From Lacinutrix sp. WUR7 (lineage in GTDB: Bacteria; Bacteroidota; Bacteroidia; Flavobacteriales; Flavobacteriaceae), in the NCBI RefSeq assembly GCF_016864015.1, contig NZ_CP045067.1:1151001-1215000 (forward strand): 64,000 nt of DNA. The letters run 5' to 3'. Both the position numbers and the translations under genes were made by a program. Within the stretch, counting starts at the first letter, position 1; each line of letters opens with the position of its first letter. Shown here piece by piece: positions 1 to 64,000 of this stretch. Below the pieces are notes generated by a model, which searched no databases, was not told where the DNA came from, and saw only the letters and a program-made list of their open reading frames with translations.

Positions 1-75
1 TCAAGTATTTACAACGTGAGCTATATTACTATTACATAACGAATTTTAAATAAAATAAAAATAACTCTCATAAAA

Positions 76-105
76 AAAACCAGCTACATTACTGTAACCG
101 GTTTT
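76..105 (-). terminator. Intrinsic terminator of the 183-572 gene
   Basis: On the minus strand this is a hairpin (outer arms AAAACC/GGTTTT, inner arms TACA/TGTA around TTAC) followed by a run of eight T. It lies about 80 bases past the stop codon of the small minus-strand gene. Nearly the same hairpin recurs at 671-700. Confidence 0.75.
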
Positions 106-182
106 CATTTATATTGTGTTTGATTTTGTTTTAATGATTACTCATGTATTAAATTTAAAACAAAATGCAAATACTTCGTCGT

Positions 183-572
183 TTAAACATCTTCCTTAGC
201 TTCTATAACATCATGAAATGTTGGTGGGTTCTCGGTAATACTAGCGGCTCCTTTTTTATTAATTTTAAAAATCACGTCCTTGGTTGTGGTAAATAAAATA
301 ATAGAGACAAAAGGCTTTGGTAAATATTGTTTTAAAAACACAAAAGCTTCTTCTAGTGTAAGTTCTTGTTCTTCATCTTCTACTTCTCTAGGTCTATAGC
401 GTAATTTCACTAAGACTTTAAAATCGTCTTCGGAATAGATTGGTCTTACAAAAATGTTTTTCAATTCGAGTTTACCAATGGTTTTAGCCATGGTTAATTT
501 AGCAAAGCGACCTTCTTGAACACTTTCTTTTACTTGTTCCCAGAAAAGAACTAAAACATCTTGGTATGGCAT
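183..572 (-). CDS. Conserved hypothetical protein, 129 aa
   Basis: I do not recognise this family. The protein is small, soluble-looking and mixed alpha/beta, with no signal peptide, membrane segment or cysteine motif. An acidic stretch lies near the middle (EVEDEEQELTLEEA). The ATG start at 572 is preceded by a -7 promoter match at 608-615 and the gene is closed by its own terminator, so it looks like a single-gene transcription unit rather than the end of the pyk operon. Codon use resembles the neighbours. Intact flanking signals argue that the reading frame is real; function is unknown. Confidence 0.7.
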   Translation of the reverse strand: MPYQDVLVLFWEQVKESVQEGRFAKLTMAKTIGKLELKNIFVRPIYSEDDFKVLVKLRYRPREVEDEEQELTLEEAFVFLKQYLPKPFVSIILFTTTKDVIFKINKKGAASITENPPTFHDVIEAKEDV

Positions 573-607
573 AAAACTATGGATTACGGATAAACAATTT
601 GAGTCTA

Positions 608-615
608 CAAAAGTA
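608..615 (-). promoter_or_regulatory. -7 promoter element TACTTTTG
   Basis: Exact match to the Bacteroidetes -7 consensus TAnnTTTG, read on the minus strand about 36 bases before the start codon at 572. A TTG lies upstream but only 12 bases away, shorter than the usual spacing to a -33 element. Confidence 0.55.
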
Positions 616-670
616 CCATTTATAATTCAATTATTACCTTGTTTGTTCTCTGTGGATAATGAAGAAATAA

Positions 671-700
671 AAAACCAGCTACATTACTGTAACTGGTTTT
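671..700 (-). terminator. Intrinsic terminator downstream of pyk
   Basis: Hairpin with outer arms AAAACCAG/CTGGTTTT and inner arms TACA/TGTA, followed on the minus strand by six T. It is the first strong terminator after pyk (stop at 911), about 210 bases downstream, and nearly duplicates the hairpin at 76-105. Confidence 0.7.
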
Positions 701-717
701 AATTTATAAACTATTCT

Positions 718-830
718 TAGTCTCGCGTTAGCGATTGTAACGGCATCCTTTTGCTTTTTCGGCAAAAGATATAGTAGAAAGCGCGGTACTACGAAGCTTT
801 TTAGCGAAGTAGTAAACGCTATAAAAATTA
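718..830 (-). repeat. GCGTTA-ended intergenic repeat, copy 1
   Basis: The stretch starts GCGTTAGCGATTG, contains CGGCATCCTTTT and AAAAGATATAG, and ends near AACGC. Related blocks occur near 14170, 24475, 45874 and 54484. It fills part of the 338-base gap between the 183-572 gene and pyk; no reading frame is visible in it. Confidence 0.6.
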
Positions 831-849
831 ACTTTATTACTTATTGTCC

Positions 850-904
850 TTTCGAGTGTAACGAATCCTATTAAAGATTCCTCCTTTACAGTCGGAATGA
901 CAAA
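850..904. repeat. TCGAGTG/TGACA intergenic repeat
   Basis: This block runs from CCTTTCGAGTGTAACGAATC to GTCGGAATGACAAA. It has no coding potential and is separate from the neighbouring GCGTTA-ended block. A related piece in the opposite orientation (CTCGATAC ... CACTCGAACTGACAT) is embedded in the repeat at 54.5 kb. Confidence 0.5.
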
Positions 905-910
905 AAGAAT

Positions 911-2353
911 CTAGAAACTACAACTTGTAATTTCGGTTACACGCAAGGTGTTTACCATTCCTTTTTCTTGTATTGGCATTGCCGCTAAACTGATTAGCAT
1001 GTCACCAACTTCTAAATACCCTTTTTTACAAGCAATAGCATTTACGTCTTCTATGGTTTCGTCTGTGCTTACAAACTTATCGTAATAAAACGTCTTAACC
1101 CCCCAAAGTAAATTTAACTGCGCTAATATACGTTTGTTAGAGGTAAATACTAAAATGTGTGCTGATGGACGCCAAGCTGAAATTTGAAATGCAGTATACC
1201 CACTATTGGTAAGTGTTGAAATACCTTTTGCATTAATTTCGTTTGCCATATTCGCTGCGTGATAACAGATCGATTTGGTGATATATCTTTTTGTGCGAAT
1301 ATGTGGTGGCATTTGTGGTACTTGAATAAGCGGGGAATCTTCTACGCTTTTAATAATGTTAGACATTTGCGTGATTACTTGCACAGGATATTGCCCGACA
1401 GAAGTTTCACCTGAAAGCATTACTGCATCTGCGCCATCCATTACAGAGTTTGCAACATCATTCACTTCTGCTCTTGTTGGTGTAAGACTAGAAATCATAG
1501 TTTCCATCATTTGCGTTGCAATGATTACTGGAATTCTAGCTTTTTTAGCACGTAATACTAATTGTTTTTGAATAAGTGGTACTTGTTCTGCAGGCACTTC
1601 CACTCCTAAATCCCCACGAGCAACCATCAATCCGTCACAATAAGCAACAATTTTATCTATGTTTTCTACAGCTTCTGGTTTTTCAATTTTAGCTATAATT
1701 GGAATTTTATGATCGCTGTGCTTTTTAATTAATTCTTCTAATTGCATTAAATCTTCTGCATGACGTACAAAGGATAAAGCCATCCAGTCTACTTTTTGCT
1801 CAATGGCAAAAATAGCATCTTCAATATCTTTTTCTGTTAAAGCTGGTTGTGAGATATTGGTGTTTGGTAGATTTACTCCTTTTTTAGATTTAAGGGGGCC
1901 ACCTTGTATTACTCTTGCTTTAACTTCGGTTTTTTTGTCTGTAGAAACGACTTCAAAAATAAGTTTACCATCATCTAAAAGAATACGTTCTCCTGGTTTT
2001 GCGTCTTGAGGAAAACGGTCATAAGTCATGTAAACACGCTCTTTTGTCCCTTCAAAACGTTCTCCGGTGGCAAAGATAATTTCGTCTCCTTCTTTTACAA
2101 TGACATCTCCTTTCATAACTCCTACACGAAGTTTTGGTCCTTGTAAATCTCCTAAAATAGCCGCATTATAACCAAATTCATCATTAAGTTCACGTATCAT
2201 TTGAATGCGTTCTTTTACGTCTGCATAATCTGCATGCGAAAAATTAATTCTAAACACATCTACTCCTTCTTCTAGCATTCTTTTTAAAACCTTTTTGGTA
2301 CTTGTTGCTGGTCCTAAGGTTGCTACTATTTTGGTTTTTTTTCTTTTTATCAT
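911..2353 (-). CDS. pyk: Pyruvate kinase
   Basis: Catalyses phosphoenolpyruvate plus ADP to pyruvate plus ATP in the cytoplasm, the last step of glycolysis. The 480 residues match the usual length. Visible motifs are KIVATLGPAT at 8-17, RINFSHA near 35, GDLQGPKLRVG near 68, the active-site lysine in IIAKIEKPEA (K222), MVARGDLGVEVP at 243-254 and MLSGETSVG near 302. The C-terminal effector domain is present. It is the last gene of a minus-strand cluster acpP-fabF-rnc-(IPExxxVDY)-pyk, a common flavobacterial order. The gap to the preceding gene is about 45 bases and holds a CGATA/TATCG palindrome. Confidence 0.97.
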   Translation of the reverse strand: MIKRKKTKIVATLGPATSTKKVLKRMLEEGVDVFRINFSHADYADVKERIQMIRELNDEFGYNAAILGDLQGPKLRVGVMKGDVIVKEGDEIIFATGERFEGTKERVYMTYDRFPQDAKPGERILLDDGKLIFEVVSTDKKTEVKARVIQGGPLKSKKGVNLPNTNISQPALTEKDIEDAIFAIEQKVDWMALSFVRHAEDLMQLEELIKKHSDHKIPIIAKIEKPEAVENIDKIVAYCDGLMVARGDLGVEVPAEQVPLIQKQLVLRAKKARIPVIIATQMMETMISSLTPTRAEVNDVANSVMDGADAVMLSGETSVGQYPVQVITQMSNIIKSVEDSPLIQVPQMPPHIRTKRYITKSICYHAANMANEINAKGISTLTNSGYTAFQISAWRPSAHILVFTSNKRILAQLNLLWGVKTFYYDKFVSTDETIEDVNAIACKKGYLEVGDMLISLAAMPIQEKGMVNTLRVTEITSCSF

Positions 2354-2367
2354 ATTCGTTTTCCTTG

Positions 2368-2392
2368 AATCCCGATAGATATCGAGAGATAA
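2368..2392. repeat. Small palindrome CGATA-GA-TATCG before pyk
   Basis: A short inverted repeat lies in the gap between the IPExxxVDY gene and pyk, 15 bases from the pyk start. A similar but weaker CCGATAGATCTATC string occurs near 26029, just downstream of the NrtS-like gene's upstream region. It may be a small intergenic repeat or an RNA hairpin in the pyk leader. Confidence 0.35.
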
Positions 2393-2397
2393 TATTT

Positions 2398-2874
2398 TTA
2401 ATTAAATATTAATTGGTCTGTAGTTTTTAATTTGTTTGCATCAATACCAAAAGCAGTTACTACTTGAGGTATTTCTAAAATTTTATTTAAGGCTTGCTTT
2501 TCTAAATGCTGATTAGGATCATCACTTATTTTTAATATAAAATTCACCTTTTTATATTCGGGAATTAAATAGTTTGTTTTTGTAAATTTCTCTTCGTTTA
2601 CAAATAACGAAGTAACATCTACTGCATCATTAACTTCTATTTTGCTAATGTTAGATATCAGATTCCAAACGGTTAATTGTTTTTCGTCTTCCCATTCAAA
2701 AATAGAATAACATGAAGTATCTTTATATTCTATATCTACGGATTTTCTTTTAAGGTTTAGTCCTAGATGTTTGTTTAATAAATAGGCTAGTCTGTAGTCT
2801 TCAATAGAGCAATGTATGCCAATTAAAGCATAGTCTATGTCTTCTATAAAATCTTCAAGAATTAGTTTTCGCAA
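2398..2874 (-). CDS. IPExxxVDY family protein
   Basis: A 158-residue protein of a Bacteroidetes family named after its IPExxxVDY motif and typically encoded between pyk and rnc. Here the motif reads IPEYKKVNF (residues 104-112), so VDY has become VNF. The N-terminal part (EDFIEDIDYALIGIHC ... RLAYLLNKHL) also fits the family. The start is TTG at 2874: there is no in-frame ATG before the conserved N-terminus, and AAAGGA sits about ten bases upstream. The function of the family is unknown; the conserved position suggests a housekeeping role, which is inference. Confidence 0.85.
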   Translation of the reverse strand: MRKLILEDFIEDIDYALIGIHCSIEDYRLAYLLNKHLGLNLKRKSVDIEYKDTSCYSIFEWEDEKQLTVWNLISNISKIEVNDAVDVTSLFVNEEKFTKTNYLIPEYKKVNFILKISDDPNQHLEKQALNKILEIPQVVTAFGIDANKLKTTDQLIFN

Positions 2875-2992
2875 AATGTTAATTCCTTTTAATTATTGTA
2901 AATATAGTATTTAAAACGAAGAATTGTGTTAAGCTAAAGGTAATATTAACAGTTGTTTTTAACGAAAACGTTATAGTTGGTAGATAATAATT

Positions 2993-3739
2993 TTAAACTG
3001 TAGCTCCTCTTGGGATTTGCTTTTGCAACGCAAAAAACGCTCTTTTTGAGGCTTTTTCTTCGGCCTTCTTTTTAGAAGTAGCTCGTGCTTTAGAAATCAC
3101 TTTTTTATCTATAGAAAGTTTCACAGAAAAATGTCTTATATCATCATTTCCTGTGTCTTCATAGACATCATAATTAAAATTTTTCTTCTCTTTTTGGCAC
3201 CATTCAATAAGCAAACTTTTATAACTTATTACTTTGCCTTCTAGCGTTTCTATATCTACATGTGGAGTAATTACTCGTTTGTAAATAAATTTCTCGCAGT
3301 ACTTATAGCCTCGATCTAGGAAAATAGCACCTACTAAAGCTTCGAATAAATTGCCATGAATATTATCACCAAATTGACCTTTAGGTATTTTACTTTCTAC
3401 TAATTTTATTAGTTTAAGATCTCTTCCTAATTCGTTTAAATGCTCTCTACTTACAATTTTAGAACGCATTTTGGTAAGGTACCCTTCATCTCCACTTGGA
3501 ACTTCTATATATAAATGATGTGCCACTACAGCACTAAGCATTGCGTCTCCTAAAAATTCTAATCGTTCATAATTAATAGCATGTCCTTTGCTATTTCTTA
3601 TGTTCATAGAACGATGTGTAAAAGCAGTTTGGTAAAATTTTATTTCCTTAGGTTTAAAGCTTAAAATTTTTGCGATAGACGTAAAAAAATCCCCGTTATC
3701 TTTAGAACGAGAATTAAATATGTTACGAATGTAGCTCAT
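2993..3739 (-). CDS. rnc: Ribonuclease III
   Basis: Endonuclease that cuts double-stranded RNA in rRNA and mRNA maturation. The 248 residues contain the RNase III signature ERLEFLGDAML (58-68), the second acidic motif FEALVGAIFLDRG (132-144) and a C-terminal double-stranded-RNA-binding domain (about 173-241) ending in the lysine-rich ATSKKKAEEKASKRAF helix. All catalytic acidic residues appear to be in place. The start codon lies 7 bases after the fabF stop, so the two are very probably co-transcribed. Confidence 0.97.
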   Translation of the reverse strand: MSYIRNIFNSRSKDNGDFFTSIAKILSFKPKEIKFYQTAFTHRSMNIRNSKGHAINYERLEFLGDAMLSAVVAHHLYIEVPSGDEGYLTKMRSKIVSREHLNELGRDLKLIKLVESKIPKGQFGDNIHGNLFEALVGAIFLDRGYKYCEKFIYKRVITPHVDIETLEGKVISYKSLLIEWCQKEKKNFNYDVYEDTGNDDIRHFSVKLSIDKKVISKARATSKKKAEEKASKRAFFALQKQIPRGATV

Positions 3740-3746
3740 TCAAAAA

Positions 3747-4997
3747 TTAATCTAACTTCTTAAATAATACACAAGCATTATGTCCACCAAATCCAAAGGT
3801 GTTGCTCATGGCTACTTTAACATCTCTTTTTTGAGGTGTATTAAGTGTTAAATTTAATTCAGGGTCTATACGGTCATCCACTGTAGTATGATTTATTGTT
3901 GGAGGCACGATACCATGTTCCATTGCAAGAATACACGCAATAGATTCAATAGCTCCTGCTGCACCTAACAAATGGCCAGTCATAGATTTTGTAGAATTAA
4001 TGTTTATGTTTTTCGCATGCGCACCAAATACTTGAGAAATAGCTTTAAGTTCTGCAACATCTCCTAGAGGTGTTGAGGTACCATGTGTATTAATATGGTC
4101 TACTTCTTCTGGTTTAAGTCCGGCATTTTCTAAACAATTTTTCATAACAGCAATAACACCAATTCCTTCTGGATGTGGCGCTGTCATGTGATATGCATCT
4201 GAAGACATTCCGCCTCCTAATACTTCTGCATATATTTTTGCTCCTCTTGCTTTTGCGTGCTCATATTCTTCTAAAACAATAGCTCCTGCGCCTTCTCCTA
4301 AAACAAAACCATCTCTGGTAGCGTCAAAAGGTCTAGATGCTGTTTCTGGGCTTTCGTTTCTAGTAGATAAAGCATGCATGGCATTAAATCCACCCATTCC
4401 AGCAATAGTAACTGCTGCTTCACTTCCTCCAGTAACTATAACATCACAATGACCTAAACGAATATAGTTTAAGGCATCTATCATAGCGTTAGCAGAAGAG
4501 GCACAAGCCGAAACTGTTGTGTAATTTGGTCCCATAAATCCATGTTTAATAGATATGTTCCCAGGTGCAATATCTGCAATCATTTTTGGAATAAAGAATG
4601 GATTGAATCTAGGTGTACCATCTCCTTCTGCAAAGTTTAAAACTTCGTTTTGAAAGGTTTCTAGACCACCAATTCCTGCACCCCAAATAACACCAACACG
4701 TAGTTTGTTGATGGTGTCCAAGTTAAGCTTAGCATCTATGATAGCTTCATCTGAAGCTACCATAGCGTACTGAGCGAACCTGTCCATTTTACGCGCTTCT
4801 TTTCTATCAAAAAAATCGGTCGCGTTAAAGTTTTTTATTTCACAAGCGAACTTGGTTTTGAACTTTTCCGTATCAAAATATGTTATTGGCGCAGCACCAC
4901 TTTTACCACTTAATAAGGCTTCCCAATATTCATCTTTGGTATTACCGATTGGTGTTAATGCTCCTAGACCTGTAACTACAACTCGCTTTAGTTCCAT
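3747..4997 (-). CDS. fabF: Beta-ketoacyl-ACP synthase II
   Basis: Elongating condensing enzyme of type II fatty-acid synthesis: condenses malonyl-ACP with acyl-ACP. The 416 residues carry the catalytic triad: Cys165 in VSACASSAN, His305 in NTHGTSTPLGD and His342 in STKSMTGHLLGAAGA. The N-terminal VVVTGLGALTPIG is typical. It lies 12 bases downstream of acpP, its acyl-carrier partner, and 7 bases upstream of rnc, the conserved acpP-fabF-rnc arrangement. Confidence 0.97.
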   Translation of the reverse strand: MELKRVVVTGLGALTPIGNTKDEYWEALLSGKSGAAPITYFDTEKFKTKFACEIKNFNATDFFDRKEARKMDRFAQYAMVASDEAIIDAKLNLDTINKLRVGVIWGAGIGGLETFQNEVLNFAEGDGTPRFNPFFIPKMIADIAPGNISIKHGFMGPNYTTVSACASSANAMIDALNYIRLGHCDVIVTGGSEAAVTIAGMGGFNAMHALSTRNESPETASRPFDATRDGFVLGEGAGAIVLEEYEHAKARGAKIYAEVLGGGMSSDAYHMTAPHPEGIGVIAVMKNCLENAGLKPEEVDHINTHGTSTPLGDVAELKAISQVFGAHAKNININSTKSMTGHLLGAAGAIESIACILAMEHGIVPPTINHTTVDDRIDPELNLTLNTPQKRDVKVAMSNTFGFGGHNACVLFKKLD

Positions 4998-5009
4998 AAA
5001 AATTTGTTC

Positions 5010-5243
5010 TTATTTAGCTGCTTCGATATAAGAAACTGCTTGACCAACTGTTGCAATATTTTCAGCTTGATCGTCTGGTATTTGGATATCGAATTCTTTT
5101 TCGAACTCCATTATTAATTCTACAGTATCTAATGAATCTGCTCCTAAGTCGTTTGTAAAGCTAGCTTCAGTAACAACTTCGTTTTCATCAACTCCCAGTT
5201 TGTCTACGATAATCGCTTTTACTCTTGATGCAATGTCTGACAT
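5010..5243 (-). CDS. acpP: Acyl carrier protein
   Basis: Small acidic carrier of growing acyl chains. The 77 residues contain [11 protein letters not shown] with Ser37 as the phosphopantetheine attachment site. First gene of the acpP-fabF-rnc-pyk cluster; a -7 element lies at 5276-5283, giving a short leader. Divergently arranged with purN. Confidence 0.98.
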
Positions 5244-5275
5244 AATCTTTTTAATTTTAAGTTTTAATTAGATGG

Positions 5276-5283
5276 CAAAAATA
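5276..5283 (-). promoter_or_regulatory. -7 promoter element TATTTTTG of acpP
   Basis: Exact TAnnTTTG match on the minus strand, 33 bases before the acpP start codon. No TTG at a suitable -33 distance was seen. Confidence 0.6.
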
Positions 5284-5425
5284 AAAAACTTTATTTTAAA
5301 ACACACCTTTAGTTTAAAAATGTGTCCTAATTTAATAAATAAAGCTGAATATTTCTTTTTTACCCGCTAATTGTTAATAATTATTCTTTTTTTTGTTTGA
5401 ACAATTTTAACATTATTATCTGTAA

Positions 5426-5995
5426 ATGAAACGTATTGTAATTTTTGCTTCCGGAAGTGGAACTAATGCTGAAAATTTAATTAAGTTTTTTCACAACAGA
5501 GAAAATGCTTCTGTTATTCAGGTTCTAACTAACAATCCTCGTGCCAAAGTTTTAGACCGATGTAAAAAACTGAATGTTAGCGCATTATCATTCAACAGGA
5601 CAGCATTTACTAAAACCACTGATGTACTAGATTTACTTAAAAACAGCCAACCCGACCTTATTGTGTTAGCCGGTTTTTTATGGAAGTTCCCAGAAAACAT
5701 ACTCCAACATTTTCCTAATAAAGTGATAAATGTGCACCCTGCTTTGCTACCAAAATATGGAGGAAAAGGCATGTATGGAATGCATGTTCACGAAGCCGTT
5801 GTAAATAATAAAGAAAAAGAAACCGGGATCACTATTCATTACGTAAATGAACATTATGATGAAGGAGCTATCATTTTTCAAGCAAAATGTAAGGTAAATA
5901 CTACGGATTCTGCTGAAGATGTCGCTAAAAAGATTCATTTATTGGAAATGGAGCATTTTCCTGAAGTAGTAAATCAGGTATTATTTTCAGAATAG
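5426..5995 (+). CDS. purN: Phosphoribosylglycinamide formyltransferase
   Basis: Transfers a formyl group from 10-formyl-tetrahydrofolate to GAR in purine synthesis. The 189 residues show the N-terminal loop IFASGSGTNAENL and the catalytic trio Asn102 and His104 (NVHPALLP) and Asp145 (HYDEGAIIFQ). Length matches the family. It opens a plus-strand run rnhA-PfkB-purF, and purF is also a purine-pathway gene. No clear TAnnTTTG was found in the 180-base divergent region on this strand. Confidence 0.96.
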   Translation: MKRIVIFASGSGTNAENLIKFFHNRENASVIQVLTNNPRAKVLDRCKKLNVSALSFNRTAFTKTTDVLDLLKNSQPDLIVLAGFLWKFPENILQHFPNKVINVHPALLPKYGGKGMYGMHVHEAVVNNKEKETGITIHYVNEHYDEGAIIFQAKCKVNTTDSAEDVAKKIHLLEMEHFPEVVNQVLFSE

Positions 5996-6066
5996 AAGTT
6001 AAACTATAAATAATCCGATTTTCGCTAAAGTTTATCTTGAGCGATGTAGAAAGGCGGAAGCTAAAG

Positions 6067-6708
6067 ATGTCAAAAAAGAAAAAAAAATATTATACTGTTT
6101 GGAAGGGGCACCGCGTTGGTGTTTTTGATACTTGGAAAGACTGTAAAGCACAAATTAAAGATTATCAAGGCGCACAATACAAATCTTTCGCCACTTTTGA
6201 TGCTGCAAAAAAAGCATTAAACGGAAGCTATAAAGATTACGTAGGTACCAATAAGAAGTTTAAAAGCGAACTTACCGCAGAGCAACTTAAAAAAATTGGA
6301 CAACCTAATTACAACTCTATTTCCGTAGATGCTGCCTCTTCTGGAAACCCTGGTATTATGGAGTATCGTGGTGTAGAAACAAAATCTAAAAAACAATTGT
6401 TTATTCAAGGCCCTTTTGCGGAAGGCACAAATAATATAGGCGAATTTTTAGCATTGGTTCACGGATTAAGTTTTTTAAAAAAACACAATAGTGACCTTAT
6501 TATATATACAGACTCGAAAACTGCTATGAGTTGGGTACGCAAAAAAACATGCAATTCTAAGCTAGAACGCAACGCCAAAAACAAACCTGTTTACGATTTG
6601 GTAGACCGCGCAATAGCCTGGTTAAACAATAACACGTACAAAACAACTATTGTAAAATGGGAAACCAAAGCTTGGGGAGAAATACCTGCAGATTTTGGAA
6701 GGAAATAA
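6067..6708 (+). CDS. rnhA: Ribonuclease HI with N-terminal RNA/DNA-hybrid-binding domain
   Basis: Degrades the RNA strand of RNA-DNA hybrids. The first ~50 residues (KKKYYTVWKGHRVGVF ... FDAAKKAL) form the caulimovirus-viroplasmin/RNase H1 N-terminal hybrid-binding domain, as in eukaryotic RNase H1. The catalytic domain follows with the four acidic residues in SVDAASSGNPG, GTNNIGEFLAL, IYTDSKTA and ADFGRK. I chose the ATG at 6067 rather than an in-frame ATG at 6037, because the family begins MSKKKKYY and GGCGGAAG lies just upstream of 6067. Confidence 0.93.
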   Translation: MSKKKKKYYTVWKGHRVGVFDTWKDCKAQIKDYQGAQYKSFATFDAAKKALNGSYKDYVGTNKKFKSELTAEQLKKIGQPNYNSISVDAASSGNPGIMEYRGVETKSKKQLFIQGPFAEGTNNIGEFLALVHGLSFLKKHNSDLIIYTDSKTAMSWVRKKTCNSKLERNAKNKPVYDLVDRAIAWLNNNTYKTTIVKWETKAWGEIPADFGRK

Positions 6709-6734
6709 TTTATTATACTCGTTTTAAAATAACG

Positions 6735-6742
6735 TATATTTG
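6735..6742 (+). promoter_or_regulatory. -7 promoter element TATATTTG of the PfkB kinase gene
   Basis: Exact TAnnTTTG match 23 bases before the ATG at 6765, in the gap after rnhA. It implies the kinase gene has its own promoter. Confidence 0.6.
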
Positions 6743-6764
6743 CAAAAAAAATTAATATCGCTTT

Positions 6765-7694
6765 ATGAGCAAATTAGTCATTGTAGGTACTGTAGCATTT
6801 GATGCTATTGAAACACCTTTTGGTAAAACCGATAAAATTCTTGGAGGAGCAGCAACTTATATAGGTTTTTCTGCAGCAAATTTTGATCATGTGGATGCAG
6901 CAGCAGTTTCTGTTGTTGGAGGAGATTTTCCGCAAGAATATCTAGATCTTTTAACCGAAAGAAAAATAAATATAGAAGGAGTTGAAATAGTAAAAGAAGG
7001 AAAAACTTTCTTTTGGAGTGGTAAATATCATAACGATATGAACACTCGTGATACTTTAGCAACAGAATTAAATGTACTAGAACATTTTACGCCAGTTGTT
7101 CCTGAAAGTTATAAAGATGCAGATATTGTAATGCTTGGTAACCTACATCCTTTAACACAACAGAGTGTTCTGGATCAAATGTCTAAAAAACCAAAATTAG
7201 CAATTTTAGATACCATGAATTTCTGGATGGATATTGCTATGGATGATTTAAAAGCAGTTATAAAAAATATAGATGTGATCACCATTAATGATGAAGAAGC
7301 TCGCCAGTTATCTGGAGAATATTCTCTAGTAAATGCTGCAAAGAAGATTCATGAAATGGGTCCTAAATATGTGGTTATTAAAAAAGGAGAACATGGCGCT
7401 TTACTATTTAGTGAAGGAAACATGTTCTATGCACCAGCTTTACCATTAGCTGAAGTTTTTGATCCAACTGGAGCAGGAGACACTTTCGCAGGTGGTTTTG
7501 CAGGGTATATTGCTAAAACAGGTAATATTTCTTTTGAAAACATGAAAAAGGCTGTAATATATGGTTCTGCACTAGCTTCCTTTTGCGTAGAAAAATTTGG
7601 GACAGAACGCATGCTAACCTTAACAGATAAAGAAATCTTCGAACGCTTGCAGCAGTTCAAGGATTTAACACAATTTGAAATTGAATTAAACTAA
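6765..7694 (+). CDS. PfkB-family sugar/nucleoside kinase
   Basis: ATP-dependent kinase of the ribokinase/PfkB fold, 309 residues. The N-terminal GTVAFDAIETPFG and GGAATYIGFSAANF fit the substrate side. The signature DPTGAGDTFAGGFAG near residues 233-247 holds the catalytic aspartate and anion hole. The substrate cannot be read from the sequence; a nucleoside or sugar is likely, and the location just before purF and after purN hints at nucleotide metabolism (inference). A strong terminator follows at once, separating it from purF. Confidence 0.88.
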   Translation: MSKLVIVGTVAFDAIETPFGKTDKILGGAATYIGFSAANFDHVDAAAVSVVGGDFPQEYLDLLTERKINIEGVEIVKEGKTFFWSGKYHNDMNTRDTLATELNVLEHFTPVVPESYKDADIVMLGNLHPLTQQSVLDQMSKKPKLAILDTMNFWMDIAMDDLKAVIKNIDVITINDEEARQLSGEYSLVNAAKKIHEMGPKYVVIKKGEHGALLFSEGNMFYAPALPLAEVFDPTGAGDTFAGGFAGYIAKTGNISFENMKKAVIYGSALASFCVEKFGTERMLTLTDKEIFERLQQFKDLTQFEIELN

Positions 7695-7699
7695 ATATA

Positions 7700-7729
7700 A
7701 ACGCGCTCAAAATGGAGCGCGTTTTTTTA
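7700..7729 (+). terminator. Intrinsic terminator after the PfkB kinase gene
   Basis: Perfect 9-base-pair stem AACGCGCTC/GAGCGCGTT with loop AAAATG, followed by seven T. It starts 5 bases after the stop codon. Confidence 0.93.
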
Positions 7730-7815
7730 TTTCCGCAAAAATCAAAGTTTCCTAATTTGTTATGAAACAATGTAAAAAGCGACAACACAAATAAAAACAA
7801 TAAACACAACTAAAA

Positions 7816-9714
7816 ATGAGCGATGCTTTAAAACACGAATGTGGAATTGCACACATTAGACTTTTAAAACCATTAGAGTTTTACAAAGAGAAATATGGTA
7901 CTGCATTTTACGGCGTAAACAAAATGTATCTTTTAATGGAAAAGCAACACAATCGTGGTCAAGATGGTGCTGGTTTTGCAAGTATTAAACTAGACACTAA
8001 ACCAGGAGAACGTTATATAAGCAGGGTTCGCTCTATTGCGCAGCAACCTATTCAAGATATCTTTGCTCAAATAAACGGTAGAATAAACAAAGAACTTACA
8101 GAGCACCCAGAATACCAAGATAACGTTGCTTTACAAAAAAAGAACATCCCTTATATAGGAGAAGTGCTTTTAGGTCATGTTCGTTATGGTACTTTTGGTA
8201 AAAACAGCGTAGAAAGTGTACATCCTTTTTTAAGACAAAATAACTGGATGCACAGAAATCTTATTCTAGCTGGAAACTTTAATATGACAAATGTTAAAGA
8301 GCTATTTAAAAACTTAATAGATTTAGGACAACATCCAAAAGAGTACACAGACACCATTACTATAATGGAAAAAATTGGACACTTTTTAGATGATGCTGTT
8401 TCTAAAATATACAAAAAGCTTAAAAAAGAAGGATACAATAAAAACGAATGCTCCCCTTTAATTGCAGATCGATTAAACGTTGCAAAAATTTTAAGAAAAG
8501 CTGCAAAAAACTGGGATGGTGGTTATGCAATGGCTGGACTTTTAGGTCATGGAGACTCTTTTGTACTTCGTGATCCTGCAGGAATAAGACCAACCTATTA
8601 TTACCAAGATGATGAAGTTGTAGTAGTAGCTTCAGAAAGACCAGTAATACAAACAGTATTTAATGTAGACTTTGATGACGTTAAAGAATTAGAGCCTGGT
8701 CATGCTATCATTACAAAAAAATCTGGAGAAGTTTCTATTCAACAAATATTAGAACCTTTAGAAAGAAAAGCTTGTTCTTTTGAACGTATCTATTTCTCTA
8801 GAGGAAGTGATGCTGAAATTTATCAAGAGCGTAAAGAACTTGGTAAATTATTAATGCCTAAAGTTTTAGAGGCAATTGATAATGACACGGAAAACTCTGT
8901 TTTCTCCTACATTCCAAATACTGCAGAAACTTCATTTTTCGGAATGATAGAAGCTGTTGAAGAACATCTTAATCAAAAGAAAACACAAGCTATTTTAGAT
9001 GGTGATGGAAAGCTTTCAAAAGAACGTGTTATTGAAATCTTATCGGAAAGAACAAGAATTGAAAAAATAGCAATTAAAGATGTTAAGCTAAGAACTTTTA
9101 TTACTGAAGATAGTAGTAGAGACGATTTAGTTGCGCACGTTTACGATGTTACTTACGGTGTAATTAAACCAACAGATAACCTGGTTATTATTGATGATAG
9201 TATTGTAAGAGGTACCACTCTAAAAAAGAGTATCATTAAAATGATGGATCGACTACATCCTAAAAAAATAGTCGTGGTTTCTTCTGCACCGCAAATACGT
9301 TACCCGGATTGCTACGGTATTGACATGGCAAAAATTGAAGGATTAATAGCCTTTAAAGCAATGCTTTCGCTTTTAAAAGACAACAACAAGTATCATTTAA
9401 TTGAAGAAGTATACAAAAAATGTAAAAAGCAGGTAGATTTAGAAGATGCGGAAGTAAAAAACTTTGTAAAAGAATTATATGATCTTTTTACAGCGGATGA
9501 ACTTTCAGATAAAATCTCAGAATTATTAAGTGATGAAACAGTAAATGCCGAAGTAAAGATAATATTTCAACCGGTATCTAATTTACATAAAGCCTGTCCT
9601 AAAAACCTAGGAGACTGGTATTTTACAGGGAATTATCCAACCGCAGGAGGGAATAGAGTTGTAAATAAAGCGTTTATTAATTTTTATGAAGGAAATGAAG
9701 AACGCGCTTACTAG
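7816..9714 (+). CDS. purF: Amidophosphoribosyltransferase, long form
   Basis: First committed enzyme of purine synthesis: PRPP plus glutamine to phosphoribosylamine. The chain starts MSDALKHECGIAHI, so an 8-residue propeptide would be removed to expose Cys9 as the N-terminal nucleophile of the Ntn glutaminase domain. HNRGQDGAGFA and GHVRYGTFG follow. The C-terminal phosphoribosyltransferase domain has the PRPP loop VIIDDSIVRGTT near residue 456. At 632 residues it is clearly longer than the ~500 of E. coli; extra segments lie in the middle and at the C-terminus, as I would expect for Bacteroidetes homologues. Single-gene unit after the terminator at 7700. Confidence 0.94.
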   Translation: MSDALKHECGIAHIRLLKPLEFYKEKYGTAFYGVNKMYLLMEKQHNRGQDGAGFASIKLDTKPGERYISRVRSIAQQPIQDIFAQINGRINKELTEHPEYQDNVALQKKNIPYIGEVLLGHVRYGTFGKNSVESVHPFLRQNNWMHRNLILAGNFNMTNVKELFKNLIDLGQHPKEYTDTITIMEKIGHFLDDAVSKIYKKLKKEGYNKNECSPLIADRLNVAKILRKAAKNWDGGYAMAGLLGHGDSFVLRDPAGIRPTYYYQDDEVVVVASERPVIQTVFNVDFDDVKELEPGHAIITKKSGEVSIQQILEPLERKACSFERIYFSRGSDAEIYQERKELGKLLMPKVLEAIDNDTENSVFSYIPNTAETSFFGMIEAVEEHLNQKKTQAILDGDGKLSKERVIEILSERTRIEKIAIKDVKLRTFITEDSSRDDLVAHVYDVTYGVIKPTDNLVIIDDSIVRGTTLKKSIIKMMDRLHPKKIVVVSSAPQIRYPDCYGIDMAKIEGLIAFKAMLSLLKDNNKYHLIEEVYKKCKKQVDLEDAEVKNFVKELYDLFTADELSDKISELLSDETVNAEVKIIFQPVSNLHKACPKNLGDWYFTGNYPTAGGNRVVNKAFINFYEGNEERAY

Positions 9715-9828
9715 CTTTTTTCTTACGGTTTTTCCGTATCTATTTAGTTTTGAAGCGCTTAATCCTAAAAAAAAGCGGTTCATCTAAAAGATTTCACTAA
9801 TTCCAAGAAATAAAACTACATTAGTACC

Positions 9829-9899
9829 ACCATAACATAAGTAGGTTAAGTTCATGGTAGATTTGGGGCAAAAAAGGTGAACTCTCGTTCACCTTTTTT
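9829..9899 (+). ncRNA. Candidate small RNA, copy 1 of 3
   Basis: A ~71-nt unit starting ACCATAACATAAGTAGG and ending in a perfect terminator hairpin, AAAAAAGGTGAAC/GTTCACCTTTTTT with loop TCTC. Ten to twelve bases upstream is TACATTAG (9817-9824), one mismatch from TAnnTTTG, so transcription would begin at about the conserved ACCATAAC. ACCAT (start) can pair with ATGGT further in. The similarity to copy 2 extends 32 bases past the terminator. Plus-strand orientation is inferred from the -7 element. Confidence 0.7.
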
Positions 9900-10015
9900 C
9901 ATTTTCTATAACGAAATTTTTTTCAACATTTCCTTCTAAAACAGACTCTTTAACCCTTTAGGCTAATATATTAGTAGTTTATCTAATAAGTTTTATAATT
10001 TGGCCTAAGCACGCT

Positions 10016-10023
10016 TATATTTG
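10016..10023 (+). promoter_or_regulatory. -7 promoter element TATATTTG of small-RNA copy 2
   Basis: Exact TAnnTTTG match ending 4 bases before the conserved ACCATAAC start of the repeated unit. The corresponding positions of copies 1 and 3 read TACATTAG and TATACATA. Confidence 0.6.
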
Positions 10024-10027
10024 CTAG

Positions 10028-10099
10028 ACCATAACATAAGTAGGTTAAGTTTATGGTAGATTTGGGGCAAAAAAGGTGAACTCTCGTTCACCTTTTTTC
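10028..10099 (+). ncRNA. Candidate small RNA, copy 2 of 3
   Basis: Almost identical to copy 1; the only internal change is GTTCATGG to GTTTATGG, which lengthens the possible 5' stem to ACCATAA/TTATGGT. Same terminator hairpin with TCTC loop. It has the best promoter of the three. The 3' flank (CATTTTCTATAACG...) up to about 10130 is shared with copy 1, so the two arose by duplication of a ~200-base unit. Confidence 0.72.
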
Positions 10100-10168
10100 A
10101 TTTTCTATAACGAAATTTTTTTCAACATTTTATAATATTCAATATACTTTCACGTTATACATATATCT

Positions 10169-10240
10169 CCATAACATAAGTAGGTTAAGTTCATGGTAGA
10201 TTTGGGACGAAAAAAGGTGAACGCAAGTTCACCTTTTTTT
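10169..10240 (+). ncRNA. Candidate small RNA, copy 3 of 3
   Basis: The 5' part (CCATAACATAAGTAGG to ATGGTAGATTTGGG) is the same as in copies 1 and 2. The linker is changed (GGGGCAAAAAAGG to GGGACGAAAAAAGG, one base longer) and the terminator loop is GCAA instead of TCTC, while both stem arms are kept. This pattern of conserved stems and drifting loops supports an RNA function and breaks the short frame ATGGTAGATTTGGGG seen in copies 1 and 2. The -7 element is unclear here. Confidence 0.65.
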
Positions 10241-10284
10241 ATATCTACCTATTACATATAGGCACTTGTTATTTTTTTTAAAGC

Positions 10285-10893
10285 TTACTTCGCTTCTGCA
10301 TAACGTCTTTCAACTTCATTCCAGTTAATTACATTAAAGAAAGATTCAATATAATCTGGTCTTCTGTTTTGGTACTTTAAGTAATAAGCATGCTCCCAAA
10401 CATCTAATCCTAAAATTGGTGTTCCTTGACAAGTAACTCCTGGCATTAATGGGTTATCTTGATTTGGAGTAGAACAAACTTCTACTTTTCCTCCTTTATG
10501 CACACATAACCAAGCCCAACCTGAACCAAATTGTGTTGCTGCTGCTTTACTAAAAGTATCTTTAAAAGCATCTACAGAACCATAAGCAGCTTCAATAGCA
10601 TCTTTTAAATCTCCAGACAAACGTCCTTTTCCTTCTGGGTTCATTACTTCCCAGAATAAAGAGTGGTTATAAAAACCTCCTCCGTTATTTCTAACAGCTG
10701 CATTTTTCATATCTAGATTACCAAGAATATCTTCAATAGATTTCCCGTCTAAATCTGTTCCTTCAATAGCTGCATTTAATTTTGTTGTATAACCTTGATG
10801 ATGTTTTGTATAATGAATCTCCATTGTGCGCGCATCAATGTTTGGTTCTAAAGCATCATAAGCATATTTTAATTTCGGTAATTCGAAAGCCAT
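10285..10893 (-). CDS. sodB: Superoxide dismutase (Fe/Mn type)
   Basis: Converts superoxide to hydrogen peroxide and oxygen in the cytoplasm. The 202 residues hold the four metal ligands His27, His77, Asp164 and His168 ([11 protein letters not shown]). Whether iron, manganese or either is used cannot be decided by eye. There is no signal peptide. A -7 element lies at 10930-10937. The gene runs against the plus-strand small-RNA cluster, so the two converge. Confidence 0.96.
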
Positions 10894-10929
10894 AATATTT
10901 ATTTTTAGTTGTTATTATTAAATTTTATT

Positions 10930-10937
10930 CAAATTTA
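10930..10937 (-). promoter_or_regulatory. -7 promoter element TAAATTTG of sodB
   Basis: Exact TAnnTTTG match on the minus strand, 37 bases before the sodB start codon. Confidence 0.6.
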
Positions 10938-11015
10938 CGCATAAATGCCTTCAATTAAAAATAATAAATAGTTATCAAATTATCGATAATCTTTATCTTG
11001 TGTAAAATTTAACGC

Positions 11016-14000
11016 ATGACTAACCAACATCCTTTCACTATTTACAATGCATCTGCTGGAAGTGGAAAAACATTTACACTCGTTAAAGAGTATTTAAAGA
11101 TTTTATTGCAATCTAGTAATACCCAACAATACAAGAACATTCTGGCTATTACTTTTACCAATAAAGCGGTTGGTGAAATGAAAGAACGTATTATTGAAAT
11201 GCTTACCGCGTTTTCTTCGGAAGAAATTATGGAAACCCCAAACAGCATGTTTTCTATTCTTTCTGAAGAATTACAACTGGAACCAGAAAAACTTCATAGT
11301 AAGTCAAAAAAAATACTAAACAGTATTATTTATAATTACGCAGCTTTTGATGTTTCTACTATTGACGGATTTACACATAAAATAATTAGAACCTTTGCGC
11401 ATGATTTAAAACTGCCTTTAAATTTTGAAGTCGAATTAGATCAAGATTCCCTTTTACAAGAAGCAGTAGATAGTTTGATTGCAAAAGCAGGAACGAATAA
11501 AGAGCTGACAAAAATTTTAGTGGATTTTGCCATTGAAAAAGCAGATGATGATAAGAGTTGGGATATTTCTTTCGACTTTAATAAGATTGCAAAACTCTTA
11601 GTTAAAGAAAATGATGTAGCACATATTGAAAAATTAAAAGACAAATCGCTTGAAGATTTTAAAGTCCTTAAAGCACAATTAAGAAAAGATACAAAAAGCC
11701 TTGAAGCTGAAATTTTAGAAATCACACAAAACGTTTTACAGCTAATTGATGAAGCTGGTTTGCAGTTTAATGATTTTAATAGAAGCTCTCTACCAAAACA
11801 TTTTGAAAATCTAAAGAATAAAAGATTTGATATTAGCTTCATCAATAAATGGCAAGTGGAATTAATTAACGGCGACACACTGTATCCTAAACGGCTTACT
11901 CCAGAACTTGGAGCTGTAATAGATGGATTGCAACCACAATTCATTAAAGCTTTTGAAGAAACCAAAAAACTAGTTTTTCAATATAAATTCTTAAAAGCAT
12001 TTTATAAAAACATAACACCTTTATCGGTTTTAAGCGCAATAAACCAAGAGTTAACTAACATTAAAATAGATCAGAATAAATTATTAATTTCTGAATTCAA
12101 CACCTTAATAAGCAAGGAAATTAAAGACCAACCAACGCCTTTTATTTACGAACGATTGGGCGAAAAATTTAGACATTACTTTATCGATGAATTTCAAGAC
12201 ACCTCTAAACTGCAATGGCAAAATTTAATTCCGTTAATAGATAACTCGCTTGCTGGTCAAAACTTAAAACAAGAACAAGGAACAGCCATGTTAGTTGGTG
12301 ATGCCAAACAAGCAATTTATAGATGGCGTGGCGGAGAAGCAGATCAATTTATAGACTTATACTCAAAAAAAACAGATCCTTTTCAAGTAGAACAACATGT
12401 AGATAATTTACCTACAAACTTTAGAAGCTACCAAGAAATTATACATTTTAATAATGCTTTTTTTAAATATGTAGCCGAAACTTCATTATCCAACCAGGAT
12501 TATAGCGAACTCTATCATGAAGGCTCTAAACAAAACACTTTTAACAAAAATGAAGGATATATCCAATTCGACTTTCTAGATCTTAAAGACGAAGAAAGAG
12601 ATGAGATCTATCCGCAGAAAGTTTTAGAAACCATTAGAACGTGTCAAACCAACGGATATACTTATCAAGATATTTGCATTCTTGTCCGTAAGAAAAAAGA
12701 AGGAATCGCTATTGCCGAATATTTAAATACAGTAGGCATTCCTATTATGTCTTCCGAAACGATGCTAATTTTTAACAGTCCGGAAGTGCAGTTTATTGAT
12801 AATATCCTAACCCTATTGGTGCAATCCGAGAACGATGAAATCAAGGTTAAGGCTTTAAATTATCTTTCCGAAAAATTCCAAATTAAAGACAAGCATGCAT
12901 TTTTCAGTAAACATATAAATGAGTCGCTTTTTCAAACCTTTAAAAGTTTGGAAGATTACCATATATTTTTAACCCCAAACCAATTACTACAATTACCATT
13001 GTATGAGTTGGCAGAAAGTATTGTTAGAAACTTTAATCTAGTAGAAACCTCCAATGCTTATGTACAATATTATTTAGATTTTGTATTAGAGTATTCACAA
13101 AAACAAGGTTCTAGCCTTTCTGGCTTTTTAGAATATGCCAACAATAAAAAAGGAAATCTAAGTATTGTTTCACCGCAAGGACAAAACGCGGTGCAGATTA
13201 TGACTATTCATAAATCTAAAGGGTTAGAATTTCCTGTAGTTATTTTCCCTTATGCCGATTTAAATATTTATACCGAAATAGAAGCAAAAGAATGGTTTCC
13301 CTTACAAGCAGAAAATTTTAATGGATTTTCTAGCACACTACTAAACTACACCAAAGAATTTGAAAATTATGGTGAGGTTGGTCTGCAAATCCATAACAAG
13401 CATCAAGCAGAATTAGAACTAGATAACATCAACTTATTATATGTTGCTTTAACAAGACCAAAAGAACAACTCTATATTATTTCTAAAAGAGATGTATCTG
13501 CCAAAGAATTAAAGGAACAAAAAACCTACGCTGGCTTATTTATAAATTACTTGCAACAAGCAAACAAGTATAATGAAAGTGAAACCACCTTTTCTTTTGG
13601 TAACCCTAAAAAAACATCTAAAGAAGAAACTAGGCATAAAGAAATTGTAGAACAACAAGAATTTATATCCACAACCAAAGAAAGTCACAACATAAAAATT
13701 GTTACTAATTCTGGTTATTTATGGAATACAGCGCAACAAGAAGCCATCGAAAAAGGAAATCTTATTCACAATATATTGGCACATATTAAAACAAAAGAAG
13801 ATGTTTTATTTGCAATTACCCATTTTAAAGAAACCGCAATTATAAATCCAGAACAAGCCATAGAACTACAAAAAACGATATTACAAATAATAGATCACAA
13901 AGAACTAAAAGACTATTTTACCATCGAAAACACGATTTATAACGAACGGGATATTATTTCAAATCATGAAATTATAAGACCAGACAGATTGGTAATTAAT

Positions 14001-14165
14001 GCCAATAATGAAGCAACCATAATCGATTATAAAACGGGAGCAATAAACAAAAAACACCAATTACAATTAGAAAACTATCAACGTGTAATAGAAGAAATGT
14101 CCTATAAAGTGATTCATAAAATACTGGTATACATAAATGATGATATTCAAGTCGTAACCTTTTAA
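11016..14165 (+). CDS. AddA/RecB-like UvrD-family helicase-nuclease
   Basis: ATP-dependent helicase with a nuclease domain for double-strand-break repair, 1049 residues. Helicase motifs in order: Walker A ASAGSGKTFTL (13-23), Walker B FIDEFQDTS (near 388), DAKQAIYRWRGG (near 430), MTIHKSKGLEFP (near 728) and YVALTRPKEQLY (near 807). The C-terminal PD-(D/E)XK nuclease shows LIHNILAHI (near 915), RPDRLVI and the catalytic ATIIDYKTG (near 1002). The natural partner is the AddB-like gene at 17149, separated by kbl and an OmpA-type gene. Symbol left empty because AddA and RecB types cannot be told apart safely by eye. Confidence 0.9.
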   Translation: MTNQHPFTIYNASAGSGKTFTLVKEYLKILLQSSNTQQYKNILAITFTNKAVGEMKERIIEMLTAFSSEEIMETPNSMFSILSEELQLEPEKLHSKSKKILNSIIYNYAAFDVSTIDGFTHKIIRTFAHDLKLPLNFEVELDQDSLLQEAVDSLIAKAGTNKELTKILVDFAIEKADDDKSWDISFDFNKIAKLLVKENDVAHIEKLKDKSLEDFKVLKAQLRKDTKSLEAEILEITQNVLQLIDEAGLQFNDFNRSSLPKHFENLKNKRFDISFINKWQVELINGDTLYPKRLTPELGAVIDGLQPQFIKAFEETKKLVFQYKFLKAFYKNITPLSVLSAINQELTNIKIDQNKLLISEFNTLISKEIKDQPTPFIYERLGEKFRHYFIDEFQDTSKLQWQNLIPLIDNSLAGQNLKQEQGTAMLVGDAKQAIYRWRGGEADQFIDLYSKKTDPFQVEQHVDNLPTNFRSYQEIIHFNNAFFKYVAETSLSNQDYSELYHEGSKQNTFNKNEGYIQFDFLDLKDEERDEIYPQKVLETIRTCQTNGYTYQDICILVRKKKEGIAIAEYLNTVGIPIMSSETMLIFNSPEVQFIDNILTLLVQSENDEIKVKALNYLSEKFQIKDKHAFFSKHINESLFQTFKSLEDYHIFLTPNQLLQLPLYELAESIVRNFNLVETSNAYVQYYLDFVLEYSQKQGSSLSGFLEYANNKKGNLSIVSPQGQNAVQIMTIHKSKGLEFPVVIFPYADLNIYTEIEAKEWFPLQAENFNGFSSTLLNYTKEFENYGEVGLQIHNKHQAELELDNINLLYVALTRPKEQLYIISKRDVSAKELKEQKTYAGLFINYLQQANKYNESETTFSFGNPKKTSKEETRHKEIVEQQEFISTTKESHNIKIVTNSGYLWNTAQQEAIEKGNLIHNILAHIKTKEDVLFAITHFKETAIINPEQAIELQKTILQIIDHKELKDYFTIENTIYNERDIISNHEIIRPDRLVINANNEATIIDYKTGAINKKHQLQLENYQRVIEEMSYKVIHKILVYINDDIQVVTF

Positions 14166-14169
14166 TGAT

Positions 14170-14337
14170 GGCGTTACGTGCTTTCGTAAAAAACTACAGC
14201 ACGTCGTGTCATCCACTATATCTTTTTTATTTTTTCATATACCTTATATGCGATGCACAGCATTTACACTACCAGTAACTAGTAATAAAAGGTAATATAT
14301 TTCACATAAAAAAGGATGCCGTTTCTACCACTAACGC
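14170..14337 (+). repeat. GCGTTA-ended intergenic repeat, copy 2
   Basis: Begins GGCGTTACGTGCTTTCGTAAAA, contains TATATCTTTTTTA, and ends AAAAAGGATGCCGTTTCTA...CTAACGC. The ends GGCGTTA and TAACGC are inverted repeats of each other. It fills almost the whole gap between the AddA-like gene and kbl. Confidence 0.65.
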
Positions 14338-14348
14338 AAAAAACATTA

Positions 14349-14356
14349 TAAATTTG
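14349..14356 (+). promoter_or_regulatory. -7 promoter element TAAATTTG of kbl
   Basis: Exact TAnnTTTG match 17 bases before the kbl ATG, directly after the repeat at 14170-14337, so any -33 element would fall inside the repeat. Confidence 0.55.
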
Positions 14357-14372
14357 TAAAAAAAACAAAATC

Positions 14373-15566
14373 ATGTACGGAAATATAAAGCAACAACTAC
14401 AACAAGAACTTCAAGACATAAAGGACAACGGACTTTACAAAGAAGAACGTATTATTACTTCACCACAAGGAGCCGAAATAACACTAAACACTGGCGAAAC
14501 GGTTTTAAACTTTTGTGCCAATAACTATTTAGGTTTATCATCACATCCAGAGGTTATTCAAGCAGCTAAAGACACCATGGATACGCACGGTTTTGGTATG
14601 TCTTCTGTTCGATTTATTTGTGGTACCCAAGACATTCATAAAGAATTAGAACAAAAGATTGCAGATTTTTATGGTACAGAAGACACCATTTTATATGCCG
14701 CAGCCTTTGATGCTAATGGAGGTGTATTTGAACCTCTATTAGGAAAAGAAGATGCTATTATTTCAGATGCTTTAAATCATGCGTCCATAATAGATGGTGT
14801 ACGTTTATGTAAAGCAGCACGATATCGTTATGCTAATAATGATATGGCCGATTTAGAACAACAACTAATAGATGCCAATAAAAATGGGGCTAGAAATAAA
14901 ATTATAGTTACAGATGGTGTTTTTTCTATGGATGGATTAGTTGCTCCTTTAGATAAAATATGTGACTTAGCCGACAAATATGATGCTATGGTAATGATAG
15001 ATGAATGTCATGCCACTGGATTTATTGGACCAAAAGGAATTGGAACACTAGAAGAAAAAGGAGTTCTAGGAAGAGTAGATATTATTACCGGAACTTTAGG
15101 TAAAGCTTTAGGTGGTGCAATGGGTGGGTATACAACAGCAAAAAAAGAAATTATTGAAATATTACGTCAGCGTTCCAGACCTTATTTGTTTTCAAACTCT
15201 TTAGCTCCTGCTATAGTTGGTGCATCTATTAAAGTTTTTGATATGCTTAAAAACGATACCTCTTTACGTGACAAGCTAGAATGGAATACTAAGTACTTCA
15301 AAAAAGGAATAAAAGATGCTGGATTTGATATTGTTGATGGTGATTCTGCTATTGTTCCTGTAATGCTATATGATGCAAAACTATCTCAAACTATGGCTAA
15401 TATGTTATTAAATGAAGGCATTTATGTTATCGGTTTCTTTTTTCCTGTAGTTCCAAAAGGAAAAGCAAGAATAAGAGTACAGCTTTCTGCAGCACATGAA
15501 AAAGAGCATTTAGATAAGGCTATATCTAGCTTCATTAAAATTGGGAAAACATTAGATATTATTTAA
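14373..15566 (+). CDS. kbl: Glycine C-acetyltransferase (2-amino-3-ketobutyrate CoA ligase)
   Basis: PLP enzyme of threonine breakdown: cleaves 2-amino-3-ketobutyrate with CoA to glycine and acetyl-CoA. The 397 residues belong to the alpha-oxoamine synthase family, with [24 protein letters not shown] and the PLP-lysine motif [13 protein letters not shown] (lysine near 245). The close relatives BioF and serine palmitoyltransferase share this fold; the length and [14 protein letters not shown] favour Kbl. No threonine dehydrogenase gene is adjacent. Confidence 0.9.
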
Positions 15567-15612
15567 ATTGACTACAAACAGCTGATATTAAAGATTATTT
15601 TTAATATTTTTT

Positions 15613-15620
15613 TATATTTG
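15613..15620 (+). promoter_or_regulatory. -7 promoter element TATATTTG of the OmpA-type gene
   Basis: Exact TAnnTTTG match about 70 bases before the start codon, leaving a 5' leader of roughly 60 nt rich in A and T. Confidence 0.6.
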
Positions 15621-15689
15621 TCTTTGTTAATAATATTTAACAACTTACTTTTGCTTATCAATTAACACTTAAAAATTAAATTTTTGAAT

Positions 15690-17078
15690 ATGAAAAATCT
15701 TAGCAGATTATTGTTCGCTATGTTGCTTGTATTAGGTTTTAGCAACACGTATGCACAAGATGAAAACAATCCTTGGGCAATTAGTTTCGGGGTAAACGCA
15801 GTCGATCTTTATCCAGTTGGAGAAGATGCTCCTCAAGGAGATTACTTTGATGAGTTCTTTAACGCATCAGATCACTGGAATATCCTTCCATCTTTATCTA
15901 CTATTAATGTATCTAAATACCTTAATAATGGATTTTCTGTTGGAGTAACAGGATCAATCAACAAAATTGAAAAAATCGGAGAGACATTAGGAGTACCTAG
16001 CTTAAAAGTTAGTGAAATGACTTATTATGGTCTTGACGGAGCTGTTAAATATAGCTTTGCAGATTTATTAAACTGTAATACTATTGAGCCTTATTTAGGT
16101 GTTGGTGGTGGTTACACTTGGATTGATGAAATTGGAGCTGGTACTTTAAACGGTTCTTTCGGTTTAAATTTCTGGTTAACAGAAAACATTGGTTTTAACT
16201 TACAATCTACTTACAAACATTCATTTGAAGATTACTTATCTAAACATTTCCAACACTCTGCAGGTTTAACTGTTAAGTTTGGTGGAAAAGATACAGATGG
16301 TGACGGTGTATATGACAAAGATGATGCTTGTCCAGAAGTTCCTGGTTTAGAAGCATTCAACGGTTGTCCTGATGCTGATGGTGATGGAATTGAAGATTCT
16401 AAAGATACTTGTCCTAATGAAGCTGGTTTAGCTGAATTTAACGGATGTCCTGATACTGATGGTGATGGTGTAGCTGATAATGAAGACAAATGTCCTACAG
16501 TTGCTGGATTAAAAGCTTTAGCTGGTTGTCCTGATGCTGATGGTGACGGAGTTGCTGATGGAGATGATAAATGTCCTAGTGAAGCTGGTCCTGCTGCTAA
16601 CAATGGTTGCCCATGGGCAGACACTGATGGTGATGGTGTATTAGACAAAGATGATAAATGTCCTAATGAAGTAGGTGTTGCTGCAAACAATGGTTGTCCA
16701 GAAGTAATTGCTGCTCCAACTGCTGAAGTAATGGCAACATTAAACAACTATGCTAGAACAATCTTATTTGCAAGTGCTAAGTCATCTTTCAAACAAGAAA
16801 CATACCCAGTATTACAAGCAATTACTGCTATCTTAAAAGAATATCCTGAATCTAACTTTACGTTAGAAGGACATACTGATAGTGATGGTCCTAAAGCTTC
16901 TAACCAATTATTATCTGAAAGAAGAGCTAACGCTGTAAGAGATTACTTAATCGCTAACGGAGTAAGTGCTGACAGATTAGTTGCTGCTGGATTTGGGGAA
17001 GATTACCCAATCGATTCTAACGCTACAAGAGCTGGTAAGAGAAATAACAGACGTGTTGAAGTAAAACTTAGAAAATAA
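15690..17078 (+). CDS. OmpA-family outer-membrane protein with TSP3 repeats
   Basis: Envelope protein linking the outer membrane to peptidoglycan. After a signal peptide (MKNLSRLLFAML...NTYAQ) comes a ~170-residue beta-barrel domain, then about five calcium-binding thrombospondin type 3 repeats (pattern DTDGDGVxDxxDxCP) and a C-terminal OmpA peptidoglycan-binding domain (LEGHTDSDG, LSERRANAVRDYL). I use the ATG at 15690; an in-frame TTG six bases earlier is less likely. Codon use is strongly biased to a few codons, consistent with high expression. It has its own promoter and a very strong terminator. Confidence 0.93.
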   Translation: MKNLSRLLFAMLLVLGFSNTYAQDENNPWAISFGVNAVDLYPVGEDAPQGDYFDEFFNASDHWNILPSLSTINVSKYLNNGFSVGVTGSINKIEKIGETLGVPSLKVSEMTYYGLDGAVKYSFADLLNCNTIEPYLGVGGGYTWIDEIGAGTLNGSFGLNFWLTENIGFNLQSTYKHSFEDYLSKHFQHSAGLTVKFGGKDTDGDGVYDKDDACPEVPGLEAFNGCPDADGDGIEDSKDTCPNEAGLAEFNGCPDTDGDGVADNEDKCPTVAGLKALAGCPDADGDGVADGDDKCPSEAGPAANNGCPWADTDGDGVLDKDDKCPNEVGVAANNGCPEVIAAPTAEVMATLNNYARTILFASAKSSFKQETYPVLQAITAILKEYPESNFTLEGHTDSDGPKASNQLLSERRANAVRDYLIANGVSADRLVAAGFGEDYPIDSNATRAGKRNNRRVEVKLRK

Positions 17079-17108
17079 GTTTCACAAAACAATCTAAATA
17101 TTTAATAA

Positions 17109-17138
17109 AAACGCTTCGATATATCGAAGCGTTTTTTA
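17109..17138 (+). terminator. Intrinsic terminator of the OmpA-type gene
   Basis: Perfect stem AACGCTTCGA/TCGAAGCGTT with loop TATA, followed by six T. It ends only about ten bases before the start of the AddB-like gene. Confidence 0.93.
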
Positions 17139-17148
17139 TTTTTATAGA

Positions 17149-19896
17149 ATGACAACATTCATTCTAGATGTACTAAAAGATTTACAGAACAGAAATAAAG
17201 ATTTATCTACATTAATCTTTATTTTACCCAGTAAACGTGCTGGTATCTTTTTAAAACACCAAATTGCACAAATAGTTAATCATACTATATTATCTCCTAA
17301 AATCATTAGTATAGAGGAGTTTGTAGAAGATCTATCCCAGTTAAAAAAAACTTCAAATACAGAACTTCTATTTGTATTTTATAAAGTCTATTTAGAATTA
17401 ACTAAAAAAGAAGAACAGGAAAGTTTTGATTCTTTTTCTAAATGGGCGCAAATATTACTTCAGGATTTTAATGAAATAGACAGGTATCTCATTCCCCAAG
17501 AAAAAATATTCAACTATTTAAGCGCTATCCAAGATTTAAAGCATTGGTCTTTGGAAGAACCAAAATCGGATTTTATAAAAAAATATCTTTCCTTTTGGAA
17601 CAAACTAAACCAGTATTATACCAAGTTTGCGGAAGAGCTTCTACAAAACAAAACAGGTTACCAAGGACTAATTTATAGAGAAGCTGTAGAAAATATAGAA
17701 TCGTACATACAAACTGCTTCAGAAAAACAACATATTTTTTTAGGTTTTAACGCACTCAATAAAGCCGAAGAAAATATTATTCAAGAATTGCTGCAAAATG
17801 AAATGGCTGAAATTTTTTGGGATATTGACCAGAAATTTTTTGACAATAAATACCACGATGCCGGATTGTTTACCAGACAACATCACAAAAATTGGAAGTA
17901 CTTCACTACGCATCCTTTTAACTGGAAGACCAATTACTATACCCAACCAAAAAACATAGAAGTTGTTGGTATTCCTAAAAACATCGGACAAGCAAAATAT
18001 ATAGGTACCCTTTTAAAATCTTTAAAAGAAAAAGATCAAACATTACAACAAACAGCTGTGGTACTTGCAGATGAGAATCTACTTACCCCTACTTTAAATG
18101 CACTTCCAGAATCTATTGATGCCTTAAATATTACAATGGGTTTTCCTTTACAATCCATCCCACTAGCCTCTTTATTTGAACAAATATTTCAAGTACATAA
18201 AAAAGCAAGTAATACCTTTTACTACAAAGATGTTATTGCTATTATATCCCATCAATTTATAAGGTCTTTACTAAATACAAACAATGTAGATGTCGCATCC
18301 AAAATAACAGAAACAATATTAACAAATAACCTCGTTTACTTAACAGTAGATCGCTTAAAAGAACTGAGTACCACTGCAACAAAAATCATAGACTTATTAT
18401 TTGTTATAAAAGAAAACAGTGTCGAAAACATTCTTAAAAATTGTGCCGATTTAATTTTATGCATAAAGGAAGACTTAGATGTAAATAAACCACTCAACAA
18501 ACTCTCTTTAGAGTACTTATTTCGCTTTAATGAGCTATTTAATGAACTATCTAGCCTAAATGATAGGTATAGTTATATAAAAGATATAAACACACTTCAT
18601 GGCCTTTACAAGGAATTATTAAGTGCAGCAACTCTAGATTTTCAAGGAGAACCTTTACAAGGTTTACAAGTTATGGGAATGTTAGAATCTCGCGTTCTAG
18701 ATTTTGAAACTGTAATTATTGCATCAGTAAATGAAGGTGTGCTTCCGTCAGGAAAAACAAATAACTCCTTTATTCCTTTCGATGTAAAAATAGAAAATCA
18801 GTTACCAACCTACAAAGAAAAAGACGCGGTGTACACATACCACTTTTATAGGTTATTACAACGCGCTAAAAACGTATACATTCTATATAATACGGAAGTT
18901 GATGTATTAACTGGTGGAGAAAAAAGTAGATTCATTACGCAGTTAGAATTAGAAGGAGATCACGAAATCAAACACCGAATTGTAACGCCAAAAGTAGAAG
19001 CTTGTTTTACCAAATTATTAGAAATTGAAAAAACAGAAGCCATTCAAAACAAATTGAAAACGGTTGCAGAACGAGGTTTTTCACCTTCCTCAATTACCAA
19101 TTATATTAGGAATCCTATAGATTTTTATTATCAGAAAATATTAGGAATTAAAGAACAGGAAGATGTAGAAGAAAGTGTTGCCTTTAATACACTTGGTACA
19201 GTGGTACACAATACTTTAGAAGATTTATATACTACTTTTATTGGTTCCTATTTAACCGTGGAAAACTTAGAAAAGCAAAAATCTAAAATTAACGAAAGGG
19301 TAACCTATCATTTTGAAAATGAATATAAAGAAGGAGATATTCATACCGGAAAAAACCTCATCATTTTTGAAATTGCCAAACGCTACGTCCTTAATTTTTT
19401 AAACTTAGAAATTGAAGATGTAAAACAAGGAAATGAAATAAAAATCATCTCTCTAGAGGCTAATAACAGAACATCTATAACAATTCCTGAGCTAGACTTT
19501 ACGATTAATCTTACTGGAAAAGTAGACCGTGTAGATACATACAATGGTATCACTAGAATTATTGATTATAAAACGGGTAAAGTATTATCTAATGAAGTAG
19601 AGATTTCTAATTGGGAAGACCTAACAACAGATTATAAAAAATACAGCAAGAGTTTTCAAGTACTGATGTATGCATATATGATGATGCAACAAAATAAAGT
19701 ACAATTTCCATTGGAAGCTGGTATTATATCCTTTAAAAATTTAAGTAACGGTTTTTTAAAATTCGCAGTAAAAGAGGGAAGAAATAAAGCCCAACTTATT
19801 ACGGAAGAAACCATGCAACATTTTGAAATAGAGCTCAAAAAAATCATTCTAGAAATCTGTAATCCAAAAATTAATTTTGTTGAAAAAGAAGTGTAA
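17149..19896 (+). CDS. AddB-like PD-(D/E)XK nuclease
   Basis: Probable second subunit of an AddAB-type recombination nuclease, 915 residues. The N-terminus (STLIFILPSKRAGIFLKHQI) resembles the inactive helicase fold of AddB, with no intact Walker A. The C-terminal nuclease has GTVVHNTLEDLY (near 683) and the catalytic RIIDYKTGKV (near 803). The four-cysteine iron-sulfur site of Bacillus AddB is not visible. The stop codon overlaps the start of the next gene by one base (TAATG), so translation is likely coupled to the hydrolase. Confidence 0.85.
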   Translation: MTTFILDVLKDLQNRNKDLSTLIFILPSKRAGIFLKHQIAQIVNHTILSPKIISIEEFVEDLSQLKKTSNTELLFVFYKVYLELTKKEEQESFDSFSKWAQILLQDFNEIDRYLIPQEKIFNYLSAIQDLKHWSLEEPKSDFIKKYLSFWNKLNQYYTKFAEELLQNKTGYQGLIYREAVENIESYIQTASEKQHIFLGFNALNKAEENIIQELLQNEMAEIFWDIDQKFFDNKYHDAGLFTRQHHKNWKYFTTHPFNWKTNYYTQPKNIEVVGIPKNIGQAKYIGTLLKSLKEKDQTLQQTAVVLADENLLTPTLNALPESIDALNITMGFPLQSIPLASLFEQIFQVHKKASNTFYYKDVIAIISHQFIRSLLNTNNVDVASKITETILTNNLVYLTVDRLKELSTTATKIIDLLFVIKENSVENILKNCADLILCIKEDLDVNKPLNKLSLEYLFRFNELFNELSSLNDRYSYIKDINTLHGLYKELLSAATLDFQGEPLQGLQVMGMLESRVLDFETVIIASVNEGVLPSGKTNNSFIPFDVKIENQLPTYKEKDAVYTYHFYRLLQRAKNVYILYNTEVDVLTGGEKSRFITQLELEGDHEIKHRIVTPKVEACFTKLLEIEKTEAIQNKLKTVAERGFSPSSITNYIRNPIDFYYQKILGIKEQEDVEESVAFNTLGTVVHNTLEDLYTTFIGSYLTVENLEKQKSKINERVTYHFENEYKEGDIHTGKNLIIFEIAKRYVLNFLNLEIEDVKQGNEIKIISLEANNRTSITIPELDFTINLTGKVDRVDTYNGITRIIDYKTGKVLSNEVEISNWEDLTTDYKKYSKSFQVLMYAYMMMQQNKVQFPLEAGIISFKNLSNGFLKFAVKEGRNKAQLITEETMQHFEIELKKIILEICNPKINFVEKEV

Positions 19897-20732
19897 TGGT
19901 CCAGAAAAATAACATTTTACAGAGAGATTCCAAAAAACCAATCGTTTGGGATGCTTTCTATAAAGAGAATAATACAAAAAAACCATTAGTTGTTTTCTGT
20001 CATGGCTACAAAGGCTTTAAAGATTGGGGAGCTTGGGATTTAGTTGCACAAGCATACAGTGAAGCAAACTTGTTTTTTGTGAAATTTAATTTTTCGCATA
20101 ATGGCAGCACAGTAGAAAACCCAATAGATTTTCCGGATCTCGATGCTTTTGCAGAAAACAATTACACCAAAGAGTTAGAAGATGTTGACAGTATATTAAA
20201 TCATCTGCTATCTAAAGAAAATGAATATATAAATCAGATAGACACTAGTAATATCACGCTAATTGGTCATTCCAGAGGTGGTGGAATTTCCATAATTAAG
20301 GCATCTGAAGATAACAGAATAACCAAATTAATCACTTGGGCAAGTGTCAGTGGATTTGGTAAAAGAACATCTACAACGGGAGATTTAGAACAATGGAAAA
20401 AAGATGGTGTTAAGTATGTTTTAAATGGCAGAACCCAACAACAAATGCCACACAACTATCAGTTTTATTTAGACTACAAAGCAAATGAAAATCGATTAAA
20501 TATAGAATTGGCAACCAAAAAAGTAAGCATTCCTTTTTTAATTATTCATGCAAAGGAAGATCCTTCCGTAAAATTTAATGAAGCAGAAAATTTACATGCC
20601 TGGAATAATAAAAGTGAATTATTTTCTATAGAAAAGAGCAACCACGTATTTGATGCTTCCCATCCTTATAAAAACAAAAAACTACCTGAAGCTTTACAAC
20701 AGGTAGTTACTAAAAGTATTTCTTTTATATAG
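19896..20732 (+). CDS. Alpha/beta hydrolase
   Basis: Cytoplasmic serine hydrolase of unknown substrate, 278 residues. The N-terminal PLVVFCHGYKGFKDWG gives the oxyanion region, GHSRGGGIS is the nucleophile elbow, IIHAKEDPSVKF supplies the likely acid and SNHVFDASH the histidine. No signal peptide. The start overlaps the AddB-like stop by one base. Whether the hydrolase has anything to do with DNA repair is unknown; close coupling may simply reflect operon packing. Confidence 0.85.
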   Translation: MVQKNNILQRDSKKPIVWDAFYKENNTKKPLVVFCHGYKGFKDWGAWDLVAQAYSEANLFFVKFNFSHNGSTVENPIDFPDLDAFAENNYTKELEDVDSILNHLLSKENEYINQIDTSNITLIGHSRGGGISIIKASEDNRITKLITWASVSGFGKRTSTTGDLEQWKKDGVKYVLNGRTQQQMPHNYQFYLDYKANENRLNIELATKKVSIPFLIIHAKEDPSVKFNEAENLHAWNNKSELFSIEKSNHVFDASHPYKNKKLPEALQQVVTKSISFI

Positions 20733-20739
20733 TTATTTG

Positions 20740-21534
20740 TTACTCTGCTCCTTTTAAGACTAAAAGAGGTACGCGACTTTCAAAATCTACTTTCTTAATC
20801 GTATTTTGCTCCCATAGTTTTTTAAAGAATCCTCTTTTACGTCTAAAAACACAAATAACATCTGGATTATGCGTATTTAAATGCTCTAAAACACCTTGAA
20901 ATAAGGTTGCATTTTCAGAACTACTATACGAAGAAGCTAATGCTTTTAACTCCACATTTATTTCAGAATCTTCTGCAGAAAAAGCCTTCGTTTTTACCTG
21001 CAGTAAATGCATTTCAGTATTAAAAGTCTTTATTATCTTTTGTAATGGCACTAAGGAACCCTTTTTGCTAACCACTCCAGATTTTATTGCTGTAAGAATC
21101 TTTGTAATAGGTTTATAAGCATATCCTTCTGGAATAACTAAAACAGGAATATCTGTCTTCTTCACGATGCTTCCCGGAGTTCTTCCTAAAAAATAACTTT
21201 CTTGTAAATCATTAGGTCGCTGTCCTACAATTATTAAATCTATACCTAATTCTTTGTTTATAGCATCTATACTATCTACAACGCCTCCTTTGGCAGATAT
21301 TATTTTTACGGATACATTTTTTGTGTCTACTTGGTCTACAACTTCTTTCACATTTGCAACCTGTTCTCTAGCAACAATACTATCTACATTTATTATTGCT
21401 CCTGCTTTTGGAGCTAAACTAAAGGATCTGAAAACATAAACATCTGCTTGCATAACTTGCGCAAAATCTATAGCGTATTGTAGTGTGTTTTTTGCATTTT
21501 TAGATGCACCAATGGGAACTAGAATATTTTTCAT
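20740..21534 (-). CDS. Universal stress protein, tandem UspA domains
   Basis: A 264-residue protein with two UspA-like domains. The N-terminal domain starts MKNILVPIGASKNAKNTLQY and ends with the ATP-binding signature GRTPGSIVKKTDIPVLVIP. The second domain lacks a clear copy of that motif and is probably non-binding. Usp proteins respond to starvation and stress; the exact role cannot be inferred. It converges with the hydrolase gene, 7 bases apart, and is divergent from the MATE gene. A -7 element lies at 21553-21560. Confidence 0.9.
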   Translation of the reverse strand: MKNILVPIGASKNAKNTLQYAIDFAQVMQADVYVFRSFSLAPKAGAIINVDSIVAREQVANVKEVVDQVDTKNVSVKIISAKGGVVDSIDAINKELGIDLIIVGQRPNDLQESYFLGRTPGSIVKKTDIPVLVIPEGYAYKPITKILTAIKSGVVSKKGSLVPLQKIIKTFNTEMHLLQVKTKAFSAEDSEINVELKALASSYSSSENATLFQGVLEHLNTHNPDVICVFRRKRGFFKKLWEQNTIKKVDFESRVPLLVLKGAE

Positions 21535-21552
21535 TACTTATTATTTAGACTA

Positions 21553-21560
21553 CAAAAATA
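21553..21560 (-). promoter_or_regulatory. -7 promoter element TATTTTTG of the Usp gene
   Basis: Exact TAnnTTTG match on the minus strand, 19 bases before the start codon. Confidence 0.6.
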
Positions 21561-21616
21561 CAGATTTTATAATAATAGTTGCGACCTTTACCTTTTCTTA
21601 AATAAAATTTAAACTA

Positions 21617-22951
21617 TTGCCTACCAATATAAATCTAAAACAGATAAACAAACTTGCTATTCCAGCATTAATTGCTGGTGTTTCAGAACCTATTTTATCG
21701 TTAACAGATACGGCTATTGTTGGTAATATAAATATAAACGCAACCGAGTCTTTAGCGGCTGTTGGTATTGTTGGTGCTTTTATTTCTATGCTTATTTGGG
21801 TATTGGGACAAACAAGAAGCGCCATTTCTTCGATCGTTTCACAATATGTTGGTGCAGATAATGTAGATACGGTTAAAAATCTGCCAGCACAAGCGATTTT
21901 TATTATTACTTCGCTAAGTATTTTAATAATTATTGGCACCTATCCTTTTGCGCAAAGTATTTTTAAACTGTATAATGCTTCCGGTCTCATTCTAGACTAT
22001 AGCGTAGATTACTATAAAATTCGTGTTTTCGGATTTCCTTTTACATTATTTACCATCGCTGTTTTTGGCACTTTTAGAGGTTTACAAAACACCTATTACC
22101 CAATGCTAATTGCCATCATTGGTGCTACTGCAAACATTGTTTTAGATTTTATTTTGGTGTACGGAATAGAAGGATATATTCCTGCCATGCACATTAAAGG
22201 CGCTGCCTATGCAAGTGTTATTGCGCAGTTTTTAATGGCTATTTTTTCAGCTTATTATCTATTAACAAAAACAAATATTCCGTTGCGATTTAGTTTCCCT
22301 TTTAATCCGGAAATTAAACGTTTTATACTAATGATTCTTAATTTGTTTGTCCGTACACTAGCCTTAAATGTCACCTTATATTTTGCTAGTGCTTTTTCTA
22401 CAAGCTATGGTAAAAACTACATTGCAGCCTATACTATTGCTATAAACTTATGGTTTCTTGGTGCTTTTATTATTGATGGTTATGCCAGTGCTGGAAATAT
22501 TTTATCGGGAAAATTAATAGGAGGAAAAGAATATAAAAGCCTAATACTATTAAGTAATAAGCTAATTAAGTACGGCATCGTTCTAGGAATTACCATTGCC
22601 ATATTAGGCGCAATTTTATATTATCCCTTAGGAACCATCTTCACTAAAGAGCCTCAAGTTTTAGAAGAATTTTACAACGTATTTTGGATAGTCTTACTCA
22701 TGCAACCGCTTTGTGCTTTAGCATTTATTTTTGATGGCATCTTTAAAGGTATAGGTAAAATGAAAATCCTTAGAAACGTACTGCTCTTTTCTACCTTTAT
22801 AGTTTTTGTTCCAATACTCTTTTGGTTAGACTCCTTAGACTACAAATTATACGGTATTTTTATTGCGTTAACGCTTTGGATTATCGCTAGAGGATTACCA
22901 TTAATCATAAAATTTAGAAAAGAATTTTTACCACTTTCACAAAAGGTGTAA
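21617..22951 (+). CDS. MATE-family efflux transporter
   Basis: Inner-membrane multidrug/toxin exporter with about 12 transmembrane helices, 444 residues. The first helix region (LAIPALIAGVSEPILSLTD) and TAIVGN are typical of the MATE/DinF branch, and the protein repeats this topology in its second half. The start appears to be TTG at 21617: an in-frame stop lies at 21599-21601, and the next ATG falls beyond helix 1. The substrate cannot be predicted. Confidence 0.9.
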   Translation: MPTNINLKQINKLAIPALIAGVSEPILSLTDTAIVGNININATESLAAVGIVGAFISMLIWVLGQTRSAISSIVSQYVGADNVDTVKNLPAQAIFIITSLSILIIIGTYPFAQSIFKLYNASGLILDYSVDYYKIRVFGFPFTLFTIAVFGTFRGLQNTYYPMLIAIIGATANIVLDFILVYGIEGYIPAMHIKGAAYASVIAQFLMAIFSAYYLLTKTNIPLRFSFPFNPEIKRFILMILNLFVRTLALNVTLYFASAFSTSYGKNYIAAYTIAINLWFLGAFIIDGYASAGNILSGKLIGGKEYKSLILLSNKLIKYGIVLGITIAILGAILYYPLGTIFTKEPQVLEEFYNVFWIVLLMQPLCALAFIFDGIFKGIGKMKILRNVLLFSTFIVFVPILFWLDSLDYKLYGIFIALTLWIIARGLPLIIKFRKEFLPLSQKV

Positions 22952-22978
22952 CTTTACCCCAAGTTAATAAAATACATA

Positions 22979-23146
22979 ATGAAGTTTTTAGCACTTATTC
23001 AAGAAATAGATATCAAGGAAAAAATAGATAAAGCACCAGATGCGGCCTATGGTATTGGTATATTTATTGGCTCTATGCTACCTTTTGTAGTATTAGTAGC
23101 GCTTGCTTATTTTATATATAGATACAATAAAAACAAAAAAGAATAA
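22979..23146 (+). CDS. Small single-pass membrane protein, 55 aa
   Basis: A short frame ATG to TAA encoding MKFLALIQEIDIKEKI..., with an amphipathic N-terminal part, one hydrophobic helix (about residues 26-47, GIGIFIGSMLPFVVLVALAY) and a basic tail YRYNKNKKE. Net positive C-terminus suggests it stays inside. It starts 28 bases after the MATE stop and is followed 12 bases later by another tiny membrane gene, so the three may form an operon. No family recognised. Confidence 0.6.
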   Translation: MKFLALIQEIDIKEKIDKAPDAAYGIGIFIGSMLPFVVLVALAYFIYRYNKNKKE

Positions 23147-23158
23147 CTCAATAGTAAA

Positions 23159-23257
23159 ATGGAAATATTAAATTTTTTAAGTGGAAACGGTTTATTTTTA
23201 GTTCTAGGAATAGCCTTAGTTATAATATACTTTTATAATAGAAATAAACGCAGATAA
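23159..23257 (+). CDS. Very small membrane protein, 32 aa
   Basis: A frame of 32 codons: MEILNFLSGNG, then a hydrophobic segment (LFLVLGIALVIIYFY) and a basic end NRNKRR. The gap to the preceding small gene is 12 bases. Its stop abuts the convergent 2OG-oxygenase gene at 23258. Size makes the call uncertain, but the pattern of one helix plus a positive tail is like that of its neighbour. Confidence 0.45.
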   Translation: MEILNFLSGNGLFLVLGIALVIIYFYNRNKRR

Positions 23258-23899
23258 TTATCTCGTTTTTAACCAACCTGTAATACTCAATCGCTCTGTA
23301 TGTACAGGTTTTACTTCGTGTTCTATAATCTGACTTTCAAAGATTACCACACGTCCTGGAAACGGATAAATAACCTTTTCGGTTTCTACGCCGTTCTCGT
23401 CTAAATACAATACCAATTCGCCACCATTTTCAGGCAACCAACCGTCTTCATTTAAATAACAAACAAAAGATAATTTTCGCCTATCATCATTTTGAAAGGT
23501 GTCTATATGACGTTTATAATAGGTGTCTTTAGGGTACAATGCGTAATGAAACTCTTTATATAAAATCCCTAGAAAACAAGTTTTGTTTAGGTAAGTAACG
23601 AGGCTATTTATTTTATTGAAAAATAACTGTTCATAGACATCAACCTTACTTTCGTCCATCCACAAAATAATATCTCCTCGAATGGCTTTTTCTATCGTTT
23701 CGTTAACACGATTACCAATAGCTGCCTTTTTAAAAGCATCTAGTTCGTGCTTTTCAATTAAAGATTTTCTTAAAACTAGAACTTCTTCCGCAGAAAAAAA
23801 ATCTTCAACAATACTATATTTTTTTGCTAACAGATCATCAATAACTCTCTCGTATAAAGGGTTTTCTGTAAATGCAAGTCCTTCAAAAATTTGTTTCAT
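23258..23899 (-). CDS. 2OG-Fe(II) oxygenase (prolyl-4-hydroxylase-like)
   Basis: Iron- and 2-oxoglutarate-dependent dioxygenase, 213 residues from the chosen start. The iron triad is His131 and Asp133 (KRHIDTF) with His194 (IIEHEVKP); Arg203 (TERLSITGW) would bind 2-oxoglutarate. The C-terminal jelly-roll fits the P4Hc type. I start at the ATG at 23899: a longer frame to 23959 would run through the -7 promoter element at 23939-23946. The substrate (protein or small molecule) is unknown. Confidence 0.85.
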   Translation of the reverse strand: MKQIFEGLAFTENPLYERVIDDLLAKKYSIVEDFFSAEEVLVLRKSLIEKHELDAFKKAAIGNRVNETIEKAIRGDIILWMDESKVDVYEQLFFNKINSLVTYLNKTCFLGILYKEFHYALYPKDTYYKRHIDTFQNDDRRKLSFVCYLNEDGWLPENGGELVLYLDENGVETEKVIYPFPGRVVIFESQIIEHEVKPVHTERLSITGWLKTR

Positions 23900-23938
23900 A
23901 ACTTTACTTGCATCAAGCTTAGTCTTAACAAAAGTGAG

Positions 23939-23946
23939 CAAATGTA
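23939..23946 (-). promoter_or_regulatory. Promoter of the 2OG-oxygenase gene (TTG-N22-TACATTTG)
   Basis: TACATTTG matches TAnnTTTG, and a TTG lies 22 bases upstream on the minus strand, within the 17-23 spacing described for Flavobacterium. It decides the start of the oxygenase gene in favour of 23899. Confidence 0.6.
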
Positions 23947-23977
23947 ATCTAAAAAGCATTTCCTTTTACAAAATGAA

Positions 23978-23985
23978 TATCTTTG
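23978..23985 (+). promoter_or_regulatory. -7 promoter element TATCTTTG of queD
   Basis: Exact TAnnTTTG match 19 bases before the queD start codon; divergent from the oxygenase promoter about 30 bases away. Confidence 0.6.
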
Positions 23986-24004
23986 CAGTGAAATAAACAA
24001 TACA

Positions 24005-24457
24005 ATGAGTAATATTAGAATTACAAAACAGTTCTCTTTTGAGACTGGTCACGCACTTTATGGTTATGACGGTAAGTGTAAAAACGTACATGGTCACAGT
24101 TACAGATTATTTGTAACCGTTATCGGTAAACCTATTACAGATGCAACCAACGTAAAGTTTGGGATGGTTATAGATTTTAGCGATCTAAAAAAAATAGTAA
24201 AAGAAGATATTGTTGAAATTTTTGATCACGCAACCGTTTTTAATAAAAACACACCACACCTGGAGCTTGCTAAAGAATTATCGGATAGAGATCACAATGT
24301 ACTTTTGGTAGATTATCAACCAACCAGTGAAATGATGGTTATTGACTTTGCTTCCAAAATATCAAAACGTTTACCAGACAATATAAAACTTCATTCCCTA
24401 AAATTACAGGAAACCACAAGCTCTTATGCAGAGTGGTATGCTAGTGATAACAAATAG
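24005..24457 (+). CDS. queD: 6-carboxy-tetrahydropterin synthase
   Basis: Makes 6-carboxy-5,6,7,8-tetrahydropterin from dihydroneopterin triphosphate for queuosine synthesis. The 150 residues have zinc-binding His16, His29 and His31 (FETGHALYG, NVHGHSY), Cys25 as catalytic cysteine, GMVIDFSDLK, DHATVF and LQETTSSYAEW. Queuosine function is the usual role in bacteria; a 6-pyruvoyl-tetrahydropterin synthase role is the alternative. No other que genes are in the window. Confidence 0.9.
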   Translation: MSNIRITKQFSFETGHALYGYDGKCKNVHGHSYRLFVTVIGKPITDATNVKFGMVIDFSDLKKIVKEDIVEIFDHATVFNKNTPHLELAKELSDRDHNVLLVDYQPTSEMMVIDFASKISKRLPDNIKLHSLKLQETTSSYAEWYASDNK

Positions 24458-24474
24458 TTTTTAAGAATAATTAT

Positions 24475-24565
24475 GGCGTTACCCTTTTTCGTAAAAACTA
24501 CAAAGGGTCAGGCTTTCGCAAGTCGCTCTTGGCAAGGAGCTCCAACAATTGCTCAATCCTTAACG
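24475..24565 (+). repeat. GCGTTA-ended intergenic repeat, copy 3 (shortened)
   Basis: Begins GGCGTTACCCTTTTTCGTAAAA, has GGGTCAGGCTTTCGCAAG and ends CTCAATCCTTAACG. The middle block with TATATC and GGATGCC found in other copies is missing or replaced. It lies between queD and lpxH. Confidence 0.55.
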
Positions 24566-24606
24566 TAGCATCCAGCTAACTAACAAACATTTTTTATATT
24601 TACAGC

Positions 24607-25368
24607 ATGCAAATTCCAGAAGGAAAAAAAATATATTTCGCCAGTGATAATCATTTAGGAGCTCCTACAAAAGAAGCTTCCCTTCCGCGCGAAAAAAAGT
24701 TTGTCGCTTGGCTAGATCACGTAAAAAAAGATGCAGCAGCCATTTTTCTTTTAGGCGATTTATTCGATTTCTGGGTAGAATATAAAAACGTGGTTCCAAA
24801 GGGATTCACTAGAACCTTAGGAAAACTTGCCGAAATTTCTGATTCTGGAATACCTATTTACTATTTTGTTGGTAATCATGATTTATGGATGGATGGTTAT
24901 TTTGAAGAAGAACTTAACATTCCTGTGTACCACAAACCAAAAGAATTCACCTTTAACAATAAAACCTTTTTTATAGGTCATGGTGATGGCTTAGGGCCAC
25001 ACGATAAAGGATACAAACGCATGAAAAAAGTGTTTACCAACCCAATATGCCAATGGTTGTTTAAACGTGTTTTACATCCAGATTTTGCCATGCGAATTGG
25101 ACAATATATGTCTGTAAAAAATAAACTTATTTCTGGGGATGAGGATGCCAAATTTTTAGGAAATGATAACGAGTGGTTGGTACAATATTGCAAACGAAAA
25201 TTAGAAGACAAGCACAGAGATTTTTTTGTATTCGGGCATAGACATCTTCCATTAGAAATAGACCTAGAAAACAACGCGAAATACATTAATCTTGGGGATT
25301 GGATTGAATATTACACCTATGGTGTGTTTGATGGAGAAAACATGATTTTAAAAACCTATAATCCGTAA
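24607..25368 (+). CDS. lpxH: UDP-2,3-diacylglucosamine diphosphatase
   Basis: Calcineurin-like metallophosphoesterase that makes lipid X in lipid A synthesis, at the inner face of the inner membrane. The 253 residues show the metal motifs SDNHLG (14-18), GDLFDFW, VGNHDLW, GHGDG and GHRHLP. The first motif has Asn between Asp14 and His16 where many phosphoesterases have Thr or Leu. Length matches LpxH. A TATATTTA string sits 5 bases before the ATG. The next gene follows after 3 bases. Confidence 0.9.
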   Translation: MQIPEGKKIYFASDNHLGAPTKEASLPREKKFVAWLDHVKKDAAAIFLLGDLFDFWVEYKNVVPKGFTRTLGKLAEISDSGIPIYYFVGNHDLWMDGYFEEELNIPVYHKPKEFTFNNKTFFIGHGDGLGPHDKGYKRMKKVFTNPICQWLFKRVLHPDFAMRIGQYMSVKNKLISGDEDAKFLGNDNEWLVQYCKRKLEDKHRDFFVFGHRHLPLEIDLENNAKYINLGDWIEYYTYGVFDGENMILKTYNP

Positions 25369-25371
25369 ACC

Positions 25372-25674
25372 ATGCTAGTAACTGCTATTATATTTATTCT
25401 TTTAGGTGCATTAATAAAATATGGAAAATTCTATTTCCTTATTGCTGGTTATAACACCATGACCAAGGAAGAAAAAGAAAAGTACCATATAGAAGGTATT
25501 GCAACACTTTTTAAAAATGTGATGTTTGGTATGGCTATTTTAATTATCATTGGTTATTTCGCTTCCAAATACTTTGAAGACGCTAACCTACAAAACATCT
25601 TCTTCTATATTTCAATAGCTATAGGAGTCCCGTATTTACTGATCCAATCCAACTCAAAAAAATATAAAAAATAA
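25372..25674 (+). CDS. DUF3784-like membrane protein
   Basis: A 100-residue membrane protein with three predicted helices (residues 3-22, 46-66 and 76-92). Between helices 1 and 2 it has GYNTMTKEEKEKY, the hallmark of DUF3784. Function unknown. It starts 3 bases after the lpxH stop and is very likely co-transcribed with it, which may hint at an envelope role (inference). Confidence 0.75.
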   Translation: MLVTAIIFILLGALIKYGKFYFLIAGYNTMTKEEKEKYHIEGIATLFKNVMFGMAILIIIGYFASKYFEDANLQNIFFYISIAIGVPYLLIQSNSKKYKK

Positions 25675-25727
25675 GTAGTTAATCCTGTAGATTGGATTCC
25701 TAATTTAGATGTATTGCTTTCCGCAGA

Positions 25728-25967
25728 CTAACTTCTCTCACGTTCAAGCTTCACCTTTACCGAGGCATAGGTAGAAACCATATAAGGCACAGAAAAAGTA
25801 ATAAAAAACTTTAAAAGATTTAATTGCTTAAAATCTAATGCAATTAGCTTTTCGCCTTGATTTATCAAATTCAAAACGCAACCAACAACTAGAGCTACTT
25901 TGATGGAGGAGATAACAATTTCTCTTTCCGAAGCAATTTTCATTGCTTTATTTACTTTACGTATCAT
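25728..25967 (-). CDS. NrtS-like small membrane protein (putative nitrate/nitrite transporter)
   Basis: A 79-residue protein with two hydrophobic segments. VALVVGCVLNLINQGEKL and VPYMVSTYASVK resemble the NrtS family, small membrane proteins linked to nitrate and nitrite uptake in cyanobacteria. No nitrate-assimilation gene lies nearby, so the substrate is uncertain. Single gene, facing the lpxH pair. Confidence 0.6.
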   Translation of the reverse strand: MIRKVNKAMKIASEREIVISSIKVALVVGCVLNLINQGEKLIALDFKQLNLLKFFITFSVPYMVSTYASVKVKLERERS

Positions 25968-26048
25968 GCTGCAAATATATATACTTTATATAAAAAAATA
26001 ACTTCCTTTTCCTTGCGGTATTTCGTTCCGATAGATCTATCTCTAAAT

Positions 26049-27317
26049 TTATTCTGCATTTTCATGTTCCTCAATATCCTTGGTTAAATCTAGTTTTCTA
26101 AACGTAGGCGAAACAATAGCGGTAGTAATCACCGTAATTAAGGTCATGGTTCCTCCAAAAACAACTGCCGTTGCCGTTCCCATAAGTTTCGCTGTTACAC
26201 CACTTTCAAAAGCACCAAGTTCATTAGAAGAACCTACAAACATAGAATTGACGGAAGACACGCGACCTCGCATATTATCTGGCGTTTTAATTTGTAAAAT
26301 CGTCTGACGAATCACCATAGAAACACCATCGGTGACACCGCTAAAAAACAAAGCTGCAACCGACAACCAAAACGAAGTCGATAGTCCAAAAACAACAATA
26401 CATATTCCGAAACCAAAAATGGCTACCAACAACTTCATTCCTGCATTTTTACTAATTGGAATATACGCGGTAATTAACATGGTTATAAAAGCACCAACAG
26501 ATGGCGCTGCAACCAAAATACCAAAACCTTGCGGTCCCACTTTTAAAATATCTTGTGCAAAAATAGCTAACAAAGCAACTGCACCACCAAAGAGCACCGA
26601 AACCATATCTAAAGTTAAAGCACCTAGAATCGCTTTTGTTTTAAAAACAAAATGCACACCTTCTTTTAAACTTTGCATCATAGGCTCGCCAATTTTATCG
26701 TTAAGAATGGGTTTCCTTTTTATTTGAAACAAGAATAATAAAGAAACTAAAACGAGCGCAAAAACAATACATAAAGAATAATGTACACCAAGCCAGCCAA
26801 TGGAGAAACCAGCAAAAGCAACGCCTAAAACACGAGACATTTGCCAAGTAGAGCTATTCCATGTTGCGGCATTCGCATATATTTTTTTAGGTACGATTAA
26901 AGCAACTAATGAAAATATGGTTGGTCCGAAAAACGAACGTAAAAATCCGCCAAAAAACACCAAGCCGTAAATCGTATAAAGCATACTCTTTTTAGACCAA
27001 GAGCTGGTAACTTCTGGAGAGGTTAACCAGAAAAGGCAAAAACTAATTAACGAAAAAGCAGCAATACAAATCGCTAGCAGATTTCGTTTTTCTTTTTGAT
27101 CTACAATATGACCTGCAAATAATGCCATGGCTAATGCTGGAATAATTTCCATTAAGCCAATCATACCTAAAGATAAAGGATCTTTTGTTAATGCATATAC
27201 TTGCCATTCTATCACTATAAATTGCATAGACCATGCAAAGACTAACGCAAAACGAACGAGTAGAAAAACATTAAACTCTTTAATTCGTAATGCTGCGTAA
27301 GGATCTTTTTTCGCCAT
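26049..27317 (-). CDS. MFS transporter (EntS-like)
   Basis: Major-facilitator exporter with about 12 helices, 422 residues. DPYAALRIKEFNVFLLVRF at the start and GHIVDQKEKRNLL after helix 2 fit the MFS_3/enterobactin-exporter-like group. The substrate is not predictable; no siderophore genes are adjacent. The long ~110-base leader between the -7 element at 27431 and the ATG holds two hairpins. Confidence 0.85.
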   Translation of the reverse strand: MAKKDPYAALRIKEFNVFLLVRFALVFAWSMQFIVIEWQVYALTKDPLSLGMIGLMEIIPALAMALFAGHIVDQKEKRNLLAICIAAFSLISFCLFWLTSPEVTSSWSKKSMLYTIYGLVFFGGFLRSFFGPTIFSLVALIVPKKIYANAATWNSSTWQMSRVLGVAFAGFSIGWLGVHYSLCIVFALVLVSLLFLFQIKRKPILNDKIGEPMMQSLKEGVHFVFKTKAILGALTLDMVSVLFGGAVALLAIFAQDILKVGPQGFGILVAAPSVGAFITMLITAYIPISKNAGMKLLVAIFGFGICIVVFGLSTSFWLSVAALFFSGVTDGVSMVIRQTILQIKTPDNMRGRVSSVNSMFVGSSNELGAFESGVTAKLMGTATAVVFGGTMTLITVITTAIVSPTFRKLDLTKDIEEHENAE

Positions 27318-27323
27318 ATTAAT

Positions 27324-27341
27324 TTCCTGCGAAGGCAGGAA
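27324..27341. repeat. Hairpin TTCCTGC-GAAG-GCAGGAA before the MFS start codon
   Basis: Perfect 7-base-pair hairpin with a GAAG loop, 7 bases upstream of the MFS start codon. A related hairpin with the same layout lies directly before the mce start at 52629-52650. Confidence 0.6.
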
Positions 27342-27356
27342 TCTTTTAGTTTGATA

Positions 27357-27382
27357 CCTACAAGGTTTTAAAACCTCGCAGG
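27357..27382. repeat. Palindrome CCTaCaAGGTTTT/AAAACCTcGcAGG
   Basis: A 26-base near-perfect palindrome with two mismatched positions lies in the MFS leader, between the promoter and the hairpin at 27324. It would form a stable hairpin in the transcript. Confidence 0.55.
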
Positions 27383-27430
27383 ATAAAAATCTAACATTAA
27401 AACCAGAAAGGTCTATTTTAGTTTTCGGTA

Positions 27431-27438
27431 CAAATGTA
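27431..27438 (-). promoter_or_regulatory. -7 promoter element TACATTTG of the MFS gene
   Basis: Exact TAnnTTTG match on the minus strand, about 114 bases before the start codon, implying a structured leader of roughly 105 nt. Confidence 0.5.
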
Positions 27439-27474
27439 AAATAACCTAGTTTCTTATTTTAGTTTTTTAAGATG

Positions 27475-29166
27475 TTATTGCTTAATGTCTCTCAACTTCA
27501 ACTGAAGTGACACATTTCCTTTCCACTCATTTTCATCCACAGAATAGACTGCTTTAAATGGTTTTTTATCTTCAATCAAGTGCAGCTTATTTCCTAAACC
27601 AAAACCAATACAAACCATTTTATTTGCTTTTGGTTGTGTTACGGTAATTCGTAAATGCTTATCGTCTTCACCAACACATTTTCCGTAACCGGTATCTTTT
27701 AAATTTTCAGTAACAAAAATAGGCGTCATATTTCCTGGTCCGAAAGGTCCAAACTGACGCATAATGCGCATTAATTTATCATCAACCTGATGCAAATCGA
27801 TCTGCCTATCAATTTTAATTTCTGGCGTTAATAAAGATTTGTCTATGGTTTTAGAAACAACATCTTCAAAAGCCTGTTTAAAGGCTTCGTAGTTTTCTTC
27901 TTTCAGTGTTAAACCTGCAGCATACTTATGTCCTCCAAATTGTTCAATGTGTTCCGCGCAAGCTTCCAAGGCATTGTACACATCAAAACCAGACACCGAT
28001 CGTGCCGAAGCGGCCAATTTATCGCCACTTTTGGTAAACACTAACGTTGGTCTGTAATAGGTTTCAATTAGTCGAGAAGCCACAATACCAATAACGCCTT
28101 TGTGCCAAGTTTCATGGTAAACAACAGAAGTAAAACCTTCCTGTTCTTTTTGTTCTTCAATTTGCTCCAGAGCTTCTTCTGTAATTCGTCGATCTGCATC
28201 TTTTCTATCGGTGTTAAATTCTTCTATTTCGGCGGCATATTTTTCCGCTAAATCAAAATCCATTTCCGTTAATAAAGTAACCGCATAATTACCATGCTTC
28301 ATTCTTCCCGCCGCGTTAATTCTTGGTGCAACGGTAAAAACGACATCGGTAATCGTGAGATTCGTTTTTTTAACCTGGTTGATAATGGCTTGAATTCCGG
28401 GTCTCGGATTGGCATTAATAACTTGCATTCCAAAATACGCAAGGACTCTATTTTCTCCGGTAATAGGAACTATATCTGCACCAATTGCAGTGGCTACCAA
28501 ATCTAGATATTCGGTGAGATCTTCTACGGTTTTATTTTCTTTGCTAGCTAGCGCTTGAATGAGTTTAAAACCAACACCACAACCACAAAGTTCTTTATAC
28601 GGATATTTGCAATCTTCTCGTTTAGGATCTAAAACAGCAATGGCTTCTGGTAAATTTTCTCCTGGTCTGTGGTGATCACAAATAATAAAATCGACACCTT
28701 TTTCTTTTGCGTAGGCAACTTTATCTATGGCTTTTACACCACAATCTAAAGCGATAATTAAGGAGAAATCGTTGTCGTTTGCAAAATCAATTCCTTGATA
28801 CGAAACCCCATAACCTTCTTCATAACGATCTGGAATATACGTCGCTACATTTGCGGTTCTAGTTTTTAAATAGGAAGACATTAATGCTACAGAAGACGTA
28901 CCATCTACATCATAATCGCCAAATACCAATATATTTTCACCATTGGCAAAAGCAGCTTCAATTCTTGCCACCGCCTTATTCATATCCTGCATTAAGAATG
29001 GATCATGCAAATCGTCTAAACTTGGTCTAAAAAACGTTTTCGCTTCTTCGTAGGTTTCTATTCCTCTTTGCAAAAGTAATGCTGCAACGACTTCATCTAC
29101 TTGCAGTGCTTTTTGTAGAGCTTCTAGTTTTTTTGCTTCCGGTTTTGGTTTGAGTGTCCAACGCAT
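27475..29166 (-). CDS. recJ: Single-stranded-DNA-specific exonuclease RecJ
   Basis: 5'-3' single-strand exonuclease for recombination and mismatch repair. The 563 residues carry the DHH-family motifs DYDVDGTSS, ALDCGVKA, ICDHHRPG and PRINAAGRMKH, and the DHHA1 motif GGHKYAAG, followed by an OB-fold domain with QFGPFGPGN. All metal-binding acidic and histidine residues are visible. It ends 22 bases before the osmC-like gene's stop in the same direction and may be co-transcribed with it. Confidence 0.95.
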   Translation of the reverse strand: MRWTLKPKPEAKKLEALQKALQVDEVVAALLLQRGIETYEEAKTFFRPSLDDLHDPFLMQDMNKAVARIEAAFANGENILVFGDYDVDGTSSVALMSSYLKTRTANVATYIPDRYEEGYGVSYQGIDFANDNDFSLIIALDCGVKAIDKVAYAKEKGVDFIICDHHRPGENLPEAIAVLDPKREDCKYPYKELCGCGVGFKLIQALASKENKTVEDLTEYLDLVATAIGADIVPITGENRVLAYFGMQVINANPRPGIQAIINQVKKTNLTITDVVFTVAPRINAAGRMKHGNYAVTLLTEMDFDLAEKYAAEIEEFNTDRKDADRRITEEALEQIEEQKEQEGFTSVVYHETWHKGVIGIVASRLIETYYRPTLVFTKSGDKLAASARSVSGFDVYNALEACAEHIEQFGGHKYAAGLTLKEENYEAFKQAFEDVVSKTIDKSLLTPEIKIDRQIDLHQVDDKLMRIMRQFGPFGPGNMTPIFVTENLKDTGYGKCVGEDDKHLRITVTQPKANKMVCIGFGLGNKLHLIEDKKPFKAVYSVDENEWKGNVSLQLKLRDIKQ

Positions 29167-29188
29167 ACACTAATATAGAAAATTTTCG

Positions 29189-29611
29189 CTATTTATTATG
29201 GTAATGAATGGATGTTTTTACATCTGCAAACTGACGAAACATTTCCATAACACCACAGTATTTCTCCACAGATAAATCCACGGCCTTTTTAATTTTAGAT
29301 TCGTTTAAATCTTTCCCAGTAAAATGATATTCTACGGTTACGGTATGGTAGTATTTTGGATGTTCGTCTGTTAGTTCTCCTTCAACGGTCATATAAAAAC
29401 CTTCCACAGAAGCTTTCATTTTATCTAAAACGGAAACCACATCTAAACCAGAACATCCTGCTAAAGAAGATAGCATCATTGCTTTTGGACGTAAGCCTGA
29501 ACTATTTCCTCCATTTTCTTTACTAATATCCATTAGTACAGTGTGTCCACTTGGATTATCAGATTCGAAAAGCATGTTTCCATTCCAAATGGTTGTAATT
29601 TTATCAGACAT
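29189..29611 (-). CDS. OsmC-family peroxide reductase
   Basis: Probable thiol peroxidase for organic hydroperoxides, 140 residues. The two catalytic cysteines are Cys53 (SSLAGCSGLDVV) and Cys119 (EKYCGVMEMF). The family includes OsmC, Ohr and YhfA types; this one is closest in layout to the YhfA/OsmC-like group. It is divergent from an AhpD-like gene 140 bases away, another peroxide-linked family. Confidence 0.85.
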   Translation of the reverse strand: MSDKITTIWNGNMLFESDNPSGHTVLMDISKENGGNSSGLRPKAMMLSSLAGCSGLDVVSVLDKMKASVEGFYMTVEGELTDEHPKYYHTVTVEYHFTGKDLNESKIKKAVDLSVEKYCGVMEMFRQFADVKTSIHYHNK

Positions 29612-29751
29612 ATTATAAGATTTTTTGTTTCTTGTGTAAGATTATTTTAATAAATAAGACACAATACATATCTATACATTATTTAAAATACGATTAGATT
29701 TTAAAGGAATATGTGTATTATTCACTCAAAAATACTACTAAAAAAAACATT

Positions 29752-30342
29752 ATGCCATTAGTTACACCATTATCTGCAGACCATGATTTAGAAACCAAAG
29801 CTTTAGCAGAATTTTTTAACGAAACATTGGGTTTTTGCCCAAACTCGGTACTTACCATGCAACGTCGCCCAGCCATTAGCAAAGCTTTTATTAACTTAAA
29901 TAAAGCAGTTATGGCTAATGAAGGAAAAGTAACCTCAGCTTTAAAACGAATGATTGCTTGGGTATCTAGTAACGCAACAGGTTGTAGATATTGTCAAGCA
30001 CATGCTATTCGTGCCGCAGAACGTTATGGTGCAGAACAAGAACAACTAGATAATATTTGGGAATACAGAACACATCCTGCTTTTTCGGAAGCAGAACGTG
30101 CTGCCTTAGATTTTTCTCTAGCAGCTAGTCAAGTACCAAATGCTGTAGATGCAACCATTCAAAAACGTTTACACGAACATTGGACCGAAGGTGAAATTGT
30201 AGAAATGCTAGGTGTTATTTCTTTATTTGGTTATTTAAACCGATGGAATGATTCTATGGGAACCACTTTGGAAGGTGATGCTATTGAAAGTGGAAACCAG
30301 TTTTTAGGAAAACATGGCTTTGAAGTTGGAAAACACGTTTAG
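29752..30342 (+). CDS. AhpD-like carboxymuconolactone-decarboxylase family protein
   Basis: A 196-residue protein of the AhpD-like fold. The CxxC redox motif with a downstream histidine is GCRYCQAHAIR (Cys78, Cys81, His84), typical of peroxidase-type members rather than true decarboxylases. I prefer the ATG at 29752 over an in-frame GTG at 29713, since the family begins near MPLV. It may share regulation with the divergent OsmC-type gene (inference). Confidence 0.85.
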   Translation: MPLVTPLSADHDLETKALAEFFNETLGFCPNSVLTMQRRPAISKAFINLNKAVMANEGKVTSALKRMIAWVSSNATGCRYCQAHAIRAAERYGAEQEQLDNIWEYRTHPAFSEAERAALDFSLAASQVPNAVDATIQKRLHEHWTEGEIVEMLGVISLFGYLNRWNDSMGTTLEGDAIESGNQFLGKHGFEVGKHV

Positions 30343-30405
30343 ATAGTTTACAGCAGGCAGTAACCGTTTTCCGTTTGCTTACGCTTAGTCTTCAAAATAA
30401 GATAT

Positions 30406-30435
30406 AAACCTTACTAGAGATAGTGAGGTTTTTTT
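30406..30435 (+). terminator. Intrinsic terminator of the AhpD-like gene
   Basis: Stem AACCTTACTA/TAGTGAGGTT (one G-T wobble) with loop GAGA and a seven-T tail. Its T tail overlaps the stop codon of the convergent UDG-family gene. Confidence 0.8.
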
Positions 30436-31003
30436 ATAAAATTTTCTGAACTTCTTTCTGCAACTCCGGAACAACATCTGTTTCAAACCAAGGATTTTTA
30501 CCTTTCCAGAATCTATTATTTGGTGAAGGATGCGGAATAGGAAAATACTTCGGTAAGTATTCTTTATAATTTGCAACCGTTTCGGTTAGTGTTCTTTTAG
30601 CGTCTTCTTGTAAATAATACTTCTGCGCATACAAACCAATTAATATCACCAACTCTAAGTTTGGCATTTCCTTTAAAAGGACTTCATGCCATTGTGGTGC
30701 ACATTCTTTTCTTGGTGGTAAATCTCCTGTTTTTCCTTTTCCGGGATAACAAAAACCCATTGGCATTAAAGCAAATTTGGTTTCATCATAAAAATCTTCA
30801 TCGGTAACGCCTAACCATTTACGTAGTTGTCTTCCGCTAGGATCATTCCACGGAATTCCCGTTTTATGCACACTCGTTCCTGGCGCTTGTCCGATAATTA
30901 TTATTTTGGCTTTCGGATTTGCTGTTATTACCGGTCGTGGACCAAGTGGTAAATGCGCTTCGCAAATAGCACATTGTCTTATTTTATACAGTAAATCTTC
31001 CAT
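30434..31003 (-). CDS. Uracil-DNA glycosylase family protein
   Basis: Base-excision-repair glycosylase of the UDG superfamily, 189 residues. Motifs are IIIGQAPGTSVHKTGIPWND near residue 35 and IPHPSPNNRFW near 156. CAICEAHLP at 16-24 has a CxxC pair, but the four-cysteine iron-sulfur ligand set of family 4 is not complete. The exact family and whether uracil is the substrate cannot be settled by eye. It begins 19 bases after the HopJ-type gene's end in the same direction. Confidence 0.85.
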   Translation of the reverse strand: MEDLLYKIRQCAICEAHLPLGPRPVITANPKAKIIIIGQAPGTSVHKTGIPWNDPSGRQLRKWLGVTDEDFYDETKFALMPMGFCYPGKGKTGDLPPRKECAPQWHEVLLKEMPNLELVILIGLYAQKYYLQEDAKRTLTETVANYKEYLPKYFPIPHPSPNNRFWKGKNPWFETDVVPELQKEVQKIL

Positions 31004-31022
31004 TTTATAAGAAATAACCTTT

Positions 31023-31367
31023 TTACTTTTTCACCAAAGGAGAACTTTCAAAAACCAACCCTTCAAAGCCGGTTTTCATAAAGTTTCTAATATTTTGATG
31101 TCCGTCACCTTCCGGATCATTTAAAACTTCTTCAAAATAAAATGCGCCAAAACAAGCTAAAGTTTCTTCTTTAGATAAACCTTCAGCTTGCGCAAAAGCA
31201 AACAGTTTACAGGATCCAGAATTTTGTCCTTCTTCGTTTTCTAAAACGCCATTTTTAAAAGCTTTTGGTGTGAAATCATAATTCGCGGAAATAACATCCA
31301 TGGTTTCCGAAAACGCAATAGTTTTTGGAGCTGTTTTTAATTTATTTTTGAATGTTTGTATATCCAT
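31023..31367 (-). CDS. HopJ-family protein
   Basis: A 114-residue cytosolic protein of the HopJ family, named for a Pseudomonas type III effector but widespread in bacteria without such secretion. Family features are FxNGxxxNxxGxNxGSCK-like (FKNGVLENEEGQNSGSCK), ACFGAFYFEEVL and HQNIRNFMKTGF at the end. I start at the ATG at 31367 (MDIQTFKNKL); a longer frame to 31445 would overlap rsmI. Function unknown. Confidence 0.85.
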   Translation of the reverse strand: MDIQTFKNKLKTAPKTIAFSETMDVISANYDFTPKAFKNGVLENEEGQNSGSCKLFAFAQAEGLSKEETLACFGAFYFEEVLNDPEGDGHQNIRNFMKTGFEGLVFESSPLVKK

Positions 31368-31410
31368 TTTAATGTTTTCTGTTGCTATTCTGAAAAATAA
31401 AACTACTTTC

Positions 31411-32088
31411 TTATTTCTTAGAATTTCCAGCAACCACAACAACAATTTCTCCTTTTGGTGGTTTATTGGTATAATGTGCTAATACTTCTTTTGCAGTACC
31501 ACGAATGGTTTCTTCGTATAATTTTGTAAGTTCTCTAGAAACCGAAACCTGTCGTTCTTCTCCAAAATACTCACAAAAATGCGCTAGTGTTTTTATTAGT
31601 TTGTGCGGACTTTCGTAAAAAATCATGGTTCTCGTTTCTTCGGCTAGAAGTAATAATCTGGTCTGACGTCCTTTTTTAACAGGAAGAAAACCTTCAAAAA
31701 TAAACTTATCGTTTGGCAATCCGCTATTCACTAATGCCGGCACAAATGCGGTTGCTCCTGGCAAGCAGTCTACGGCAATACCGTTTTCTACACAGGCTCT
31801 GGTTAACAAAAATCCCGGATCTGAAATAGCCGGCGTTCCAGCATCACTAATCAAAGCAATGGTGACTCCTGATTTTAATTTTTGAATTAATGCTTCGACC
31901 GTTTTATGCTCATTATGCATGTGGTGGCTTTGCATATGCGTACCAATTTCAAAGTGTTTTAAAAGTTTTCCTGAAGTTCTAGTGTCTTCGGCTAAAATAA
32001 GATCTACATCCTTTAAAATTTCGACAGCTCTAAAGGTGATATCCTTAAGGTTTCCTATTGGTGTTGGGACAATATATAATTTACTCAT
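31411..32088 (-). CDS. rsmI: 16S rRNA (cytidine(1402)-2'-O)-methyltransferase
   Basis: SAM-dependent methyltransferase acting on C1402 in the decoding centre of 16S rRNA. The 225 residues begin LYIVPTPIGNLKDITFRA and contain AEDTRTSGKLL, ALISDAGTPAISDPG and FYESPHKL, the standard RsmI signature. It is shorter than the ~286-residue E. coli enzyme, lacking the C-terminal extension. The start overlaps the preceding gene's stop by one base. Confidence 0.94.
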   Translation of the reverse strand: MSKLYIVPTPIGNLKDITFRAVEILKDVDLILAEDTRTSGKLLKHFEIGTHMQSHHMHNEHKTVEALIQKLKSGVTIALISDAGTPAISDPGFLLTRACVENGIAVDCLPGATAFVPALVNSGLPNDKFIFEGFLPVKKGRQTRLLLLAEETRTMIFYESPHKLIKTLAHFCEYFGEERQVSVSRELTKLYEETIRGTAKEVLAHYTNKPPKGEIVVVVAGNSKK

Positions 32089-32816
32089 TACTCAAACTTG
32101 CTTTCAATAAGTTCTAAAAGGCGCACTTCTACGTCTTCTTTACCAATCCAATTATTATAATCGGGTTTCACCATATTCTGAATAAAATTTTGCGCTTCTT
32201 CAAAAGATTGCGAGGTGTTTATTTGTGAAATCACACGTTCGTAATCTTCGTTTTTACCATCAAAAAGATGTTTTATAAAAGCTATTTTATCATTTAATCC
32301 AATGTGTAAAGCTCCTGTTTTTAATTTTTCGTATAGTGACTTTTTTTCGTTGGTTTTATTTACTTTTTCAAAAACAGGCATTTCTGTAAAGTCGGCTGTA
32401 ATTTCTTCAAAGTCATTTTTGTGAAACTGTGTTTTTGGAATTACCGTTTCTAAAAAATCATCAATTTGATGCGTCTCGCTAGGCATTTGCGCAACGATAT
32501 CTTTTATTTTTTCAGTAGCATGCTCCATGATTACTTCATTTTCATTCTCATCCATGTTAATATAGGTTCTATCTTCCACCTCTATATTATCACTCACTTT
32601 ATTATTAAAAGCAGCGTCTAGCATGCCAAAAAAAGAAGAATCATTGCCTATGGTTGGTATACTATCTTCAAAATTTTCTTGTGCAAATTTTAAAACCGTA
32701 AGTTTTTCATAAAGCGCAGCAACCTCTTCATGCATTTTATTAACATCTTCTTTCCCTTTTAGCTTTAAAATTCTATGAGCAATGCTCATTAATTCAGATT
32801 CCAACTTCTTCTTCAT
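32088..32816 (-). CDS. Conserved hypothetical protein, coupled to rsmI
   Basis: A 242-residue acidic protein of unknown function. The N-terminal ~55 residues look coiled-coil (KLESELMSIAHRILKLKGKE ...), the middle is low-complexity and acidic, and the C-terminal ~85 residues (YEKLKTGALHIGLNDKIAFI to the end) look like a compact helical domain. The stop overlaps the rsmI start by one base, implying translational coupling. It is divergent from tdk. Confidence 0.75.
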   Translation of the reverse strand: MKKKLESELMSIAHRILKLKGKEDVNKMHEEVAALYEKLTVLKFAQENFEDSIPTIGNDSSFFGMLDAAFNNKVSDNIEVEDRTYINMDENENEVIMEHATEKIKDIVAQMPSETHQIDDFLETVIPKTQFHKNDFEEITADFTEMPVFEKVNKTNEKKSLYEKLKTGALHIGLNDKIAFIKHLFDGKNEDYERVISQINTSQSFEEAQNFIQNMVKPDYNNWIGKEDVEVRLLELIESKFE

Positions 32817-32871
32817 GACATATTAATTTTTATTTTTCGAATATAATGCAATTTAGCCTTTTGATTTTTAA

Positions 32872-32879
32872 TAAATTTG
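32872..32879 (+). promoter_or_regulatory. -7 promoter element TAAATTTG of tdk-alr
   Basis: Exact TAnnTTTG match 55 bases before the tdk ATG. Confidence 0.55.
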
Positions 32880-32933
32880 CGTCACCTTTATGCAAAACGA
32901 AAAAAGGTTTTGTTTTAGTGTTAAAATTACAAA

Positions 32934-33581
32934 ATGTTTCTTGAAAATACAGTAAATCAAAAAGAACAATTTGGTTGGATTGAAGTAATCTGCGGATCTA
33001 TGTTCTCTGGGAAAACCGAAGAATTAATTCGAAGGCTTAAGCGTGCGCAATTTGCAAAGCAAAAAGTAGAGATCTTTAAACCTGCCATAGATGTGCGTTA
33101 CGATGAAGAAATGGTTGTTTCTCATGATGCTAACGAAATTCGCTCCACCCCAGTACCTGCTGCTGCTAATATTCCAATTTTAGCAGACGGTTGCGATGTA
33201 GTTGGTATTGATGAAGCACAATTTTTTGATGACGAAATTGTACGTGTTTGTAATGACTTAGCAAACAAAGGCATTCGTGTTATTGTTGCTGGCTTAGATA
33301 TGGATTTTAAAGGAAACCCTTTTGGCCCTATGCCAAATTTAATGGCTACTGCAGAATACGTTACTAAAGTACATGCGGTTTGCACAAGAACAGGGAATTT
33401 GGCACAATATAGCTTTAGAAAATCACTGAATGACAATCTGGTATTACTTGGTGAAACCGATGAATATGAGCCTTTAAGTCGTGCTGCATACTACAAAGCT
33501 ACTATGCGCGAAAAAATAAAGTCTATGAAAGTAGAAGACGCCCAAGAACTTTCTACCAAAGAAAACAAACCCAATGTCTAA
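32934..33581 (+). CDS. tdk: Thymidine kinase (type II), zinc ligands missing
   Basis: Phosphorylates thymidine in nucleotide salvage, 215 residues. Walker A is GSMFSGKT (21-28), Walker B-like DEAQFFD near 98 and the thymidine-binding region [15 protein letters not shown] follows. The zinc-site CxxC of most type II kinases reads CTRT here ([15 protein letters not shown]), and the later CRxC/H pair reads SRAAYY, so the zinc appears lost while the fold is kept. The stop overlaps the alr start by 8 bases. Confidence 0.95.
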
Positions 33582-34680
33582 GGTTCAAGAAACAACCCTT
33601 GAGATAGATTTAAAAGCGCTTTCGCATAACCACAAATACCTTAAATCTAAGCTACAACCTAAAACCAAATTTTTAGCAGTTGTTAAAGCTTTTGCTTATG
33701 GTAGCGATGCGGAAGAAATAGCAAAACATCTTCAAGATTTAGATGTCGATTATTTTGCTGTTGCTTATATTAATGAAGGTGTTGCGCTTCGTGATGCAGG
33801 AATTACTAAACCAATTTTAGTATTGCATCCTCTAGCTGTAAATTTTCAAACACTTATAGAACGTTGTTTAGAACCAAGTATTTATAGTCTTAAAATTTTA
33901 AAAGAATTTATAGCTGTTGCTGCCAAAGAAAAACAACAAAATTATCCTATTCACATAAAGTTTAACACCGGACTGAATAGATTAGGCTTTAATACCGAAG
34001 AAATAGATACAATCATTCCACTATTAAAAAATAATGCTTCGATAAAAGTAACCTCTATATTTTCGCATTTGGCAGCTAGCGAAGATTTAAATGAAAAGGA
34101 ATTTACTTTGAATCAAATTGCGAAATTTAAAAATATTGCTGAAATATTCAGCAAAAAAATAGCATACCAACCAATACTTCATATGTGTAATACTTCAGGA
34201 ATATTAAATTATCCTGAAGCACATTTTGATATGGTTAGAAGTGGAATTGGTTTATATGGTTTTGGTAATTCGGAAAAAGAGAATAAAAATTTCACGCCTA
34301 TTTCTATACTTAAATCTGTTATTTCCCAAATTCACACCATACATAAAGGAGAATCTTTAGGTTATAACAGAGCATATACGGCAACTAAAACCACAAAAAC
34401 AGCAACCATTCCCATTGGTCATGCAGATGGTATTGGTAGACAATACGGAAATGGTATTGGTTTTGTTACTATAAACGAGCAAAAAGCACCTATTGTTGGT
34501 AATGTTTGTATGGACATGATTATGGTAGATGTAACCAGTATTGACTGTAATGAAGGAGATGAAATTATCATTTTTGGAAATCACCCAACTGCCGAAATAT
34601 TAGCAAATAAAACAAACTCCATTTCTTATGAGTTGCTAACTTCTATATCTCAACGTGTAAAAAGAACATTTCATCGTTAA
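33574..34680 (+). CDS. alr: Alanine racemase
   Basis: PLP enzyme that makes D-alanine for peptidoglycan, 368 residues. The PLP lysine is Lys38 in [13 protein letters not shown] and the catalytic tyrosine lies in [10 protein letters not shown] near residue 265. [12 protein letters not shown] and [12 protein letters not shown] are standard. In most bacteria the first motif is VVKANAYGHG; here it reads KAFAYGSD. It overlaps tdk by 8 bases and is co-transcribed with it. Confidence 0.95.
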
Positions 34681-34770
34681 AAAATGCTACAACTGAATTA
34701 ATTTCTTATATTTTGTTAAAATTTTAACTATTTTCGCTTTAAATAAATTAACTAAAAAAAAACATTTATC

Positions 34771-35175
34771 ATGTTAAAAGAATTTAAGAATTTTATTATG
34801 ACTGGTAACGTGATTGATTTCGCAGTTGCTGTAATTATGGCCGGAGCTCTTGGAGCTGTTATAAACGGTTTCGTATCTAAAATCGCTATGCCTCTTATTG
34901 GTTTAGTAACTGGAGGAAAAAGTTTCTCAGACAACTTTTGGACTCCTGGAGATGAAGTCTATGCAACTGTTGCAGCTGCAAAAGAAGCAGGCGTTGCCGC
35001 TGTAGAATATGGTGCGTGGATTGACACTATTATTAGCTTACTTGTTGTTGGTTTTGTAATGTTCTTAATTGTAAAAGCATACAATAAAACAAAAACTCCT
35101 CCAGCACCTGCTGCACCTGCTGGACCATCTCAAGAAGATTTACTTGCAGAAATTAGAGATTTATTAAAAAAGTAA
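34771..35175 (+). CDS. mscL: Large-conductance mechanosensitive channel
   Basis: Inner-membrane emergency valve that opens on hypo-osmotic stress. The 134 residues start MLKEFKNFIMTGNVIDFAVA with TM1 (AVIMAGALGAVINGFV), a periplasmic loop, TM2 (TIISLLVVGFVMFLIV) and a C-terminal helix after a proline/alanine-rich linker (PPAPAAPAGP). The periplasmic loop is somewhat longer than in E. coli. Single gene with its own terminator. Confidence 0.96.
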   Translation: MLKEFKNFIMTGNVIDFAVAVIMAGALGAVINGFVSKIAMPLIGLVTGGKSFSDNFWTPGDEVYATVAAAKEAGVAAVEYGAWIDTIISLLVVGFVMFLIVKAYNKTKTPPAPAAPAGPSQEDLLAEIRDLLKK

Positions 35176-35224
35176 TCTGTTTTAATAAAAACTCTATTAA
35201 TTATATAATATTCATATAATTACT

Positions 35225-35261
35225 AAAAAAGCCTCCTTTTATTTAAAATGGGGCTTTTTTT
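35225..35261 (+). terminator. Intrinsic terminator of mscL
   Basis: Stem AAAAAAGCCTC/GGGGCTTTTTT (with a G-T wobble) extended by TTTT/AAAA, then a T tract. Confidence 0.85.
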
Positions 35262-35301
35262 ATGCGCTATTTTTAGCAAAAAAAACGTTGTATATTAAAG
35301 G

Positions 35302-35328
35302 TTTGCATTAATAAATGGTATAATTTTG
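35302..35328 (+). promoter_or_regulatory. Promoter of asd (TTG-N16-TAATTTTG)
   Basis: TAATTTTG at 35321-35328 matches TAnnTTTG, and TTG at 35302-35304 lies 16 bases upstream, one base short of the usual spacing. The ATG follows 18 bases after the -7 element. Confidence 0.6.
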
Positions 35329-35346
35329 TAATCTAAATTTTATAAA

Positions 35347-36336
35347 ATGAAAGTAGCTGTAGTTGGTGCCACTGGAATGGTTGGTGAAGTAATGAGACAA
35401 GTTCTTGTAGAGCGTAATTTTCCTGTAACAGAATTTATTCCTGTTGCTTCAGAAAGATCTGTTGGAAAAGATATTTCATATAATAATAAAAACTACAAAG
35501 TGGTTGGTTTACAAACAGCTGTAGACATGAAACCAGATATCGCTATTTTTTCTGCTGGAGGAGGTACATCATTAGATTGGGCTCCAAAATTTGCAGCAGT
35601 AGGAACGGTAGTTATAGATAATTCTTCTGCTTGGAGAATGGATCCAACAAAAAAATTAGTAGTTCCAGAAATTAATGCCAAAGCGCTTACTAAAGAAGAT
35701 AAAATTATAGCAAACCCTAATTGTTCTACGATTCAATTAGTATTAGCATTAGCACCATTGCATGAAAAATACAAAATGAAACGCGTTGTTATTTCTACAT
35801 ATCAATCGGTTTCTGGTACAGGTGTTAAAGCGGTACAACAATTAGAAAACGAAATAAATGGTATTGAAGGAGAAATGGCTTACCCATATCCTATTGGCAA
35901 AAATGCACTACCACATTGTGATGTTTTTGAAGAAAACGGATACACCAAAGAGGAAATGAAACTCGCTAGAGAACCTCAAAAAATATTTGATGACCGCACT
36001 TTTTCTGTTACTGCAACTGCGGTTAGAATACCAACTGCTGGAGGACATTCGGAATCGGTAAATGTAGAATTTGAAAACGACTTCGATTTAAAAGACGTTA
36101 GACAATTACTAAGTGAAGCATCAGGTATTATTGTACAAGACAACCCTGCAACCAACACATACCCAATGCCTATTTTAGCACATGGAAAAGACGATGTTTT
36201 TGTTGGTAGACTTAGAAGAGACGAAACACAACCAAACACTTTAAATATGTGGATTGTTGCAGATAACCTAAGAAAAGGTGCCGCAACAAACGCTGTTCAA
36301 ATTGCTGAATATTTAGTAAAAAACCATTTGGTTTAA
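35347..36336 (+). CDS. asd: Aspartate-semialdehyde dehydrogenase
   Basis: NADPH-dependent reduction of aspartyl phosphate to the semialdehyde, the branch point to lysine/diaminopimelate, methionine and threonine. The 329 residues have the nucleotide loop VVGATGMVGE, catalytic Cys126 (ANPNCSTIQ) and the active-site His in PTAGGHSESVN near 230. Single gene with a good promoter. The diaminopimelate link fits its neighbours alr and mscL loosely at the level of the cell wall. Confidence 0.96.
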   Translation: MKVAVVGATGMVGEVMRQVLVERNFPVTEFIPVASERSVGKDISYNNKNYKVVGLQTAVDMKPDIAIFSAGGGTSLDWAPKFAAVGTVVIDNSSAWRMDPTKKLVVPEINAKALTKEDKIIANPNCSTIQLVLALAPLHEKYKMKRVVISTYQSVSGTGVKAVQQLENEINGIEGEMAYPYPIGKNALPHCDVFEENGYTKEEMKLAREPQKIFDDRTFSVTATAVRIPTAGGHSESVNVEFENDFDLKDVRQLLSEASGIIVQDNPATNTYPMPILAHGKDDVFVGRLRRDETQPNTLNMWIVADNLRKGAATNAVQIAEYLVKNHLV

Positions 36337-36434
36337 ACATTTAAAACTACTTTAACATAAATATTGCTGTAGTTCAACCTGTTTAACATTAAATTAATAT
36401 AAAAAATTGTAACTTAATAGCCATTTTTAAAACT

Positions 36435-37544
36435 ATGGTTAAAAAGTTACTTTTTGTTTTTTCTTGTTTTTTTATTAGCGCACTTTTTTATTCTTGTGAC
36501 TCTGATGATAATTATATATCCATCGAAGAACCAGAAATAATAGAAGTACCAGAAACGTCTCCTGTAGTTTTTGATATAACGCAAGTGCCTTATGCTACCC
36601 TTTCAGAATACAACTTTTTTAAAGGGGATCTTAAAAACTTAAATCCAGTATATGGTGTATTACCTTACGATTTAAGTTCTACTCTTTTTTCAGATTATGC
36701 AAAAAAGAAACGCTTTATCTGGATGCCTTCCAATGTTAAAGCAAATTACAATGGAGATCACGAAATACTCAACTTCCCGATTGGTACTATCTTAATCAAA
36801 AATTTCTATTACAATAATGTTTTACCTAACAATGAAACAAAAATAATAGAAACCAGATTATTGATTAATAAAGCAGATGGTTGGAGTTTTTTAAATTATA
36901 TCTGGAATGATGCACAAACAGAAGCTCTTTTTAATTTATCTGGAGGTGTAGTAAGCACAGACTGGAACGAAGGAATTGAAACAAAGCACGTAGAATATAG
37001 AATACCAAGTGCATCACAATGCCATACTTGCCACAAAACAGGAAATACTTCCATACCAATTGGTCCAAAGCCTAGAAATTTAAATATCGCTTATAATTAT
37101 GGAAATGGGGATATTAATCAATTACAAAAATGGGCAGATTTTGGCTACTTAGCAGAAAACTATCCTTCAAATATAGAAACACTCCCTAATTGGGAGGACG
37201 AAACATTATCTCTAAATTCAAGAGCAAGAGCTTATCTTGATATTAATTGTGCGCATTGTCATTCGGAAGAATCTCATTGTGCTTATAGACCTATTCGATT
37301 TAATTTTGATGCGACTTCAAATCCTACCAATTTTGGGGTTTGCGTTGTACCAGATGACAATATTGATGGTGGATTAACACATATCGTAGAACCACGAGAC
37401 ACAAGAAAATCTGTATTGTTCTATAGATTAAATGAAACTGAAGAATCTATTAGAATGCCACTATTAGGCAGAACACTTAGACATACTGAAGGGCTTCAAT
37501 TAGTTGAAGCGTGGATAAACTCATTAACCATACAATGTAACTAA
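36435..37544 (+). CDS. Diheme c-type cytochrome lipoprotein
   Basis: Outer-envelope lipoprotein of 369 residues with a signal peptide ending at the lipobox LFYSC21. Two heme-binding sites are present: CHTCH at 196-200 and CAHCH at 272-276. It fits the family sometimes called SO2930/HNE_0200-type diheme cytochrome. The partners of electron transfer are unknown. It is followed 14 bases later by a secreted VCBS-repeat protein; the pair is likely one operon. Confidence 0.85.
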   Translation: MVKKLLFVFSCFFISALFYSCDSDDNYISIEEPEIIEVPETSPVVFDITQVPYATLSEYNFFKGDLKNLNPVYGVLPYDLSSTLFSDYAKKKRFIWMPSNVKANYNGDHEILNFPIGTILIKNFYYNNVLPNNETKIIETRLLINKADGWSFLNYIWNDAQTEALFNLSGGVVSTDWNEGIETKHVEYRIPSASQCHTCHKTGNTSIPIGPKPRNLNIAYNYGNGDINQLQKWADFGYLAENYPSNIETLPNWEDETLSLNSRARAYLDINCAHCHSEESHCAYRPIRFNFDATSNPTNFGVCVVPDDNIDGGLTHIVEPRDTRKSVLFYRLNETEESIRMPLLGRTLRHTEGLQLVEAWINSLTIQCN

Positions 37545-37558
37545 AAACCAAGAAAAAA

Positions 37559-40024
37559 ATGAAAAAAATTACACTTGTACTTTCCCTAATGCTGTGCTGC
37601 TATTTCGCTACCGGACAAGTACTAAACCAAAATGCAAACTGGCCAAACACGAATTGGGATTTAGAGGGCACTTATAATCCAGCACCTCTAATATTTACTG
37701 GAAACCCAACGGTAGCTGGAGGAGCTTCAAGTTTTTCTTTTGACGACGACGAAGGAGGTGGAAGTTCAGATAATAATATAGGAGTACAATCTCCTACCAT
37801 TAATTTAACGAACGCATTTAATGCTGGAGAAACTATTTTAGTGGTCTCTTCTTCATATATACTTAACGTATACGATGATGAAACGTTAAATCTTCAATAT
37901 TGGAACGCAAATACGAATACTTGGGTAAACTGGGGACCAACATATGATACGGACACTTCGAATGCACCAAATGAAGATTATTGCAATGGTACACCTAACG
38001 ATTTCCGAAGTGTTGAATTAGATTTTTCAGCGTTTTCAAGTAATCAACTTCAAAACTTTAGATATCGTATTTATTATGATGATAATGATTCTTTTGGATA
38101 TGGAATTTGTTTTAATTCGCCAAACCTATCTTCTTCAGCCCCTCCAAATTGTCCACAAATCACCGATTTAAGTATTTGTAATGTAACAGATAATTCGGTT
38201 GAGGTTTACTGGTCGCCAGGGAACGATGAAGTTACATGGCAAATTGCAATACAAACACAAGGGTCTGGAGCACCTTCTTCTGGTACATCTACCAATACAA
38301 ATGAAGCCTATTTGATTTCCGGTTTATCTGTGAATTCTAACTATGAAATATATGTTAGATCCCAATGTCCTGATGGAAGTGGATTTAGTCCTTGGACTTC
38401 TTTGTCTTTTTCCACAAACAACACTGCTCCGGCACCTAATGCATTTGCTTTTACTCAAAACAATAGTATATCACCTATCAGTGCATCTAGTTATGCGGTT
38501 GTAGATATGAACAATGACGGATTAGACGATTTAATTGCCGCTAGTGCTTCTAACCTTCAAATTACTTACCAAACTGAAAACGGCTGTTTCGATGAAACCC
38601 TTTATATTACGTCTGCAAATTATGGTCCGGGATGGAGTATTGCAGCTGGAGATTTAGACGGTAACGGATATAACGATTTATTATATGGTGCAGGAAATGG
38701 CGTATCTTTTATGATGGCTAATGCAGATGGCACAAGTTACATACAGTCTTTTAATACTACAGATTATGTTTTCTCACAACGTTCCAATTTTGTAGATATT
38801 AATAATGATGGTAATTTAGATGCTTTTGTTTGTCATGATGTAGAGCCAAACGTATATTTTATTAATGATGGAACTGGTAATTTAGCCTTTTTCCAGGGAC
38901 CTTCTTCTGGTGTTCCTAACGGAATAGGTATACATCCAGATGGTGGAAATTACGGAACCGTTTGGGTGGATTATGATAATGATGGGGATTCCGATATGTT
39001 TATTGCTAAATGTAGAGGTGGTGACGTAACACATAAAATAAATGAACTGTGGCGTAATGACGGAAATGGTGTCTTCACAAATGTTGCAGCAGATCCTGGT
39101 GTAAACCTTGCAGATCCTGTACAAACTTGGTCTTCTGCTTGGGCAGATTATGACAATGATGGAGATATGGATGCGTATATTGGAGCAAGTTCTAGTTCTG
39201 ATGGTAGCCATAAATACATGTTAAATAATGGGGATGGTACTTTTACATACGCAACTGCGCCTAGTGGTGCTCCTTACGGAATTGAAAATGCTCCTGCAGA
39301 TTTTAATAATGATGGTTATGTAGATATTCTATCCAATGGTAGAGTGTTACTTAATAATGGGAATAATACTTTTACTGTTGTAAATACAGGAATGCCACCT
39401 AGTGGTGCCATTGGTGATCTTAACAACGATGGTTTTTTAGATGTATTTGGAAGAACAAGTAATGTAGGTTCCCTTTATATAAACAATCCTAACGAAAATA
39501 ATTGGATTAAAATAAGAACACAAGGAACCTCAAGTAATTACAATGGTATTGGCGCTAGAGTTGAAATTGTTACGCCTTCTGGAACACAAATTAGAGATGT
39601 AAGAAGTGGCGAAGGGTTTGAATTTATGAGTAGTCTAAACACCCACTTTGGTATTGGTACAGACACCGAAATTACTAGTCTAACCATTAAATGGCCTTCT
39701 GGAACAGTAGATGTTATTTTAAATCCAAATATTAATGAAACCATCACAGCCATTGAAGGAGATAATCCATTGAGTATAAACAATAATGTACTAGAAGAAG
39801 ATCTTGTTATTTATCCGAACCCTGCAAAAGATATGGTTACTATTAGTTCTTCCATTCCATTAAACAATGCGAAGTATACTATATATGATATTACAGGAAA
39901 ACAAATTCTAAATGCTAGCTTAAAAGCGAATACTATTAATGTTTCCAAATTAAGCACAGGAATATATGTATTAAAAATCACTGTAGACGGAAAAAGCAAA
40001 ACACAAAAAATAATAAAACAATAA
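37559..40024 (+). CDS. T9SS-secreted FN3/VCBS/ASPIC-domain protein
   Basis: Large secreted protein of 821 residues. Order: signal peptide (to about residue 20), an N-terminal jelly-roll-like region, a fibronectin type III domain (~198-285), VCBS/FG-GAP propeller repeats with many DxNxDGxxD motifs (~300-630), an ASPIC/UnbV domain (~640-715) and a type A T9SS sorting domain (LVIYPNPAKDMVTISS ... GIYVLKI) that ends at the C-terminus. The calcium-binding D/N-rich loops suggest a structural or adhesive surface role (inference). Follows the diheme cytochrome gene. Confidence 0.92.
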   Translation: MKKITLVLSLMLCCYFATGQVLNQNANWPNTNWDLEGTYNPAPLIFTGNPTVAGGASSFSFDDDEGGGSSDNNIGVQSPTINLTNAFNAGETILVVSSSYILNVYDDETLNLQYWNANTNTWVNWGPTYDTDTSNAPNEDYCNGTPNDFRSVELDFSAFSSNQLQNFRYRIYYDDNDSFGYGICFNSPNLSSSAPPNCPQITDLSICNVTDNSVEVYWSPGNDEVTWQIAIQTQGSGAPSSGTSTNTNEAYLISGLSVNSNYEIYVRSQCPDGSGFSPWTSLSFSTNNTAPAPNAFAFTQNNSISPISASSYAVVDMNNDGLDDLIAASASNLQITYQTENGCFDETLYITSANYGPGWSIAAGDLDGNGYNDLLYGAGNGVSFMMANADGTSYIQSFNTTDYVFSQRSNFVDINNDGNLDAFVCHDVEPNVYFINDGTGNLAFFQGPSSGVPNGIGIHPDGGNYGTVWVDYDNDGDSDMFIAKCRGGDVTHKINELWRNDGNGVFTNVAADPGVNLADPVQTWSSAWADYDNDGDMDAYIGASSSSDGSHKYMLNNGDGTFTYATAPSGAPYGIENAPADFNNDGYVDILSNGRVLLNNGNNTFTVVNTGMPPSGAIGDLNNDGFLDVFGRTSNVGSLYINNPNENNWIKIRTQGTSSNYNGIGARVEIVTPSGTQIRDVRSGEGFEFMSSLNTHFGIGTDTEITSLTIKWPSGTVDVILNPNINETITAIEGDNPLSINNNVLEEDLVIYPNPAKDMVTISSSIPLNNAKYTIYDITGKQILNASLKANTINVSKLSTGIYVLKITVDGKSKTQKIIKQ

Positions 40025-40041
40025 TTCTATAAATTTTTCTT

Positions 40042-40076
40042 AAAAGCTCTACTATTCATTTATTAGAGCTTTTTTT
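40042..40076 (+). terminator. Intrinsic terminator of the cytochrome-VCBS pair
   Basis: Stem AAAAGCTCTA/TAGAGCTTTT, 10 base pairs, loop of about 12 bases, then seven T. Confidence 0.88.
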
Positions 40077-40111
40077 ATGCTATTTTTATACCAATTATAA
40101 ATTCTCCAAAA

Positions 40112-42280
40112 ATGAATAAAATAACCCTTTGTTTAATTACACTAATTACCATAATGGCTTGTAAAGAAGAAAAGAAACAAGTAGAAAGAAACATTTCAGT
40201 TAACTATCCAGAAACGAAAAAAGTAGATACCGTTACAAATTATTTTGGTGTTGATGTAAAAGACCCTTATCGCTGGCTTGAAGACGATAAAAGCGTAGAA
40301 ACAGAGAATTGGGTAAAGGCACAAAACCAAGCAACATACAGTTATTTAAACAATATTCCCTATAGAAAAGAATTAAAAGAACGTCTTGAAAAACTTTGGA
40401 ATTACGAAAAAGTAGGCGCTCCATTTAACGAAGGAGATTATACGTATTTTTATAAAAACGATGGCCTACAAAACCAATATGTAATTTACAGACACAAAAA
40501 AGGAAGTAGTCCAGATACCGCGGAAGTATTTCTAGATCCGAATACATTTTCGGAGGATGGAACCGTTTCTTTAGGAGGAACGAGTTTTTCAAAAGACGGA
40601 AAAACATTAGCCTATGCTATTTCGGAAGGTGGAAGTGATTGGAGGAAGATTTTAATCCTGGATACCGAAACAAAAGAGATTATGGAAGATACTTTAGTCG
40701 ATATTAAATTTAGCGGTATGTCTTGGTTTAAAAACGAAGGTTTCTATTATTCTAGTTACGACAAACCTAAAGGAAGCGAGCTTTCAGCTAAAACCGATCA
40801 GCACAAAGTTTACTATCACAAACTTGGAACGCCTCAAAAAGAAGATGCGCTAATTTTTGGTGGTACGCCTTCCGAAAAACACAGATATATCTACGGAACC
40901 GTTACAGAAGACAATAAGTATTTGCTAATTTCACCAAGAGTTTCTACTTCGGGAAACAAGCTTTACATCAAAGACTTATCGAATCCTAACAATCCGTTAG
41001 TAACCATTTTAGACCATACAGATAGTGATACTTATGTTATCGATAATATTGGTAGCAAGCTATTTTTAGTAACCAATCTAAATGCGCCTAATAAAAAAAT
41101 TGTAACTGTAGATGCTGCAAATCCGACACCTGAAAACTGGAAAGATTTTATTCCGGAAACAGAGTATGTTTTAAGTCCTTCAACAGGAGGCGGATATTTC
41201 TTTACAGAATATATGGTCGATGCTATTTCTAAAGTAAAACAATATGACTATGACGGAAAATTCATAAGAGACATCCAACTTCCAGGAGTAGGAAATGCTG
41301 GTGGATTTGGCGGAAAAAAAGAAGAGAAAATAGATTACTTTTCCTTTACCAACTACAATACACCATCTAGTATTTATAAATTAAATGTAGATACTGGTGC
41401 ATCTGAATTGTACTGGAAACCGAGTATAGATTTCAATACGGAAGACTATATCAGCAAACAAGTATTTTACAACTCTAAGGATGGTACCAAAGTACCGATG
41501 ATAATTACTCACAAAAAAGGCGTAGAACTTAACGGAAAAAACCCGACCATTCTTTATGGTTATGGCGGATTCAATGTAAGTTTAAATCCGTCTTTTAGTA
41601 TTACTAATGCCGTTTGGATGGAACAAGGCGGAATTTATGCAGTTCCTAATCTTCGTGGTGGTGGTGAATACGGAAAAGAATGGCACAAAGCAGGAACACA
41701 ATTAAAAAAACAAAATGTATTTGATGACTTTATTGCTGCTGCAGAATACCTAATAGCAAACAATTATACTTCTAGCGATTATTTAGCAATTCGCGGTGGT
41801 TCTAATGGTGGTTTACTAGTTGGTGCAACCATGACGCAACGTCCAGATTTAATGAAAGTAGCATTACCTGCTGTTGGTGTTTTAGATATGTTACGTTATC
41901 ACACATTTACAGCTGGAGCAGGTTGGGCTTATGATTACGGAACCGCAGAAGACAACAAAGAAATGTTTGAATACCTGAAAGGTTATTCTCCAGTACACAA
42001 TGTAAAAGAAGGCGTACAATATCCTGCAACCCTAATAACCACAGGAGATCATGATGATCGCGTTGTACCAGCACATAGTTTTAAATTTGCTGCAGAATTA
42101 CAAGACAAGCAAACAGGAAATAATCCTACTTTAATTAGAATTGAAACCGATGCAGGACATGGTGCAGGAACTCCGGTTAGTAAAACCATTGAGCAATACG
42201 CAGATATTTTCGGATTTACGTTATATAATATGGGATTTGATGTGCTACCAAGCAAAATGAAAGAAAAAATAAAAGGATAA
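40112..42280 (+). CDS. Prolyl oligopeptidase-family lipoprotein (S9A)
   Basis: Serine peptidase cleaving after proline in short peptides, 722 residues. [17 protein letters not shown] gives a lipoprotein signal, so it acts in the periplasm or at the outer membrane. The N-terminal beta-propeller is followed by a catalytic domain with Ser in [12 protein letters not shown] (near 565), Asp in [13 protein letters not shown] (near 647) and His in DAGHGAG (near 682). Length fits S9A. Just upstream, TATACCAATTATAAATT resembles the end of the element at 42411. Confidence 0.94.
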
Positions 42281-42361
42281 TTATTTGTCACACGCAGCGC
42301 ATTTAGCATCCGAAGCTTTAGCGAATCTAGTGTCGAAATGTCTAATTAATAAAATTGTACT

Positions 42362-42396
42362 AAAACCGCTCTTCTTAAAAGTTGCGCGGTTTTTTT
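42362..42396 (+). terminator. Intrinsic terminator after the prolyl oligopeptidase gene
   Basis: Stem AAAACCGC/GCGGTTTT with a 16-base loop region (containing CTT/AAG), followed by seven T. Confidence 0.8.
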
Positions 42397-42410
42397 ATGC
42401 TATTTTTGTA

Positions 42411-42572
42411 ATACCAATCATCATTTAAAACTATTGTAAAATAAAATGATGATTTATTGCTTTATACGAGTAATAAAAATAAAGCATAGCTTTTGTTACG
42501 GTTTCTTTTTCTTATGAAGTAAAAAGTAATAAAGGGTGTTTTATTTCGGTAATTTTAAATGATAACTGGTAT
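42411..42572. repeat. Element with ~34-nt imperfect terminal inverted repeats
   Basis: The left end reads ATACCAATCATCATTTAAAA and continues to AAATAAAA at about 42444. The right end, read in reverse complement from 42572, is ATACCAGTTATCATTTAAAA continuing to CCGAAATAAAACACC. The two ends agree at most positions. The ~90-nt interior has no coding frame. The element ends 3 bases before the ABC gene's ATG. The arrangement is like a miniature inverted-repeat element (MITE); a transposase was not found in the window. Confidence 0.6.
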
Positions 42573-42575
42573 AAA

Positions 42576-43487
42576 ATGCTGCAAGTAAAAAACATCACCT
42601 TTTCTTATAATAAAACACCCGTTTTAAAGGATATTTCCTTTACGGTAAAACCCGGAGAACACCTTTCTATTATTGGTGAAAGTGGCTCTGGAAAAAGTAC
42701 TTTATTAAAAGTCCTTTATGGTGAATATGATACAGAAAAAGGAAACATTTTTTGGCAAGACGAAGAAATTCTAGGACCAAAACACAATCTAGTTATTGGC
42801 CATGATTTCATGAAATACGTAGCGCAAGAATTTGATTTGATGCCTTATATTTCTGTCGAAGAAAACATCGCGAAGTTCCTATCTCGTTTTTATCCAGAAG
42901 AAAAACAGAAACGAGTAGCAGAATTAATAGAAGTGGTAGAGCTTACCAACGTTGCAAAAACCAAAGTGAAATTATTAAGTGGCGGACAAAAACAACGTGT
43001 GGCACTTGCAAGAGCTTTAGCAAAACAACCAGAAATTATTTTACTGGATGAACCTTTTAGCCACATCGATAATTTTAAAAAACAATCCCTTCGCAGAAGT
43101 GTTTTTAAATATTTAAAAGAAAATAATATAGCTTGTATTGTTGCTACACACGACAAAGAAGATGTATTGGGTCATGCCGATAAAATGATTGTTTTAAACA
43201 ACCATAAAATAGCAATTAACGATACTCCTGAAAATTTATATAAAGATCCTAAAACGCCATTAATTGCTTCGTTTTTTGGAGAATTTAATGTGATAGATGG
43301 TAAAATAATTTATGCACATCAATTACAGGTAGTTGAAAAATCAAATTTAGAAGTAGTCGTTAAACAGTCTTATTTTAAAGGGAATTGTTATTTGGTGGAA
43401 GCGGATTTGGAAGGTGAGGTTGTGTTATTTGAGAGCAAAATGAAGTTTAAAAACAATGAAGTTGTGTATCTTGAATTATTAAAATAA
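42576..43487 (+). CDS. ABC transporter ATP-binding protein
   Basis: ATPase of an importer- or exporter-type ABC system, 303 residues. Walker A is GESGSGKST, the signature LLSGGQKQRVALARAL, Walker B IILLDEPFSHID, and the H-loop VATHDKED. A C-terminal ~70-residue extension (from ~235) resembles a TOBE-like domain of the metal/sugar-importer ATPases. No permease or binding protein gene is adjacent, so its partner and substrate are unknown. The start abuts an inverted-repeat element that may supply or alter its promoter. Confidence 0.88.
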   Translation: MLQVKNITFSYNKTPVLKDISFTVKPGEHLSIIGESGSGKSTLLKVLYGEYDTEKGNIFWQDEEILGPKHNLVIGHDFMKYVAQEFDLMPYISVEENIAKFLSRFYPEEKQKRVAELIEVVELTNVAKTKVKLLSGGQKQRVALARALAKQPEIILLDEPFSHIDNFKKQSLRRSVFKYLKENNIACIVATHDKEDVLGHADKMIVLNNHKIAINDTPENLYKDPKTPLIASFFGEFNVIDGKIIYAHQLQVVEKSNLEVVVKQSYFKGNCYLVEADLEGEVVLFESKMKFKNNEVVYLELLK

Positions 43488-43544
43488 TTCATTTTTAATT
43501 TCAAATATTTACCTAGACTAACTTCTGTTGCTCTACATTTTTAT

Positions 43545-44006
43545 TTACACCACTTTTTTTACCTCAAACGTCAAATCCCTAAACAAAACTGCATCCCCAA
43601 CACCTTTTCCAAATAGCAATTTCCCAATAGGTGTATTTGGTGAAATCGCATAAAAATTCTCTTTATCTACCGTCAATTCTCCTGCACTAATAGCAATATA
43701 ATAGTTCGCTTTTGTGGTATATACGACACTTCCTAAACCAATGGTTGGACTCGTTTTTTCGACACTTATTTTAGAAAGTGCTTCTTTAACCTTTACAATT
43801 TCAGAGAGTTGATTTCCTGCTTTTTCACGTTCTAGTTGTAACATGGCACGACCAGTTTCATGCTTATCTCCAGCACTACTTTTGGTTTCGCTAGTTAAGG
43901 ATTCTTGGATTTCATTGATGGTTTTTTGCACCGTTAATAACCTGTTTTCTATAAACTGAAAACAAGTATCATATAGGTTTTTCTTTAAATGTAACGTACT
44001 ACTCAT
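43545..44006 (-). CDS. GreA/GreB-like protein
   Basis: A 153-residue protein with a helical N-terminus (residues 1-80, ending ETGRAMLQLEREKAGN) and a C-terminal domain like GreA/GreB: AISPNTPIGKLLFGKGVGDAV. The family would bind RNA polymerase and rescue stalled complexes, but the acidic tip residues of GreA are not obvious, so activity is uncertain. Similar proteins are sometimes labelled 3-oxoacyl-ACP synthase in databases, which this sequence does not support. It overlaps mtgA by 8 bases. Confidence 0.7.
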   Translation of the reverse strand: MSSTLHLKKNLYDTCFQFIENRLLTVQKTINEIQESLTSETKSSAGDKHETGRAMLQLEREKAGNQLSEIVKVKEALSKISVEKTSPTIGLGSVVYTTKANYYIAISAGELTVDKENFYAISPNTPIGKLLFGKGVGDAVLFRDLTFEVKKVV

Positions 44007-44724
44007 TGCTCTTAAAATCTAAGGTTCCAAAATAAACCATTTGTTTTACAATCCACCTTTTTCTAGAATTTATGTAGCTTGTTGGTGGATTTGCTTTATA
44101 CCTTCTCGGATTTGGTAAAATAGCAGCAATGGCAGCTGCTTCTTGTTGTGATAATCTGGAAGCCGATTTTTTAAACCAATATTGCGAAGCGGCTTCTACA
44201 CCATAAATACCATTTCCCATTTCTATGCTATTTAAATACACTTCTAAAATCCGCTCTTTGCTCCAAATTTTTTCTATTAAAAAGGTGAAATAGGTTTCTA
44301 AACCTTTGCGTAACCAACTGCGTTCTGGCCAAAGAAAAACATTTTTTGCAGTTTGTTGGCTTATCGTACTTCCTCCTTTAATTCGTTTTCCTTTTTTATT
44401 ATGCTGAAAAGCTTTTTCAATAGCTTTATAATCAAAACCAGTATGGTTTAAAAAATTTTGATCTTCGCTACAAAGGACCGCAATTTGTACATTTTTTGAA
44501 ATATGATCCATAGCAACCCAATCGTGTTTCCAAACAATATCTTTACCTTCTTGATATTGTTCTACACTTCTAATTAGCATTAATGGCGTAGCGGGAACTG
44601 GAACCTTTTTATATAAGAAAACGAGAACTACAGAAAACACTACCAACCAAAAGATACATTTTATAACAAATCGGAAAAGTCTTTGCAACAGATTCTCTGG
44701 TTGCTTCTTTTTTGGTTTAGCCAT
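43999..44724 (-). CDS. mtgA: Monofunctional peptidoglycan glycosyltransferase
   Basis: Polymerises lipid II into glycan strands at the inner membrane. The 241 residues have one N-terminal membrane anchor (FVIKCIFWLVVFSVVLVFLY) and a GT51 domain with SEDQNFLNHTGFD (catalytic Glu), KGGSTISQQTAKN, KERILEVYLN and GNGIYGVEAAS. There is no transpeptidase domain. Its start overlaps the stop of the preceding FAD-oxidoreductase gene by one base and its end overlaps the GreA-like gene. Confidence 0.94.
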   Translation of the reverse strand: MAKPKKKQPENLLQRLFRFVIKCIFWLVVFSVVLVFLYKKVPVPATPLMLIRSVEQYQEGKDIVWKHDWVAMDHISKNVQIAVLCSEDQNFLNHTGFDYKAIEKAFQHNKKGKRIKGGSTISQQTAKNVFLWPERSWLRKGLETYFTFLIEKIWSKERILEVYLNSIEMGNGIYGVEAASQYWFKKSASRLSQQEAAAIAAILPNPRRYKANPPTSYINSRKRWIVKQMVYFGTLDFKSNE

Positions 44725-45836
44725 TATACTAGATCCGCTAATTCTTTACCCACCAAACTACCAATTGCAATGCCCATTCCTCCAAGTCTTACACCGCAAA
44801 ACACATTAGTACTTAGTTGTTTTACTATTGCTTTTTTCTGAGTACCAACGCCCATAATACCACTCCATCGATGGTCAATTTCAAAAGGAGTTTCTGGTAA
44901 AATAGTGCTTTTTAAAAGTTCCTCTAGTTTGTTTTGAATGATTGCTGTTTGGTGTAATTCGGTAGTTTCTTCGGTTTTAAAATCTAGATTTCTTCCGCCG
45001 CCAAATAAAACTCTATCGTCAATATTTCTAAAATAATAATAGCCTTTATCTAAATGAAAGGTGCCTTTTATGTGTAGGTTTTTTATTGGTTTGGTAATTA
45101 AAACTTGTGCTCTTGCTGGTTTTACTTCTAGAATATTTAATTGCGAAGCAAAGCCATTGGTTGCTATTAATAATTTAGAAGAGGAAAAGGAAAACGAATT
45201 GGTTTCTATTTTTACCCCATTTGCATCTTCTGAAAAATTAGTAACCGACACATTATTTAAAATTTTAATGCCTTTAGAAAGTGCTTTTTGAAGCAATGCA
45301 TCCATCATTTTACCAGTATCTATTTGTCCTTCAAACTGGTTGAAAATATAATTTTCTTCAATATTTTTAAAGCGGAATATGTTTTCTTTTAAACTAAAAA
45401 CGGCTGCATTAAAAACAGGTTTTAGCAGATTATTTATATCTTCCTTTTTAGAAAGACATTCTTGAAACAAATCGGAATCCTGTTTGGTAAACAATTCATA
45501 ACCTCCTAACTGTTGGTAGTCAATTATTTTGTCTCCTAACGTGTTTCTTAAAAGCTGTAAGCCATGTACGCGTTTTTTCACAAGCTCTATAACTTCTTGT
45601 TCTGTATGCGTGTTTAAATCGTCTAGAATTTCGCTTAGGCTACCAAAACAGGAAAACCCTGCGTTTTTGGTACTTGCTCCTTGTGGTAAGGTTCCTTTTT
45701 CTAGAATAAGAATATTGGCTTTTGGAAATTTTTCTTTTAGTTGCAAGGCGCAATTAAGTCCGACAATACCACTACCAACAATAGTATAGTCTATGTTACT
45801 GAGCCATGTTTTTATTTCCCAATAGGATAAGTTCAT
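44724..45836 (-). CDS. FAD-dependent oxidoreductase (DAO family)
   Basis: A 370-residue flavoprotein with the dinucleotide-binding motif YTIVGSGIVGLNCALQL near residue 18 and a C-terminal GVRLGGMGIAIGSL. It belongs to the glycine-oxidase/D-amino-acid-oxidase group; the substrate cannot be read from the sequence. It overlaps mtgA by one base, and D-amino acids are cell-wall components, so a link to peptidoglycan is possible but speculative. Confidence 0.82.
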   Translation of the reverse strand: MNLSYWEIKTWLSNIDYTIVGSGIVGLNCALQLKEKFPKANILILEKGTLPQGASTKNAGFSCFGSLSEILDDLNTHTEQEVIELVKKRVHGLQLLRNTLGDKIIDYQQLGGYELFTKQDSDLFQECLSKKEDINNLLKPVFNAAVFSLKENIFRFKNIEENYIFNQFEGQIDTGKMMDALLQKALSKGIKILNNVSVTNFSEDANGVKIETNSFSFSSSKLLIATNGFASQLNILEVKPARAQVLITKPIKNLHIKGTFHLDKGYYYFRNIDDRVLFGGGRNLDFKTEETTELHQTAIIQNKLEELLKSTILPETPFEIDHRWSGIMGVGTQKKAIVKQLSTNVFCGVRLGGMGIAIGSLVGKELADLV

Positions 45837-45873
45837 ATTGCTAATTTAGGATTTTAATTGGAAGTACTAAACT

Positions 45874-45940
45874 GTGTTAAGGATAGCAGCGGCATCCTTT
45901 TTGTTTTTTTTACAAAAAGATATAGCGAATAGCCTGACTT
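45874..45940 (-). repeat. GCGTTA-ended intergenic repeat, copy 4 (partial)
   Basis: Contains GTTAAGGATAGCAGCGGCATCC and AAAAAGATATAGCGAATAGCC, matching copy 1 over the same stretches in the same orientation. The far end is degraded. It lies between accC and the FAD-oxidoreductase gene. Confidence 0.55.
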
Positions 45941-45965
45941 TTGCTATTTGAGGCAAAAGAAACAC

Positions 45966-45998
45966 CATAAAAAAACTCCGAAATTGCTTTCGGAGTTT
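45966..45998 (-). terminator. Intrinsic terminator of accC
   Basis: Perfect stem AAACTCCGAAA/TTTCGGAGTTT with loop TTGC, with seven T on the minus strand. It is about 75 bases past the accC stop codon. Confidence 0.85.
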
Positions 45999-46073
45999 AA
46001 TGTTTTTCCATTATTAAAGGAATACTATTATATTTTGAAACTTCTAGTCCAATATCGAGAAGCACATTTTTAA

Positions 46074-47429
46074 TTAGTCTTCTTCTTCTTTTGGTTTCAT
46101 TACAAAATCTTCCATAAATTTAGTCGTATAATTTCCTGCTAAATAATCTGGATGATCCATTAACTGTCTATGAAAAGGAATGGTTGTTTTTATTCCCTCG
46201 ATCACGAACTCGTCTAAAGCACGTTTCATTTTATGAATAGCTTCTTCTCTAGTTTGCGCAGTTGTAATTAACTTTGCAATCATAGAATCGTAGTTTGGCG
46301 GAATGCTATACCCTGCGTACACGTGTGTATCTAAACGTACTCCGTGTCCTCCAGGAGCGTGTAACGTGGTTATTTTTCCTGGCGAAGGTCTAAAATTATT
46401 ATACGGATCTTCGGCATTAATACGACATTCTATAGAGTGTAATTGTGGTAAATAGTTTTTACCTGAAATTGGCACTCCTGCAGCTACAAGAATTTGCTCA
46501 CGTATCAAATCAAAATCTATTACTTGTTCTGTAATTGGATGTTCTACTTGTATACGCGTATTCATTTCCATAAAGTAGAAATTTCTGTGTTTATCCACTA
46601 GAAATTCTACGGTTCCTGCACCTTCGTATTTAATGTATTCGGATGCTTTAACAGCAGCTTCACCCATTTTTTTACGTAGCGCTTTGGTCATAAAAGGAGA
46701 AGGAACTTCTTCTGTTAATTTTTGATGACGACGTTGAATAGAGCAATCTCTTTCGGATAAGTGACAAGCACGACCAGTAGAGTCTCCTACAATTTGAATT
46801 TCGATATGGCGAGGCTCTTCAATAAGCTTTTCCATATACATATCATCATTTCCAAATGCTGCTTTAGATTCTTGTCTTGCAGAATCCCAAGCTTCTTTAA
46901 GGTCTTCGGCTTTCCATACGGCACGCATTCCTTTTCCACCACCACCAGCAGATGCTTTAAGCATTACTGGATAGCCAGTTTCTAGGGCTACTTTTTCGCA
47001 ATCTTCAAAATCTTCTATTACACCTTCACTTCCTGGGACACATGGTACTCCAGCTTCTATCATGGTTGCTTTGGCATTCGCCTTGTCTCCCATTCTATTA
47101 ATCATTTCTTCGGAAGCACCAATAAATTTTATATTATGCTCTTCACAAATTTTAGAAAATTTAGCGTTTTCAGACAAAAATCCATATCCTGGATGTATTG
47201 CATCTGCATTGGTAATTTCTGCTGCTGCAATGACATTAGACATTTTTAAATAAGACTCGCTACTTGCTGCTGGACCAATACATACGGCTTCGTCTGCAAA
47301 TTTCACGTGAAGGCTATCTGCATCTGCTGTAGAATATACAGCGACTGTTTTAATGCCCATTTCTTTACAGGTTCTAATTACACGTAATGCAATTTCACCT
47401 CTATTGGCAATTAATATTTTTTTGAACAT
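46074..47429 (-). CDS. accC: Acetyl-CoA carboxylase, biotin carboxylase subunit
   Basis: Carboxylates the biotin on AccB, ATP- and bicarbonate-dependent, in fatty-acid synthesis. The 451 residues start [20 protein letters not shown] and show the ATP-grasp lid [23 protein letters not shown], the [12 protein letters not shown] motif and [16 protein letters not shown]. The start at 47429 is chosen over an in-frame TTG/ATG frame reaching 47474, since the homologous N-terminus begins here. Downstream of accB, with an 86-base gap holding small repeats. Confidence 0.96.
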
Positions 47430-47440
47430 AACTTTTAGGA

Positions 47441-47505
47441 TTAAAAATTTCAAATTCCAAGCTCCAAATTCCAAATATTGGATTTTAAGATTTGTGTATT
47501 GGAAT
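47441..47505. repeat. CAAATTCCAA repeats between accB and accC
   Basis: CAAATTCCAA occurs twice within 25 bases (separated by GCTC), followed by ATTGGATTTTAAG and TTGGAATTTTTA in the opposite sense. It fills the accB-accC gap. A hairpin between the CCAA and TTGG halves is possible. Confidence 0.5.
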
Positions 47506-47515
47506 TTTTAAAGGG

Positions 47516-48001
47516 TTATGATGGATCTACTAAAAATAATGGTTGATCAAACTCTACAGGAGAAGAATCATCGACTAAAACTTTTACGATTTTACCAGAT
47601 ACTTCTGATTCTATTTCGTTAAAAAGTTTCATTGCTTCGATGATACATAAAACATCCCCTTCATTAATAGTTTGTCCTACTTCAACAAAAACAGGTTTGT
47701 CTGGAGAAGGCTTTCTATATAAAGTTCCAATAATAGGAGACTTAATTGTGATGTATTTTGAGTTGTCTTCTTCTGCAACAGCTGGTATTGCAGGAGTTAC
47801 ATCTGCAACCGGTTGTGGAGCAGCAATTGGCGCTTGTGCCATAGTACCCATTGGTATTTGTTGTACAAATGTTTGGGTTTCTGCTTTATCGTCTCCACCG
47901 GTTTTTATGGTAATTTTAATATCGTCAGTTTCTAATTTCACCTCACTTGCACCAGATTTGGCTACAAATTTAATTAGGTTTTGAATGTCTTTAATATCCA
48001 T
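47516..48001 (-). CDS. accB: Acetyl-CoA carboxylase, biotin carboxyl carrier protein
   Basis: Carries the biotin for acetyl-CoA carboxylase, 161 residues. The biotinyl domain is C-terminal (about 84-160) with the biotinylated Lys125 in IEAMKLFNEIESE. An alanine/proline-rich linker (APIAAPQPVADVTPAIPA) precedes it. I start at the ATG at 48001 rather than the in-frame TTG at 48010. It lies between fabH and accC in the conserved order. Confidence 0.95.
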   Translation of the reverse strand: MDIKDIQNLIKFVAKSGASEVKLETDDIKITIKTGGDDKAETQTFVQQIPMGTMAQAPIAAPQPVADVTPAIPAVAEEDNSKYITIKSPIIGTLYRKPSPDKPVFVEVGQTINEGDVLCIIEAMKLFNEIESEVSGKIVKVLVDDSSPVEFDQPLFLVDPS

Positions 48002-48036
48002 AATATTCAAGTTTTAGATTATGATTGTTAGTTAGT

Positions 48037-49032
48037 TTAAGAATTATAAGCCCATTTTAAATACATGGAGCCCCAAGTAAATCCTCCTCCAAAAGCTGCA
48101 AGTATTACTTTGTCACCTTTTTTTAGTTGAGATTCGTAATCGTTTAATAATAAAGGTATTGTTGCTGAAGTAGTGTTTCCATATTTTTCAATATTCATCA
48201 TTACTTTGCTAGCATCTAAATCCATTCTGTTTGCAGTAGCATCAATAATTCTTTTATTTGCTTGATGTGCTGCTAACCAATCTACATCATCATTAGTAAG
48301 ATTGTTTTTTTCTAAAATTTTCACACAAGCGTCTGCCATATTAGAAACAGCCCATTTAAACACTGTTTTTCCATCTTGGTATACAAAGTGTTTTTTTGCT
48401 TTTACGGTTTCTAAGGTTGCTGGCTCTATAGATCCTCCCGCTGCTACTTGAAGAAACTCTCTTCCGGTGCCATCGCTTCGTAAGTATTCATCTAGAACTC
48501 CTAACCCTTCTGTGTTAGGCTCAAAAAGTACAGCTCCTGCCCCGTCACCAAAAATAATACAAGTCGCTCTATCTGTATAATCTATCATAGAGGAGTTCAT
48601 ATCTGCTCCTATTACTAATACCTTTTTATACTTTCCACATTCTATAAAACTAGATGCTGTAGAAGCTGCGTATAAAAAACTAGAGCAGGCAGCATCTAAA
48701 TCATAAGCAAAAGCATTTGTTGCTCCTATTTGTGAAGCTACAAATACTGCTGTTGCAGATGCTTGCATATCTCTTGTAGCTGTTGCTACTATTACTAATT
48801 CTATTTCTTTGGGGTCTAGATTTGCTTTATTTATCAAATCTTTGGCAGCTTCCGTTGCTAAAAAAGAGGTGCCTTTGCCTTTTTCTTTTAATATTCTACG
48901 TTCCTTAATTCCTGTTCTAGAAGTTATCCATTCATCATTTGTATCGACTAAAGTTTCCAATATTTGGTTAGTTAATACATATTCTGGAACATATTTACCT
49001 ACAGCTGTTATTGCTGCTGAGATTTTGCTCAT
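48037..49032 (-). CDS. fabH: Beta-ketoacyl-ACP synthase III
   Basis: Initiates fatty-acid synthesis by condensing an acyl-CoA primer with malonyl-ACP. The 331 residues contain Cys116 (DAACSSFLYA), the catalytic His in AAHQANKR (near 255) and Asn in YGNTTSATIP (near 285). Branched-chain primers are common in this phylum, but specificity cannot be read by eye. A 17-base palindrome lies in its upstream region. It is followed by accB and accC. Confidence 0.95.
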   Translation of the reverse strand: MSKISAAITAVGKYVPEYVLTNQILETLVDTNDEWITSRTGIKERRILKEKGKGTSFLATEAAKDLINKANLDPKEIELVIVATATRDMQASATAVFVASQIGATNAFAYDLDAACSSFLYAASTASSFIECGKYKKVLVIGADMNSSMIDYTDRATCIIFGDGAGAVLFEPNTEGLGVLDEYLRSDGTGREFLQVAAGGSIEPATLETVKAKKHFVYQDGKTVFKWAVSNMADACVKILEKNNLTNDDVDWLAAHQANKRIIDATANRMDLDASKVMMNIEKYGNTTSATIPLLLNDYESQLKKGDKVILAAFGGGFTWGSMYLKWAYNS

Positions 49033-49084
49033 AATTTTGGTGTTAATTTAACCTAAAATCGTTCAAAATTGGCTAAAACGAATT

Positions 49085-49101
49085 CAGATTTAATAAATCT
49101 G
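49085..49101. promoter_or_regulatory. 17-base palindrome upstream of fabH
   Basis: CAGATTTA-A-TAAATCTG is a perfect inverted repeat with 8-base arms. It sits about 53 bases before the fabH start, between the rpmF terminator and fabH. It could be a repressor binding site or a leader hairpin; no regulator was identified. Confidence 0.45.
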
Positions 49102-49164
49102 GTGTGTTTCAGCTTATTTTGACGCAAATTAAGTTGTTTTTAACGTAAAGAAAAATATATAACA

Positions 49165-49191
49165 AAAAAAACGCTCACAGTGGAGCGTTTT
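49165..49191 (-). terminator. Intrinsic terminator of rpmF
   Basis: Perfect stem AAAACGCTC/GAGCGTTTT with loop ACAGTG, with eight T on the minus strand. It is about 20 bases past the rpmF stop, so fabH downstream needs its own promoter or read-through. Confidence 0.88.
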
Positions 49192-49211
49192 ATTGTATGC
49201 ACGCATAGTAA

Positions 49212-49415
49212 CTATGCTAAATTTTCTTCTACTTGTGAGTTGTCTATTAAAACTTGTCCTCTGTGGTATAATTTTCCTTCAAACCAGTGTGCTCTATGGT
49301 ATAAGTGAGCTTCACCTGTTGTTGGGCATGTAGCAACTTGTGGCGCAACTGCTTTATAATGTGTTCTTCTTTTATCTCTTCTTGTTTTTGAGATTTTTCT
49401 TTTAGGATGTGCCAT
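49212..49415 (-). CDS. rpmF: 50S ribosomal protein L32
   Basis: Small ribosomal protein, 67 residues. [17 protein letters not shown] is the typical start. The zinc-binding cysteines of many L32 proteins are reduced to one Cys ([10 protein letters not shown]) here. The standard neighbour DUF177 lies directly upstream, followed by fabH downstream. Confidence 0.97.
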
Positions 49416-49423
49416 TTTTTATA

Positions 49424-49963
49424 TTATTTATCCGTTAATAGTTTCTTAAGTGTATTCCAACGAGGATCTATATCCTCTTTGTTTTCTTTTTCTTCAGCCG
49501 ATTTAGGGCTAAGTTCTTCTAATTTTTTAAGTATTTCTGAATCTAATGTACCATCTTCAACTCCTGGATGGATTCGTTTATTAGGAACAGCTAAAACAAT
49601 AAGCTCATAAATATACTGTTGTATATTTATTTCATATTCCCCATGCGAAATGATTAATATGTCCATGTCTTCGTCATTGAACTCCTCTCCAAACTTAACA
49701 ACCAAATCAAAATCACTTTCAATTTCTTGATCATACGGTTCGTTGGTTACATCGCAATTAACGTTTATAGTTCCCGAAATTTTAAAATTCAATTCTAGTA
49801 ATGTTGATTTTTTATTTAAAATAACAGCTACTTTAATGTTTGAATCATTAAAATCTTCATACTCAAAATGTTCAAAGAACGATTGTTCAATATTATACTC
49901 AAAAAGGTGTTCCCCTGCTTTTAAACCTACAAATGGTATTGTAAATGCTTTCAAATGCTTCAT
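49424..49963 (-). CDS. DUF177/YceD-family protein
   Basis: Member of the YceD/DUF177 family usually encoded beside rpmF and implicated in large-subunit rRNA assembly. The 179 residues include the central ISGTINVNCDVTNEPYDQEI and the GEEFNDEDMDIL stretch. I start at the ATG at 49963; a longer frame to 50011 would overlap its own promoter at 49986-49993. It ends 8 bases before rpmF. Confidence 0.88.
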   Translation of the reverse strand: MKHLKAFTIPFVGLKAGEHLFEYNIEQSFFEHFEYEDFNDSNIKVAVILNKKSTLLELNFKISGTINVNCDVTNEPYDQEIESDFDLVVKFGEEFNDEDMDILIISHGEYEINIQQYIYELIVLAVPNKRIHPGVEDGTLDSEILKKLEELSPKSAEEKENKEDIDPRWNTLKKLLTDK

Positions 49964-49985
49964 TTTCACATCTATTTTGAGCCTG

Positions 49986-50011
49986 CAAATATACAAATTT
50001 TTATTTACCAA
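49986..50011 (-). promoter_or_regulatory. Promoter of the DUF177-rpmF operon (TTG-N15-TATATTTG)
   Basis: TATATTTG at 49986-49993 matches TAnnTTTG, with a TTG (50009-50011) 15 bases upstream on the minus strand. It lies inside the longer DUF177 frame and so fixes the start at 49963. Confidence 0.6.
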
Positions 50012-50035
50012 GCACAGTTATAAACATTTTTTTGT

Positions 50036-51082
50036 TTATATCTTTTTTTGATTGAATTTTAGAGGGTTTTCCGTTAATGCATCATACTCTAATCTATTCT
50101 TATAAATTTCAATAGCTTTAAACACTGCCTCCTTGAAAGAACTGTTGTCTGCTAAGTTCTTTCCTGCGATTTCAAAAGCGGTTCCATGATCTGGAGACGT
50201 TCTTATTTTGTTTAATCCTGCAGTGTAATTTACACCTTGTCCGAAAGAAAGTGTTTTAAAAGGAATTAATCCTTGATCGTGATAAGAAGCTATTATAGCA
50301 TCAAAATTTGTGTAATTATTGGAACCAAAAAAGCTATCTGCAGCGTAAGGACCGTAAATTAACTTCCCTGTTTTTTTAATTTCTTCTAATGTTGGCCTTA
50401 AAACAGTATCGTCTTCCGTACCAATAACACCATTATCTCCATTGTGCGGATTAATACCTAATACCGCTATTTTAGGCTTTCTAATTTTAAAGTCTTTTTG
50501 TAGCGAAGTATAAATAGTTTCTATTTTCTCTTTGATACGTTTCGGCGTAATTTGTGTTGCGACATCTTTTACTGGTACATGATCTGTTAATAAACCAACA
50601 CGTAGTTTGTCGGCAACCATTAACATTAAACTGTTTCCTTCTAATTCTTGTTCTAAATAATTAGTGTGTCCAGGAAATTTAAAGGTATCCGACTGTATGT
50701 TATGCTTATTTATTGGAGCAGTAACTAATACGTCTATGTTTCCGTTTTTTAAAGCGCTTGTAGCAGCTTCCAAAGACTTTATAGCAAACTCCCCTATTTT
50801 AAAATCTTCTTTACCGAATTGAATTTTCACATGATCATTCCAAACATTAAAGACATTAATTTTTTGTGGAAGTATTTGATCTAAGCTGTTTATTCCGTTT
50901 AAATTCACATCTACTTTAAAATGATTTTTTAAAAAAGTCATTGTTTTTACGGATGCGAAAATAACTGGAGTACAAAATTCTAGCGTTCTAGGATCTTCAA
51001 AAGTCTTTAGTACAATCTCTGCTCCTATACCATTTAAGTCTCCAATAGAGATACCTACAATTATATTTTCTTCTTTCTTCAT
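50036..51082 (-). CDS. pdxA: 4-hydroxythreonine-4-phosphate dehydrogenase
   Basis: NAD-dependent oxidation in pyridoxal phosphate synthesis. The 348 residues begin with GISIGDLNGIGAEIVLKTF and have VTAPINKHN, FPGHTNYLE, GINPHNGDNG and YHDQGLIPFK, with metal-binding histidines in the last three. It is in the conserved pdxA-DUF177-rpmF-fabH order; PLP is used by Alr and Kbl encoded elsewhere in the window. A -7 element lies at 51119-51126. Confidence 0.95.
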   Translation of the reverse strand: MKKEENIIVGISIGDLNGIGAEIVLKTFEDPRTLEFCTPVIFASVKTMTFLKNHFKVDVNLNGINSLDQILPQKINVFNVWNDHVKIQFGKEDFKIGEFAIKSLEAATSALKNGNIDVLVTAPINKHNIQSDTFKFPGHTNYLEQELEGNSLMLMVADKLRVGLLTDHVPVKDVATQITPKRIKEKIETIYTSLQKDFKIRKPKIAVLGINPHNGDNGVIGTEDDTVLRPTLEEIKKTGKLIYGPYAADSFFGSNNYTNFDAIIASYHDQGLIPFKTLSFGQGVNYTAGLNKIRTSPDHGTAFEIAGKNLADNSSFKEAVFKAIEIYKNRLEYDALTENPLKFNQKKI

Positions 51083-51118
51083 TAATAATGCTAACTTTTG
51101 TTTGTAATTTTACTGTTA

Positions 51119-51126
51119 CAAATTTA
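51119..51126 (-). promoter_or_regulatory. -7 promoter element TAAATTTG of pdxA
   Basis: Exact TAnnTTTG match on the minus strand, 37 bases before the pdxA start codon, in the 62-base gap to the divergent riboflavin synthase gene. Confidence 0.6.
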
Positions 51127-51144
51127 ACTAAATAATCGACAATA

Positions 51145-51738
51145 ATGTTTACTGGAATCATTGAGGAATTAGGAGAGGTAAAACAACTAGATCAAGAGCT
51201 TGATAATTTGCACATTACAGTGCAAAGTAATTTTACGCAAGAACTACAAATAGATCAGAGTGTAGCGCATAACGGCGTGTGTTTAACGGTTGTTGCTATT
51301 AACAATAACGAATATAAAGTAACAGCAATTAAAGAAACGCTAGAAAAAACAAATTTAAATACGATTAAGGCTGGCGATGTAGTAAATTTAGAAAGAGCGA
51401 TGAAGCTAGGCGAACGATTAGATGGTCATATTGTACAAGGTCATGTAGATCAAACGGCTACTTGTACGCATGTTGAAAATACTTCGGGAAGTTGGTTATT
51501 TACTTTTAAATATGATAGTGGGTTAAATAATATCACTATTGAAAAAGGCTCCATTACTATTAACGGTGTAAGCTTAACAGTTGTAAACTCTAAAAAGGAT
51601 GCATTTAGCGTAGCTATAATTCCGTATACTTATGAGCACACAAATTTCAAGAATTTTAAAATAGGTACAGTAGTAAATTTAGAATTTGATGTAATTGGAA
51701 AATATGTAGCTAGATTGGTAGACCTAAATAAACTTTAA
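51145..51738 (+). CDS. ribE: Riboflavin synthase, alpha subunit
   Basis: Dismutates two 6,7-dimethyl-8-ribityllumazines to riboflavin. The 197 residues have two lumazine-binding domains, visible as MFTGIIEELGEV and VAHNGVCLTVV in the first and GHIVQGHVDQTA and ITINGVSLTVV in the second. Single gene, with other rib genes absent from the window. The last four bases overlap the end of the convergent PID-CTERM-like gene. Confidence 0.94.
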   Translation: MFTGIIEELGEVKQLDQELDNLHITVQSNFTQELQIDQSVAHNGVCLTVVAINNNEYKVTAIKETLEKTNLNTIKAGDVVNLERAMKLGERLDGHIVQGHVDQTATCTHVENTSGSWLFTFKYDSGLNNITIEKGSITINGVSLTVVNSKKDAFSVAIIPYTYEHTNFKNFKIGTVVNLEFDVIGKYVARLVDLNKL

Positions 51739-51932
51739 GCTTTAGAGCGAATCGTTTTCACAATACCATATACCAAACCAATACCTAATAACAAGTAAAT
51801 ACCAGCATCTATAGGAAGACCTGGTGGTGGTGGTGGCGCTGGAGGAGGAGGTCCACTCATAGTTTGCGCTACACTAACAAAACTTATTAATAAAAATAAG
51901 ATTGAGGCAATTATTTTTTTGTTTTGTATCAT
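51735..51932 (-). CDS. Small secreted/membrane protein with PID-CTERM-like tail
   Basis: A 65-residue protein with an N-terminal signal (KKIIASILFLLISFVSVAQ), a proline run (GPPPPAPPPPPGLPIDAG) and a hydrophobic segment (IYLLLGIGLVYGIV) ending KTIRSKA. The order PID, hydrophobic helix, basic tail resembles the PID-CTERM sorting signals of Bacteroidetes, which are thought to be handled by an exosortase-like enzyme. No such enzyme is in the window. Its end overlaps ribE by four bases, tail to tail. Confidence 0.7.
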   Translation of the reverse strand: MIQNKKIIASILFLLISFVSVAQTMSGPPPPAPPPPPGLPIDAGIYLLLGIGLVYGIVKTIRSKA

Positions 51933-52070
51933 TCAGTTGTAAATGTATAAAAAAAAGCGACTTAACAAAAAATTCTAAATCTTTTTAGTTGAAAAAAATC
52001 TTCTAATTGCAAAAAAACATCGGTAAACTGTTAAATCTTAACACTTTTTCTATACTTATATAAAAAAAAG

Positions 52071-52144
52071 TGGTCCCACTTGGGCTCGAACCAAGGACCA
52101 CCTGATTATGAGTCAGGTGCTCTAACCAACTGAGCTATGGGACC
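52071..52144 (-). tRNA. tRNA with anticodon CAU (probably Ile2, possibly Met)
   Basis: Read on the minus strand: acceptor GGTCCCA/TGGGACC, D arm with GCTCAGTTGGTTAGAGC, anticodon stem CCTGA/TCAGG with loop CTCATAA (anticodon CAT) and T arm CTTGG/CCAAG with GTTCGAGC loop. The 74 bases end at discriminator A; CCA is not encoded. The acceptor pairs C4-G69 and C5-G68 match the TilS recognition pairs of E. coli tRNA-Ile2, favouring isoleucine over elongator methionine. Confidence 0.93.
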
Positions 52145-52222
52145 ATTGACAAATGTCAAACTCTTTATTGCTAAAGAGTGTGCAATATTACTACATATTT
52201 TAAAACTCTACAAGAATATTTT

Positions 52223-52624
52223 TTAAATAATTTCTTGACAAAGCTCTATTAAGACGCCATTCGTACTTTTTGGATGTAAAAAAGCGACTAACTTGTTGTC
52301 TGCTCCTTGTTTAGGAATTTCGTTAATTATTTTAAAACCTTCCTGTTTTAATCTTAAAATTTCTTTTTCAATATTATCTACAGCAAAAGCAATATGATGC
52401 ATTCCTTCTCCTTTCTTTTCTATAAACTTAGCGATTGCGCTATTTTGGTTGGTAGCTTCTAATAATTCAATTTTGTTTTCGCCGACTTTAAAAAACGAGG
52501 TCTTTACGCCTTCACTAGCGACTTCTTCTACTTTATAATGCGGTTCACCAAAAAGTTGCGCATATAATTTATTTGCTTTTTCTAAGTCTTTTACAGCAAT
52601 ACCTATGTGTTCAATTTTATTCAT
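52223..52624 (-). CDS. mce: Methylmalonyl-CoA epimerase
   Basis: Interconverts R- and S-methylmalonyl-CoA; VOC fold of 133 residues. The metal ligands are in IEHIGIAV (near 6), GMHHIAFAV and VLIELCQ. LGEPHYKVEE-type loops (FGEPHYKVEEVASEGVKT) fit the epimerase. No mutase gene is in the window. A hairpin sits five bases before the start codon. Confidence 0.92.
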   Translation of the reverse strand: MNKIEHIGIAVKDLEKANKLYAQLFGEPHYKVEEVASEGVKTSFFKVGENKIELLEATNQNSAIAKFIEKKGEGMHHIAFAVDNIEKEILRLKQEGFKIINEIPKQGADNKLVAFLHPKSTNGVLIELCQEII

Positions 52625-52628
52625 GCTT

Positions 52629-52650
52629 ATTTTCCGCGAAAGCGAAAATC
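52629..52650. repeat. Hairpin before the mce start (GCGAAAGC)
   Basis: ATTTTCCGCGAAAGCGAAAATC forms TTTcCGC/GCGaAAA-type arms around GAAA. It begins five bases upstream of the mce start, the same position as the TTCCTGCGAAGGCAGGAATC hairpin before the MFS gene; both fit ATTnCnGCGAAnGCnGnAATC. Confidence 0.5.
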
Positions 52651-52727
52651 ATTTTTTAGGTTAACTTATATTTTTTACTAAAATTTATTTTAATGCCTTA
52701 AAAATACAATAATCCTTAAATATCAAC

Positions 52728-52735
52728 TATTTTTG
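52728..52735 (+). promoter_or_regulatory. -7 promoter element TATTTTTG of rbfA
   Basis: Exact TAnnTTTG match about 75 bases before the rbfA start codon, giving a leader of about 65 nt. Confidence 0.5.
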
Positions 52736-52810
52736 CATTGTAGAAGATAAAGTTTATCTTTTATATTGAAATAAGATTTCAGATTATTCTGAATCTAAAA
52801 TACATTTAAA

Positions 52811-53206
52811 GTGGAAGAAACGCAAAGACAAAAAAAAATAGGTTCTGTATTACAACGAGATATAGTGGATGTGCTACAAAAAGCAGCATCACAAGGTGGT
52901 ATGAAAGGAATACTTATTTCTGTTAGTAAAGTAAAAGTAACTATAGATCTTTCTGTTGCTAAAGTGTATTTAAGTATTTTTCCTAATAATAAAGGGAAAG
53001 AACTACTAGAAGGTATTAAATCGAATACGCCATTAATTAGACATGAATTAGCGCAACGTACTAGACATCAATTAAGACGTATGCCAAATTTAGAGTTCTT
53101 TGTAGATGATTCTTTAGAGTATATTGACAAGATTGAACAGTCTTTAAAAGGAAAAGAGGACCCTATTAACGATCCGGAACTTCTAGGGAAACGTAAAAAG
53201 CAATAA
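52811..53206 (+). CDS. rbfA: Ribosome-binding factor A
   Basis: Binds the free 30S subunit and helps mature the 5' end of 16S rRNA. The 131 residues start ETQRQKKIGSVLQRDI and contain ISVSKVKVTIDLSVAKVYLS and RHQLRRMPNLEFFVDDS, with a lysine-rich C-terminus (LLGKRKKQ). The start is GTG at 52811; there is no in-frame ATG upstream. Followed 67 bases later by a permease gene. Confidence 0.94.
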   Translation: MEETQRQKKIGSVLQRDIVDVLQKAASQGGMKGILISVSKVKVTIDLSVAKVYLSIFPNNKGKELLEGIKSNTPLIRHELAQRTRHQLRRMPNLEFFVDDSLEYIDKIEQSLKGKEDPINDPELLGKRKKQ

Positions 53207-53273
53207 TTGGTTTTAAAAAACCTTTCCATTATATTTATTACTTAAAACTCATTTTTGTTATTGTAAAATAAAC

Positions 53274-54479
53274 ATGCATTTCCCTTTATACATAGCGAAA
53301 CGTTATTTGCATTCTAAAAGCAGTAACAATGCTATTAATTTTATTACCATAATTGCAGCTGTCGGAATCGTTCTTGGTGCCGCTTCTTTATTTATTGTAC
53401 TATCTGGTTTTGCTGGTTTAAAAGACTTCACCTTACAATTTACTTCTATTGTCGATCCCGATTTAAAAGCAGAAACCGCCATAGGAAAATCTTTTTTTAT
53501 TACGGATGACGAATTAGAAAAGCTAGATAATCTAGAAGATATTGTTTCGTATTCTAAAATTATTGAAGATCGTGTTTTTATCGCTTTTGATGAAAAAAAC
53601 TACCCAAACGCATACATAAAAGGCGTAGATGAAAATTACGAAAAAGTAAATAACATAGACTCTGTAATTCCTTTAGGAAGCTGGCTTACACAAAACACCA
53701 ACCAAATTGTAGTCGGTTGGGGAATTTCGAGCAACCTCTCTTTTGGTGTATTAGATTATGGTAAACGTGTTAGTTTATATGTAATGAAGCCTGGAAAAGG
53801 ACAAATTACTTCCGAAAAACAAATATACAACACCTTTCAAGCCATTAATGTCGGTATTTTTGATATTAACGAAGAGCTAAACGACAAATACGTTTACGCA
53901 CCTTTTAAATTTGCTAAAGAATTGTTAGGCTACAAAGACAATCAAATCTCTGCTATAGAATTTAAACTAAAAGAAGGTTTTAACGAAGAACAAGCAAGAA
54001 CAAATATTCAAAATATTTTAGGTGATAAAGTGATTTTAAAAAATAGAGCACAATTAAATGATGCGCTTTATAAAATGCTAAACACCGAATATTTAGCCGT
54101 TTACCTCATATTCACTTTGGTATTAATCATCGCATTATTTAACGTTATTGGTTCTATAATTATGATGATTCTAGATAAAAAGAAGACCATAAACACCTTA
54201 TTTAATCTTGGTGCAACCCAAAAAGATATTCAAAACATATTCTTTTATCAAGGGGTTTTAATGACTCTTTTAGGCGGTATTATTGGTTTAATTATTGGAG
54301 TACTTCTTATTTTTCTACAGCAAACATTCGCTTTCATAATGATAACACCTTCTTTACCTTATCCTGTTGCATTAAAAGCAATAAACGTAGGAATTGTGTT
54401 TTTAACCATTACCGTTTTGGGGGTTATTGCTTCCAAAATTGCTTCTGCAAGAATTACTAAAAATTTAGTGTCTAATTAG
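53274..54479 (+). CDS. FtsX-like ABC transporter permease (LolC/E type)
   Basis: Inner-membrane permease of 401 residues with four helices: one near the N-terminus (FITIIAAVGIVLGAASLFIV) and three in the C-terminal third, with a large periplasmic domain between. YIAKRYLHSKSSNNAINFIT is typical of LolC/LolE, which release lipoproteins from the inner membrane. A role in lipoprotein sorting would suit the many lipoproteins here, but the matching ATPase gene is not adjacent. Confidence 0.85.
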   Translation: MHFPLYIAKRYLHSKSSNNAINFITIIAAVGIVLGAASLFIVLSGFAGLKDFTLQFTSIVDPDLKAETAIGKSFFITDDELEKLDNLEDIVSYSKIIEDRVFIAFDEKNYPNAYIKGVDENYEKVNNIDSVIPLGSWLTQNTNQIVVGWGISSNLSFGVLDYGKRVSLYVMKPGKGQITSEKQIYNTFQAINVGIFDINEELNDKYVYAPFKFAKELLGYKDNQISAIEFKLKEGFNEEQARTNIQNILGDKVILKNRAQLNDALYKMLNTEYLAVYLIFTLVLIIALFNVIGSIIMMILDKKKTINTLFNLGATQKDIQNIFFYQGVLMTLLGGIIGLIIGVLLIFLQQTFAFIMITPSLPYPVALKAINVGIVFLTITVLGVIASKIASARITKNLVSN

Positions 54480-54483
54480 TTTT

Positions 54484-54609
54484 TGGGCAAGTTGCCTGAA
54501 AAAGGCAAACAGGCTTTCCGTTATATCTTTTTTTCTCGATACATTTTGCTCATGCTTCGCAAAACACTCGAACTGACATAAAAAAGGATGCCACTGCAAT
54601 CCTTCTTGC
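54484..54609 (+). repeat. GCGTTA-type intergenic repeat, copy 5, with a nested second repeat
   Basis: Contains CAGGCTTTCCGTTATATCTTT and, after an insertion, AAAAAAGGATGCCACTGCAATCC. The ends are degraded. Between those blocks lies TCTCGATACATTTTGC...ACACTCGAACTGACAT, an inverted relative of the block at 850-904, so one repeat seems to have entered the other. Confidence 0.55.
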
Positions 54610-54693
54610 GTGTACTTGCTATGGTTAAGGTTTAATTAAAAGGAAAGTAATTACTTAAAAAAATCTATTTTGTTGCAGCTTCGCGCAATTTGC

Positions 54694-55002
54694 AAACTCT
54701 CCGCTTTTGACTAAAGTCAAAACCACCTCTCTTTAACTAAAGAGAGGAGCAAGTACAAATTATAATTTTAGCTGTAAGAAAGAGGTGTTTTGAATATATA
54801 CAGCCTTGTTTTCTAACTAAATAAAAATATACGCGTAAAAGCTCTCCTCTTAAGTTTAAGAGGAGAATGAATTGCAGTTTTCCAAAAAGAAAACGGGAAG
54901 AAAGAGGAGTTTTGTTCCTAAAAAATAGCCTCGCTTTTTTCTTCAAACGCTCCGCTTTTGACTAAAGTCAAAACCACCTCTCTTTAGCTAAAGAGAGGTG
55001 CC
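54694..55002. repeat. Palindrome-anchored repeat cluster
   Basis: Two ~57-base direct copies (54694-54750 and 54945-55002) share TTTTGACTAAAGTCAAAA plus CCTCTCTTTA/TAAAGAGAGG palindromes and differ at about five positions. A third palindrome, CTCCTCTTAA/TTAAGAGGAG, lies at 54842-54865. AAAGAGG(T/A)GTTTTG follows the first and the middle palindrome at similar distance. A 582-base gap between the permease gene and dusB is filled by this cluster, copy 5 of the other family, and A/T-rich spacer; I see no gene in it. Confidence 0.65.
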
Positions 55003-55061
55003 AGAAACTATAAAACAATGGTGTTGGGATTTGAAATTTAGTTTTTTGGAATTTCTAAAAA

Positions 55062-56057
55062 CTATTCTGTAAACTGAAAGTCGCCAAACTTCTCTAACAC
55101 CTCATCAAAAGCAGCAAACACATCTACAGATGCATCACTAGTAACCATTTTCATTCGGTATTCTTTAAAATGTGGAATCCCTTTAAAGTAATTGGTATAA
55201 TGTCTTCTCGTTTCAAAAACACCAAGGATTTCCCCTTTCCAATCAATAGACATTTGTAAATGTCTACGAGCCGCTTCCACACGTTCTTGCATATTAATTG
55301 GTCGGTAATGTTCTCCTGTTTCAAAAAAGTGTTTTACTTGTTTAAAAAACCAAGGATTACCAATGGAAGCACGACCAATCATACAACCATCTAATCCGTA
55401 CACATCACGCATTTCCATTGCGCGTTCTGGAGAGGTAACATCGCCATTTCCAAAAACAGGAATATGCATACGAGCATTATTTTTCACTTCTGCAATTGGT
55501 TTCCAATCGGCATCTCCTTTATACATTTGCGCTCTTGTACGTCCGTGAATAGCTATCGCTTTACAGCCAACATCTTGTAATCTTTCGGCAACCTCAACAA
55601 TTCGAATAGAATCATGATCCCAACCCAAACGTGTTTTTACCGTGATTGGAATGTTGGTACGTTTCACCATTTCGGCAGTTAATTGCTCCATCAAACAGAC
55701 ATCTTTTAAGATTCCTGCTCCTGCACCTTTACTAACTACTTTCTTTACCGGACAACCAAAATTAATATCAATAATGTCTGGTTTAGATTCTGCAACAATA
55801 TCAATAGTTTGCAGCATACTATCTAAATTGGCTCCAAAAATTTGAATCCCAACAGGACGCTCTTTTTCATAAATATCTAATTTCATAACACTTTTTGCTG
55901 CGTTACGAATTAAACCTTCACTACTAACAAATTCTGTGTATACCACATCTGCACCTTGTTCTTTGCATAATGCACGAAAAGGTGGATCACTTACGTCTTC
56001 CATTGGTGCTAACAATAAAGGAAAGTCAGGAAGTTCTATGTTGCCTATTTTTACCAA
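55062..56057 (-). CDS. dusB: tRNA-dihydrouridine synthase
   Basis: FMN enzyme that reduces uridine to dihydrouridine in the tRNA D-loop. The 331 residues from the chosen start have LLLAPMEDVSDPPFRALC, DINFGCPVKKVVSKGAGAG (catalytic Cys in GCP), VKTRLGWD, IAIHGRTRAQMYKG and GNGDVTS. The N-terminus VKIGNIELP in homologues is preceded by the start Met; here that codon is TTG (56057). The -7 element at 56075-56082 lies upstream of this TTG but inside a longer frame to 56111, which supports TTG. Confidence 0.92.
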   Translation of the reverse strand: MVKIGNIELPDFPLLLAPMEDVSDPPFRALCKEQGADVVYTEFVSSEGLIRNAAKSVMKLDIYEKERPVGIQIFGANLDSMLQTIDIVAESKPDIIDINFGCPVKKVVSKGAGAGILKDVCLMEQLTAEMVKRTNIPITVKTRLGWDHDSIRIVEVAERLQDVGCKAIAIHGRTRAQMYKGDADWKPIAEVKNNARMHIPVFGNGDVTSPERAMEMRDVYGLDGCMIGRASIGNPWFFKQVKHFFETGEHYRPINMQERVEAARRHLQMSIDWKGEILGVFETRRHYTNYFKGIPHFKEYRMKMVTSDASVDVFAAFDEVLEKFGDFQFTE

Positions 56058-56074
56058 GTACTTAATATTTTGCG

Positions 56075-56082
56075 CAAAAATA
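56075..56082 (-). promoter_or_regulatory. -7 promoter element TATTTTTG of dusB
   Basis: Exact TAnnTTTG match on the minus strand, 18 bases before the TTG start at 56057. It decides that start over an upstream ATG at 56111. Confidence 0.6.
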
Positions 56083-56135
56083 AGTCTTTTATTTTTATAA
56101 AAAATAAACACAAATTCCGCTTATATGTAAATATG

Positions 56136-56143
56136 TACCTTTG
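56136..56143 (+). promoter_or_regulatory. -7 promoter element TACCTTTG of the small lipoprotein gene
   Basis: Exact TAnnTTTG match 17 bases before the ATG at 56160, divergent from dusB. Confidence 0.6.
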
Positions 56144-56159
56144 CAGCAAAAACATTAAA

Positions 56160-56693
56160 ATGAAAAGGAACCTACTTTTACTTTTTGTCCCTATTATCCT
56201 CCTTTTAAATTGCAGTGCTATAGACGAATTAACCAAATTCGATTTAGACTACCAAACAAGTTACTCTATTCCATCAAGTACTTTAATAGACCTTCCTTTT
56301 GATATCCAAACTCCAGACATGGCTACAGAGTCGGAGTCTACTTTTGAAAACAACGATACACGTAAGGATTTAATTGAAAGCATTAAACTAAAAACGATTA
56401 AGCTTACTATCGATACTCCAGAAGATGGAAATTTTAACTTTTTAAAGGAAATTCACGTTTATATTAATGCCGAAGGTGTTGAGGAATTAGAAATAGCAAA
56501 TGTTTTTGATTTAGAAAACACTAATTCTAGCACTTTACAATTACAAGTTACCGATCAAGAATTAAAAGAGTTTATTAAAAAAGATACTTTTAGTTTACGT
56601 GTTAAAACCATAACAGACGAAACTATTAATGAAACACACGACATTACCATTGACACAAAATTTAGAGTAGATGCTAAAATTTTAGGTGTGTAA
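56160..56693 (+). CDS. Lipoprotein of unknown function
   Basis: A 177-residue lipoprotein: MKRNLLLLFVPIILLLNC gives the signal and lipobox Cys. The mature part is beta-rich, with repeated threonine/isoleucine strands (LKTIKLTIDTPEDGNFNFL, ISIDTKFRV). No domain recognised. I start at 56160; an in-frame ATG at 56070 would run through the promoter at 56136. Converges with the M28 peptidase gene. Confidence 0.75.
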   Translation: MKRNLLLLFVPIILLLNCSAIDELTKFDLDYQTSYSIPSSTLIDLPFDIQTPDMATESESTFENNDTRKDLIESIKLKTIKLTIDTPEDGNFNFLKEIHVYINAEGVEELEIANVFDLENTNSSTLQLQVTDQELKEFIKKDTFSLRVKTITDETINETHDITIDTKFRVDAKILGV

Positions 56694-56720
56694 TTCTATT
56701 TTTATTACTTCTATAAAGAG

Positions 56721-56761
56721 AAACAGCAGCAAAAATTTAATTATTCTTGCTGCTGTTTTTG
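56721..56761 (+). terminator. Intrinsic terminator of the small lipoprotein gene
   Basis: Perfect 12-base-pair stem AAACAGCAGCAA/TTGCTGCTGTTT with a 14-base loop and a T tail, between convergent genes. Confidence 0.9.
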
Positions 56762-56803
56762 ATTTATAAAATGCGTTACAATTTGCGCTACTTTAATAGG
56801 GTT

Positions 56804-58030
56804 TTAAAAGCTAATTTCGGCTTCTACTGTTTTTCCATCTCTTTCTACAACTACTTTGGTAGTATCTCCTTCTTCAAATTTAGACAATCCTATCATGTAT
56901 GTTGTCATATCGATTACTTCAATATCTCCAAGTTTTACAACTACGTCTCCTCTTTGTAATCCTGCTTTTTGTGCTGGTTTGTCTTCACTAATTCCATCAA
57001 TTCGCATCCCTTTTCCGTCGTATAAATAATCTGGTATTACGCCTAATCCAACTTTAAAACGTGGTACATCTTCGCTTTCGTTTTTGGTTTTTCTAAAAGG
57101 AAGTTTTCCGTTGTTATCTAAATCGCTAATAATCTCATAGATATAATTTGAAATCACTTGCATGCCGTTAAAATGTAAACGCTCTGTGTCGTCGGATGGT
57201 TTATGGTAATCTTCATGCTGACCCGTAAAAAAATGCAACACAGGAATATCTGCATTATAAAAAGAAGTATGATCACTTGGCCCTACTCCAGATTCTTTTT
57301 GCACTAATTTAAATCGGTTGTTATTCGCTTTTAAAGTTTGTTTGAATATTGGCGAAGTACCAACGCCGTAAACAGCAAGTGTACTATCTTTTTTAAGTCT
57401 ACCAACCATATCCATATTAATCATATAGTTTGCTTTCTTGGTATCTATTGTTGGATTTTTCACAAAATAGTTAGAACCTAATAATCCCATTTCTTCACCA
57501 GAAAAAGTTATGAATAAGTAATTGTTGTTAATATTCCCTTTCATTAATCGTTTTGCTAAGTTTAGCAGCACTGCTACACCACTTGCATTATCATCTGCTC
57601 CATTATGAATAGCTCTTTCTCCTCTATACAAAGAACCTTCTGCACCATAACCTAAATGATCATAATGCGCCCCAATAATCACCGTATTTTCTGCTTGGTT
57701 ATCAATGTATGCAATTACGTTAGTTCCAGTAATGGTACTATCTCCATCTTTTACGGTATAATTCACTTCTTGATGCGGATCTGTTTTTGGTTTAAAGGAA
57801 AAGGTTTGAAAAAAACCATCGGTTCCTTTGGCGTGTAAACCTAGGTCCTGAAAACGTTTTGCAATATATTCCGCAGCTTTTTGCTCTCCTACTGTTCCTG
57901 TTTGTCGGCCTTCTAAAGCATCATCTGCTAAAAATGCTACGTCTTCTTCAATAGATACTTCTGGTGTAGCTATATCTTCTTTACAAGAACTCAATAGAAT
58001 TAAAAAAATGACAAGAATGCTATATTTCAT
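56804..58030 (-). CDS. M28-family aminopeptidase with C-terminal PDZ domain (lipoprotein)
   Basis: Zinc peptidase of the M28 family, 408 residues with a lipoprotein signal (SILVIFLILLSSC). Zinc ligands and catalytic residues: IGAHYDHLGYG, NGADDNASGVAV, FSGEEMGLLGS, MINMDMVG and EDYHKPSDDTE. After about residue 310 there is a PDZ domain (MRIDGISEDKPAQKAGLQRG, GDIEVI). The PDZ may place substrates or partners. Acts at the envelope; substrate unknown. Confidence 0.92.
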   Translation of the reverse strand: MKYSILVIFLILLSSCKEDIATPEVSIEEDVAFLADDALEGRQTGTVGEQKAAEYIAKRFQDLGLHAKGTDGFFQTFSFKPKTDPHQEVNYTVKDGDSTITGTNVIAYIDNQAENTVIIGAHYDHLGYGAEGSLYRGERAIHNGADDNASGVAVLLNLAKRLMKGNINNNYLFITFSGEEMGLLGSNYFVKNPTIDTKKANYMINMDMVGRLKKDSTLAVYGVGTSPIFKQTLKANNNRFKLVQKESGVGPSDHTSFYNADIPVLHFFTGQHEDYHKPSDDTERLHFNGMQVISNYIYEIISDLDNNGKLPFRKTKNESEDVPRFKVGLGVIPDYLYDGKGMRIDGISEDKPAQKAGLQRGDVVVKLGDIEVIDMTTYMIGLSKFEEGDTTKVVVERDGKTVEAEISF

Positions 58031-58089
58031 AATGATAAATATTAATTTTACACAAAATTAGGTATTAAATGCCATTTAAGTAAAAAATC

Positions 58090-59193
58090 ATGACTAAAAA
58101 CTACGTACTATACATATTACTTGCTTTTTCTTTTGTTTCCTGTAAAAAGAACACTTCTAAAACAGGAGATGCTACAACGGGAGCTACAAAATGGGTGGAT
58201 TCTTTAATTTATCCGGAAGAAACGCATTTTAAAAATATACGTCAAGTTACTTTTGGAGGAGATAATGCCGAAGCATATTGGAGTTTTGATGACAAGCAAT
58301 TAGTTTTTCAGTCGAATAACAAAGACTGGAATGTAGAATGCGATCAAATGTTTTTAATGGATGCTGACGAAATATTTAAAGATAAAATTCCTCCAATGAT
58401 TAGCACCGGAAAAGGAAGAACTACTTGTGCGTATTTTTTACCAGATAACGAGCATATTATTTATGCTTCTACACATTTAGGAGATGATGCTTGCCCAGAA
58501 ACACCTTTACGTAAAAACGGAAAATACATCTGGCCAATTTATGATACCTATGATATTTTTGTAGCCGATTTAGAAGGAAACATAACCGAGCAATTAACCA
58601 ATGAAAAAGGGTATGATGCAGAACCAACTGTTTCACCAAAAGGCGATAAAATTGTATTTACTTCGACTAGAAATGGCGATATCGATTTATATACTATGAA
58701 TTTAGACGGAAGTGATGTAAAGCAAATTACTTTCGAATTGGGTTATGATGGTGGCGCTTTCTTTTCTCCAGATGGCACAAAAATTATCTTCCGTTCTTCT
58801 AGACCAAAAACCGAAGAAGAGATTAAAGAATATAAAGATTTATTAGCGGAAGGTTTAGTACAACCAACCGAAATGGAGCTTTATATTTGTAATGCTGATG
58901 GTAGTGAGTTAAAGCAATTAACCGACTTAGGAAACGCGAATTGGAGTCCGTTTTTTCACCCTAGCGGAAAGAAAATTTTATTCTCTTCTAACTTTGAATC
59001 CCCTCGTGGATTTCCATTTAATTTATACTTGATTGATATTGATGGTAAAAACTTAGAACGCGTTACGCATAGTACAACCTTTGATGCTTTCCCTGTATTT
59101 TCTAATGATGGTAAGTACTTAGTCTTCTCTTCGAATAGAAATAATGGTGGCGGACATGATACTAATTTATTTATTGCAGAATGGCAAGACTAA
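58090..59193 (+). CDS. TolB-like beta-propeller lipoprotein
   Basis: Lipoprotein of 367 residues (signal ending FVSC) with WD40-like PD40 repeats: SPKGDKIVFTSTRNGDIDLY, FSPDGTKIIFRSS, FHPSGKKILFSSN and FSNDGKYLVFSSN. The propeller resembles TolB, but it lacks the N-terminal TolB domain and tol neighbours, so I do not call it TolB. Binding partner unknown. Divergent from the M28 gene, 59 bases apart. Confidence 0.85.
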   Translation: MTKNYVLYILLAFSFVSCKKNTSKTGDATTGATKWVDSLIYPEETHFKNIRQVTFGGDNAEAYWSFDDKQLVFQSNNKDWNVECDQMFLMDADEIFKDKIPPMISTGKGRTTCAYFLPDNEHIIYASTHLGDDACPETPLRKNGKYIWPIYDTYDIFVADLEGNITEQLTNEKGYDAEPTVSPKGDKIVFTSTRNGDIDLYTMNLDGSDVKQITFELGYDGGAFFSPDGTKIIFRSSRPKTEEEIKEYKDLLAEGLVQPTEMELYICNADGSELKQLTDLGNANWSPFFHPSGKKILFSSNFESPRGFPFNLYLIDIDGKNLERVTHSTTFDAFPVFSNDGKYLVFSSNRNNGGGHDTNLFIAEWQD

Positions 59194-59219
59194 CAAATTC
59201 CTACTTTCTTAGGAATGCG

Positions 59220-61619
59220 TTATTTCTCTAAACGATCTCTTTCTTTACGAGATTTGGTGCGCTCGTTTGTTTCTAAAATCGTGTTTCCAAATTTATAACT
59301 AAAGCCAAGTTTTATATACCTATTGTCTTGGTTGGAGTATCTGGAATTATTTTGATCTAGATATTTAGCGTTTACAGTAAAATCCTGGAGGTTAAACAAA
59401 TCTGCTGCCGATAAAGATATAGTAGCTTTTTTCTTTAAAATCGTTTTTTTAATTGCTAAGTCGGTTGCAAGTCTACCATCTACTGTTTGAAAACCTTGTT
59501 GGTTTTTACCTACATATACAAATGTTAAGTTAGCAGTTAGGCTTTTATCTTTTAAAAAAGAAAAATCATTACTTAGAACAGAATAATTAGACCAAGAGTC
59601 TGTTTTTAAACGCTCGCCATTTAATGTTGCTAAATCTTGAATATTATAAAAAGAGGTTACAAAGTAAAGAAACCAATTTTTGGTAACATTAAAATAAGTA
59701 GTAAAATCAAAACCATATTCTACGGTATTACTTAAGTTTATTGGGGTGTAAATGATTTGATTTTCTATATTATCTTGAATAGGCAATTCTAAAAAACTAG
59801 CGTCCATATATTTATAATACGCTTCAAAAGTATACATGTCATTTATGGTTGTACCAAGCGTAATATAATCTACAAATGCTGGTTGTAAATTTGGGTTTCC
59901 AGTGACTATAGTATTATCGTTTAAATAATACGCAAAAGGGTTTAAATTTTGATAACTAGGTCTGTCTACACTGCGTTTATAATTAATAGTAGCACTTACT
60001 TTATCTGTAATTTGATGTTTTAAATTAAAAACAGGAAATCCTTTAAAATAGTCTTGTTTGTTTTCTTCGTTTGTAATTGGAGATTCTCCTTTAATAGTTG
60101 TTTCTTCTATTCGGAAACCTGTAGATAAGCTCCATTTTTTCCACTTTTTATTATACCCAATATAAGCAGCTAGAATATCTTCGTTATAATTAAAAGCATC
60201 GGAATTATCGGTGTTCAATGTTTGATTACTTCCTATTACATCAAACTGTGTGATGTCACTATCAGCCGTAATAAAGGAGGTCTTAATTCCTACAGAAAAA
60301 GAAGAAGTTTCATTTATTGTTGCACTATAATCTAATTGCGAAGTGTAAATATCTGTAGCTTGATTTGCCTTTGTATTAAATGCGTTCGTTGTATTTGGTG
60401 TGTCTTGATAAAAATAATCACTAAAAACATCTTGTTTCCTATTGTAATTATAAACTGTATAATGCGTATTTAAAGATAGTTTTGCTTCGTTTTTAAAGGT
60501 ATGAACATAATCTAAATCAAATCCTAAATTGTGTTTTCTATCTCTAGATAAGTTATCCGATTTAAAGCTAGTAAGTGGGTTGTTAGCGTTCTCACTAATT
60601 TCTGTATTACTTTTAATTTTATATTTATAATATGGCAGAAATAATAAATTGGAAGCAAAACTTAGGGTGTTATAATCATCAAAAAAATAATCTAAATTTA
60701 GATTAAAATTATGTGTTTTAGACCATGAGTTTCTATCAATATCCGTAGTCCATTTTTCAGAAACAGCATCGTTTTCTAAAAAATTAACCACCTCATCACT
60801 CTCTCTATTTATTTTGCTTTGTGTAAAACTATAGTTGGCAAATACATTAATTTTTTCCGTTTTATAAAAATTAGTTGTTCCTACATTACTCCTTGGAAAA
60901 ACACCTTGTGTATAATTTGTAAAAACAGAACCTCTATATCCTGTTATTAAATTTTTCCCCATTACAATATTTAAAACAGCACCACTAGAAGCATCATATT
61001 TTGCTGGAGGATTGGTGATAACCTCAATAGATTTTATATTATTCGCCGGAGAACCTTCTAGAAGTTGTGCCAATTCCTCTCCAGAAAGGTGTACTTTTTT
61101 ATCATTTATATACACCGTTGGTGTACTACTTTTTATTTGAATAGTATTGTCGATTACCAAAACACCAGGTGTACTTCGTAAAACTTCCATCATATTACCC
61201 TCGCTTAATGCTGTATTTGCAACATTAAAAACCAAACGATCTACCTCTTTTTTAACGGTTGGTTTTTTTACAACAATAGAGACTTCCTCTAAATTTTGAT
61301 TAGATTCTTGTAAAATAATAGTGGCAAGGTTAATGTTTTTATCTACTTGAACATCTTGAATGTATGTATTAAACCCAATAAATGAAGTTTTTAATATATA
61401 ATTATTAGGCGCAACATTATTAAGAAAGAAACTGCCCGAATTATTACTACTGGTTCCTGAGACAATAGTAGAGTCTTGCTTGCTTAAAAGAACAATATTA
61501 GCAAAAGAAATAGGTGTATTGTTCGCATCTAAAACTTTTCCGTTTATAGAAAAATCTTGACAAAATAATCCTAACGGAATAAATGCAAATAATAAAATAA
61601 GTTTCTTTTTAATTTTCAA
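59220..61619 (-). CDS. TonB-dependent/outer-membrane beta-barrel receptor
   Basis: Outer-membrane protein of 799 residues. After a signal peptide (KIKKKLILLFAFIPLGLFCQ) comes a CarboxypepD_reg-like domain (~25-100: ISFANIVLLS ... FIGFNTYI), a plug-like region (TPGVLVIDNTIQI ... IEVITNPPAKYDASSG) and a long C-terminal beta-barrel ending in an aromatic-rich strand. This is the Bacteroidetes family of outer-membrane beta-barrel proteins. No SusD partner gene is adjacent. The start appears to be TTG (61619, alternative TTG at 61643); no in-frame ATG precedes the signal. Confidence 0.9.
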   Translation of the reverse strand: MKIKKKLILLFAFIPLGLFCQDFSINGKVLDANNTPISFANIVLLSKQDSTIVSGTSSNNSGSFFLNNVAPNNYILKTSFIGFNTYIQDVQVDKNINLATIILQESNQNLEEVSIVVKKPTVKKEVDRLVFNVANTALSEGNMMEVLRSTPGVLVIDNTIQIKSSTPTVYINDKKVHLSGEELAQLLEGSPANNIKSIEVITNPPAKYDASSGAVLNIVMGKNLITGYRGSVFTNYTQGVFPRSNVGTTNFYKTEKINVFANYSFTQSKINRESDEVVNFLENDAVSEKWTTDIDRNSWSKTHNFNLNLDYFFDDYNTLSFASNLLFLPYYKYKIKSNTEISENANNPLTSFKSDNLSRDRKHNLGFDLDYVHTFKNEAKLSLNTHYTVYNYNRKQDVFSDYFYQDTPNTTNAFNTKANQATDIYTSQLDYSATINETSSFSVGIKTSFITADSDITQFDVIGSNQTLNTDNSDAFNYNEDILAAYIGYNKKWKKWSLSTGFRIEETTIKGESPITNEENKQDYFKGFPVFNLKHQITDKVSATINYKRSVDRPSYQNLNPFAYYLNDNTIVTGNPNLQPAFVDYITLGTTINDMYTFEAYYKYMDASFLELPIQDNIENQIIYTPINLSNTVEYGFDFTTYFNVTKNWFLYFVTSFYNIQDLATLNGERLKTDSWSNYSVLSNDFSFLKDKSLTANLTFVYVGKNQQGFQTVDGRLATDLAIKKTILKKKATISLSAADLFNLQDFTVNAKYLDQNNSRYSNQDNRYIKLGFSYKFGNTILETNERTKSRKERDRLEK

Positions 61620-61740
61620 AATTATTATAATATTAACTCGCAATATACCAATACTTTTGCTTATTATTTTACGGTTTACCCATAAATTTGCTCATCTTTT
61701 TCCTACAAAATAAAAGTATGAAAAAGCATAATAAATGCGT

Positions 61741-61748
61741 TATATTTG
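61741..61748 (+). promoter_or_regulatory. -7 promoter element TATATTTG of lepA
   Basis: Exact TAnnTTTG match 32 bases before the lepA ATG. Confidence 0.6.
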
Positions 61749-61779
61749 CCAAATCTTCTAAAGAGAAGAGAAAAGGATT

Positions 61780-63576
61780 ATGAAGAACATTAGAAATTTT
61801 TGCATTATTGCGCATATTGATCACGGAAAAAGTACACTTGCCGATCGTTTACTGGATGTTACTGGTTCGGTAACTGCTCGAGAACAACAAGCACAACTTT
61901 TAGATAGTATGGATTTAGAACGCGAACGTGGGATTACCATCAAATCGCACGCCATACAAATGGATTATACTTACGAAGGAGAAGATTACGTTTTAAACCT
62001 TATTGATACTCCTGGTCACGTAGATTTCTCTTATGAAGTATCTCGATCTATTGCAGCCTGTGAAGGCGCTTTACTTATTGTAGATGCTGCACAAAGCATA
62101 CAAGCACAAACTATTTCGAATTTATATTTAGCACTTGAGAATGATTTAGAAATTATTCCTGTTCTTAATAAAGTAGATTTACCAAGTGCAAACCCAGAAG
62201 AAGTAACAGATGATATTGTAGATCTTTTAGGTTGCGATCCTTCTGAAGTTATTCACGCAAGTGGTAAAACTGGTTTTGGTGTAGAAAACATTTTAAAAGC
62301 TATTATAGAGCGTGTTCCTGCTCCTAAAGGAGATCCAGATGCGCCTTTACAAGCCCTAATTTTCGATTCGGTTTACAATACATTTAGAGGTATTGAAACC
62401 TATTTTAGAGTTTTTAATGGCGAAATTAAAAAAGGACAAAAGATAAAATTTGTTGCTACAAATAAAGAATATAATGCGGATGAAGTTGGTACCTTAAAAC
62501 TAACTCAAGTAGCAAAACAAAGCGTAAAAACTGGGGATGTTGGTTATTTAATTACAGGAATTAAAACAGCAAAAGAAGTAAAAGTAGGAGATACTATTAC
62601 CGATTTTGCAAACCCAACAACCAATATTGTAGAAGGTTTTGAAGATGTAAAACCAATGGTTTTTGCAGGTATCTATCCTGTAGACACAGAGGATTACGAA
62701 GAGCTTAGAAACTCTATGGAAAAATTGCAGTTAAACGATGCTTCTTTGGTTTTTGCTCCAGAAAGTTCTGCTGCTTTAGGTTTTGGTTTCCGTTGTGGTT
62801 TCTTAGGAATGCTTCATATGGAAATTATTCAAGAACGTTTAGAGCGCGAGTTTGATATGACGGTTATTACAACGGTTCCCAATGTATCTTACAATGCGTT
62901 TACAAACAAATACCCGGACAAACCTTTTATAGTAAATAATCCATCAGATTTACCAGATCCTTCTACCGTAAATCGTGTAGAAGAACCATTTATTAAAGCT
63001 ACGATAATTACAAAATCGGACTTTGTAGGTAACGTGATGTCGCTTTGTATTGAAAAGCGTGGAATGATTATTAATCAAACATATTTAACACCTGTTCGTG
63101 TGGAATTAACTTTTGAAATGCCTTTAGCAGAAATTGTTTTCGATTTTTACGATCGTTTAAAAACAGTATCTAAAGGATATGCTTCTTTTGATTACCATCC
63201 AATAGGAATGAAGGTGTCGAAACTAGTACGTTTAGATGTCTTATTAAATGGGCAACCTGTAGATGCACTTTCTGCTTTAATACATGCAGATAATGCGCAT
63301 AATATTGGTAAAAAAATGTGCGAGAAGTTGAAAGAACTAATTCCTCGCCAACAGTTTGATATTCCAATTCAAGCTGCAATTGGAGCAAAAATTATTGCAA
63401 GAGAAACCGTAAAAGCATTACGTAAAGATGTAACTGCAAAATGTTATGGTGGAGATATTTCACGTAAACGTAAACTTTTAGAAAAGCAGAAAAAAGGTAA
63501 AAAACGTATGCGTCAAGTAGGTAATGTAGAAATACCACAAGAAGCATTTATGGCTGTTTTAAAGCTGAATGACTAA
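61780..63576 (+). CDS. lepA: Elongation factor 4
   Basis: GTPase that acts on stalled or mistranslocated ribosomes. The 598 residues match the usual length. GTPase motifs are [10 protein letters not shown] (G1), [10 protein letters not shown] (G2), DTPGHVDF (G3) and NKVDLPSA (G4). The C-terminal domain unique to LepA is present ([35 protein letters not shown]). Divergent from the receptor gene, single gene with a strong terminator. Confidence 0.97.
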
Positions 63577-63600
63577 AATAGAACATCACTTTTATATATT

Positions 63601-63632
63601 AAAAAATCCCTTTGCAAAAAGGGATTTTTTTT
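63601..63632 (+). terminator. Intrinsic terminator of lepA
   Basis: Perfect 13-base-pair stem AAAAAATCCCTTT/AAAGGGATTTTTT with a GCAA loop and extra T. Confidence 0.93.
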
Positions 63633-63687
63633 CGTCTTGTTGGGAACGGTTAAATATTGCAACAAGCATTTTATGCTAGATTCGTAT

Positions 63688-64000
63688 TTAAGAAACTCCT
63701 ACTTTCTCCGGAATTAGTGAAACATTTTCCACATCAAAAGGTTTTCCTAAATACACCAATTGGCAATGCTCACCTATATCTTCTATTTCTGTATTATAAG
63801 AAGATATAATATGCAATTCGCCATCATCATCTTTAAAGAATAATGGAATAATGTTTTTGTTGGTATTTGTAATTTCTATTAAACTTTTATAGTGTTCTTT
63901 ATTTTCAATATCAATTTCTTGAATAGAAGGAAAGTTTTTTGCAACAGTAACTAAATTGTTATAATCGTCTGTATGACTAAATAGGCCTTCTTTTGGGTTG
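63688..64000 (-). CDS. C-terminal part of a probable cation:proton antiporter (partial)
   Basis: An open frame runs into the right edge, giving about 103 C-terminal residues (NPKEGLFSHTDDYNNLVTVA ... LVYLGKPFDVENVSLIPEKV) ending in a stop at 63688. It has no membrane segment; it resembles the soluble C-terminal regulatory tail of CPA-type sodium:proton antiporters in related bacteria, but this is a memory-based judgement. The gene continues beyond the window. Confidence 0.5.
   Translation of the reverse strand, partial: NPKEGLFSHTDDYNNLVTVAKNFPSIQEIDIENKEHYKSLIEITNTNKNIIPLFFKDDDGELHIISSYNTEIEDIGEHCQLVYLGKPFDVENVSLIPEKVGVS

Follow-up and report, generated by a model that had tools for sequence, protein, structure and literature searches.

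The window, a stretch of 64,000 nucleotides of Lacinutrix sp. WUR7 corresponding to bases 1151001–1215000 of a single-contig 3.99-Mb genome, carries three tandem copies of a 72-base unit between two genes. The upstream gene is one that we take to be purF, and Pfam gives only GATase_6/GATase_7 for its product; the downstream gene is a convergent sodA. The features are as follows, with scores for the unit model (R1) and the promoter model (R2).

7816..9714, + strand: purF, amidophosphoribosyltransferase-like, the upstream syntenic gene, outside the RNA (name presumed; Pfam GATase_6/GATase_7 only)
9755..9829, + strand: promoter region of unit 1 (R2, 40.8 bits)
9758-9768 and 9778-9787, + strand: direct repeats before unit 1, CTTAATCCTAA and GTTCATCTAA
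9817-9824, + strand: −7-like box of unit 1, TACATTAG
9829..9900, + strand: putative sRNA unit 1 (R1, 101.7 bits)
9829-9858, + strand: 5′ hairpin of unit 1
9837..9849, + strand: loop half of the candidate pairing site in unit 1, AUAAGUAGGUUAA, nearly invariant in the family
9858..9869, + strand: linker half of the candidate pairing site in unit 1, UAGAUUUGGGGC, nearly invariant in the family
9859-9869, + strand: linker of unit 1
9870-9899, + strand: terminator stem-loop of unit 1
9955..10024, + strand: promoter region of unit 2 (R2, 44.2 bits)
9957-9966 and 9977-9986, + strand: direct repeats before unit 2, TTTAGGCTAA and GTTTATCTAA
10016-10023, + strand: −7 box of unit 2, TATATTTG
10028..10099, + strand: putative sRNA unit 2 (R1, 102 bits)
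10168..10240, + strand: putative sRNA unit 3, terminator loop and linker altered, core kept (R1, 86.2 bits)
10285..10893, − strand: sodA, Fe/Mn superoxide dismutase, the convergent syntenic gene (Pfam)

The three tandem copies had been proposed in an earlier sequence-only reading, and they do lie in register, with starts at 9829, 10028 and 10168 (spacings of 199 and 140). Over 103 nt, the identity between copies 1 and 2 is 99%, and, as that reading had described, the two share an exact 3′ flank of 32 bases; copy 3 is 63% identical over the same 103 nt, with GCAA for TCTC and GGGACGA for GGGGCA and, again as described, both stem arms kept. Each unit ends in a perfect 13-bp stem (13–14 bp in folds) followed by TTTTTT, so the Rho-independent terminators assigned to all three copies are borne out. 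In the fold, a 5′ hairpin (CCAUAAC/GUU(Y)AUGG) with a 13-nt loop, which itself contains a 3-bp inner stem, is followed by an unpaired linker of 11–12 nt and the terminator. The fold z-scores range from −4.0 to −4.5, and for each unit none of 200 shuffles was as stable. Moreover, no reading frame survives the single-base indels seen in core and linker, for example GGTA(A)GATTT; the units are therefore non-coding, and a conserved peptide, which the reading had already dismissed, is ruled out. A whole-genome search found no further unit beyond these three in the own genome, and its fourth row is the reverse strand of the palindromic terminator of copy 3.

To place the units among relatives, genomes of the genus, family and order were searched. 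Units are present in all seven genomes of the genus, including the own genome, and R1 matches 244 of 299 sampled genomes of the family (E ≤ 0.001), or 237 by a count of the listing once seven matches weaker than 1e-9 are dropped; R1 was built from 22 chosen units of equal layout and favours that layout. In the order sample, 48 of the 246 genomes searched match: 32 are strong matches in the same family, and 16 are weak matches (30–43 bits) in other families, which we read, uninspected, as terminators rather than units. Eight same-family genomes in that sample gave no R1 match. An exact 18-base scan of named genomes returned at least 118 stretches, and the titles of the matches listed are all from Bacteroidota, mostly Flavobacteriaceae, save one labelled Candidatus Rokubacteria. 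In this sequence (L067, OMJU01000030.1) the unit again has purF and sodA as neighbours, and we take the contig to be a flavobacterial one that was mis-binned.

The address of the arrays is largely fixed. Among the 118 arrays of the matches listed, a purF or sodA homologue adjoins 110 (PurF in 98, SodA in 87), and the copy number ranges from one to five, with one copy in 49 arrays, two in 57 and more in 12. The eight arrays without either neighbour include L051, which starts near the edge of its stretch, as well as L029, L035, L041, L110 and L131; because the genomes of these five hold another array at purF (L104, L144, L130 and L069), they are dispersed copies. In one further genome (G021), a divergent unit (L469) has lost the loop sequence and keeps the stem ends, the linker AGATTTGGGG and the terminator.

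Within the units, the near-invariant letters are those of the loop, AGTAGGTTA (AGUAGGUUA), and of the linker, ATTTGGGG (AUUUGGGG), and the 40-nt core is better conserved than the terminator. Conservation taken from the exact-pattern scan is biased towards the core; the variant tally rests on the R1 matches, where the main variants are CATTAG for CATAAG and CCATAGC for CCATAAC; the former occurs in genus g128, probably Flavobacterium. In the 22-unit alignment, both partners have changed at 6 of 21 pairs, and each of these six belongs to the terminator. In an alignment fitted to R1 of 122 matches from 57 further loci (89 distinct sequences), this number rises to 12 of 21, and none of 500 shuffles was as high; 11 of the 12 are in the terminator and only one of the eight hairpin pairs is among them. 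The 5′ hairpin is paired in 98.7% of the cells of these 89 sequences, again as fitted to the model; two of its pairs never vary and four vary on one side only, and its pairing is thus little tested because it varies so little. The earlier claim of a conserved RNA structure therefore holds for the terminator, which covaries in other genomes. It does not hold on the ground originally given, since the unchanged arms of copy 3 are no covariation, and the stem-arm test it had suggested says little about the 5′ hairpin.

The promoter-like matches that the reading placed at the same position before copies 1 and 2 were recovered as TACATTAG and TATATTTG. Across relatives, this −7 box lies at −13 to −6 before 205 units of the matches listed and is followed by CCATAAC; in 204–205 of these units, T at −13 and A at −12 reach 89% each, T at −9 98% and T at −8 92%, and the G reaches 72% (205 units). 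Further upstream, direct repeats around TTTNRTCTAA lie at about −72 and −52, and paired 10-mers with a 20/21-bp spacing (at least 8/10) occur in 122 of 202 upstreams of the matches listed versus 50 of 4040 single-base shuffles, with the motif derived from the same upstreams that were scored. The stricter exact box precedes only 58 of 205 listed units. The direct repeats are present before copies 1 and 2 and absent before copy 3, which scores 2.8 bits (E 9.7) against R2. Accordingly, separate transcription of each copy, as proposed earlier, is favoured by the boxes before copies 1 and 2 and before most units elsewhere, whereas a promoter of copy 3 is doubtful.

Alternatively, the units might have no regulatory role and be mere repeats with terminators, or the 3′ ends of transcripts that read through from purF. 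Most listed arrays indeed start 60–231 nt downstream of purF, and some genomes have their last unit some 20–25 nt before the convergent sodA stop (11–16 nt beyond the fixed 80-nt unit end). Yet such repeats would not account for a core that is better conserved than the terminator, for the −7 box and repeats that precede most units, or for the 8 of 118 listed arrays without either neighbour, four such genomes holding another array at purF. We regard this explanation as highly improbable. Collectively, the distribution together with the predicted promoters and terminators supports the earlier suggestion that the units are a multicopy regulatory RNA.

Rfam 15 gave no match in their region at gathering scores, in agreement with the suggestion that the family was undescribed. 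At E values up to 10, 36 sub-threshold matches appeared there, many over the A/T-rich palindromic terminators. Flavo-1 (RF01705; gathering score 42) has no match in 9715-10284 at E up to 10. Three copies of Flavo-1 lie elsewhere in the 64-kb window and are unrelated to the units by eye:

715-792: Flavo-1 (RF01705), 52.4 bits
45872-45943: Flavo-1 (RF01705), 58.9 bits
54503-54624: Flavo-1 (RF01705), 42.1 bits

Kinship with Flavo-1 was thus rejected. Paralogous, near-identical sRNAs that pair at translation initiation regions of sets of targets are familiar from Qrr and OmrA/OmrB, which are gammaproteobacterial and Hfq-dependent; their seeds are shorter than the about 20 letters in two blocks of the units. 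The closest counterpart in Bacteroidota is FopS (RF04319), whose best sub-threshold matches reach 20.8 bits at 10184-10243 and 17.5 bits at 9845-9903 against a gathering score of 56. According to excerpts of its description, FopS is a paralogous sRNA family of Bacteroides that represses translation of SusC near the start codon (PMC11697453). Like the units, it consists of multicopy near-identical short sRNAs with their own promoters and Rho-independent terminators, and both pair near the start codon of surface-protein mRNAs, by computation in the case of the units. In contrast, the same excerpts give FopS a single-stranded 5′ stretch followed by a terminator, dispersed copies and SusC-like transporters as targets, whereas the units have a 5′ hairpin in all three folds and a two-part seed, lie mostly in tandem at one conserved locus and have a CAP lipoprotein as candidate target (PMC11697453). 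Another flavobacterial trans-acting sRNA, Rfp18 of F. psychrophilum, is conserved beyond the species and acts on protease mRNAs; in the part of the report consulted it is predicted to pair through a third stem-loop, and since the unit has two, the RNAs are set apart by description (PMC9723704). The same F. psychrophilum atlas reports 85 new RNAs (PMC9723704), and by description another Rfp RNA may be this family in that species. A search of the open-licence PMC literature found no such RNA. We rate the units as a new family of predicted base-pairing sRNAs, whose two-part seed is unusual and whose candidate target is family-wide.

To look for partners of the seed, we searched with R3, which models the reverse complement of the sRNA core by sequence alone. 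The own genome yielded ten non-self matches at E ≤ 10, all weak (best E 0.017); two of them fall, respectively, within a gene and within a hairpin resembling a terminator (L305 and L308), and the own CAP gene is absent from the matches at this threshold. Over 31 genomes at E < 0.02, 15 sRNA-bearing genomes gave 13 non-self matches versus none in 16 genomes without the sRNA, 12 of which belong to other families. As nine of the 13 represent one orthologous microprotein locus, there are at most five independent loci, two of which, in G013, are alike. Some matches end at start codons, as TTAACCTACTTATG or close relatives (L302, L304, L342, L349 and L357), and the genes behind them look by eye as if they encode secreted or membrane proteins; further matches fall within genes or at terminators. 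In ten g128 genomes, two of the 12 non-self matches read are CAP leaders (E 0.56 and 0.99) and six lie inside genes, and in G015 a CAP-related gene (L349) is matched with E 0.017. Two further kinds of site were observed. A short transcript-like stretch at G000:C1:2727263-2727279 (L309) carries AACCTACTTAATGTTA and CGCCCCAAGTCTAAC and then a terminator, and is possibly a dedicated sponge RNA for the sRNA. At G000:C1:2815039-2815060 (L306) and L351, in two genomes of the genus, CCCCAAATCTAC sites lie directly before a terminator.

The microprotein locus includes the best R3 match of the own genome (1355150), which lies 42 bases downstream of an R2 match at 1355059-1355108, and the transcript there can encode the microprotein MNTDLFFLKLFKKVKNTFKFIGSLLYLTKKVFML, for which Pfam gave no match in the own copy. 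The locus is found at E < 0.02 in nine genomes, the own included, and has one to three sites by eye. A protein of 34–41 residues is encoded in nine of ten copies, with L355 frame-shifted; the locus was therefore rejected as a pure sponge and is better taken as a target that may also titrate the sRNA. In the copies (G000:C1:1355059-1355290, L300; L339–L341, L343, L344, L346, L347, L350), the leader carries the boxes and one to three sRNA-complementary sites, the protein ends in TKKxxML, and in several an ABC-transporter ATPase gene adjoins.

Next to the microprotein, the predominant candidate target is the CAP-domain (PF00188) lipoprotein. Its proteins were collected by protein similarity, not by leader, from 120 family genomes (83 matched), and the 52 leaders read comprise 30 fetched loci, 20 further genes and two own genes; L415 repeats L349, so that leader is not independent. 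Leaders of 77 neighbouring mechanical ORFs of at least 100 residues served as controls. In unit 1, the loop half is complementary to TTAACCTACTTATG-like start regions and the linker half to CCCAAATCTA in the leaders, whose common form is CCAAATCTAAAtttACCTACTT-ATG. The mean duplex energy of the 30 CAP leaders, one from an sRNA-less genome, is −24.1 kcal/mol versus −14.6 for the 77 controls (p = 2.8e-12) and −14.2 for shuffled leaders. The linker complement occurs in 32 of 43 leaders from sRNA-bearing genomes, 1 of 9 from sRNA-less genomes and 2 of 77 controls, and the loop complement in 27 of 43, 1 of 9 and 10 of 77, respectively. Both sites are found together in 21 of 43 leaders, or 26 of 43 when codons 1–11 (to +33) are included, and in either case in none of the nine sRNA-less leaders and none of the 77 controls. 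The sRNA-less set comprises three genomes (G009, G053 and G125), two with four leaders each, and G009 is 80% complete. G021 is counted as sRNA-bearing, though the single unit in that genome retains the linker and no longer has the loop. When genomes are compared, the difference has p = 0.008, and 6 of 41 bearing genomes do not exceed the best sRNA-less genome. The median start of the linker site is −23 and that of the loop site, which reaches the ATG, is −11; in several CAP genes, the loop site instead falls in the first codons. In the own genome, the leader is CCCAAATCTAAAGAACCTTAACC-ATG followed by AAACCTACTTTATGG in codons 3–6, with a duplex energy of −26.0 kcal/mol, below all 77 controls, and a second CAP paralogue (L420) has no site, codons 1–11 included. 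Collectively, a conserved two-part seed is complementary to conserved targets encoded elsewhere. The loop had been put forward earlier as the target-pairing region; it is indeed complementary to CAP starts and forms only one half of the seed, the linker AGAUUUGGGG having been missed.

In cofolds with the leaders L391 and L402, which allow nested structures only, ACCUACUUAUG is bound by the loop and the upstream block by the linker, the terminator stays intact and the 5′ hairpin is opened; a loop–loop form that keeps the 5′ hairpin may be an alternative. With the own CAP leader, the linker pairs likewise and the second block adopts another register, in which the hairpin arm pairs with CCATGAA and AGGUU with early codons. 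The three leaders examined have almost no structure of their own (0.0 to −3.9 kcal/mol). The evidence for matching changes on both partners is thin: in g128, where the sRNA carries CATTAG, CTACTAA occurs in the CAP leader L385 and not in L387, so a compensatory change is anecdotal. The four leaders with CCCCAAATTT occur in genomes whose sRNA has AGATTTGGGG; covariation of the linker site with the sRNA was not found in G018, G069, G079 and G084.

The family, its synteny, the promoter boxes, the terminator covariation, and the complementarity with its lack in three sRNA-less genomes are computed results. If the RNAs bound a protein, such as a regulator or RNA chaperone, with the copies as a sponge and the leader complementarity secondary, a near-invariant core in one to five tandem copies (matches listed) and a linker unpaired in the fold would also be expected. 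This would leave unexplained the sites at CAP starts, their lack in sRNA-less genomes and the 13 versus 0 complement matches. Moreover, every unit has its own terminator, unlike CsrB-type arrays; protein binding as the main function is therefore unlikely. Less probable still is that the likeness of leader and sRNA has another origin, for instance descent from the opposite strand of a CAP or microprotein leader, with no pairing. In one genome, the leader is near full-length antisense to the sRNA (GCCCCACATCTACTTTGAATTTAATCTACTAACATTATG, L385), as such descent would predict, but selection is needed to preserve complementarity across many genera in two blocks whose spacing varies.

We therefore favour, with a probability of about 0.76, a trans-acting sRNA of ~70 nt whose bipartite seed would block translation initiation of surface-protein mRNAs, and which probably switches CAP-type lipoprotein mRNAs off by pairing. 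Each unit would be transcribed independently; the 5′ hairpin would present the loop AUAAGUAGGUUAA, the linker UAGAUUUGGGGC would follow and the Rho-independent terminator would end the RNA. Loop and linker together would form the seed, pairing with short leaders that read CCCAAATCTA, then a few bases and (TTA)ACCTACTT-ATG; alternatively, the second half would fall directly within the first codons. The targets would be surface-protein mRNAs, above all those of the CAP-domain lipoprotein and the 34–41-residue microprotein; pairing would block ribosome entry, and several copies would raise the sRNA dose. We infer transcription, duplex formation in the cell and repression rather than activation, the last because of the site position at the start codon and the weakly structured leaders; the likeness to FopS would argue in the same direction. 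The opposite direction, in which the RNA pairs with the leaders and activates or stabilises the mRNAs, gains something from a precedent, since excerpts report that deletion of Rfp18 lowered two protease mRNAs in F. psychrophilum (PMC9723704), and direction is not readable from sequence. Pairing that covers or abuts the start codon argues against it, and there would be little for activation to open, because the three leaders are almost unstructured. We consider activation improbable, slightly less so than protein binding.

Whether the sRNA belongs to a larger circuit was approached through R2, a sequence-only promoter model of 45 rows that include copies 1 and 2 of the window. In the own genome both sRNA promoters rank first, and the next seven matches (E 5.7e-5, 1.9e-4, 0.019, 0.022, 0.035, 0.042 and 0.054) are all intergenic and precede the microprotein transcript, a TPR histidine kinase and proteins that by eye are predicted to be exported or at the surface; from E 0.088 onward, several lie inside genes. 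Among 20 matches from relatives, three are sRNA arrays and four lack a fitting gene; the remainder, named by eye, precede adhesins, T9SS-type proteins and others, including a NarL-type regulator, a TPR kinase and a receiver protein. R2 also matches one sRNA-less family genome and one genome of another family (G009 and G306). Giant HYR-like adhesin genes (by eye; L295, L296 and L227) in three genomes of the genus carry the common promoter elements TTTAACGATTAAATTC and TATATTTTTG. Upstream of CAP genes, a TTTNRTCGA box occurs in 28 of 29 cases (the sRNA-bearing genomes among the 30) versus 1 of 66 controls and 15 of 1450 shuffles. For 19 promoter-picked genes (six own and 13 from relatives, some orthologous), the pairing energy is −18.0 versus −14.6 kcal/mol (p = 0.0085), a modest shift. 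We take the sRNA direct repeats to resemble YpdB and DegU sites. A LytTR regulator was tried and rejected: the genome has 15 LytTR matches, yet R2 is weak near them (best E 0.017 in 49 kb). A shared regulator is a guess, because the CAP box TTTNRTCGA resembles, and does not equal, the sRNA box TTTNRTCTAA, and the part of the scheme in which we infer a common regulator with feed-forward control is weaker than the base-pairing part.

In its fullest form, the scheme would be a Flavobacteriaceae-wide regulon in which related TTTCRTC boxes precede both the multicopy sRNA and genes for surface proteins (the CAP lipoprotein, giant adhesins, T9SS cargo and the conserved microprotein). Their short leaders, largely antisense to the sRNA, would close an incoherent feed-forward loop through the loop-plus-linker seed, and the microprotein mRNA, with its one to three sites, would double as an sRNA sponge. 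Taken jointly, regulon, loop and sponge form a tentative proposal that we consider rather doubtful as a whole.

Flavobacteriaceae are marine polysaccharide degraders and include fish pathogens, and their post-transcriptional control is little mapped. According to excerpts of one report, ribosomes of the group fail to recognise Shine-Dalgarno sequences (PMC9976891). The units present a single RNA, shared by most of the family's sampled genomes, with a largely fixed address and a precise predicted pairing site on a conserved candidate target. They would make a new Rfam family and offer an entry to the control of the cell surface in Flavobacteriaceae.
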